35,810 nt of DNA from contig JAOLZA010000025.1 of the NCBI GenBank assembly GCA_028343615.1, positions 1 through 35,810 of the forward strand, read 5' to 3'. A program made the translations under genes and the position numbers. Shown here piece by piece: positions 1 through 35,810 of this stretch; the first letter of the stretch is position 1; each line of letters starts with the position of its first letter. Under the pieces are notes generated by a model, which saw nothing but the letters and a program-made list of their open reading frames with translations, had not been told where the DNA came from and did no database searches. The stretch comes from Verrucomicrobiota bacterium (GTDB taxonomy: Bacteria > Verrucomicrobiota > Verrucomicrobiia > Limisphaerales > UBA1100).

Positions 1-654
1 GGCATGAAGCTTAACCTTATCCCCGCGGGTACGTTCATGATGGGCGAAGGCAAAACCGCTCACAAGGTGACATTGACTCAGTCATTTTATCTGGGTCAGT
101 ACGAGGTAACGCAGGAGCAATATGAGAAAGTGATGGGAAGGAACCCCAGCAACTTTAAAGGCGGGCAGAACCCAGTTGAGCAGGCGCATTGGAACGATGC
201 CGTCGAATTCTGTCGTAAGCTGAGTGCACTGGCCGCCGAGAAAAAAGCAGGCTACGTTTATCGGTTGCCGACAGAGGCCGAGTGGGAGTATGCGTGCCGG
301 GCGGGAACGACCACGAAATACAGTTTCGGAGACAATGAATCCGAACTTGGCGATTACGGGTGGTACGGCGGGAACTCTGGCTCCAGATCACATCCCGTGG
401 GTGGTAAGAAACCGAACGGTTGGGGTCTATATGACATGCACGGGAACGTCTACGAATGGTGTCAGGACTACTACGCCGAAGACTACTACGGAAATGTTGA
501 TCCGCGTGGCCCGGGCGGCGGCTATTACCACGTGATTCGGAGCGGGTCCTGGCGCTACATCGCCAGTTTCACCCGTTCCGCGAAACGCGGCAAGGACCCT
601 CCCAGTCGCCGCCACTACAACCTCGGTTTTCGTGTGGTGTGTGAGTTGGATTAG
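1..654 (+). CDS. SUMF1/FGE-sulfatase-domain protein, 5' truncated by window edge
   Basis: The reading frame is open to base 1, and the ATG at 4 lies inside the family motif (G)MKLNLIPAGTFMMG, so the true start is outside the window. The domain covers essentially all visible residues. Family landmarks are the opening IPAGTFMMG, then RLPTEAEWEYACRAGT, then GLYDMHGNVYEWCQDYY and the closing NLGFRVV. True formylglycine-generating enzymes carry two copper-binding cysteines in the C-terminal part. Here the matching stretch (SGSWRYIASFTRSAKRG) has none, so sulfatase activation is unlikely. In PVC bacteria such proteins are numerous and mostly of unknown role, possibly ligand binding by the C-type-lectin-like fold. 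The stop is followed at once by a repeat shared with the second SUMF1 gene at 7234-8103. Confidence 0.88.
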   Translation, partial: GMKLNLIPAGTFMMGEGKTAHKVTLTQSFYLGQYEVTQEQYEKVMGRNPSNFKGGQNPVEQAHWNDAVEFCRKLSALAAEKKAGYVYRLPTEAEWEYACRAGTTTKYSFGDNESELGDYGWYGGNSGSRSHPVGGKKPNGWGLYDMHGNVYEWCQDYYAEDYYGNVDPRGPGGGYYHVIRSGSWRYIASFTRSAKRGKDPPSRRHYNLGFRVVCELD

Positions 655-702
655 TTCCGGTGGGTGAGGTTGGCTTCGTTACCTTATGGCCTTGCTCCCC
701 CC
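654..702 (+). repeat. 42-bp inverted repeat, copy 1 (3' of SUMF1 gene)
   Basis: The segment starts with GTTCCGGTGGGTGAGG and continues to GGCCTTGC plus a C run. Its reverse complement occurs at 7202-7247 with one substitution (TTATGG versus TTAAGG) and one extra T near the C run. Copy 1 begins just after the TAG of the partial SUMF1 gene. Copy 2 overlaps the last codons of the other SUMF1 gene. Confidence 0.9.
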
Positions 703-935
703 AACAGCATTTACACCAGAGCCGGTGAGGCGTAGGGTGGCGGTATAGTTGGGGGCGTGAAGTAGAGGATCGAGTGTAATGTTCATCGTTATTAACAGCT
801 TCTTTGCGCTGGAGTGTGCTGAGTTTTGTAGCACAATTAGGGTGGATCACACCCGAATGAGCTATTTGGTCAAAAACTATTTTTTAACAATGCCCCAGAA
901 AACAGGGGTTTAGAGGGTGTTCACAAAAAGAAGAA
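703..935. other. Intergenic stretch with no recognisable gene
   Basis: I see no credible coding sequence. There is a small CCCC/GGGG hairpin at about 892-907 and a T-rich tract (as read on the minus strand) directly after the 3' end of the tRNA-Asp gene, which could help end its transcript. Confidence 0.5.
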
Positions 936-1012
936 TGGCGGGAGTGACGAGACTCGAACTCGCAACCTCTGGCGTGACAGGCCAGCGCTCTAACCAATTG
1001 AGCTACACCCCC
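936..1012 (-). tRNA. tRNA-Asp (GTC)
   Basis: The reverse complement folds as a 77-nt cloverleaf. The acceptor stem GGGGGTG pairs with CACTCCC with one G-T wobble, the anticodon arm is CTGGC-CTGTCAC-GCCAG with anticodon GTC, and the T arm holds GTTCGAGTC. The 3' CCA is encoded. A good promoter lies at 1032-1060. Confidence 0.95.
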
Positions 1013-1031
1013 GCAAAATTCTGCGGGCGGC

Positions 1032-1060
1032 AAGCTAATCCAAGCTGCCGATGCCGTCAA
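1032..1060 (-). promoter_or_regulatory. Sigma70-type promoter of tRNA-Asp
   Basis: On the minus strand TTGACG (1055-1060), a 17-bp spacer and TAGCTT (1032-1037) precede the tRNA 5' end by 19 nt. The -35 box matches TTGACA at 5 of 6 positions. The -10 box keeps only the most conserved T, A and final T. Confidence 0.6.
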
Positions 1061-1115
1061 TCGTTTCAGTAAAAAATTTTGGAGTTTTGGTGGAGTTTTA
1101 TGGAACGACGGGGCG

Positions 1116-1208
1116 AAAAAAGTGATCCGGGCAACAGACGCCAAGGAGGTGGGGGTGGAGAACCCCTCTGAAGAAACGTTCTGTCGCCCGGATCAAAGAA
1201 ATTGGTGT
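1116..1208 (-). ncRNA. Probable structured small RNA ending in a U-tract terminator
   Basis: On the minus strand TGATCCGGGCGACAGA (1180-1195) pairs with TCTGTTGCCCGGATCA (1123-1138) as a 16-bp helix with one G-U wobble. The enclosed 41 nt contain a second GAGG/CCTC plus GG/CC hairpin, and six Ts follow the long helix (1116-1121). The wobble is an A-C mismatch on the plus strand, which favours minus-strand transcription. No minus-strand gene lies upstream for it to terminate. A TTGACA box at 1238-1243 would place transcription start near 1208, though the -10 (CAGGTT, 1215-1220) is poor. It does not show the motifs I know for SRP RNA, 6S RNA or tmRNA. It may be only a stand-alone terminator. 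Confidence 0.45.
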
Positions 1209-1283
1209 CCGTTCAACCTGCCTGAAGTTGGCTGATTTGTCAATCGATGAATCTTCCACATCCTGTTCACCGACAGATTTCCC

Positions 1284-1311
1284 GTGACATTCGCGCCCGC
1301 ATCCCTATATT
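1284..1311 (+). promoter_or_regulatory. Sigma70-type promoter of tRNA-Glu
   Basis: GTGACA (1284-1289), a 16-bp spacer and TATATT (1306-1311) place a start about 12 nt before the tRNA 5' end. Both boxes match the consensus at 5 of 6 positions. Confidence 0.6.
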
Positions 1312-1329
1312 TCCCCGCTCTAACAGGTG

Positions 1330-1404
<75 letters not shown>

Positions 1405-1481
1405 CTTTTTGTGGCCATTTTTGCAGAATACCACCTGTTTTGGACGTGTTTTCACTTTCTACGCCCCGTTGTGAATAAGAT

Positions 1482-2972
<1,491 letters not shown>

Positions 2973-3011
2973 GCTAAAACTCCACCTCTCTCCACTGTCG
3001 ACAACCCGTCA

Positions 3012-3039
3012 TTGACCACGCCGCGCCCCGCCTTACCCT
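3012..3039 (+). promoter_or_regulatory. Promoter giving a leaderless start for the LOG-family gene
   Basis: TTGACC (3012-3017), a 16-bp spacer and TACCCT (3034-3039) end 6 nt before the ATG at 3046. Transcription would begin at or next to the start codon. No Shine-Dalgarno sequence is present. Confidence 0.5.
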
Positions 3040-3045
3040 CGCGGT

Positions 3046-3744
3046 ATGGCCAGAACCAAGAAGCCCAAGAAATCCACCAACCGTTTCGTGCACGAAGACC
3101 CGTGGCGCGTGTTCCGCATTATGTCCGAGTTCGTCGAGGGATTTGACGAGATGTCGCACATCGGTCCCGCTGTCACTATCTTCGGCTCCGCGCGGACCAA
3201 ACCGCGAGATCGCTTTTACAAAGCCACCGTGGATCTCTCCAAACGTTTAGCGGAAAACAATTTTGCCGTTATCACCGGCGGCGGCCCCGGCATTATGGAA
3301 GCCGCCAACAAAGGCGCAGCCGAAGGCGGAGGACGCTCCGTGGGCCTCAACATCAAACTGCCTTTCGAACAATGCGGTAACAAGTACTCCAATGTCTCCG
3401 TGGACTTTCACTATTTTTTCGCGCGTAAAGTGTGTCTCGCCAAATACAGCACGGCGTTCGTTTATATGCCTGGCGGTTTTGGAACGATGGATGAACTCTT
3501 TGAAGTGCTCACGCTTGTGCAAACCGGAAAGGTACCGCGCTATCCCATGATTTGTTTTGGGCGGAGCTATTGGAACGGCCTGTTCAAATGGGCCAACACC
3601 ACACTCAAACGCGGTAAATATATCAGCCCGAATGACACCGACCTCGTGACCATCACCGACAGCCCTGCAAAGGCTGTGAAAATCATTAATGATTATCACA
3701 ACCGCGCCGGCCACCAAACCTCGCCGCCGCCGGCCTTCGCCTGA
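3046..3744 (+). CDS. LOG-family (TIGR00730) nucleotide phosphoribohydrolase
   Basis: This 232-residue protein has the two family signatures: GGGPGIMEAANKGA (78-91) and PGGFGTMDE (142-150), which form the nucleotide site of the Rossmann-like fold. Family members cleave AMP-type nucleotides, including cytokinin riboside monophosphates, to a free base and ribose 5-phosphate. They were long misnamed lysine decarboxylases. The basic N-terminal 15 residues (ARTKKPKKS) are extra. The stop overlaps the pabB start by one base (TGATG), so the two are very likely co-transcribed and translationally coupled. The physiological substrate cannot be read from the sequence. Confidence 0.88.
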   Translation: MARTKKPKKSTNRFVHEDPWRVFRIMSEFVEGFDEMSHIGPAVTIFGSARTKPRDRFYKATVDLSKRLAENNFAVITGGGPGIMEAANKGAAEGGGRSVGLNIKLPFEQCGNKYSNVSVDFHYFFARKVCLAKYSTAFVYMPGGFGTMDELFEVLTLVQTGKVPRYPMICFGRSYWNGLFKWANTTLKRGKYISPNDTDLVTITDSPAKAVKIINDYHNRAGHQTSPPPAFA

Positions 3745-5228
3745 TGCGCCCTCTCATCGAGCACGCCCGCACGCGCCACACGCCCGAAACTCTGGCGGAG
3801 CAACTGCGCGGTTTGCCCGGTTTGATGTTGCTGCGCAGCGACGGGGAGGTTGAAGAACAAGCACGCTATTCGTTTGTAGTGGCGCAGCCGTTTTTGACAC
3901 TGCGCACTTGGGGTAGCCGATGTGAGTTGCTGCCGGCGGACACGCAAGCTCGTCCCTCTATTCAGTTTGGCAATCCATGGAATGTGCTGGAGCAACTGCT
4001 CGCACGCTACGAAATCATTGATGAAATTGACCTCCCCTTCCCGATCGGCGGCTGCTTTGGTTACTGGGGTTACGACCTGAAAAATTTCGTGGAACCTCGC
4101 CTGCGCGCGCGTGCGGTGAACGATCTCGAACTGCCCGATTGCGCCGTCGGCTTTTACGACAGCCTCGCCATTTTTGACCATCACCTCGGCAAAACTTGGC
4201 TCGTCGCCACTGGCCTCGCCGCCGATGGTTCCCGCAATGAATCCCGCGCCCGCCAACAAGCCGATTGGTGGCACGCGCAACTCGGTAGGGACGTGATCCC
4301 CCTCGCCCCAAATCCATTTGAAACCCAAACCACGGACAAGGTGGAACTCGTCCGTCCCTACACCTCCAACTTCACCCGCGACCAATTCATCACCGCCACC
4401 CGCCACGCCCTCGACTACATCCGCGCCGGTGATATCTACCAAGTCAACCTCTCCCAACGCCTCACCGCCGCGTGGGCCAGCCATGGCTGGGAATTCTACC
4501 GCGCACTGCACACCGCCAGCCCCGCGCCCTTTTCTGCTTATCTCGACGCTGGCGATTTCCAAATCACCTCGTCCAGTCCCGAGCGTTTCCTACACCTCAG
4601 CGGTCAACACATCCAAGCCCGCCCCATCAAAGGTACCCGCCCGCGCGGCACCAATCCACAACGCGATGCCCAACTCGCCTACGAATTGCAATCCAGCGAA
4701 AAAGAACGCGCCGAATTGGTGATGATTACCGACCTCCTGCGCAACGACCTCGGCCGCGTGTGCGAATTCGGCAGCATCGCCGTGCCCGAACTAATGCGGC
4801 TGGAAAAATTTCCGCAAGTGCAACATTTGGTTTCAACTGTCGAAGGCAGGCTGCGGCCGGAACTGTCGCACCTCGGCGCATTGCGCGAATCTTTCCCCGG
4901 TGGCAGCATCACCGGCGCACCAAAGTTTCGCGCGATGGAAATCATCGACGAACTCGAACCCGTCACGCGCGGCCCATATACCGGCAGCCTCGGCTACCTC
5001 GGCTTCAACCGCGAAAGCCAATTCAACATCGCCATCCGCACCGCCATCGTGCGAGGAAGCCAAGTGTACTTCCAAGTCGGCGCCGGCATCGTGGCCGATT
5101 CGGATCCGGAAATGGAATATGAAGAAACTTTGGCGAAGGCGGGTGGTTTCGAAGAAGCTCTGTGTCTCGGTGCTAAAAAAATCAATGAAACTCCTGCACC
5201 GTCCGCACGCCGTAGCCAGACTTTTTGA
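3744..5228 (+). CDS. pabB: Aminodeoxychorismate synthase component I (PabB)
   Basis: A chorismate-binding enzyme of the TrpE/PabB family that makes 4-amino-4-deoxychorismate for folate together with a PabA glutaminase, which is not encoded here. The C-terminal catalytic domain (about 205-485) shows PIKGTRPRG (294-302), ELVMITDLLRNDLGRV (324-339) and ESFPGGSITGAPK (382-394). The lysine in PIKGT distinguishes PabB from TrpE, which has alanine there. The N-terminal half (1-200) is the variable family domain. The gene starts on the last base of the LOG-family gene. Its 3' end overlaps the end of the opposing carB gene by 47 bp. Confidence 0.93.
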   Translation: MRPLIEHARTRHTPETLAEQLRGLPGLMLLRSDGEVEEQARYSFVVAQPFLTLRTWGSRCELLPADTQARPSIQFGNPWNVLEQLLARYEIIDEIDLPFPIGGCFGYWGYDLKNFVEPRLRARAVNDLELPDCAVGFYDSLAIFDHHLGKTWLVATGLAADGSRNESRARQQADWWHAQLGRDVIPLAPNPFETQTTDKVELVRPYTSNFTRDQFITATRHALDYIRAGDIYQVNLSQRLTAAWASHGWEFYRALHTASPAPFSAYLDAGDFQITSSSPERFLHLSGQHIQARPIKGTRPRGTNPQRDAQLAYELQSSEKERAELVMITDLLRNDLGRVCEFGSIAVPELMRLEKFPQVQHLVSTVEGRLRPELSHLGALRESFPGGSITGAPKFRAMEIIDELEPVTRGPYTGSLGYLGFNRESQFNIAIRTAIVRGSQVYFQVGAGIVADSDPEMEYEETLAKAGGFEEALCLGAKKINETPAPSARRSQTF

Positions 5229-6954
5229 TGGAGCGGATTCCGTTCAGGGCGGCTTTGGCGCTGCTGATGGTGGTCATGATGGGTGTGCCGGAGTAGACGG
5301 CGCTGGTGCGGATTTGCACTTCGTCGCTGCGGGGCACCTCACCGGTGGGGGTGTTGATGACGAGTTGCAACTCATTGTTCTTTAGCAAATCCAGCGAGTT
5401 CGGCCGTCCTTCTGCGAGCTTGTTGACACGCTCCACTTTCAGCCCTGCCTCCTCGATGACCTTTGCAGTGCCACCGGTGGCGACCAATTCGAAGCCGAGT
5501 TCCGCAAAATCCTTGGCCAACGCAGGCACTTCGTCTTTGTGCGCATCACTGACGCTGATGAACACTTTGCCATCCAATGGCAACTGCGTGTTAGCCGCCA
5601 TCTGACTTTTTGCATAGGCCACGCCAAGGTCGGCATCGAGGCCCATCACCTCACCAGTGGATCGCATCTCAGGGCTCAAAACAATGTCCTGCCCGATGAA
5701 TTTATTAAATGGAAACACCGATTCTTTCACAGCCCAATACTTCGGCCAGATTTCCTCCGTAAAACCCAAATCACTGAGCTTCGCACCGGCCATCACTTGC
5801 GCGGCGAGTTTGGCGAGCGGCACGCCGATGGCTTTGCTAACAAACGGAATCGTCCGCGACGCGCGCGGGTTGACCTCAAGTACGTAAACAATCTCGTCCT
5901 TTACCGCATACTGCACATTCATCAGGCCGGTAACCTCCAGCTCACCGGCCATCGCGTGGGTGTACTCGCGCATCGTATCGATGGCCGATTGCGAGAGCGC
6001 GTGCGGCGGCAGCACCATCGCCGCGTCACCCGAGTGCACTCCAGCAAACTCCACGTGCTCAAGCATCCCGCCGATGACAAAAGTGCCGTTCTTGGCGTCG
6101 GCGATGCAGTCCACATCCACCTCTGTGGCGTCTTCCAGAAATTTATCCACCAGCACCGGTCGCTCCGGCGATGCCTCCACCGCGTGCTGCATATAATGGC
6201 GCAGCTCGGCATCCGAATACACAATCTGCATCGCGCGCCCGCCGAGCACAAACGACGGCCGCACCAGAACGGGATAATCCAACTCGTGCGCGGCGGCCAC
6301 TGCTTCCTCCTCGGTGGTGGCCAGGCCGTTGGGCGGCTGCGGAATGTTCAGCTTGTGCAACATTGCAGAAAACATTTCGCGATCCTCCGCACGCTCAATG
6401 CTTTGCGGGCTCGTGCCCAGAATGTTCACGCCATTAGCCTGCAAACCCAGCGCGAGATTGAGCGGCGTTTGCCCACCGAACTGCGCAATGACGCCCCAGC
6501 ATTTTTCACGCTCATAAATGTGCAGCACATCCTCCAGCGTAAGCGGTTCAAAAAACAATTTGTCGCTCGTGTCGTAATCGGTGGAAACTGTTTCCGGATT
6601 CGAATTCACCATCAACGTCTCGAACCCATCCTCCTTCAGCGCGAACGCCGCGTGCACGCAGCAGTAATCAAACTCAATCCCCTGCCCAATCCGATTCGGG
6701 CCGCCGCCGAGAATCATCACCTTCTTACGGTCGGTAGGATTTATCTCATCATCGCCACGATCGTACGTGGAATAGTAATATGGTGTGTACGCTTCGAACT
6801 CGGCTGCGCACGTATCCACCAGCCGATAGCTTGGCACCAGCCCCGCCGCCTTGCGCTCCGCCCGCACTTCATCCTCCGAGCGCCCCGTGAGATGCGCAAT
6901 CTGCCGGTCCGAAAACCCGTAAGCCTTCGCCTTCGTCAATAGTTCCAAATCCAT
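5182..6954 (-). CDS. carB: Carbamoyl-phosphate synthase large subunit, C-terminal half only (split CarB)
   Basis: Full-length CarB has about 1,070 residues; this frame gives 590, matching roughly E. coli residues 480 to the end. It starts with the tail of the oligomerisation domain (KAYGFSDRQIAHLTG). The second ATP-grasp unit follows, which phosphorylates carbamate (GGGPNRIGQGIEFDYC, 83-98; RPSFVLGGRAM, 232-242; EVNPRASRT, 360-368), then the MGS-like allosteric domain (about 462-590). An in-frame TAA lies five codons before the ATG and nothing upstream resembles the N-terminal half. The first ATP-grasp unit must therefore be encoded elsewhere or be missing. Split carB genes are known, for example in Aquifex and Methanocaldococcus. 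The product feeds pyrimidine and arginine synthesis. No clear promoter or Shine-Dalgarno sequence is visible. Confidence 0.92.
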   Translation of the reverse strand: MDLELLTKAKAYGFSDRQIAHLTGRSEDEVRAERKAAGLVPSYRLVDTCAAEFEAYTPYYYSTYDRGDDEINPTDRKKVMILGGGPNRIGQGIEFDYCCVHAAFALKEDGFETLMVNSNPETVSTDYDTSDKLFFEPLTLEDVLHIYEREKCWGVIAQFGGQTPLNLALGLQANGVNILGTSPQSIERAEDREMFSAMLHKLNIPQPPNGLATTEEEAVAAAHELDYPVLVRPSFVLGGRAMQIVYSDAELRHYMQHAVEASPERPVLVDKFLEDATEVDVDCIADAKNGTFVIGGMLEHVEFAGVHSGDAAMVLPPHALSQSAIDTMREYTHAMAGELEVTGLMNVQYAVKDEIVYVLEVNPRASRTIPFVSKAIGVPLAKLAAQVMAGAKLSDLGFTEEIWPKYWAVKESVFPFNKFIGQDIVLSPEMRSTGEVMGLDADLGVAYAKSQMAANTQLPLDGKVFISVSDAHKDEVPALAKDFAELGFELVATGGTAKVIEEAGLKVERVNKLAEGRPNSLDLLKNNELQLVINTPTGEVPRSDEVQIRTSAVYSGTPIMTTISSAKAALNGIRSIKKSGYGVRTVQEFH

Positions 6955-7201
6955 AAATTGCCGTGGCAGTTAAACGCAAGGCAAGGAACCGACGCAAGCC
7001 TTGCGTGAATTGAGTTGTCCATTAATTGTCCCAAAGCTCTCAGATGGAGGGTCTATTTGAGTAGGGACACGCTGCGAGTGTCCACAGAAGCGCGGAAGCG
7101 AGCCCTTGATGAGACGATTTTTTGTGGCGTGGCGTGGGGAAATTTTTCGCAGGCTCGCTTCCCTCGCCTAGAAGGGTTGAGGTTCAAGCACTAAGGTTCA
7201 A
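6955..7201. repeat. Repeat-rich spacer between carB and the SUMF1 lipoprotein gene
   Basis: The spacer holds several elements and no gene. ACGCAAG (6992-6998) and CTTGCGT (7000-7006) form a palindrome, with another ACGCAAGG at 6974. GGACAC (7065-7070) faces GTGTCC (7078-7083). GGAAGCGAGCC (7094-7104) faces GGCTCGCTTCC (7152-7162), a perfect 11-bp inverted repeat. Heptads GGTTGAG, GTTCAAG, CACTAAG and GTTCAAG follow at 7175-7202. Confidence 0.7.
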
Positions 7202-7247
7202 GGGGGCAAGGCCTTAAGGTAACGAAGCCAACCTCACCCACCGGAAC
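7202..7247 (-). repeat. 42-bp inverted repeat, copy 2
   Basis: The reverse complement of 654-702 with one substitution and one indel. It covers the last codons and stop of the SUMF1 lipoprotein gene, encoding its Gly-Ser-Gly-Gly end, and the 32 bp beyond. Confidence 0.9.
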
Positions 7248-8103
7248 CACCCACCAACACACACCGAAATCCGAAGTAGAGGTGGAAGCGATAATCGGGA
7301 TTGAAGCTGAAGCGCTCGGACGACAACAGGATGCCGGCATCGCCGTTGACCCAAGACGCACCGCGCACCACACGGTCCGTTTTTGTCGCTGGGTCATACC
7401 AGTCCTCGCACCATTCCCACACGTTGCCGCCCATGTCGTGCAGGCCCAGTTTATTGGCCGCAAAGCTCCCCACCGGTGAAGTGTAGTCAAATTTGTCTAC
7501 CTTCAGGGTATAGTCATAATTCCCCGCCTCCTTGGGCGGTGGCCACTCCTTGCCCCACGGGTACACGTCCTTGATGCCTTGGCTCTTTTCATTTGGTGTC
7601 TTCCCCTTCTCCTGCCCCAACCCCACCGCCACGCTCCACTCTGCATCCATCGGCAATCGGTACTTCTGCCCCGCCTTAATTTTACCTTCCGCCAACTCCT
7701 TTTTCGTCAGCCACTCACAAAACGCATTCGCATCATACCAGTTAACTTTCACCACCGGGTGCGTGTCCTCCTGCTTGAATTTACCATCGAAGGGCAAGGG
7801 CTTCTTCCAATTCCCATCCACCCCCGCATTCGCCGCCGCGTACACCGCGTAATCCTTCACCCGCGTTTCCCAAATGCAGAACTGAACGTCCGTACCCTTC
7901 ACCGGCACGAAGGGCATCCCCAGCGTGTTGACAAAAGCGTTGGTGGGAATCTTTGCCTCCGGCTTGGGTTCGGTCTTGGGCGGCTCCGGCTTGTTCGCTG
8001 CCACCTTGGGGTCGGCATTGGTTTCAGGTTCCGCCGGAGTGGTCTTCTTCCCACACCCCACCAACGCCACCACCGCTATTAAAAGAAGAGCAAGTTGCTT
8101 CAT
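7234..8103 (-). CDS. SUMF1-domain lipoprotein
   Basis: This 289-residue protein has a lipoprotein signal peptide (MKQLALLLIAVVALVGC, lipid-modified Cys17). A Pro/Glu/Lys-rich linker follows to about residue 55, then a SUMF1 domain with the landmarks KVNWYDANAFCEWLT, KYRLPMDAEWSVA, LGLHDMGGNVWEWCEDWYD and the closing FGFRCV. It should sit on the periplasmic face of a membrane. The C-terminal cysteine pair of active formylglycine-generating enzymes is missing (GASWVNGDAGILLSSERF), so it is probably not a sulfatase activator. A TTGTTA/TAAATT promoter ends 6 nt before its ATG. The coding end lies inside the 42-bp repeat that also follows the other SUMF1 gene. Confidence 0.88.
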   Translation of the reverse strand: MKQLALLLIAVVALVGCGKKTTPAEPETNADPKVAANKPEPPKTEPKPEAKIPTNAFVNTLGMPFVPVKGTDVQFCIWETRVKDYAVYAAANAGVDGNWKKPLPFDGKFKQEDTHPVVKVNWYDANAFCEWLTKKELAEGKIKAGQKYRLPMDAEWSVAVGLGQEKGKTPNEKSQGIKDVYPWGKEWPPPKEAGNYDYTLKVDKFDYTSPVGSFAANKLGLHDMGGNVWEWCEDWYDPATKTDRVVRGASWVNGDAGILLSSERFSFNPDYRFHLYFGFRCVLVGGSGG

Positions 8104-8109
8104 TTGCAG

Positions 8110-8138
8110 AATTTACATTTATCCAGCCTTTTTAACAA
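8110..8138 (-). promoter_or_regulatory. Promoter giving a leaderless start for the SUMF1 lipoprotein gene
   Basis: Minus strand: TTGTTA (8133-8138), a 17-bp spacer and TAAATT (8110-8115), then 6 nt to the ATG at 8103. Each box matches the consensus at 4 of 6 positions. Confidence 0.45.
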
Positions 8139-8154
8139 GAAGCCCATGAAGGGA

Positions 8155-8251
8155 AGTCCCAAAACCCATGCCCCAATTTGGTTTTTGGGGGCTGGGGCTT
8201 CCTTGGGATCCGGTCATTGGACCTTGGGCATTTGCAAGCCCCTTGGTCATT
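8155..8251. repeat. Dispersed repeat with GGTCATT heptads, copy 1
   Basis: This intergenic segment contains CCCAAAACCC, then CCCCAA and a G-rich part, then heptads GGTCATT, GGACCTT and GGGCATT (8212-8232) and another GGTCATT (8245-8251). The same order of parts (CCCAAAACCC, CCCCAAGTTTG, heptads) recurs at 14877-14958. Confidence 0.65.
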
Positions 8252-8255
8252 GCTC

Positions 8256-9392
8256 TTAAAGCAACGCCATCGCGCGCTCCAGCTCGGCCGTGGTGTTGTA
8301 AAAATGCGGCGAGAAGCGAAGGTAATCGCGGCCGCTGCGTTCGGTGCGGACGGAGGCGACGATGTTTTCAGCGGCAAGTGTTTCGCCAAGCGCTTTCATT
8401 TCCGTGCCTTCGCGCGAGCAGGAGGTGATGCCGGCTTGGGCCTCGGGGAAAAGTATTTCAAAATCCTTCGCGCGCAGTGCGTCAACGAGCCACGCGCGCT
8501 TGGTGGTGAGGTCGGCGGCAATGGTGTCGATGCCCACTTCGAGCAGCAGCCCGAGCGCGGCATTGAGGCCGGCGATGCCAAGGATGTTGAAGCTACCAGC
8601 CTCGTAGCGGCGGGCATCGGTGCGGAGGGTCATTTCCTCCTGCGCGACGTAACCGGGGCAGCGCACATTGTTCCAGCCAAAGGCCTGCGGCGCGAGGCGG
8701 TCCTGCAAATCGCGTCGCACATAAAACACACCGGCCGCGCACGGGCCAAGCAGCCACTTGTGAGCGTCGGCAGCAAGGAAGTCCACGTGCTCCACGGTGG
8801 TGGGAAACGCGCCAAGCGTCTGGATGGCGTCGAGGCAAAACAAAATATCGCGCGCGCGCAGTTCGCGCCCAATGGCATCGTGGTCAATACGCCAGCCGGA
8901 AACGAAATGACACGAGGCCAGCGCGACGAGGCGGGTTTTGTCCGTGAGTTGTTCGAGCACCAACTCCGGCGTGATGTGCCCGAGCGCGGATGTTTGCAAA
9001 CGCCGCACCGTCACGCCGCGCGTTTCCAGCGCGAGCCACGGATACACGTTCACCGGAAAGTCATCCTGATAAATGAGCACCTCATCGCCGGTTTGCCAAT
9101 CAAGTCCGGCGGCCACCGCGCTGAGCCCGGCAGTGGTGGGGCCGATGAGTGCGACTTCGCCTACATCCGCGACGAGCATCTCCGCCGCGCGCGCGCGGGT
9201 GGTGCGCAGCAAATCGCCGAGGCCTTCCTCTTGGTCATCGAGAGCAGCGGCCGCGGCAGTTTCCTGCACGGCCCGCGTCACGCACGCGGGCACAGGCGAC
9301 ACGCCAGCATGTGCGAGATACACCTTGCCCGCGCACACGGGAAACTCGCGCCGTCGCAGCGGTTCGTCGTTTTGAAGCTCGGGGAGGTTCAT
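8256..9392 (-). CDS. Class V aminotransferase-fold PLP enzyme
   Basis: At 378 residues this is a fold-type I PLP enzyme of the cysteine desulfurase / isopenicillin-N-epimerase-like group. The PLP lysine is K212 in AADAHKWLLGP. Asp188 (FCLDAIQTLGA) would bind the pyridine nitrogen, and His162 (SCHFVSGWR) would stack on the ring. The N-terminal KVYLAHAGVSPVP is typical of the group. A mobile catalytic-Cys loop proving desulfurase activity is not clear, so the substrate is unknown. AAAGGGG directly before the ATG is a usable, if close, ribosome-binding site. The gene follows trxA by 11 nt and is probably co-transcribed with it. Confidence 0.87.
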   Translation of the reverse strand: MNLPELQNDEPLRRREFPVCAGKVYLAHAGVSPVPACVTRAVQETAAAAALDDQEEGLGDLLRTTRARAAEMLVADVGEVALIGPTTAGLSAVAAGLDWQTGDEVLIYQDDFPVNVYPWLALETRGVTVRRLQTSALGHITPELVLEQLTDKTRLVALASCHFVSGWRIDHDAIGRELRARDILFCLDAIQTLGAFPTTVEHVDFLAADAHKWLLGPCAAGVFYVRRDLQDRLAPQAFGWNNVRCPGYVAQEEMTLRTDARRYEAGSFNILGIAGLNAALGLLLEVGIDTIAADLTTKRAWLVDALRAKDFEILFPEAQAGITSCSREGTEMKALGETLAAENIVASVRTERSGRDYLRFSPHFYNTTAELERAMALL

Positions 9393-9403
9393 CCCCTTTG
9401 AAG

Positions 9404-9745
9404 TTAGGCGAGTGCCTCGTCAATCATTCCGGACAACGCGGGCTTGGGTTGGCCGCCGATCAGTTCCCCGACCTTTTTGCCGCCCTTAAACATCATCAAC
9501 GCCGGGATGCCATTTACCCCGTGATTCACGGCGAGCTGCTTAGTGGCGTCGTCCGTCTCAATATCAATCTTCGCCACCTTTGCCTTGCCGGCGTACTCAT
9601 CGGCCAATTGATCAATCACCGGCCCGAGCATTTTGCAGGGCCCGCACCATGGTGCCCAGAAATCCACAAACACCGGAACATCACTCTGCAGCACTTCGGA
9701 TTCGAAGTTTTCCGCACTCACAACAATTACGTTTTCAGAAGCCAT
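9404..9745 (-). CDS. trxA: Thioredoxin
   Basis: The 113 residues fit a classic cytoplasmic thioredoxin. The active site is WCGPC (33-37) inside FWAPWCGPCKM. The conserved buried region KIDIETDD and the cis-proline loop NGIPALMMF follow. There is no signal peptide, so it is a cytosolic disulfide reductase that would be recharged by thioredoxin reductase, not encoded here. It is the first gene of a likely two-gene unit with the class V PLP enzyme. A TACCCT box 8 nt before the ATG may be its -10 element. Confidence 0.96.
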   Translation of the reverse strand: MASENVIVVSAENFESEVLQSDVPVFVDFWAPWCGPCKMLGPVIDQLADEYAGKAKVAKIDIETDDATKQLAVNHGVNGIPALMMFKGGKKVGELIGGQPKPALSGMIDEALA

Positions 9746-9753
9746 AAGGGCGG

Positions 9754-9782
9754 AGGGTAAACAGGAAGCGGCGCGAGGGGAA
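9754..9782 (-). promoter_or_regulatory. trxA: Possible trxA promoter
   Basis: Minus strand: TTCCCC (9777-9782), a 17-bp spacer and TACCCT (9754-9759), with 8 nt to the ATG. The -35 box is weak. The -10 is identical to that of the LOG-family gene. Confidence 0.3.
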
Positions 9783-9790
9783 GCGGATTT

Positions 9791-10366
9791 TTATTCCACC
9801 TTCATCATCGCCAAAACCACCACCGCGCCAACAGTGACGAGAAAGGCGACAACGGCGAGAATGATTTCCACTTTGTCCGGCCCGGCTGCAGCCGCAGGAA
9901 TAGTGGCCACGCCAGGAGCCATCGCGGGGTCCACTGCAACTGGCGCCATTTCAGGCACCACGCTAGGCATCGGCGAGGGCGCTCCGGCTGGCACCACCCC
10001 CGGAGGAGTGGTATCCACACCGGGCCCAGCTGCTGGAACCGGAGCGCCCGGAATGGGCGCAACAGCAACAGGAGTAGGCCCAGCCACTGGCGCTGGCGCG
10101 GCACCAGGCATTGGTGCTACCCCGGAAGTGGGAACCCCCTGATCAATCGCAGGCGCAGGTACGGCGGCTGGTGCAGGTACGGCGGCTGGTGCAGGTACGG
10201 CGGCTGGTGCAGGTACGGCGGCTGGTGCAGGTGCGGCGGCGCCTCGTCCGGGCAGGCTGATACGAATGGTCTGTTTGGCGTCCGGCTTGGGCGGAAGGCC
10301 TATGCGCACGGTGGCCTTTTTCTGCGTAGGCGCAGGGGCGGCTCCGGGTTGTGGCGGTGCAGGCAT
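9791..10366 (-). CDS. Ala/Pro-rich tail-anchored membrane protein
   Basis: I do not recognise this 191-residue protein. Three parts are visible. The N-terminal part (1-48) carries two similar short motifs, KKATVRIGLPP and KQTIRISLPG. A long Ala/Pro/Val-rich region (49-160) includes PAPAAV repeats encoded by 18-bp tandem repeats. A single hydrophobic segment at the C-terminus (IILAVVAFLVTVGAVVVLAMM) ends four residues before the stop. There is no N-terminal signal peptide, so a cytoplasmic protein anchored by its tail is likely. The repeated TIRI/TVRI motifs may bind a partner, with the Ala/Pro region as spacer. Codon structure and position between trxA and the PSCyt gene support a real gene. 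Confidence 0.7.
   Translation of the reverse strand: MPAPPQPGAAPAPTQKKATVRIGLPPKPDAKQTIRISLPGRGAAAPAPAAVPAPAAVPAPAAVPAPAAVPAPAIDQGVPTSGVAPMPGAAPAPVAGPTPVAVAPIPGAPVPAAGPGVDTTPPGVVPAGAPSPMPSVVPEMAPVAVDPAMAPGVATIPAAAAGPDKVEIILAVVAFLVTVGAVVVLAMMKVE
10155..10226 (-). repeat. Four perfect 18-bp tandem repeats in the Ala/Pro-rich gene
   Basis: Four identical copies (plus strand GCAGGTACGGCGGCTGGT), then a degenerate fifth to about 10244. Each unit encodes six residues (PAPAAV in phase), so copy changes keep the frame and only alter spacer length. Confidence 0.92.
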
Positions 10367-10691
10367 TGTAAATTATTTCTCAACTTTACCGAACTATTCC
10401 AAGCTGATTTGGAAACCAGCAAAAACAAGAATTGTCTCCAACTCCTCCCGTTCATCTTATCACGGACATTTTTTTTCGGCAAGATTTTACTGGGCAAACC
10501 GCAATGATTCCCGATTGGCGGTCGGCAGCGGCGGTTGTTAATCTCCACGCATCCCAAGCTCACCGACCAAGGCACATCGAATTCACCAGCATCGTCACCG
10601 ACGTGTTATTTTTTAAATATACTGGCATACCATTAGAGGATTAATTTCAAAAAGCTCGTCGAATTTATCCCAATCGTTTACGGTCAAAACC
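10367..10691. other. 325-bp divergent intergenic region
   Basis: It separates the Ala/Pro-rich gene (-) from the PSCyt gene (+), and I find no gene in it. There is a palindrome TTCCAA-N6-TTGGAA at 10397-10414 near the minus-strand gene, possibly an operator. A TATACT box at 10618-10623 has a weak -35 (GTCACC). A small inverted repeat ACGGT-CAAA-ACCGT at 10680-10693 overlaps the GTG start of the PSCyt gene. Confidence 0.45.
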
Positions 10692-13364
10692 GTGGATTTG
10701 ATGAGGGCCGTTATTGCAATTGGATTTGTGGGAACCGCGCTGGCGCAGGCGGCTGCGCCGGTCTTGTTTGAAAAAGACGTCCGGCCGATTCTCAAGGCGC
10801 ATTGTTTCCATTGCCACGGGGAAGACGGGCGGGAACGCGGCGACCTCGATGTGCGGCTGCGGCGGTTGTTACTGGAAGGCGGCGAGCACGGACCGGCCAT
10901 CGTCGAAGGCAAGCCGGAGGAAAGCCGACTGTTCCAAATGGTTCAGTCCGGCAAGATGCCGAAGGAAAAGGCAAAGCTTGCAACCGAAGAGATCGCACTG
11001 ATCCGTAAATGGATTGCGCAAGGAGCCAAGACGGCGCGACCGGAGCCGGGGGATCCCGATGCCGTGGGTATCACGGCGGAAGAACGCAGCTTCTGGGCGT
11101 TTCAGCCGATTCAAAACCCCAAGGTGCCAGAGGGCTCGAAACATCCGGTCGATGCGTTTCTACTGCGGCGCCTGCACGCGGAGGGCTTGAGCTTCTCCGC
11201 AGCCGCGGATAAGGCCACGTTGATCCGCCGCGCCACCGTGGATCTTACCGGCCTGCCGCCCACACCGGAGGAAACCAAAAAATTCATTACCGACCAATCG
11301 CCCGACGCCTACGAAAAGCTGATCGATCGCCTGCTCACCTCGCCGCAGTACGGTGTGCGGTGGGGCCGGCATTGGCTGGATGTAGCGGGCTATGCCGACT
11401 CGGAGGGTTACAACGAGAAAGACACCGAACGCGCGTGGGCCTGGCGTTATCGCGATTATGTCGTCAACGCCTTCAACAAGGATTTGCCGTGGGACCAGTT
11501 CATCCACGAACAACTCGCCGGTGACGAGATGGTGAAGCCGCCGCATACCGAGCTACAGCCCGACCAGATCGACAAGCTTACCGCCACCGGTTATCTCCGC
11601 ATGGCACCGGACGGCACGGGCACGGCCAATAATAATGACGCCCGCAATCAGGTGATGGCCGAAACACTCAAGATTGTGTCCAGCTCGCTCATGGGCCTCA
11701 CCGTCGGCTGCGCCCAGTGCCACGACCATCGTTACGATCCAATCCCGCAAAAAGATTACTACCAACTGCGCGCCATCTTCGAGCCGGGGTTCAACCCCAA
11801 GAGTTGGCGCGTGCCCAACAGCCGTCGCATCACGCTCTACACCGATGCCGACCGCAACAAGGCCGCCGAGATCGAGACTAAGGCCAAGAAGGCGGATGCC
11901 GAGCGCCAAAAGAAGGTCGAGTTTTTTATCGAGCGCACCCTCACATGGAAACTCGAGGCCGTGCCGGAGAATGATCGCGCCGAACTCCGCGAATCCTACC
12001 GCTCCAAGAAACGTACCGACGCGCAGAATGCCATTCTGAAAAAATACCCGAGCGTGCGGCAAATCAGCGCCGGTTCACTGTATCTCTACGACCGCGAATA
12101 CAGCGCTGAAATCAGCAAGCTCAACACCGAACGGAAAAAGTTTGCCGACAAAAAAGATGACGAGAAGGCGGCCACCGAATTGAAGCGTATTGATGAACGC
12201 ATCCAGTTTTTCAAGGAGGCCCTCAGCAAAAAGGTGCTCGATGCTATGGCCAAAAATGCAAGTGACATCCGCGCCACCAAACCGGAGGAGCCTTTCATCC
12301 GCGCGCTCACCGAGCCGACCGGCACGCCGCCAACCACGCACGTATTTTTCCGCGGCAACCACGATCAACCCAAGGACGCCGTAAACCCCGCCGGCCTCAC
12401 CGTCGTGTCCGCGCCCGACATTGCCGAGAACGATCCCGCCCTGCCTTCCACCGGCCGCCGAACGGCCTTTGCCCGGCATCTTACCAGCGGCAACCATCCA
12501 CTCACCGCGCGCGTGTTGGTGAACCGCTTTTGGCTGCATCACTTCGGCCGAGGAATCGTTGATACGCCCGGCGACTTTGGCCGATTGGGCGAACTGCCCA
12601 GCCACCCTGAGCTGCTTGACTGGCTCGCCGCCGATTTCATGCAACACGGCTGGCGCCTCAAGCGACTGCACAAACTCATCATGATCAGCCAAGCCTACCA
12701 ACAGGTTTCCCGCCGCACCGCCAAGCAGGATGCCATCGATCCGGACAACCGGCTGCTCGGTCGAATGAACGTCCGCCGCATGGAAGCCGAGACCATTCGG
12801 GACGCGATGCTGACTCTCAGCGGCCAAATCAGCATGCGCCTAGGCGGCAAGCCCGTACCGGTGATGGAAGATGAGGTCGGACAGTTCATCATCGGCAAGG
12901 AAAACCTCGACGGCGAACGCAAGCCCGGTAAGGCGGTCGATCTTCAGGGCGCGCAGCATCGCCGCAGCCTCTATGTACAAGTGCGCCGCACACGCACACT
13001 CTCCTTCCTCGAAGCCTTCGACTCACCCGCCATGGAGCCCAACTGCGCCAAACGCCCCGTCTCCATCGTGGCGCCTCAAGCCTTGATCTTCATGAACAAC
13101 GCCTTTGTCATTAGCCAAAGCCGCGCCATGGCCGAGCGTTTACAAGCCGCCGCCAAGGACGATCTTGATGCCCAACTCACCGTCGGCTGGCAACATGCCT
13201 TCGGCCGCGCCGCCACGCCCGAGCAACTCTACAAGTCGCGCGAATTTGTCCACCGCCAAACCGCCGTATTCAAAGAGCGCAAAGACAAGACCCCGGAACT
13301 CACCGCCTTAGCCAACTATTGTCAGGCGCTGATGAGTGCAAACAATTTTGTATATGTGGAATGA
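10692..13364 (+). CDS. PSCyt1-PSCyt2(DUF1549)-PSD1(DUF1553) cytochrome-type exported protein
   Basis: An 890-residue member of a family largely confined to Planctomycetota and Verrucomicrobiota. A short signal peptide (ending near ALAQA) is followed by a PSCyt1 domain with the haem motif CFHCH (38-42). The DUF1549 domain (about 125-380) includes a second CAQCH near residue 340 followed by DHRYDPI. A Lys/Glu-rich, probably helical stretch (about 395-520) comes next. The DUF1553 domain runs from about 590 (ARVLVNRFWLHHFG, then ELPSHPELLDWLA) to the end. The role is unknown; a link to periplasmic oxidative or polymer metabolism has been proposed for the family. The frame opens at GTG 10692, but ATG 10701 gives an equally good signal peptide. 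The two DUF1501 genes follow, the usual partners of this family. Confidence 0.93.
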   Translation: MDLMRAVIAIGFVGTALAQAAAPVLFEKDVRPILKAHCFHCHGEDGRERGDLDVRLRRLLLEGGEHGPAIVEGKPEESRLFQMVQSGKMPKEKAKLATEEIALIRKWIAQGAKTARPEPGDPDAVGITAEERSFWAFQPIQNPKVPEGSKHPVDAFLLRRLHAEGLSFSAAADKATLIRRATVDLTGLPPTPEETKKFITDQSPDAYEKLIDRLLTSPQYGVRWGRHWLDVAGYADSEGYNEKDTERAWAWRYRDYVVNAFNKDLPWDQFIHEQLAGDEMVKPPHTELQPDQIDKLTATGYLRMAPDGTGTANNNDARNQVMAETLKIVSSSLMGLTVGCAQCHDHRYDPIPQKDYYQLRAIFEPGFNPKSWRVPNSRRITLYTDADRNKAAEIETKAKKADAERQKKVEFFIERTLTWKLEAVPENDRAELRESYRSKKRTDAQNAILKKYPSVRQISAGSLYLYDREYSAEISKLNTERKKFADKKDDEKAATELKRIDERIQFFKEALSKKVLDAMAKNASDIRATKPEEPFIRALTEPTGTPPTTHVFFRGNHDQPKDAVNPAGLTVVSAPDIAENDPALPSTGRRTAFARHLTSGNHPLTARVLVNRFWLHHFGRGIVDTPGDFGRLGELPSHPELLDWLAADFMQHGWRLKRLHKLIMISQAYQQVSRRTAKQDAIDPDNRLLGRMNVRRMEAETIRDAMLTLSGQISMRLGGKPVPVMEDEVGQFIIGKENLDGERKPGKAVDLQGAQHRRSLYVQVRRTRTLSFLEAFDSPAMEPNCAKRPVSIVAPQALIFMNNAFVISQSRAMAERLQAAAKDDLDAQLTVGWQHAFGRAATPEQLYKSREFVHRQTAVFKERKDKTPELTALANYCQALMSANNFVYVE

Positions 13365-13385
13365 TTCACCATAAAGACACTGAGA

Positions 13386-13419
13386 GCACAGAGATTATTT
13401 CCAATTCATCTCTCTGTGC
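13386..13419. repeat. CTCTGTG-type inverted repeat
   Basis: GCACAGAGA (13386-13394) faces TCTCTGTGC (13411-13419). The surroundings are AAAGACACTGAG before it and CTCTGTAGTTAACAACC after it, in the 73-bp gap before the first DUF1501 gene. It resembles the repetitive CACAGAG/CTCTGTG sequences seen between genes in many environmental genomes (recalled, not searched). It could form a hairpin in the mRNA. Confidence 0.6.
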
Positions 13420-13437
13420 CTCTGTAGTTAACAACCA

Positions 13438-14865
13438 ATGACCGATTACACGACATCCAGCCGCCGGCATTTCCTCGCGCAGAATGCGATGGGGATCGGG
13501 GGCGTGGCGTTGACGTGGCTATTGCAGCGCGAGGGGTTACTGGCCAAGCCGGTGAAGTCGGATCTGGAATCCGCCGCGCATACGTTGTTGCCCAAGCAGC
13601 CTCATCACGCCCCGCGCGCCAAAGCGATGATTTCCTGCTTCATGCAGGGCGGCCCGAGCCAGATGGATATTTGCGATCCCAAGCCCCAGCTCGACGAGTG
13701 GGCCGGCCGCGATTTTCCGGAAAAAATAAAATACGACAACGCCGCCCAGGCGAGCAGCAAGGTGCTCGCCAGTAAATGGAAGTTCAAGAAACACGGCCAA
13801 TGCGGCATAGACTTCAGCGAGCTCGTACCCGGATTTGGCGAGGTGGCCGATGAGCTCTGCCTCATTCGTAGCATGCACACCGGCGTGAACAATCACGGTC
13901 AGTCCATCCACGCGATGAACAGCGGCCGCACCACCGACGGCCGGCCGTCGCTCGGCAGCTGGCTCACCTACGGGCTCGGCACGGAAAACCAAAACCTGCC
14001 CGCCTACATGGTACTCCGCGATCCGGTGAATATCCCCGTGCTTGGCGTATTGAACTGGTCGCCCGGCTGGTTGCCCAGCCTGTACCAAGGCACAGTCGTC
14101 CGCGCCCGCGAACCGCGCATTCTCAATCTCGATCCCCCACCCGCCCTGCGCGGTAAGCCACAGGAAAATTTTCTAGAATTCCTTAGCGAACTGAATGGCG
14201 GCCCCTCCGGCGGCGAACTGGATCTCGAAGCACGCATTGCCAGCTTTGAGCTGGCGGCCCGCATGCAGACTGCCGCAGCGGAGGTCATGGATATCTCCGG
14301 CGAAAGCGAGGCCACCAAGCAGCTGTACGGTATCGACGATCCGACCACCAAAGATTTCGGAACGCGCTGCCTGATCGCCCGACGATTGGTGGAGGCCGGC
14401 GTACGGTTCGTGCAGGTGTTCACCAAGAACCAATACTGGGATCACCACGGTAACATCACCAACGCCCTGCCCGCGTCCTGCAAGAAAATCGACCGGCCTA
14501 TCGCCGCGCTCATCAAGGATCTCAAGGGACGCGGTCTGCTCGACAGCACAGTCGTCCATTGGGGCGGCGAAATGGGGCGCCTACCCGTGGTGCAAAACGA
14601 AAAGAGTCCCGGCCGCGACCACAACACCTACGGCTTTTCCATGTGGCTCGCCGGTGGCGGCTTCAAACCCGGGCACATCCACGGCGCCACCGACGAATGG
14701 GGCCACCGCGCTGTGCAGGATACAGTCAACCATTTCGATTACCACGCCACCCTCCTGCACCTGTTCGGCCTCAACCACGAACAGCTCACCTACAAACGCG
14801 CCGGCCAAGAACAAACCCTGACCGATGGTCAACCGGGCAAAATCGTGAAGGAGATACTGGCGTAA
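13438..14865 (+). CDS. DUF1501 protein, Tat-exported (copy 1)
   Basis: The 475-residue protein starts with a Tat signal (SSRRHFLAQNAMGIGG, RR at 9-10). The DUF1501 domain, related to the alkaline phosphatase/sulfatase fold, follows over the rest. Visible family features are FMQGGPSQMDICDPKP, CLIRSMHTG, TRCLIARRLVEAGVRFVQVF and STVVHWGGEMGRLPV near the C-terminus. It should be folded in the cytoplasm and exported to the periplasm. Family members nearly always follow a PSCyt/DUF1549/DUF1553 gene, as here, which suggests a joint function that is still undefined. It is homologous over its whole length to the next gene. Confidence 0.93.
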   Translation: MTDYTTSSRRHFLAQNAMGIGGVALTWLLQREGLLAKPVKSDLESAAHTLLPKQPHHAPRAKAMISCFMQGGPSQMDICDPKPQLDEWAGRDFPEKIKYDNAAQASSKVLASKWKFKKHGQCGIDFSELVPGFGEVADELCLIRSMHTGVNNHGQSIHAMNSGRTTDGRPSLGSWLTYGLGTENQNLPAYMVLRDPVNIPVLGVLNWSPGWLPSLYQGTVVRAREPRILNLDPPPALRGKPQENFLEFLSELNGGPSGGELDLEARIASFELAARMQTAAAEVMDISGESEATKQLYGIDDPTTKDFGTRCLIARRLVEAGVRFVQVFTKNQYWDHHGNITNALPASCKKIDRPIAALIKDLKGRGLLDSTVVHWGGEMGRLPVVQNEKSPGRDHNTYGFSMWLAGGGFKPGHIHGATDEWGHRAVQDTVNHFDYHATLLHLFGLNHEQLTYKRAGQEQTLTDGQPGKIVKEILA

Positions 14866-14876
14866 TGACCAATGCC

Positions 14877-14958
14877 CAAAACCCGATCCCCAAGTTTGTG
14901 TCATGGGTCATTGGATATTTCTTGGTCATGGGGCCTTGGTCCTTGAACATTCGACAAT
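14877..14958. repeat. Dispersed repeat with GGTCATT heptads, copy 2
   Basis: CCCAAAACCC and CCCCAAGTTTG are followed by heptads GGTCATT, GGATATT, (TCTT), GGTCATG, GGGCCTT, GGTCCTT, GAACATT and CGACAAT at 14906-14958. The array runs to one base before the ATG of the second DUF1501 gene, so it forms that gene's entire leader. It has the same layout as 8155-8251. Confidence 0.7.
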
Positions 14959-14959
14959 C

Positions 14960-16396
14960 ATGAACGACCTCGCCCACACCCGCCGCCAATTCCTTGCCCG
15001 CAACGCCATGGGCATTGGTAGCCTGGCGCTGGCGTGGTTGTTGCAGCGTGAGAAACTGCTCGGCACGCCCAAGGACATCCCACGTGCACAGCGTCGGTTT
15101 GATCTGAAGCCCAAGCAACCGCACTTTGCGCCCCGGGCCAAGGCGATGATTTCCCTCTTCATGCACGGCGGCCCGAGCCACATGGACCTCACAGACCCCA
15201 AGCCCGAGCTGCAACGCTGCGACGGCATGGACTACACCGGCAACGTCCAGTACAGCTTTGCTAACGAAGCCAGCCGCAAGCTCTTCGGCAGCCCGTGGCA
15301 ATTCAAGAAGCACGGCCAATGCGGCATGGATTTCAGCGAACTGCTGCCCCACACCGCGAAGATCGCCGACGATCTCTGCCTCATTCGCAGTATGCACACC
15401 GGCCACAATGGCCACGAGGTCTCTATCCGGTATATCAACGCCGGCATCCCGGGAATCACCGGCCGACCCAGCCTCGGCGCCTGGCTCACTTACGGGCTCG
15501 GCAGCGAAAACGACGAGCTTCCCGCCTACATGGTGCTAAAGGATCCCGGCGGCAAACCGGTCGATGGCAATCACAACTGGAGCAACGGTTGGCTGCCCAG
15601 TCTCTATCAGGGTACCGTCCTGCGCGCCAAGGAACCACGCATCTTCAACCTCGACGCCCCCGGGCATCTACTCGGTGCGCCGCAGGAAAATTTCCTACAA
15701 TTTCTCAGCGACCTCAATGCCCACCAAACCGAGGTGTTGCCCGGCGAAGACGCCCTCGAGTCGCGCATCGCCAGCTTCGAACTGGCCGCCCGCATGCAGA
15801 CCGCCGCCAAGGAAGCGCTCGATATCAGCGGGGAAAGCGAGACCACCCGAAAGCTGTACGGCATCGATCAAAACGAAACGAAGGAATACGGCACCCGCTG
15901 CCTCATCGCCCGGCGACTCGTCGAACGCGGTGTGCGTTTCGTACAGCTCTTCCTCAACGGCCAGCCGTGGGATAACCACGAAAACATCCACGCCAGTCTG
16001 CCGTCCATTTGCCGCCGCACCGATCAACCCGCCGCCGCGCTCGTCACCGATTTAAAACAACGCGGCCTTCTCGACAGCACCGTCGTCCATTGGGGTGGCG
16101 AGATCGGACGGCTGCCGGTTGTGCAATCCCGAAGCAAACCCGGCCGCGACCACAATGGCCAAGGCTTTAGCACCTGGATCGCCGGCGGCGGCTTCAAGCC
16201 CGGCACCATCTATGGTGAAACCGACGAAGTCGGCCACCGCGCCGCCGTCGATAAGGTCACCGCCAACGATTACCAAGCCACCCTCCTCCACCAATTCGGC
16301 CTCGACCACACCCAGCTCACCTACCACCACGGCGGCCAACCCCAAAAACTCACCAACGATCGCCCCGCCCGCGTGGTGAAAGAGATTTTGGAGTAA
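14960..16396 (+). CDS. DUF1501 protein, Tat-exported (copy 2)
   Basis: I start this gene at ATG 14960, giving 478 residues. The longer frame from 14903 would translate the intergenic repeat (GHWIFLGHGALVLEHSTI) in front of the Tat signal, whereas from 14960 the signal sits at the N-terminus (HTRRQFLARNAMGIG, RR at 8-9). The DUF1501 landmarks match copy 1: FMHGGPSHMDLTDPKP, CLIRSMHTG, TRCLIARRLVERGVRFVQLF and STVVHWGGEIGRLPV. The two copies are tandem duplicates separated by a dispersed repeat. The stop codon directly abuts the stop codon of the opposing DUF2071 gene, with no spacer and no terminator. Confidence 0.92.
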   Translation: MNDLAHTRRQFLARNAMGIGSLALAWLLQREKLLGTPKDIPRAQRRFDLKPKQPHFAPRAKAMISLFMHGGPSHMDLTDPKPELQRCDGMDYTGNVQYSFANEASRKLFGSPWQFKKHGQCGMDFSELLPHTAKIADDLCLIRSMHTGHNGHEVSIRYINAGIPGITGRPSLGAWLTYGLGSENDELPAYMVLKDPGGKPVDGNHNWSNGWLPSLYQGTVLRAKEPRIFNLDAPGHLLGAPQENFLQFLSDLNAHQTEVLPGEDALESRIASFELAARMQTAAKEALDISGESETTRKLYGIDQNETKEYGTRCLIARRLVERGVRFVQLFLNGQPWDNHENIHASLPSICRRTDQPAAALVTDLKQRGLLDSTVVHWGGEIGRLPVVQSRSKPGRDHNGQGFSTWIAGGGFKPGTIYGETDEVGHRAAVDKVTANDYQATLLHQFGLDHTQLTYHHGGQPQKLTNDRPARVVKEILE

Positions 16397-17092
16397 TTAA
16401 AATCGCTTACCTGACAACACCACCACTTCCGAACCATCCGCCAGCACCACGCTGTCCGGTTTCTGCGTAAGCGTGCTGAGCCATTCGGAGCCGTACAATG
16501 TTTCCACATCTAAATCGAATCGCGCCAACTGAGCCGGACGCGTGCGCCACTTAGGATGGGTAACTTCATACTCCATCGTACCGCCGTCGGTTTGTCGATT
16601 GTAGCCCCAATAGTGTTCGATGAAAAATTCCTCCATCGGATTCGGCTCGCGCCAAGCGCCCATCGGCCGCGCGGCAATGCCTTGCCACTTATCAGCTTGT
16701 TGTAATTCGTATTGTGTTTGAGTTTCACTCACGGCACTGCGCATTGGCAGCGTTTGGTACGGCTCATTGTAAACCGCCCGCGCTACCCACTCGACAATGC
16801 GGCGCGGCGTCAATTCAAGCAAAAACACCACTCCCCTCCGCACTTTGCCATCTACTTTACGTCGCACATAAAAACGCAGATTGATCTCCGGAAAATCCCG
16901 GTGGCCCAACGCAGGCACTCCTTTCACCGTCAAATCCTGAAACTGAAATCCAACGAGGCTCACCCAATGCGCGCCGCCCCAAGGATCCAACTCCGTGCCC
17001 GCCGGCAGATGCGGCTCAAGCAATACGGGATTCACCCGCCAATTCAGAAAAAGCAAATCGCGCCACGCGGCGGTGAGGAAAGGGCTGGCCAT
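16397..17092 (-). CDS. DUF2071 / YqjF-family protein
   Basis: This is 231 residues from ATG 17092. The frame is open further, but an excellent promoter (TTGGCA, 17 bp, TATAAT) ends 6 nt before this ATG and MASPFLTAAWRDLLFLNWRV is the expected family start. Conserved parts are the N-terminal LLFLNWRVNPVLLEPHLPAG, the central WVSLVGFQFQD and FPEINLRFYVRR. YqjF-like proteins share a fold with acetoacetate decarboxylase-like beta barrels, but their activity is not established. There is no signal peptide, so it is cytoplasmic. It is divergent from the PQQ-like gene with only 74 bp between the starts. Confidence 0.83.
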   Translation of the reverse strand: MASPFLTAAWRDLLFLNWRVNPVLLEPHLPAGTELDPWGGAHWVSLVGFQFQDLTVKGVPALGHRDFPEINLRFYVRRKVDGKVRRGVVFLLELTPRRIVEWVARAVYNEPYQTLPMRSAVSETQTQYELQQADKWQGIAARPMGAWREPNPMEEFFIEHYWGYNRQTDGGTMEYEVTHPKWRTRPAQLARFDLDVETLYGSEWLSTLTQKPDSVVLADGSEVVVLSGKRF

Positions 17093-17098
17093 GAGCTC

Positions 17099-17127
17099 AT
17101 TATAAACATTCCGCGTGCAGATGCCAA
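17099..17127 (-). promoter_or_regulatory. Near-consensus promoter of the DUF2071 gene, leaderless geometry
   Basis: Minus strand: TTGGCA (17122-17127), exactly 17 bp and a perfect TATAAT (17099-17104), followed by GAGCTC and the ATG at 17092. A start site 7 nt after the -10 box would be the A of the ATG. Confidence 0.7.
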
Positions 17128-17131
17128 AACG

Positions 17132-17160
17132 TTTACTCTCGGGGAAGACACGGATATACT
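17132..17160 (+). promoter_or_regulatory. Promoter of the PQQ-like gene, leaderless geometry
   Basis: TTTACT (17132-17137), 17 bp and TATACT (17155-17160), then CCGGTA and the ATG at 17167. It stands back to back with the DUF2071 promoter; the two -35 boxes are 4 bp apart. Confidence 0.6.
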
Positions 17161-17166
17161 CCGGTA

Positions 17167-18780
17167 ATGAGCGATACCAAGCCCCCGGTCTCCCCACGTC
17201 TGGCCAGCTACCTATGCCCACCGCTGGCCATTTGGCTGTTGTGGCGGCATCACCTTCCGTGGCGCGGCGGCAAGACGGTGATGTTGATCCTCTTTCTGAT
17301 CATCCAATTTATCCTAGGCATTTTCTTAATGACCAAAGCCGGCTGGACGCGTCTGGACTGGGACGGACGCGGCTTGCCTGGCGATCTTCGTTGGGTACTG
17401 GCCGCGCCCAACGCTGCGGACTGGAAATACTCCGACCGCAAACTCAACACCGATGACCCCGCGCATTGGCCGGGCTATCGCGGCGCACGACGCGATGGCG
17501 TTTACAACGGCCCCACCATTCGCACCGATTGGGACACGGCCCCGCCCAAACCCGCATGGACCACTCAAGTCGGCGGCGGCCACGCCTCAATTACCGTCGC
17601 CCGCGGCCGCCTCTTCACACTCGAGCAATGGGCCGAGGGCGAAGTGGTCACCTGCTATAATCTCGTCGATGGGCGAGGTTTGTGGCGGCATACATACGCT
17701 GGAAAATTCAACGACAAATCCGCGATGGGCGGCGTGGGGCCACGCTCCACGCCTACGTACGATGACGGCCGCTTGTACACGATCGGTGCCGAAGGCCAAC
17801 TCCATTGCCTCAACGCCGACACTGGCAAAGTGATTTGGCAGAAAAATATTTACGGCGCCTTCGGCACACGCAACCTCCCCTTCGGCACTTGCGCCTCACC
17901 GTGGGTGGCTGGTGAAAAACTCATCATCACCGCCGGCGCCCGCGCGGGCTCGGCCAAACACACAGTGTTTGCGTTGGATAAAATGACCGGCGAAGTATTG
18001 TGGCGTTCTGCAGCCGAAAAGCAGGCGTACATGTCGCCCTTCACCACCACGCTCGCTGGTCGCGAACAAATCCTACTCTGCGCTGGTCGCGCGATTCAAG
18101 GACTCTCACTGAAGGACGGCAAAATTATGTGGTCTGTAAAATGGACTGTGAGCTATGACAACAACATCGCCCAACCCATCGTAGTCGATGACACGCACAT
18201 TTTTATCAGTGCCGGCTATGGCACCGGTTGCGGCCTCATCAAAATAAAAAAGACCGCCGAACAATTTTCTGCCAACCTCGTTTGGGAAAATAAAAATCTG
18301 AAAAATAAATTCACCAGCTCCGTGCTGCATGAAGGCTACATTTACGGGCTCGATGATGGCAACTCAGACAACGCCGCATACCTCGTCTGCATTAATGCCC
18401 AAACCGGCGAAGAAAAATGGCGCGGCGAAAACTACGGCCACGGCCAAATTCTCCTAGCGCAAAGCCACCTCATCATCCAATGCGAAAACGGCGACCTCGC
18501 CCTAGCCAAGGCCACCCCCGAATCCCATCAACAAATCGCCCGTCTTCCTGCCCTCGCGGGGAAAACCTGGAACAACCCCGCCCTAGCCAACGGCCACCTC
18601 TACCTCCGCAACGACCAAAAAATGATTTGCTACGACATCCGCACCGGATCCGCCGCCGGCTCCGTCACACTAAACACTAGCACCGGCGAGGCCCTTTCAG
18701 TGTTGGCAGCAGCGTTTTTTTTATTAAACGGCTTGGGGTGCATTGGACTTGGGTGTTTTGTGCAGCCGATAAGCGAATGA
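17167..18780 (+). CDS. Membrane-anchored PQQ-like beta-propeller protein
   Basis: The 537-residue protein has a cytoplasmic N-terminus, a strong transmembrane helix (about 37-56, TVMLILFLIIQFILGIFLM) and a WD/PQQ-type beta-propeller (about 100-510). Repeat blades show the usual tryptophan motifs, for example LHCLNADTGKVIWQKN and VFALDKMTGEVLWR. Such proteins (outer-membrane assembly BamB-like or PQQ dehydrogenase-like) fold as scaffolds or enzymes; here no calcium/PQQ catalytic site could be assigned. The last 25 residues are strongly hydrophobic (SVLAAAFFLLNGLGCIGLGC), follow a run of eight Ts (18715-18722) and do not look like a propeller blade. They may be a second membrane anchor or the result of a frameshift. 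Confidence 0.85.
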   Translation: MSDTKPPVSPRLASYLCPPLAIWLLWRHHLPWRGGKTVMLILFLIIQFILGIFLMTKAGWTRLDWDGRGLPGDLRWVLAAPNAADWKYSDRKLNTDDPAHWPGYRGARRDGVYNGPTIRTDWDTAPPKPAWTTQVGGGHASITVARGRLFTLEQWAEGEVVTCYNLVDGRGLWRHTYAGKFNDKSAMGGVGPRSTPTYDDGRLYTIGAEGQLHCLNADTGKVIWQKNIYGAFGTRNLPFGTCASPWVAGEKLIITAGARAGSAKHTVFALDKMTGEVLWRSAAEKQAYMSPFTTTLAGREQILLCAGRAIQGLSLKDGKIMWSVKWTVSYDNNIAQPIVVDDTHIFISAGYGTGCGLIKIKKTAEQFSANLVWENKNLKNKFTSSVLHEGYIYGLDDGNSDNAAYLVCINAQTGEEKWRGENYGHGQILLAQSHLIIQCENGDLALAKATPESHQQIARLPALAGKTWNNPALANGHLYLRNDQKMICYDIRTGSAAGSVTLNTSTGEALSVLAAAFFLLNGLGCIGLGCFVQPISE

Positions 18781-18793
18781 ATTACCACTATAT

Positions 18794-21280
18794 TTAACGG
18801 CTCCGCCACAAGACACCTGTTGAATTCTCCAAGCGCCAATCACCGCGAGTGATGGTAAGGCGGATTCCTCTTTCGTGCCGTACCGAAAACACTTCTATCC
18901 CACTATCACGTAGGCGTTTTAGCAACTCGGCTGAAGAACGATCGGCTATTGGGTATTTACTATCGTGGATAACAATCACCCGTGGCTGGATAAAGCGCAG
19001 CAAGCCGACATTCAACGGTTCACCGTAGCTGGGAATAGCGGCGACCACGATGTCTGCCTTTAAATTATAGCCGCGGGCAATCATCGCTTGGCAGCCGTCC
19101 GGGCCAATATCGGAGAGGAGCAACACTCGGACGCCGTGGAATTCGCCGCGCAGTACTAGGGCGTCGTCGGTGCTCTTGGGAAAATCATCAGCGGGTGCCG
19201 GATGCAAAACTTTCCACGGCCCAAGTGTGTCCCCAGCGGATACGGTGTGTTGCAATTTCCCGCGTTGCGCTAATTCAGCCAGAACTATTTTCTGAAATGG
19301 TGAGGATGATTTTGCGTGGCTCAAATACACGCGTTCCAACGGCTGCGCGGCCAATAAATTGGTGAATCCACCTATGTGATGGCCGATGCCGTGGGTGAGT
19401 GCCACCGCGTGTAGGGCATCCACGCCGCGTGTTTGCAAATGACGCTGCACGGTATACTCGGCCGCCATCGCGTCGCCAGTGTCAATAAGTAAACCGGATG
19501 TCTGCGCGCTTGCCTCCACGTGAATCATCGGGCCTTCCGGCAACATTGTGAGCCGTACTTCTTGTCGATCAATTTTCCAATTGACCAATAACAAAACTAC
19601 AAATACGCCGCCGCCGCCCAAGGCCCAGCGGCGCACGTTGGGTTTGAAAAACCAACCCGTGCCCACGCCGAAAAGTATCGCGTACCAGCCGGCCATCATC
19701 CACGGCGCGGGCGCGCGTACGTATTGCCACGCGCCGGGGAGGTCGGCCGTCCATTGGCTGATGACCATCATACAGGTCATAAAAAACCACGCCGAATGAT
19801 TGAACAAAATCGTGAGCGGCTCCAGCCAGTCGCCACAAATGAAACTCGCCATACAGCTCGCCAACGCCAACGTGCCGCACGCCACCACCGGCACATTGGC
19901 CAGCAGTGCCACTGGGTTAAATAAATGAAAGTAATGCGCGATGAGCGGCAACGAAGCGAGCCACGCGCAAAAGGAAACGGCGATGGCACCCACCAGCCAA
20001 TACGAGGGTTCCAGCATCCAGCGCCTCCAGCGCGACCACAGTTCGCGTGGCAAGAATGGATCCGGCCGCACGCCCGTTTGCAGACGATCCACAATAGGCG
20101 GCATTACTAACGCAAGGCTGAACACCACGGCGAAGGAAAGCTGAAAGCTCGCGCGGAAGAGCTGTTGCGGGTCCCACAGCAAAATCAGGAACGCCGCCAT
20201 CCCGAGGGAGTTCAAAATATTGACCGGCCGCTTGAGCGACCACGCGGCGAGAATGAGCGTCATCATCACCGTGGCCCGCACGGCGGAGGGTTGCCAACCG
20301 GTGGCCGCGGTGTAAAACCACAGCAACGGAATCGCCACAACCCCCACCCACCCGCGCGGCACGCGCACCACGCGCAGCAGAATTACAAAAATTCCCGCCA
20401 CCAATCCAATGTGCAAACCGCTGATCGCAAAAAAATGCATTGTGCCCGAGCGCATAAAGGGCGCAGCAACTTCGCCTGTGAGTGCTGTGCGCCAGCCGAG
20501 GCTCATCGCCCACAGCAATTCAAGTGCTTCATCTTGTTCCGGCAAACCTCGACTGAGGTTGTGCCGCGCCCACGCACGAAAGCGATCTGCTAATGGCCGA
20601 CGCGGCGGGGAAGTTTGTGGAATAATTTTCCAGCGGGTGAGTTTGTCGGTATTCAATTCAAAATAAATGCCGCGCCGCCGCAGGCTTTCCCGATGGTCGT
20701 ACAACCCCAGTGCCTTCGCGTGCTCGGGCTGGATGAGCAAGCCGTCCACCTCTACGATTTGCCCGGCATAAAAATCTTCGCCCAGTTGATTGGTGGTCAT
20801 CACCGTCACCATCCCGTGGGTCGGTTCGCTTTTCCCACGGCGAGTAATGCTCTCGGCGCGAATACGCAGCGAGGTTCGCTCTACCACGCCCGCACGGCGA
20901 TTTGTCGGCGTAGAAGCCAATTCGCCGCGCAGCGTGACAATTGCACCGCCCTCCGGAATGTGATGCCGCAGATCATTCGGTGAAATGGGCTCGGTCTGCC
21001 GCACGTAGTTCGCCCAGCCCGTCAGCACAATCGTTGCAACCAAAGCCACTTGCCGTACGGCATTCGCCACGCCGGAAGCCATCCCGAGGTGGTCATTAAG
21101 GAATCCCACTTGAACCGAAACCGCCCCGTCGCAGCGTTGGCCCAGCCACACGGCGGCCAGTGCCACACCTGCCAAGAGCAATGCCAGTACCAGTACCCAT
21201 TCGGTCGAAAGCATAATCCATTCGCCCATCAGCACTCCCGCCGTAAACAACGCGGCGATGATGAGCATTGGGAATTTCAC
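18794..21280 (-). CDS. comEC: ComEC/Rec2-family DNA uptake channel protein
   Basis: At 828 residues it has the full ComEC layout: N-terminal membrane helices with a DUF4131 region (about 1-230), the Competence membrane domain (about 240-530, with RSGTMHFFAISGLHIGLVAG) and a C-terminal metallo-beta-lactamase-like domain (about 570-810). ComEC carries single-stranded DNA across the inner membrane during transformation. The usual metal motif of the last domain (HPDADHIGG) reads HGIGHHIGG here, with both aspartates replaced, so the nuclease site may be inactive or altered. No other competence gene is in the window. The start is GTG 21280, just downstream of a promoter that overlaps the divergent pdxJ promoter. 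Confidence 0.92.
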   Translation of the reverse strand: MKFPMLIIAALFTAGVLMGEWIMLSTEWVLVLALLLAGVALAAVWLGQRCDGAVSVQVGFLNDHLGMASGVANAVRQVALVATIVLTGWANYVRQTEPISPNDLRHHIPEGGAIVTLRGELASTPTNRRAGVVERTSLRIRAESITRRGKSEPTHGMVTVMTTNQLGEDFYAGQIVEVDGLLIQPEHAKALGLYDHRESLRRRGIYFELNTDKLTRWKIIPQTSPPRRPLADRFRAWARHNLSRGLPEQDEALELLWAMSLGWRTALTGEVAAPFMRSGTMHFFAISGLHIGLVAGIFVILLRVVRVPRGWVGVVAIPLLWFYTAATGWQPSAVRATVMMTLILAAWSLKRPVNILNSLGMAAFLILLWDPQQLFRASFQLSFAVVFSLALVMPPIVDRLQTGVRPDPFLPRELWSRWRRWMLEPSYWLVGAIAVSFCAWLASLPLIAHYFHLFNPVALLANVPVVACGTLALASCMASFICGDWLEPLTILFNHSAWFFMTCMMVISQWTADLPGAWQYVRAPAPWMMAGWYAILFGVGTGWFFKPNVRRWALGGGGVFVVLLLVNWKIDRQEVRLTMLPEGPMIHVEASAQTSGLLIDTGDAMAAEYTVQRHLQTRGVDALHAVALTHGIGHHIGGFTNLLAAQPLERVYLSHAKSSSPFQKIVLAELAQRGKLQHTVSAGDTLGPWKVLHPAPADDFPKSTDDALVLRGEFHGVRVLLLSDIGPDGCQAMIARGYNLKADIVVAAIPSYGEPLNVGLLRFIQPRVIVIHDSKYPIADRSSAELLKRLRDSGIEVFSVRHERGIRLTITRGDWRLENSTGVLWRSR

Positions 21281-21286
21281 AACAGA

Positions 21287-21314
21287 TTTTTAACACACAC
21301 CGCAGAGTTGGCAA
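21287..21314 (-). promoter_or_regulatory. comEC: comEC promoter, leaderless geometry
   Basis: Minus strand: TTGCCA (21309-21314), 16 bp and TAAAAA (21287-21292), then 6 nt to the GTG at 21280. Its -35 box shares five bases with the pdxJ -35 box on the other strand. Confidence 0.45.
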
Positions 21315-21336
21315 GGCGAGGGAATTTGCGTAGCGT
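21308..21336 (+). promoter_or_regulatory. pdxJ: pdxJ promoter, leaderless geometry
   Basis: TTGGCA (21308-21313), 17 bp and TAGCGT (21331-21336), then 6 nt to the GTG at 21343. The -35 box is 5 of 6; the -10 keeps T, A and the last T. Confidence 0.45.
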
Positions 21337-21342
21337 GGCTCG

Positions 21343-22092
21343 GTGCTTAAGCTGGGAGTCAACATCGACCATGTCGCGACGCTGCGCGAGGCGCGTTATC
21401 GTGGCCAGCGTGGACAAAGCCGTCGCGAGCCTTCGCCTGTGGACGCCGCCATCGCCGCTGAGGCCGCAGGTGCGCACGGCATCACAGCGCATTTGCGCGA
21501 AGATCGCCGCCATATTTTGGATTCTGACATCGCCGCGCTACGCAAGGCGGTGAACGTTCAGTTCAATTTCGAATTGGCCAATACCGCTGAGATGGTGCGC
21601 ATCGCTCTGTACACCAAACCGGAAACCGTGTGTCTCGTGCCGGAGAAACGGGAAGAAATCACCACCGAAGGCGGACTGGATGTGGCCGGACAATTACCCG
21701 CGCTCAAGCGCACTTGCAAAAAAATGGCAAAAGCCGGCATTGAAGTCAGTTTGTTTATCAATCCTGACGCCAAACAAGTGGACGCCTCCGCGCGCTCAGG
21801 CGCTCAATTTATCGAGCTGCACACCGGCCAATTTGGCGAGCACTTCGGCAATGCCCGCACCCGCCAGAGGGAACTAAACCGCCTCATCGCCGCCGCGGAG
21901 CACGCGCACAGCCTCGGCTTGCGCGTGAATGCGGGGCACGGGCTCAATTACGAAAACCTGACCACCCTCCACGGCGTACCGTATTTGGAGGAGTTAAACA
22001 TCGGCCACTCCATCATCAGCCACGCCGTGAAAGTAGGGCTGCCACGAGCGGTGAAAGAAATGCTGCGGCTAATGAAAGACTATCGCGGATGA
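21343..22092 (+). CDS. pdxJ: Pyridoxine 5'-phosphate synthase
   Basis: PdxJ condenses 1-deoxyxylulose 5-phosphate with 3-amino-2-oxopropyl phosphate to pyridoxine 5'-phosphate in the DXP-dependent route. The 249 residues give the whole TIM barrel: [14 protein letters not shown] (5-18) at the first strand, [53 protein letters not shown] and [10 protein letters not shown] with the final [13 protein letters not shown] phosphate-binding region. Translation starts at GTG 21343. The stop overlaps acpS by ATGA, so the two form one unit, as in many bacteria. Confidence 0.96.
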
Positions 22093-22466
22093 TTTTTGGC
22101 ACCGGTATCGACATTGTGGAAATAAAACGCATCCGTGAAATCTATAAGCGCTGGCACAAGCGGTTTTTGAATCGTGTGCTACGCGAGGAGGAAATTAAAT
22201 ACTGCCTTTCGCAAAGCGACCCAGCCCAATGTATCGCCGTGCGCTTCGCCGGCAAGGAAGCGATCAGCAAAGCCTTTGGCACCGGCATCGGCACACAACT
22301 CAGCTGGCACGATATCGAAATCTTTCACCAACCAAAAGGCCGCCCAACAGTAAAACTGCACAGCCGCGGAAAAATTCTGTTACTCGAACAAGGCGGTAAA
22401 AACGTCCATGTCAGCCTCAGCCACAACGGCAGCCAAGCGGTGGCAATGGCGGTATTGGAGGGATAA
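22089..22466 (+). CDS. acpS: Holo-[acyl-carrier-protein] synthase
   Basis: AcpS transfers phosphopantetheine from CoA to the acyl carrier protein, which fatty acid synthesis requires. The 125 residues are the normal length. Metal-binding Asp8 lies in FGTGIDIVEIKRI and Glu57 in RFAGKEAISKAFG. The C-terminal HVSLSHNGSQAVAMAV is also standard. It is coupled to pdxJ by a 4-nt overlap. Its stop is 4 nt from the stop of the opposing glnD gene. Confidence 0.96.
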   Translation: MIFGTGIDIVEIKRIREIYKRWHKRFLNRVLREEEIKYCLSQSDPAQCIAVRFAGKEAISKAFGTGIGTQLSWHDIEIFHQPKGRPTVKLHSRGKILLLEQGGKNVHVSLSHNGSQAVAMAVLEG

Positions 22467-22470
22467 TCGA

Positions 22471-25236
22471 TTAAGCCTCGTGCAGTGCGGCGATGACATG
22501 GCGGAGCATTGCGGTGATGAATTGTTGACGGCTTTCGTCTTCTACTTTCCCCCCATCAATGTCGGTGAGGTAGAAACTGTCGTTGGCGCCGCCTTTTTCG
22601 GTATTGATTCGGGCGAGTTCGATGGTGAGACCAAGAGCGTTGAGGGTGTGGGTGACGGCGTAGAGGAGCCCCACGTGATCCTCGGCTTCGAGATCGAGTA
22701 CGGTGAATTCGGCGCTGGAGCGGTTGTCGAAATGTATGGCGGTTGGGATGTGTTCGCCGGTGAGCGAGGTGTATTCGATGCCGGAATCAGGAATCTCCCC
22801 AAGGTCAAGATCGGGATCCTCGTGCGCGGCGAGGGCGGGCTTGAGGCGTTCGGTGAATTGCGCGCGCTGCTCACCGGTGGGCAGCTGACCGGTGCGGGCA
22901 TCGGTGAGGTGAAAATGATCGAGCACCATCGAGTCGCCACGCGTGAAAATCTGCGCACTTAAAATATTTAACCCGCACTGGGCGAGCACGCCGGTGATGC
23001 GGCTGAAAAGTCCGGGACGATCCCACGTGCAAATGCTTGCCACAGCATAACCACGATCGCGGTCACGTTGCCATTCCACGGCGGGCTCAAGCATTCGATC
23101 ATCAAAGGTGATTTGCAGCCGGATGAATTTATGAACCAACCCGATGTCCTCAGCGATCTCATCGGCAGGCAAAGCACGAAAATAACGCATCGGCAGGTGC
23201 TCAAAGTGCGCTGTGATTTCCTCGGCGGGTACTTGGACGCCAAGAAGCTTGGTGACTTCGGCCTCAATTTCCGCACGTTCCTCTTCCTCCGCACGCACGG
23301 CCACGGGACCTTCACGGAAGAGTGCGCGTGTTTTCCAAAACAAACTCCACTGTGAAGCATCCTTAAAGCCATTCCATAAATCATCGCTCGTGCCCAGCGA
23401 ATCAGCAAGCGTGTGCAGCATTAACAGGTTCAGATTTTCTTCCGTTTCCATTTCCTCAGCAAACTGCTCGACTACCTGTGGGTCCTCCAAATCACGCCGC
23501 TGTGCCACCTGTACCATTGTGAGATGATGCCGAATGACAAGCTGCAAACTATCGGCTGCCACTTCATCGAGGCCGATGCGATCAGCCACGTGCTCGGCCA
23601 CGCGTGCGCCTTCGCGTTCGTGACGGTCGCTCTCAATACCCTTGCCCGAGTCGTGCAACAACAATGCGAGATACAGGGTGGATGGGCGCTCAATTTCCTC
23701 AAACACTTCGTGGTAGCGCCGGTAATCCGGCCATGTTTCATCCCATAAGCCGTCGAGTTTTTCAAGGCACACCAGCGTGTGTTCGTCCACGGTATATTGA
23801 TGATAAAACTCGTGCTGCACAAGACACGTCAGACGGCCAAACTCCGGCAGAAATTTGCCCAACAAATCCAGCTCGTGCATCCGACGCAAAATACGGCCGA
23901 CCGCGCCGGGATGGTTGAGGATTTCCAGAAATGTCTCGTGCACGTGCGGGTCCTCCCGAAAGGTACGATCCACCAGCCACACTTGTTGGCGAATGATTTG
24001 TGCGAGATCCGGATGCAAACGTAGGCTGTGGCGTTGCATTAACAAAAAAACGCGCATCAATTTGCGCGGTTGATCGCGAAACACACGGCGGTTGGTGGTG
24101 TTGATCGCGCCGTCCTCGATCGTAAACCCATCAATCACCTGTTCCTTGCGACCACTCACCCAACGGCCAAGTGCCTGTTGCCAAGCCGGACGCGGCACAA
24201 GCGCGAGGCGTTGTTCGATAGCCCGCACGGTAAGATCGATGTGGCGCGCGTGCTTATAATAATCCCCCATAAACGCTTCCAACCGCTTGGCGGGCGATCG
24301 ATTGGTGTAGCCCAGCTGCCATGCCACCTTCGGTTGCACGGCTTTGGTGAGCACCTCCACGGGGCGATCCATCTGATAATGTAGCTCATTGCGTGCACGC
24401 AGCAGGAAAGAATACGCCGCCTCCAGCCGTTCCGCCTCGGCTTTGGTCACCACCTGACGTGCCTCCAAATCCTCCATCATTCGAGACCCCTCGCGGAAGT
24501 GCATCATCCAATGCAGATTTTGATAATCGCGCAGGCCACCGCAGCCGTTTTTGATATTCGGCTCCTGCATCGTCACCGCGTTTCCGTACTTGGCTCGCCG
24601 CCCCGCTTGATCCTTTAACCGCGCCACAATGTAATCCGCCACGTACGGTTTCACACATTTGACGTGCACGGCGTGCTCCATTTTTTTAAACAATGATTCA
24701 TCCCCAGCCACGCGGCGCGATTCGATCAGTGCCGTTTTACTTTGCATGTCCTTGTTTGCCTCCCCCACACAATCGCGCACACGCCGCACCGAGTGGCCAA
24801 TCTTCAGTCCCACATCCCACAATGTATACAACACCGTATCTGTAACACTTTGCAAAAATTCTTCCGGCTTCGGTTTAGCCAGCAGGCGATCGTCACATAG
24901 AAAAAGAATATCGATGTCACTTTGCGGATTTAGTTCCTCGCGGCCATAACCGCCGATGGCCACCACGGCGATGGCCGGTGGCGATTTAAATTTCCCCAAA
25001 GGCGCTAGCCTGATGGCCGTATCAATCAAATGCCGGATGAGCGCGTCAATCACCGCTGCCCGCGCATGGCACACCTCGCGCCCGAGGCCGCCGCCGCGAT
25101 GCAGCTTCTTGAGACGCGCCGCTTCGTCCTTGAGGAAACGCTTGTAACGTGCCAGCTCCGCGGCCGGTGTCTGGCCCTCCGCCAACACCAACCGCTCCGA
25201 CGCGTGCGCCTCCACTTCCATAATCAACGTCGACAC
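22471..25236 (-). CDS. glnD: [Protein-PII] uridylyltransferase / uridylyl-removing enzyme
   Basis: GlnD modifies and de-modifies the PII nitrogen regulator in response to glutamine. The 921 residues contain the nucleotidyltransferase domain (GGYGREELNPQSDIDILF, near residue 93), the GlnD-specific helical region, an HD phosphohydrolase domain (LLLHDSGKGIESDRHE, about 520) and two C-terminal ACT domains (DRPGLFSRITGVLAQCGLNI and EDHVGLLYAVTHTLNALGL). All key motifs are intact. The frame opens at GTG 25236; ATG 25221 is an alternative. A TTGACT/TGAGGT promoter ends 11 nt before the GTG. No PII or glutamine synthetase gene is in the window. Confidence 0.95.
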   Translation of the reverse strand: MSTLIMEVEAHASERLVLAEGQTPAAELARYKRFLKDEAARLKKLHRGGGLGREVCHARAAVIDALIRHLIDTAIRLAPLGKFKSPPAIAVVAIGGYGREELNPQSDIDILFLCDDRLLAKPKPEEFLQSVTDTVLYTLWDVGLKIGHSVRRVRDCVGEANKDMQSKTALIESRRVAGDESLFKKMEHAVHVKCVKPYVADYIVARLKDQAGRRAKYGNAVTMQEPNIKNGCGGLRDYQNLHWMMHFREGSRMMEDLEARQVVTKAEAERLEAAYSFLLRARNELHYQMDRPVEVLTKAVQPKVAWQLGYTNRSPAKRLEAFMGDYYKHARHIDLTVRAIEQRLALVPRPAWQQALGRWVSGRKEQVIDGFTIEDGAINTTNRRVFRDQPRKLMRVFLLMQRHSLRLHPDLAQIIRQQVWLVDRTFREDPHVHETFLEILNHPGAVGRILRRMHELDLLGKFLPEFGRLTCLVQHEFYHQYTVDEHTLVCLEKLDGLWDETWPDYRRYHEVFEEIERPSTLYLALLLHDSGKGIESDRHEREGARVAEHVADRIGLDEVAADSLQLVIRHHLTMVQVAQRRDLEDPQVVEQFAEEMETEENLNLLMLHTLADSLGTSDDLWNGFKDASQWSLFWKTRALFREGPVAVRAEEEERAEIEAEVTKLLGVQVPAEEITAHFEHLPMRYFRALPADEIAEDIGLVHKFIRLQITFDDRMLEPAVEWQRDRDRGYAVASICTWDRPGLFSRITGVLAQCGLNILSAQIFTRGDSMVLDHFHLTDARTGQLPTGEQRAQFTERLKPALAAHEDPDLDLGEIPDSGIEYTSLTGEHIPTAIHFDNRSSAEFTVLDLEAEDHVGLLYAVTHTLNALGLTIELARINTEKGGANDSFYLTDIDGGKVEDESRQQFITAMLRHVIAALHEA

Positions 25237-25247
25237 CGCGCATGGTT

Positions 25248-25276
25248 ACCTCAAAACCGCCGGTACATACAGTCAA
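25248..25276 (-). promoter_or_regulatory. glnD: Possible glnD promoter
   Basis: Minus strand: TTGACT (25271-25276), 17 bp and TGAGGT (25248-25253). The -35 box is 5 of 6 but the -10 is poor. It would leave a leader of only a few bases before GTG 25236. Confidence 0.3.
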
Positions 25277-25287
25277 ATAAGCCAAGC

Positions 25288-25316
25288 TTGCTCCGGGGTG
25301 CCGTGCGGATTAACGT
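25288..25316 (+). promoter_or_regulatory. lgt: Possible lgt promoter, leaderless geometry
   Basis: TTGCTC (25288-25293), 17 bp and TAACGT (25311-25316), then 5 nt to the GTG at 25322. It supports that GTG rather than the one at 25298, which lies inside the promoter. Confidence 0.4.
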
Positions 25317-25321
25317 TCCGC

Positions 25322-26077
25322 GTGCATCCGGTTGCATTTACGATTAGCGGGTTAACGGTTCATTGGTACGGTATTTTGCTGGCCTCGGGCTTTATGCTGG
25401 GATTGTGGACGGCTGGGCGGCGCGGGATGAAGATCGGCCTTAGCGCAGAAGATCTCTCCAACCTCGTGCTGTGGATTTTCATTTGCGGTATCGCCGGTGC
25501 CAAGTTGCTGTACGTTATCAACGAAGGCGACACCGGTAAACCACTCAAGGAATTGCTCTTCCAACGCTCCGGCTTGGTGTTCCACGGGGCGCTCATTGGC
25601 GCGAGCGCGGCCATCATCATTTTCACGCGCGTGAAAAAAATGCCCGTGTGGGCCACCTTCGATGCCCTCGCGCCGAGCATCGCGCTGGGACACGCCTTCG
25701 GGCGGCTGGGCTGTTTTATGACCGGCTGTTGTTATGGGAAAACCTGCGCGTTGCCCTGGGCGGTAACGTTTCCCGATGGGCACCCCACCCATCCCGGCAA
25801 TGTCCATCCCACTCAAGTTTATGAATCGCTACTGAACTTTTCACTCTACGCTGGACTGGCACTTTTATTTCGAAAACGCAAATTCGACGGGCACGTCTTC
25901 GCCGCGTATTTGCTCGGATACGCGGTCATTCGCTTTGGCATTGAGTTTTTGCGTGACGACCCACGCGGCAACACGCTGGGCGGTTTGGCTCCGGGGCAAC
26001 TCATCAGCATCGGCTTGGTCATCGCCGGTGGTATATTGTGGGCCAAGCTGCGAAGCCATCCCTTGAAAGAGGTATGA
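25322..26077 (+). CDS. lgt: Prolipoprotein diacylglyceryl transferase
   Basis: Lgt attaches diacylglycerol from phosphatidylglycerol to the lipobox cysteine of lipoproteins at the inner membrane. I start it at GTG 25322 (MHPVAFTISGLTVHWYG), the normal family N-terminus; the frame opens at 25298. The 251 residues hold about seven membrane helices, the HWYG motif near the start, a conserved GLVFHGALIG and the signature region GRLGCFMTGCCYG, with HPTQVYESL after it. The two cysteines replacing the usual NF.N of the signature are an alternative form. The rluD-like gene overlaps its stop by ATGA. Confidence 0.94.
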   Translation: MHPVAFTISGLTVHWYGILLASGFMLGLWTAGRRGMKIGLSAEDLSNLVLWIFICGIAGAKLLYVINEGDTGKPLKELLFQRSGLVFHGALIGASAAIIIFTRVKKMPVWATFDALAPSIALGHAFGRLGCFMTGCCYGKTCALPWAVTFPDGHPTHPGNVHPTQVYESLLNFSLYAGLALLFRKRKFDGHVFAAYLLGYAVIRFGIEFLRDDPRGNTLGGLAPGQLISIGLVIAGGILWAKLRSHPLKEV

Positions 26078-27012
26078 GCCGCCGCGAAACACTGCGCGTC
26101 GAGACCTCGCAACCCAAGGCGCGGCTGGACAAGTTTTTGCAGGAGCACTTTCCTGAAACCTCGCGCGGCACCTTCCAACGCCTTATCGAAAACGGTGACG
26201 TGCAAGTGGGTGGCGAACAAACCAAGGCCACCCACCACCCGCGCGCAGGTGAGGCGATTACCATTGAATGGCCCGAGCCCATCGCAACCAAGACACTGTC
26301 TGAGGACATCCCTCTGGACATCCTTTTTGAGGACGACCATTTGCTAGTGCTAAATAAACCTGCCGGGCTCGTGGTACACCCCGCCGTTGGTCACGACACC
26401 GGCACATTGGTGAATGCACTGCTGCATCATTGCAACGGCCAACTCAGCGGCATCGGCGGCGTGGCGCGTCCGGGCATCGTGCATCGTCTGGATAAAGATA
26501 CGAGCGGCTGCATCGTGGTGGCCAAGAACGACGACGCCCACCTCGCGCTCTCCGTGCAGTTTGCCGAACGTACCACCACCAAAATCTATCACGCCCTCGT
26601 GTGCGGCCAACCCTCCAAGCCAAAGCACACGGTGAAAGAGCCGTTAGCGCGCCATCCGGTGCATCGTAAAAAAATTGCCATCACGCCCAATGGGCGCGAG
26701 GCGCACACAGATTTTAGTGTGTTGGAAAAACTCAATCACTCCGCGCTGATGGAAGCTACCTTGCACACCGGCCGCACACACCAAATCCGCGTGCACCTCC
26801 AGCACCTCGGCTGCCCTGTGGTGGGCGATGCCGTCTACGGTGGTCGCCCCGCCCGCGCTTTCACCCAAGCCACCGGCTACACCGCCCCGCGCCAAATGCT
26901 GCACGCTTTTTCATTAGGCTTCGATCACCCCTCCAGCAGTAAACGCATCACGCTGGAATCGCCCTTCCCGGAAGATTTTTCCAAGGCGATGGACTTTTTG
27001 ATGATTCACTAG
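26074..27012 (+). CDS. rluD: RluD-family 23S rRNA pseudouridine synthase
   Basis: I start at ATG 26074, giving 312 residues, because it overlaps the lgt stop and has a good ribosome-binding site (GAAAGAGG). An S4 RNA-binding domain (about 10-75, ARLDKFLQEHFPETSRG) precedes the RluA/RluD catalytic domain. The catalytic aspartate lies in HRLDKDTSGCIVVAKND. The later GRTHQIRVHLQHLGCPVVGD is the other family signature. It would modify uridines in 23S rRNA; whether it is RluD proper or RluC cannot be decided by eye. Confidence 0.92.
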   Translation: MSRRETLRVETSQPKARLDKFLQEHFPETSRGTFQRLIENGDVQVGGEQTKATHHPRAGEAITIEWPEPIATKTLSEDIPLDILFEDDHLLVLNKPAGLVVHPAVGHDTGTLVNALLHHCNGQLSGIGGVARPGIVHRLDKDTSGCIVVAKNDDAHLALSVQFAERTTTKIYHALVCGQPSKPKHTVKEPLARHPVHRKKIAITPNGREAHTDFSVLEKLNHSALMEATLHTGRTHQIRVHLQHLGCPVVGDAVYGGRPARAFTQATGYTAPRQMLHAFSLGFDHPSSSKRITLESPFPEDFSKAMDFLMIH

Positions 27013-27081
27013 AACAAGGTAAAACCCCAGTTTTTCTGCTTTTATTGAGTCATATGGTGCGCTATTCTTCCTCCCCCGTTT

Positions 27082-28302
27082 ATGCCGAAACTGACTGTTA
27101 ACGACCTGAATTTGCAGGGAAAACGCGTATTTACGCGGGTGGACTACAATGTGCCGATGGAGGAATCCGGCAACACGATGGTCATCAATGATGACACACG
27201 CATACGCGCCACGTTGCCCACTCTGAAAACACTCATTGAAAAAGGGGCACGCATCGTCCTTGCCGCGCATCTTGGCCGGCCCAAAGGTCAGCGCGTGGCT
27301 TCGATGAGCTTACGACCGGTGGCCGATAAACTCGCCGAACTCCTCAAGCAACCAGTGGCTTTCACCGGTGATTGCGTGGGCGAGATCGCTCAGGTCGCGA
27401 TTAACAATTTGGGGAACGGCGAAATCTTACTCCTGGAAAACGTCCGCTATCATTCCTGCGAAGAGGCCAACGAATCAAACTTCGCTGAACAACTTGCGAC
27501 CAACGTGGATGTATTTGTAAACGACGCCTTTGGCGCGGCACATCGCGCGCACGCATCAACAGCGGGGATCGCGGAAATCATCAACGCGCGTGGCGGCCAA
27601 TGTGCGGCGGGTTTGTTAATGGAACGTGAATTGCAATTTCTTGGGGAAGAACTGGATGCACCGAACAAACCTTTTGTGGTCATCCTCGGCGGCGCGAAAG
27701 TATCGGACAAAATCAAAGTCATCGATCGCTTAATCGAAAAGGCCGACACGATTTTAATTGGCGGCGCGATGGCTTACACCTTCAAGCTTGCGCTTGGCAA
27801 ATCCGTAGGTAATTCGCTGGTGGAACCGGATAAAGTGGACATCGCCCAAGCCGCACTGGACAAAGCGGCTGAACGCGATGTGGAGTTTCTGTTGCCGAAT
27901 GATAATTTGATTTCACAAATGAACGATGGTGCGTGGGCCAACCCTGTGGTGAACAGTATCGAGGACATCCCCGACGGTCGTGAAGGCGTAGATATTGGCC
28001 CCGCCACCGCCGGACGTTATGCCGAGGCCATCACCGGGGCGAAAACAATTTTGTGGAATGGCCCGATGGGAATTTTTGAGGACGCCCGTTTCGCCAAAGG
28101 CACAATGGCCATCGCAGTCGCAGTCGCAGCCGCCACGGGTGCGGGTGCAGTAAGCATCATCGGCGGCGGCGACAGCGTGAAGGCACTGAACCAAAATGGT
28201 TTGGCCGACCAGGTCACTTTTATGAGTACGGGCGGCGGTGCCAGTCTTGAGTTCCTCGAAGGCAACGAATTGCCAGGCGTAGCCGTGCTTTCTGAAAAAT
28301 AA
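27082..28302 (+). CDS. pgk: Phosphoglycerate kinase
   Basis: Pgk makes ATP from 1,3-bisphosphoglycerate in glycolysis. The 406 residues are of normal length. The N-terminal domain shows RVDYNVPME (15-23), the substrate loop AHLGRPKG and a conserved FVNDAFGAAHRAHAS. The nucleotide domain shows GGAKVSDKI, NGPMGIFE and GGGDSVKAL. It starts a pgk-tpiA-secG cluster, an arrangement common in bacteria. No convincing promoter was found in the 69-bp gap after rluD. Confidence 0.98.
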   Translation: MPKLTVNDLNLQGKRVFTRVDYNVPMEESGNTMVINDDTRIRATLPTLKTLIEKGARIVLAAHLGRPKGQRVASMSLRPVADKLAELLKQPVAFTGDCVGEIAQVAINNLGNGEILLLENVRYHSCEEANESNFAEQLATNVDVFVNDAFGAAHRAHASTAGIAEIINARGGQCAAGLLMERELQFLGEELDAPNKPFVVILGGAKVSDKIKVIDRLIEKADTILIGGAMAYTFKLALGKSVGNSLVEPDKVDIAQAALDKAAERDVEFLLPNDNLISQMNDGAWANPVVNSIEDIPDGREGVDIGPATAGRYAEAITGAKTILWNGPMGIFEDARFAKGTMAIAVAVAAATGAGAVSIIGGGDSVKALNQNGLADQVTFMSTGGGASLEFLEGNELPGVAVLSEK

Positions 28303-28311
28303 TTTTAACGA

Positions 28312-29067
28312 ATGAATAAAGAACGAAAATTAATTGTAGCAGGAAACTGGAAGATGAAAAAAACCGTGGCCGAAGCCATGGAACTGGTGGACAGTCTCAA
28401 GCTCGAGCTCGCCAATCAAACAGAAGTGGACGTGGTACTGTGCCCACCCTTCACTGCGTTGGAGAGAGTGTCGGTGGCCATTCGTGAAACTCGCATACGC
28501 CTTGGCGCACAGAATATGAGCGAGCAAGATTACGGCGCGTTCACCGGCGAGATTGCCGCTGGAATGTTGCGCGAGTTGCTGGTGCACTTTGTGATTCTCG
28601 GCCATTCCGAGCGGCGCGCGATCCAAAAGGAAAACGATGCACTAGTAAACGCCAAGGCTAAAGCTGCGCTGGCAGCGGGTCTCAAGCCGATTGTTTGCGT
28701 GGGCGAAACGCTCGCCCAACGCGAGACCAACCAAACCGAGGAAGTGGTGGGCGAACAAATCCGCGGCAGTCTTACAGGGTTGACTGACGACCAGTTGCGC
28801 GACACCATTATCGCTTACGAGCCCGTATGGGCAATCGGAACCGGCAAGACCGCCACAACCGAACAGGCACAAACCGCGCACGCGTTCATCCGCAGCCAGT
28901 TGCCCGCCAGTGTGTCCGCCGAAGTGCGGATCCAATATGGCGGCAGCGTAAAGCCCGACAACGCACGCGAGCTGATGGGCCAACCCGATGTAGACGGCGC
29001 GCTCGTGGGTGGCGCGTCACTAGAAGCAAAAAGTTTTATTGAAATTATTACCAATACACTCAATTAA
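28312..29067 (+). CDS. tpiA: Triosephosphate isomerase
   Basis: TpiA interconverts dihydroxyacetone phosphate and glyceraldehyde 3-phosphate. The 251 residues form a complete TIM barrel with the catalytic Lys in GNWKMKKT (about residue 14), the electrophilic His in ILGHSERR and the base Glu in AYEPVWAIGTGKTAT. The phosphate-binding YGGSVKPDNA and GALVGGASL complete it. The gene lies 9 nt after pgk and has no Shine-Dalgarno sequence of its own, so coupling is likely. Confidence 0.98.
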   Translation: MNKERKLIVAGNWKMKKTVAEAMELVDSLKLELANQTEVDVVLCPPFTALERVSVAIRETRIRLGAQNMSEQDYGAFTGEIAAGMLRELLVHFVILGHSERRAIQKENDALVNAKAKAALAAGLKPIVCVGETLAQRETNQTEEVVGEQIRGSLTGLTDDQLRDTIIAYEPVWAIGTGKTATTEQAQTAHAFIRSQLPASVSAEVRIQYGGSVKPDNARELMGQPDVDGALVGGASLEAKSFIEIITNTLN

Positions 29068-29076
29068 GGAAACTCA

Positions 29077-29595
29077 ATGGATATTTTAAATTTCGCTCTC
29101 ACCATCATCCTATTTTTAATCAGTCTGTTTCTCATTCTGCTGGTCCTCGTACAACTGCCAAAAAAAGAAGCTGGCCTCGGCACCGCCTTTGGCGGCGGAA
29201 CCACCGACGCCCTCTTCGGCGCCGGCGCCGGCAATGTGCTCACCCAGCTCACTAAATATTGTACCATCCTGTTCCTTGTCCTGTGCCTCGTGCTATCCAT
29301 CATGAATAAACGCAGCAGTGAAACAAACACGGCCAGCACAAATAAAGGTAAAGCAAAGGCACAGAAATCCGTCGCTCCAATTGGCGAAGAAAGCGGCGGC
29401 GCGATTCCGACTAACTCGATCAATGGTGGCAGTACCAGCTTAATTCCTACCATTACAACCAACACACCCAACGCGCCCCTCACCAATAACCCTGCACAGC
29501 CCTCCACTAATCAACCCACACAACCTCTCACAAACACGCCAGCCACCACGAACCCTGCTCCTGCGACGAGCGATAGTGGAGAAGACAAAAAGTAA
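29077..29595 (+). CDS. secG: Protein translocase subunit SecG with long polar tail
   Basis: SecG supports SecYEG-dependent export. Two transmembrane helices (about 4-25 and 62-82) flank the conserved loop LPKKEAGLGTAFGGG with its LFG follow-up. The 172 residues are well above the usual 70-110. The extra part, from about residue 95, is a low-complexity Asn/Thr/Pro-rich tail, probably exposed and disordered. AAGGA (29066-29070) is a good ribosome-binding site. Placement after tpiA is common in bacteria. Confidence 0.93.
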   Translation: MDILNFALTIILFLISLFLILLVLVQLPKKEAGLGTAFGGGTTDALFGAGAGNVLTQLTKYCTILFLVLCLVLSIMNKRSSETNTASTNKGKAKAQKSVAPIGEESGGAIPTNSINGGSTSLIPTITTNTPNAPLTNNPAQPSTNQPTQPLTNTPATTNPAPATSDSGEDKK

Positions 29596-29668
29596 CTCTG
29601 CAATCAAGCCAAGTAGACCAAGGTATAGGTGGTCTTGAAACCGGGGCCGGCGAGACGCCATAGCAAGT
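29596..29668. other. Short convergent spacer between secG and oppDF
   Basis: The 73 bp include CAAGTAGACCA and TGGTCTTG (29613-29637), which can form a bulged hairpin. There is no T run on either strand, so it is at most a weak terminator. Confidence 0.3.
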
Positions 29669-31417
29669 TTATTTTGCCACACGCTGTTTGATAGAATCGA
29701 TGCTGTCGCTGGGGATGGCGTCGATGAGACTTTGGGTGTAATCCTCGACGGGGTTGGCGTAGATGGCTTCGGCCCTGCCTTGTTCCACAATTTTTCCGGC
29801 GCGCATGACGGCCATGGTGTCGGCCATAAATTTGACGACGCTAAGATCGTGGCTGATGAAAATGTAAGTAAGGTTGCGTCGCGCTTGGAGTTCCTTCAAT
29901 AAATTCAAAACCTGCGCCTGTACGGAGACGTCCATCGCACTGACGGCTTCGTCACAAACAATGAACTCTGGCTCGAGCGACAGGGCCCGCGCCACGCAGA
30001 TGCGCTGGCGTTGGCCGCCGGAAAATTCGTGCGGGTAGCGGCGCAGAAAGTGCGGGTCTAAATCCACTTCCTCCAGCAAGGCCGCCGCGCGGTCGCGGCG
30101 GTCAGCGTGGTTACTGCCGATGCCGTGGACGGCCATCGGCTCGGTGAGTGCCTGTTCGATGGTGAGACGCGGATTGAGCGAGGAATACGGATCTTGGAAA
30201 ACGATCTGCATTCGCTTGCGCAGTGGCAGCATGGCGGCGGCATTGCGGCCAGCGATTTCCACGCCCATGAATTTTACGCTTCCACTCGTGGGCACCACTA
30301 GGTTCAGAATAGCGCGACCCGTGGTGGTTTTGCCGCAGCCGGATTCGCCTACGAGCCCGAGCGTGCTGCCGCGCGGCACAGTGAAGCTGATGCCGTCCAC
30401 CGCCTTCACCCAACCTTTCGGGCCGGAGAAAAATCCCCTGCGTTCGGGGAAATGTACGTGAAGATCGTTCACTTCTAGCAATAAATCGGTTTCGTCAATT
30501 TCCAGCTCATCGATTTTTTGCATCGCCTCGATGCAGGCGACGGCATCGGGTTTTTCACTGAGCTCGATTTGGCCGGCCACTTCCGTTTCGTCTAGGTAAT
30601 CGGAAACGGTGGGCAACACTTTGAACGTGGATTCCAAACGCGGCCGGCAGGCGAGCAGGCCTTTGGTATAGGGATGTTGCGGGTTCTCAAAAACAGGTAA
30701 CACATCGCCCTGCTCCACGATGTGACCGCGATACATCACCACCACGCGATCGGCCAGCTCGGCGATCACGCCCAAATCGTGCGTGATGAAAATCACCGAC
30801 ACGCCGAGGTCACTCTGCAAATCCTTAAGCAGCCGCAGAATTTGCGCCTGCACGGTGACGTCCAACGCGGTGGTGGGCTCGTCGGCAATGAGCACTTCCG
30901 GATCGGTGATGAGTGCCATGGCGATCATGACGCGCTGGCGCATGCCCCCGGAAAACTCGTGCGGATACGAATGAACGCGCTCGGCGGCATCGCTCATGCC
31001 GACTTTCTCGAGCATGCTGACGGCGCGCTTCAAAGCCTCTTCGTGATTGGCTTGACCGTGAATCAGCAGGGGTTCTATGAGTTGTTCGGAAATCCGAAGG
31101 TACGGATTGAGTGAAGTCATCGGATCTTGAAAAATCATCGAGATGCGTTTGCCACGCAACGACCGCAGAACCGATTCATCAGCCGTGAGCAAATTACTAT
31201 TATCAAACTTCGCCGTCCCGCCCTCGATTCGTCCGGGAGGTTGCGGCACGAGACCCATCAGCGTGTGCACCGTCACTGACTTGCCCGAGCCTGATTCGCC
31301 CACGATGCCAAGAATCTCGCCCTTTTCCAACGTGAACGAAATATCATCCACCGCCTTAACCACGCCGTTGCGCGTGTGAAAGTAGGTTTTCAAATTGTCT
31401 ACTTCAATTAATGCCAT
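29669..31417 (-). CDS. Peptide ABC transporter ATPase, OppD-OppF fusion
   Basis: From ATG 31417 this is 582 residues and carries two complete ABC ATPase domains that in E. coli are separate proteins. Domain 1 shows Walker A GESGSGKS, signature [11 protein letters not shown] and Walker [12 protein letters not shown]. Domain 2 shows [20 protein letters not shown] and [12 protein letters not shown]. It powers import through OppBC. A longer frame from 31465 overlaps oppC and is less likely. It is the last gene of the oppA-oppB-oppC-oppDF unit, 1 nt after oppC. Confidence 0.94.
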
Positions 31418-31418
31418 A

Positions 31419-32299
<881 letters not shown>

Positions 32300-32303
<4 letters not shown>

Positions 32304-33442
32304 GATTCCAGACGCGTGCGGGGGTTGAGCCAAGCCTGCAGGATGTCGACGAGTAAGTTCATCAAAATGATGAGCGCGGCATAAAAGAGGACAGTGCCGA
32401 TGACCATCGTGTAGTCGCGGTTAAAAGCGGCGGTGACAAAGAATTTACCGAGTCCCGGAATGGAAAATATGGTTTCGATGACAAACGAGCCGCTGATGAG
32501 ACCGGCAAAGGCAGGGCCAAGGAAGGACACTACGGGCAACAAGCCGCCACGAAGGGAGTGTTTGAGGATGACACGCGTTTCACTGGCACCCTTGGCGCGA
32601 GCAGTGCGGATGAAATCCTGATTGAGCACCTCAAGCATTCCGCCGCGCGTGAGGCGAGCAACATACGCCGCGTAGTAAAGGCCGAGCGTGAGCGAGGGCA
32701 ACACCATATCGCCCCACGTGTACCAACCGATTGGGCTAAACCAACCAAGGCTGGAAGAGAAAATCAGAATTAGCAACGGCCCCATCACGAAGGTGGGCAG
32801 GCAAATACCAAGCATGGCAGTGGACATCGGCACGTAATCAAGCAGAGAATTTTTCTTGAGCGCAGCGATGATGCCGGCGGGCAGTCCGATGCACAATGCA
32901 ATCGCCAGAGCGCACAGTCCGAGCTGCATTGAGACGGGAAAAGAACGCCGAATGAGATCTTCCACATCCCAACCAATATATTTGAAGGACGGACCCAATT
33001 CGCCAAAGAGCAGGCCGGACCGTTCACGGCGAAAGACAAGAACTTCATGGTTTTCCGAGACGCGCTCGGTCTCTGGCACTACGCGTGAATGCCATTGGCC
33101 AGGGGATTGGCCAGTGGTGGTGAGTACACTTCCACGCGTAGCAGTGACGGTAAAATTTTTGCCCTCAGGCGAAAACTCAGCAGCGTCTTTGTCGCCAGCG
33201 AACTCCAACCGATGTTTATCCACCTCTTTGGAAATGATGCCGAAATATAAAAGGTATTGCTCCCACAACGGACGATCAAGGCCGTAGTGTTCCTCCATTT
33301 TTTTGCGGATCTCCACCGGGATGGTTTTCTCCTCAGTGAACGGCCCTCCGGGCGCGAGACGAACCATAAAAAAAGTGATGGTGGCGATGATGAACAATAC
33401 CGGGATGGCCTGCAGCAAACGGATAAGGATGAAGCGGATCAT
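32300..33442 (-). CDS. oppB: Oligopeptide ABC transporter permease OppB with extra periplasmic segment
   Basis: Usual OppB proteins have about 305-330 residues; this has 380. The family frame is clear: first helix (4-27), PGGPF, GLDRPLWEQYLLYF, then LFGELGPSFKY and the EAA motif FIRTARAKGASETRVILKHSLR. The surplus is a polar segment between about residues 71 and 142 (from SKEVDKHRLEF to LVFRRERSG) in the periplasmic loop after the first helix. It looks beta-rich rather than membrane-inserted. The gene lies 6 nt after oppA. Confidence 0.93.
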
Positions 33443-33448
33443 TTGGCG

Positions 33449-35248
33449 TCAGTCCTCAAGGTACACATGCTTGTAAGGATGATGATCGAGTACGTTAGAC
33501 CACCACCCTTTCACACTCGGTTGGCGAAGACTGGAGCGCACGTAAAAGTAAATCGGCAACATGGGCATCTCGCTGGCGAGAATTTTCTCGGCCTCCTGAA
33601 AGTATTTCAGACGCTTGGATTTGTTGCCCTCAGCGGCAGAAAGTTCAATGAGTTCGTCGTAACGTTTACTGGACCAGCCCGTGTTGTTATGGCCGCCATC
33701 GGTCACCCACATATCCATAAATGTGTTGGGGTCATTGTAATCCCCAACCCAACCGGCGCGCGCGATGACGTAATCCTGCGTCTCCACGGTTTTGAGGAAG
33801 ACTTTCCATTCCTGATTATCGAGCACCACGTTAATGCCCAGTTCCTTGCGCCACATGTTTTGGATTGCCTCGGCGACTTTCTGGTGGCTTTCGCTGGTAT
33901 TATATTTCAGCTCAATCTCGGGCAACTCTTTCAGGCTCTTCTCCTTGAGGTAATCAGCAATGAGTTGCTTCGCTTTGGCCAAGTCGTATCCGAATTGCGG
34001 CCCGGCAGTGAACCCGCCAGTGCCGGGCGGAGTGTAATTATAGGCCGGTTGTTGACCTGCTTTGAGCACATGCTTCACCAGGGCCTCCCGATCTATTGAC
34101 AGCGCCAGCGCACGGCGTACACGAACATCATCCAACGGCACTTTCTTCGTATTGAAACGATAAAAGTAAACGCTCAAATATGTGTCAAGATGTAGGAGAT
34201 CCGGATTTTTTTTGCGATGATATTCAATGCGATGCGGTGGCACCGTTTGGGTGTGATGCAAGAAACTCGAACGAAAGGCGCGTTCTTCTGTGTCAACGCT
34301 TTCGATTGGGTAGAAGCAGATTCCACTGAGTTTCACCGTTTTGGCATCCCAATAGGTAGGACTCTTCTTCACCACCATGCGAGCGTTGATCCGCCATTCC
34401 TCGAGAGTGAAGGGGCCGTTGCCTACGTGATTTTCCGGCAATGCCCAACCCGTGCCACGTTTTGTGCGCGCGCCAAATTCTTCAATGGTGCCTGGATGCA
34501 CTGGCCAGAATGAATAATGATTGAGTAATTCAAGAAAATACGGCGTGGGGTTTTCAAGTTTTAATTCCAATGTATGATTGTCAATCGCACGCACGCCCAC
34601 TTCACAGCGATCCCAGTCTTTCCAATCCAACGACTGTAGTTGAGTGTCGCAGAACCTACATGCGCCCTTGACCTCCTCATCCGCAGGCTGCAATTCAGCA
34701 ATCACTTTCTTGCGGGCCGCATCATTTAATGCCGCCCACTCATCCAGATGCGCCACCTGCTTGGGCGGGGCATCCTTGGCAAGTAACCACAAACCGCCGG
34801 CGCATTTACGGCCAGTATTGAAGAGTCTCCCATTTTTAAATATATGCAACATGTAAGCGTATTGCGCAGCCAATTCCTGATTAAGCATCCGGCGATAGCT
34901 GTAAACAAAATCATGCGCGGTGACCGTATCGCCATTCGACCATTTGGCGTTTTTCCGGAGAGTAAAAGTGTACGTTTTTCGATCCTTGGAAATCGCCCAA
35001 CTCTCCGCTACGCCCGGCTGCGGTTCCAAAGTCTTCGGATGTTCCGACATCAATCCTTCTAGCAAAGAGGAGAGAATGTTATTCGCACCGACACTAGTGG
35101 CAATATGGGGATCGAGCGATTGTGGTTCGGCACCATTGCCGAGGTGGAGAACTTGATCGCGCGCGCCAGTTTCCACGTTTGAGGTTGGACGAGAACACGC
35201 CAAGACGAGGCAGGCAAGGAACAGGCTAAAAAGACGCTCAGGCCGCAT
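33449..35248 (-). CDS. oppA: Oligopeptide-binding lipoprotein OppA with Cys-containing insertion
   Basis: A family 5 extracellular solute-binding protein that delivers peptides to OppBC. I start at ATG 35248 (599 residues): MRPERLFSLFLACLVLAC is a full lipoprotein signal with Cys18. The frame also opens at GTG 35266. Family parts are EPQSLDPHIATSVGAN, VAESWAISKDRKTYTFTLRKNAKWSNGD and later DVRVRRALALSIDREALV. Between about residues 147 and 214 an extra segment contains four cysteines (149, 197, 200, 215), including CRFC. That suggests a bound metal or disulfides. A weak TTGCCC/CACCTT pair (35255-35283) ends 6 nt before ATG 35248. Confidence 0.92.
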   Translation of the reverse strand: MRPERLFSLFLACLVLACSRPTSNVETGARDQVLHLGNGAEPQSLDPHIATSVGANNILSSLLEGLMSEHPKTLEPQPGVAESWAISKDRKTYTFTLRKNAKWSNGDTVTAHDFVYSYRRMLNQELAAQYAYMLHIFKNGRLFNTGRKCAGGLWLLAKDAPPKQVAHLDEWAALNDAARKKVIAELQPADEEVKGACRFCDTQLQSLDWKDWDRCEVGVRAIDNHTLELKLENPTPYFLELLNHYSFWPVHPGTIEEFGARTKRGTGWALPENHVGNGPFTLEEWRINARMVVKKSPTYWDAKTVKLSGICFYPIESVDTEERAFRSSFLHHTQTVPPHRIEYHRKKNPDLLHLDTYLSVYFYRFNTKKVPLDDVRVRRALALSIDREALVKHVLKAGQQPAYNYTPPGTGGFTAGPQFGYDLAKAKQLIADYLKEKSLKELPEIELKYNTSESHQKVAEAIQNMWRKELGINVVLDNQEWKVFLKTVETQDYVIARAGWVGDYNDPNTFMDMWVTDGGHNNTGWSSKRYDELIELSAAEGNKSKRLKYFQEAEKILASEMPMLPIYFYVRSSLRQPSVKGWWSNVLDHHPYKHVYLED

Positions 35249-35291
35249 GGAGGAAAGGTGATTCACAAGGCGCGGCGGGGCAAGCTAGGAA

Positions 35292-35810
35292 TCACTGACC
35301 CGGACCAGGTGACGGACCCTGCACGGGCGGGGATTCGGGCATTTCTGGCAATTCTCCATCGGCCAACCCAACTGCGGTGCGCAGCATGGCTGCCCGCACG
35401 GGGCTTTCCTCCAGCAGGAAGGCGCGCATCCGCATAATCCTAAGTTCGTCAAACGACGCCATCGACACACGATCTTCCTTGGCGTTGGCGAATCGCGCTT
35501 TGTAGCGGTCAACCACTTCTTTGGTCATACCTAGGGCTTCATCTGCCTCTTCCGTCTTTCCTTCGCCAAGTAGGCTGAAGTGACGAATAAACAATCCAAC
35601 GAAGAGAGCTGTGGTTTTCTCAAAGTTGCCACGCTTTATATCTTCCTCCAACTTGTAACGAATGAACTGGTCCAAATCTATCGTATCATTCTCAAAGTCA
35701 TAGCCGGGATAGTAACGGACCTTATCGGGATATATCTTGGCACAAAGCGTCAGCCATTGTCTGGCCTCTTCTTCACGGTTATAGTAGTAGAACCAGTTTG
35801 CGGCGCGCCG
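35292..35810 (-). CDS. Hypothetical protein, 5' truncated by window edge
   Basis: The frame is open from the right edge to the stop at 35292, giving at least 172 C-terminal residues; the true start lies beyond 35810 (an internal TTG at 35675 is not needed). I do not recognise it. The visible part is mainly charged and helical, with NWFYYYNREEEARQWL near the window edge, KLEEDIKRGNFEKTTALFVGLFIRH in the middle and a Pro-rich end (PESPPVQGPSPGPG). The alternating helices resemble a repeat-type scaffold such as TPR, but no repeat could be proven. It ends 43 bp before oppA on the same strand and may be co-transcribed with it. Confidence 0.7.
   Translation of the reverse strand, partial: RRAANWFYYYNREEEARQWLTLCAKIYPDKVRYYPGYDFENDTIDLDQFIRYKLEEDIKRGNFEKTTALFVGLFIRHFSLLGEGKTEEADEALGMTKEVVDRYKARFANAKEDRVSMASFDELRIMRMRAFLLEESPVRAAMLRTAVGLADGELPEMPESPPVQGPSPGPGQ

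Follow-up and report, generated by a model that had tools for sequence, protein, structure and literature searches.

A candidate antisense small RNA with an anti-Shine-Dalgarno loop beside tRNA-Asp in Verrucomicrobiota

The alpha-r14 RNAs of Rhizobiales (the "cuckoo" RNAs, e.g., NfeR1) are described, in the excerpted text of PMC10746234, as carrying an ultraconserved unpaired anti-Shine-Dalgarno (anti-SD) motif on highly different stems and as being served by a sigma70-type promoter. In Caulobacter, the alphaR8 RNAs SisA-D are siblings with a short anti-SD core, located at adjacent or independent loci (excerpts of PMC12559287), and in Neisseria meningitidis the siblings NmsRA and NmsRB repress translation by means of UC-rich anti-SD single-stranded regions (excerpts of PMC5362039). 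In addition, partial texts of PMC10783764 and PMC6847099 deal with Bacteroidota ribosomes whose anti-SD is hidden, that is, SD sequences are scarce while the anti-SD is kept. Small RNAs of the PVC group have received little coverage; one review counts 8 annotated sRNAs for it (PMC9029176, in part).

The locus described here lies in a window (the whole stretch of DNA analysed, 35,810 nucleotides, a contig of a metagenome genome) of an uncultured Verrucomicrobiota bacterium belonging to the GTDB order Limisphaerales and family UBA1100, which are called the order and the family below. It resembles alpha-r14 in its nearly constant anti-SD motif, which is predicted to be unpaired, its highly different stems and its sigma70-type promoter sequence, resembles alphaR8 and NmsRA/NmsRB in having siblings with a short anti-SD stretch, and resembles the Bacteroidota case in that SD sequences look scarce in the lineage. 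The RNA is probably, with real room for doubt, a trans-acting antisense RNA that base-pairs through ACCUCCUU in the manner of the alpha-r14 and alphaR8 siblings.

Structure, strand and promoter of the RNA gene

The features of the locus are as follows:

1116..1208, minus strand: small RNA gene, predicted length about 93 nt, 5′ end near 1208 and 3′ end in the U tract
1180..1195, minus strand: 5′ arm of the outer 16-bp stem, from fold, complementarity and covariation
1123..1138, minus strand: 3′ arm of the outer 16-bp stem, from fold, complementarity and covariation
1167..1176, minus strand: UUUCUUCAGA, which makes up the 5′ half of the internal loop; U1 and U2 of it are predicted to pair with the opposite GG
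1152..1166, minus strand: inner hairpin GGGGU-UCUCC-ACCCC, from the fold; some siblings carry a different stem here
1141..1150, minus strand: 3′ side of the internal loop, ACCUCCUUGG, with ACCUCCUU predicted unpaired and GG paired
1116..1121, minus strand: U6 tract, seen in the sequence, which with the outer stem makes an intrinsic-terminator-like end
1238..1243, minus strand: TTGACA, −35 box of the small RNA gene, from the sequence and from counts over order loci
1215..1220, minus strand: presumed −10 hexamer CAGGTT (CAGATT, CAGCTT or CATATT in relatives), a weak consensus match
936..1012, minus strand: tRNA-Asp(GTC), downstream in the same direction, a conserved neighbour
1055..1060, minus strand: TTGACG box, presumed to belong to a separate tRNA-Asp promoter, with TAGCTT at 1032-1037
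1330..1404, plus strand: tRNA-Glu(TTC), divergently oriented and kept as a neighbour within the family

Beyond tRNA-Glu the next gene is der; at the contig edge, 4-654 on the plus strand encodes a fragment of a protein with a sulfatase-modifying-factor (FGE-like) domain. A sequence-only reading of this DNA had proposed an independent minus-strand small RNA of about 93 nt, built on a 16-bp helix with a strand-diagnostic G-U pair, an inner hairpin and a U tract, with TTGACA about 35 bases ahead of the predicted 5′ end and no minus-strand gene upstream. The anatomy agrees with it: the two arms are 94% complementary and 41 nt apart, with a single mismatch that reads A/C on the plus strand but G-U on the minus strand; 1166-1152 and 1121-1116 hold the inner hairpin and the U6 tract; and no credible gene reads into the RNA at the window locus. 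The hexamer CAGGTT was placed by a 17-nt spacer from the box at 1243-1238, which puts the predicted start near 1208 and the length at about 93 nt. That reading had not weighed the position of tRNA-Asp, which lies on the minus strand downstream in the same direction, nor did it mention four things described below: the conserved anti-SD loop, how widely tRNA-Asp accompanies the RNA, the multi-copy nature of the RNA family and the complement in the mraZ 3′ UTR.

The minus-strand fold of 1100-1260 beats 200/200 dinucleotide shuffles (z −3.34), and the plus-strand fold of the same region is nearly as good (z −3.17), since the sequence is a palindrome and both strands fold unusually well. Therefore, energy alone cannot pick the strand and comparison is required. 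A consensus promoter scan listed no minus-strand promoter, and a terminator scan with a loop limit of 8 did not list the hairpin. The reality of the element and its strand rest instead on covariation, on the upstream TTGAC[AT] and on strand-specific model scores.

First of all, the helix shows the compensatory changes by which the sequence-only reading had proposed to check it. Among nine distinct sequences (the family and the more distant L098), 98.6% of the cells are paired and 4/23 pairs are changed on both sides; among 71 distinct sequences, whose alignment was fitted to the model and so leans towards the tested structure, 94.9% of the cells are paired and 20/23 pairs are changed on both sides. 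In both sets 0/500 shuffles are equal, and the covariation score of the 71 sequences is 0.435, against 0.145 when shuffled and at most 0.107 when slid. The covariance model R1 gives the window, itself a member of the training set, 114.8 bits at 1115-1200; order loci score 84.5-115.3 bits on the RNA strand, a phage-like second copy (L020) scores 54.2, and the opposite strand, where listed, 20.8-28.8. Scores below about 30 bits are at the level of this opposite-strand control and were therefore set aside. A plus-strand GTG ORF of 26 codons, with an SD-like sequence in the hairpin, was also considered and seems unlikely: the observed changes keep the base pairing intact, and the inner stem differs among siblings.

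As for the promoter, TTGAC[AT] occurs 25-75 nt upstream in 30/48 order loci (related loci, hence not 48 independent cases), compared with 1/48 for its reverse complement. In the same interval it occurs in 0/23 phylum loci, among which TTGA lies 15-50 nt upstream in 15/23, with control words at 5 and 4. Most of the relatives that were read have U-rich 3′ ends by sequence comparison. The sequence thus carries the marks of an independent gene with its own promoter and terminator, namely TTGAC[AT], the stem with its U tract, and a separate TTGAC for tRNA-Asp. The helix is also conserved where the tRNA neighbours are kept, as the sequence-only reading had demanded: among 13 hairpin-bearing loci of the family (L028 being placed there by similarity), tRNA-Asp is present in 11 and divergent tRNA-Glu in 11, three of the four exceptions being contig ends; these loci were found by way of the RNA or der, and the test is therefore one-sided. 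In summary, comparison favours the independent small RNA of about 93 nt proposed in the sequence-only reading, and the gene and its structure appear almost certain, as sure as comparison permits.

Constant loop, distribution and sibling copies

Within the family, the stretch running from the stem to the U tract is much the same in the different genera and TTGACA persists, whereas the other promoter positions and the flanking DNA drift; between groups, the outer stems differ. The loop contains ACCUCCUU, which is the ribosomal anti-SD core. On its 3′ side, ACCUCCUUG[GA]C is found in 49/49 order and 23/23 phylum sequences, all of them best-scoring matches; in a deliberately chosen fairer set of 20 weaker order matches or matches from other orders, ACCUCCUUG is kept in 16 and absent in 4. 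In 89 of 90 members, that is, those having ACCUCCUUG, ACCUCCUU is predicted unpaired with a mean of 0.91 and a minimum of 0.76 (a pattern that includes part of the motif had served to select 17 of the 90), and the GG after it is predicted paired. The 5′ side behaves differently: ACGUUUCUUCAG is present in 48/49 best order sequences, 0/23 phylum sequences and 1/20 of the weaker or other-order set, several of which read ACGUUCUUCAG, one U shorter. SD pairing would not call for the constancy that the 5′ side shows within the order, and this constancy may point to a role in protein binding or tertiary structure.

The model searches covered genomes of the phylum, and in these the RNA is widespread across its own order and scattered in the other groups. 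A DNA search of 20 family genomes matched the RNA itself in 14, the copies of G016 and G017 being cut by contig ends; this tally excludes G010 and G018, which were matched solely through the mraZ complement. In the order, R1 has matches in 268/320 genomes, 143/154 good genomes and 111/118 genera, and about 100 of the 268 positive genomes have two to 11 matches at E 0.01 or better, counting weak ones. Of 286 genomes drawn evenly from the class, 79 match R1. Of these, 47 belong to the same order; among the other 32, 19 reach at least 40 bits and 13 lie at 25-33 bits, near the opposite-strand control, and are doubtful. The phylum draws, with the window's own genome counted, gave 26/288 genomes with R1 and 33/387 with a second model, R2, although most of the R2 positives had supplied sequences to that model; seven outside its training reach at least 50 bits (G597, G752, G766, G792, G806, G814 and G825). 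Members outside the class have the same core with different stems.

The window's own genome (59% complete) has one copy, and a repeat element was rejected as an explanation on this ground. Other genomes carry siblings. In G100, all seven copies keep CACCUCCUUG[GA]CG, while their outer stems are unrelated in five cases and the inner stem has been exchanged in three. In a set of 20 fetched regions, 17 pass the motif filter; L325 fails it and keeps ACCUCCUUG, and L328 (32.2 bits) and L329 (27.7 bits) lack ACCUCCUUG and look degenerate or false. The second copy in G003 (L020; contig C19, 1480-1562, minus strand) lies near a RecT-family gene and a gene for an HTH/transglycosylase protein, a phage-like setting. 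It keeps the inner core on a wholly different complementary outer stem, has GCCUCCUUGG in place of ACCUCCUUGG and is the sole sequence of the 90 without ACCUCCUUG. A phage origin was rejected: the core pattern, which would miss variants such as L020, was unmatched in viral_contigs. A DNA search of plasmids likewise gave no match to the locus.

Several variants were observed besides. A degenerate copy in G007 (L021; contig C5, about 1501-1543, plus strand) keeps CGTTTCTTCAG, lacks ACCTCCTT and is perhaps a pseudogene. Two shortened sequences from other orders of the same class (L235 and L237; 32.6 and 31.3 bits, near the opposite-strand control) keep the stem GATTCGGG and CCTTGGCGTG, and both ACCTCC and the usual inner hairpin are missing from them. 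Three further ones, also from other orders of the class (L388, L389 and L390), keep CACCTCCTTGG and have the loop closed by TTGGCATG rather than by TTGGCGTC/TTGGCGTG, with a matching 5′-side change in two of the three. Tandem pairs of RNA genes, about 100-140 bases from start to start, occur in G074, G070 and G718 (L330, L331 and L332); NmsRA and NmsRB also stand in tandem.

Candidate targets and alternative readings

If the RNA acts as an antisense regulator, a free-standing gene with a sigma70-type promoter and an intrinsic terminator would be transcribed into a hairpin RNA of about 93 nt, in which the outer stem would serve as scaffold and terminator. The working part would be the conserved internal loop (5′ side ACGUUUCUUCAG, 3′ side CACCUCCUUGGCGU) around the small hairpin, offering unpaired ACCUCCUU to purine-rich, SD-like RNA. 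In the cell, an RNA reading GCCAAGGAGGUGGG-AAACGU would be able to pair along the 5′ and 3′ sides of the loop at once, with the inner hairpin bulged out. Sibling copies, with other stems and a similar loop, would address the same type of site from other promoters. An antisense role thus leads one to expect mRNA partners with AAGGAGGU sites.

A candidate of this kind is found in the mraZ 3′ UTR, where 11/20 family genomes, from two genera, carry CAGACGCCAAGGAGGUGGG-NNNCGUG or a close variant. Just after the site comes a hairpin that is rich in GC and resembles a terminator, ahead of rsmH or another gene; in one genus, U-rich sequence follows this hairpin. In six genomes the complement is exact over 14 nt, and in the other five the changes are G-U-compatible only; five genomes have a 19-nt perfect complement to the 3′ side of the loop and the adjoining stem, from which the other six differ G-U-compatibly. 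Downstream of the site, the next nucleotides can form at least some pairs with the loop's 5′ side, so that the site matches the loop minus the inner hairpin. Beyond the RNA genes and the mraZ sites, the exact 14-mer has one match in 20 genomes, inside a coding region. Should pairing take place, its outcome would be to hide an SD-like site or to change the downstream hairpin; alternatively, the site would act as a sponge.

The extent of this complement is narrow. At the mraZ locus of one genome from a third genus, GCCAAGGGGGUG allows 12 pairs including one G-U, a run that does not exceed the locus's best background window. The complement was not found at mraZ in other families: across 22 loci (30 given, minus six without the ORF, L299 with a wrong ORF and L291 from the own family), the best runs of 6-12 nt are no better than the background windows. 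It therefore cannot explain the order-wide conservation, and the mraZ element was dropped as the explanation of the whole RNA family; it would at most be a target or sponge confined to this lineage, and the RNA's general function would lie elsewhere. In four of the 11 genomes that bear the site, no complete RNA gene was read: G011 and G018 have no match, the match of G017 meets a contig end, and G010 has a weaker match. RNAduplex energies with the mraZ region are not clearly beyond those of shuffles, because both the RNA and the mraZ region are GC-rich. When the mraZ-type complement pattern was searched in 313 order genomes, many of the matches listed were the RNA gene in antisense and many others chance-like. 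For an 11-nt complement in seven genomes of the genus, 30 of 37 places comprise 12 coding "AKEV" sites, 4 RNA genes, 5 mraZ sites, 4 sites ahead of an nrdR-like gene and 5 others. Four genomes of the genus (L338, L348, L357 and L359, near 1500) share GCCAAGGAGGT at a distance of 15-16 nt from a following ATG. The gene that starts there, which reads MRCPKC at its beginning where legible and looks like nrdR, is a possible further target.

The lineage itself looks SD-scarce, as judged from words 4-10 nt before the ATG of long ORFs, whose starts were assigned naively. In 457 kb around der in relatives, AGGAGG occurs there in 1/231 cases and GGAGGT in 2/239, no more commonly than the control words GGTGG (35/1754) and AGCAGG (7/415); in 90 kb of family loci the counts are 0/48 and 3/63, with controls up to 2/28. 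Among the der start matches, 6/64 have an SD-like tetramer. In the excerpted survey PMC10783764, two Verrucomicrobia are SD-scarce with CCUCC kept, and in its table Spartobacteria have a value of 10, Methylacidiphilae 15, Lentisphaeria 60 and Kiritimatiellae 63, presumably percentages of SD use. Since SD-like motifs are hardly enriched before starts, an anti-SD RNA is unexpected, and ordinary ribosome-binding sites would offer it few targets. SD scarcity may also be why such an RNA is tolerated, in that ordinary ribosome-binding sites would escape it.

This setting gives some room to two readings that start from the ribosome. According to the bolder one, which seems rather unlikely, the RNA would be a stand-alone copy of the ribosomal anti-SD, ancient in Verrucomicrobiota, that controls a few SD-bearing transcripts or competes for partners of the 16S 3′ end; if true, it would be a global translation regulator, tolerable only because ordinary mRNAs lack SDs. 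According to the other, which is given a slightly smaller chance, the RNA would mimic the 16S rRNA 3′ end; pairing with mRNAs would not be its main activity, and it would instead bind the factors that normally handle or hide the ribosomal anti-SD, such as a maturation factor or ribosomal proteins, or else sequester the few SD-bearing mRNAs. Such mimicry would suit a loop that equals the anti-SD core, is predicted unpaired and is very constant on both sides among best-scoring order matches, as well as the lack of SD enrichment in the 457 kb and the two SD-scarce Verrucomicrobia of PMC10783764. However, it has no known protein partner, the SD counts behind it rest on naive starts, and the 3/63 of GGAGGT in the own family stands above most controls. 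Moreover, if the distant members are Lentisphaeria or Kiritimatiellae, with values near 60 in the partial table of PMC10783764, the link to SD scarcity weakens.

The gene neighbourhood bears on a further alternative, in which the RNA would control tRNA-Asp in cis as its leader or attenuator and transcription from TTGACA would either end at the hairpin or read on into the tRNA. Protein-coding neighbours vary in kind and strand, while tRNA-Asp lies 45-156 nt downstream in the same direction in 33/54 order loci (11/13 in the family and 22/41 in the rest), as would suit a leader. Against this, the gap between RNA and tRNA-Asp contains a TTGAC box of its own before the tRNA in 33/33 cases, tRNA-Asp is missing from the place in 21/54 order loci (at least two of these being contig ends), and a tRNA was found in 2/20 of a set of fetched regions and, within the stretch examined, near 0/33 loci outside the order. 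The RNA is thus probably not a leader of tRNA-Asp, a role that would be very unlikely on these counts. As tRNA-Asp accompanies the RNA in 33/54 order loci and is rare elsewhere, the copy on its side looks like the one inherited in the order.

A little less probable still is that the element is a mere terminator or a mobile inverted repeat and no regulatory RNA. The stem followed by a U tract, the several matches in about 100/268 genomes and the L020 copy, with RecT encoded nearby in a phage-like setting, could all be accounted for in this way, but the loop stays nearly constant while the stems are replaced, a promoter-like box of its own lies upstream, the window's genome has a single copy, and no gene is credibly placed to be terminated there. 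A divergent 6S RNA, suggested by the long hairpin with an internal loop, hardly deserves credence: the model of the RNA has 86 positions against 187 for 6S, RF00013 has no match at the locus, and of 20 genomes searched 17 yielded a separate 6S-like gene, in 8 of them above the family cut-off, and the window's own incomplete genome yielded none.

Comparison with known RNA families

At the gathering cut-off, Rfam 15 finds only the two tRNAs in the window, and the best sub-threshold match over the RNA scores 16.9 against 52 bits. Ten distant loci searched against Rfam to E 0.5 gave three matches, none bacterial and none at the RNA; Acido-Lenti-1, an Rfam family entered in the table of PMC2864571 (seen in part), had no match there. 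Literature searches returned no earlier description of the RNA family among the matches listed, and a word look-up in the partial texts of PMC11109978, PMC8632094 and PMC8040213 returned no verrucomicrobial terms. A small-RNA family present in most genomes of the order and in part of the phylum therefore appears undescribed, and genomes can be annotated for it with the covariance model as it stands.

Among described systems, alpha-r14 is one to which the favoured antisense role can be compared; it too has several copies per genome, while its hosts use SD initiation and the present lineage looks SD-scarce. According to excerpts of PMC10746234, alpha-r14 belongs to another phylum and presents CCUCCUCCC in three hairpins, whereas the RNA described here has one ACCUCCUUGG in the internal loop of a single terminator-like hairpin. 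Membership in alpha-r14 was rejected on this compound hairpin with its one motif, and no such family appeared at lax Rfam thresholds. NmsRA and NmsRB differ in having three stem-loops, with the motif in a linker and an apical loop, and another sequence (PMC5362039, in part). For alphaR8, CrfA titrates SisA-D by complementarity, and the mraZ 3′ UTR might do likewise here; the differences are that alphaR8 is Hfq-dependent and its sponge is a separate sRNA, and in the excerpted text of PMC12559287 no sequence relation to the present RNA is shown. Finally, the Bacteroidota work on hidden anti-SDs describes, in the parts of PMC10783764 and PMC6847099 at hand, no anti-SD RNA. If the anti-SD loop of the RNA does work, a testable question follows, namely what role an anti-SD RNA plays where SD sequences are scarce.
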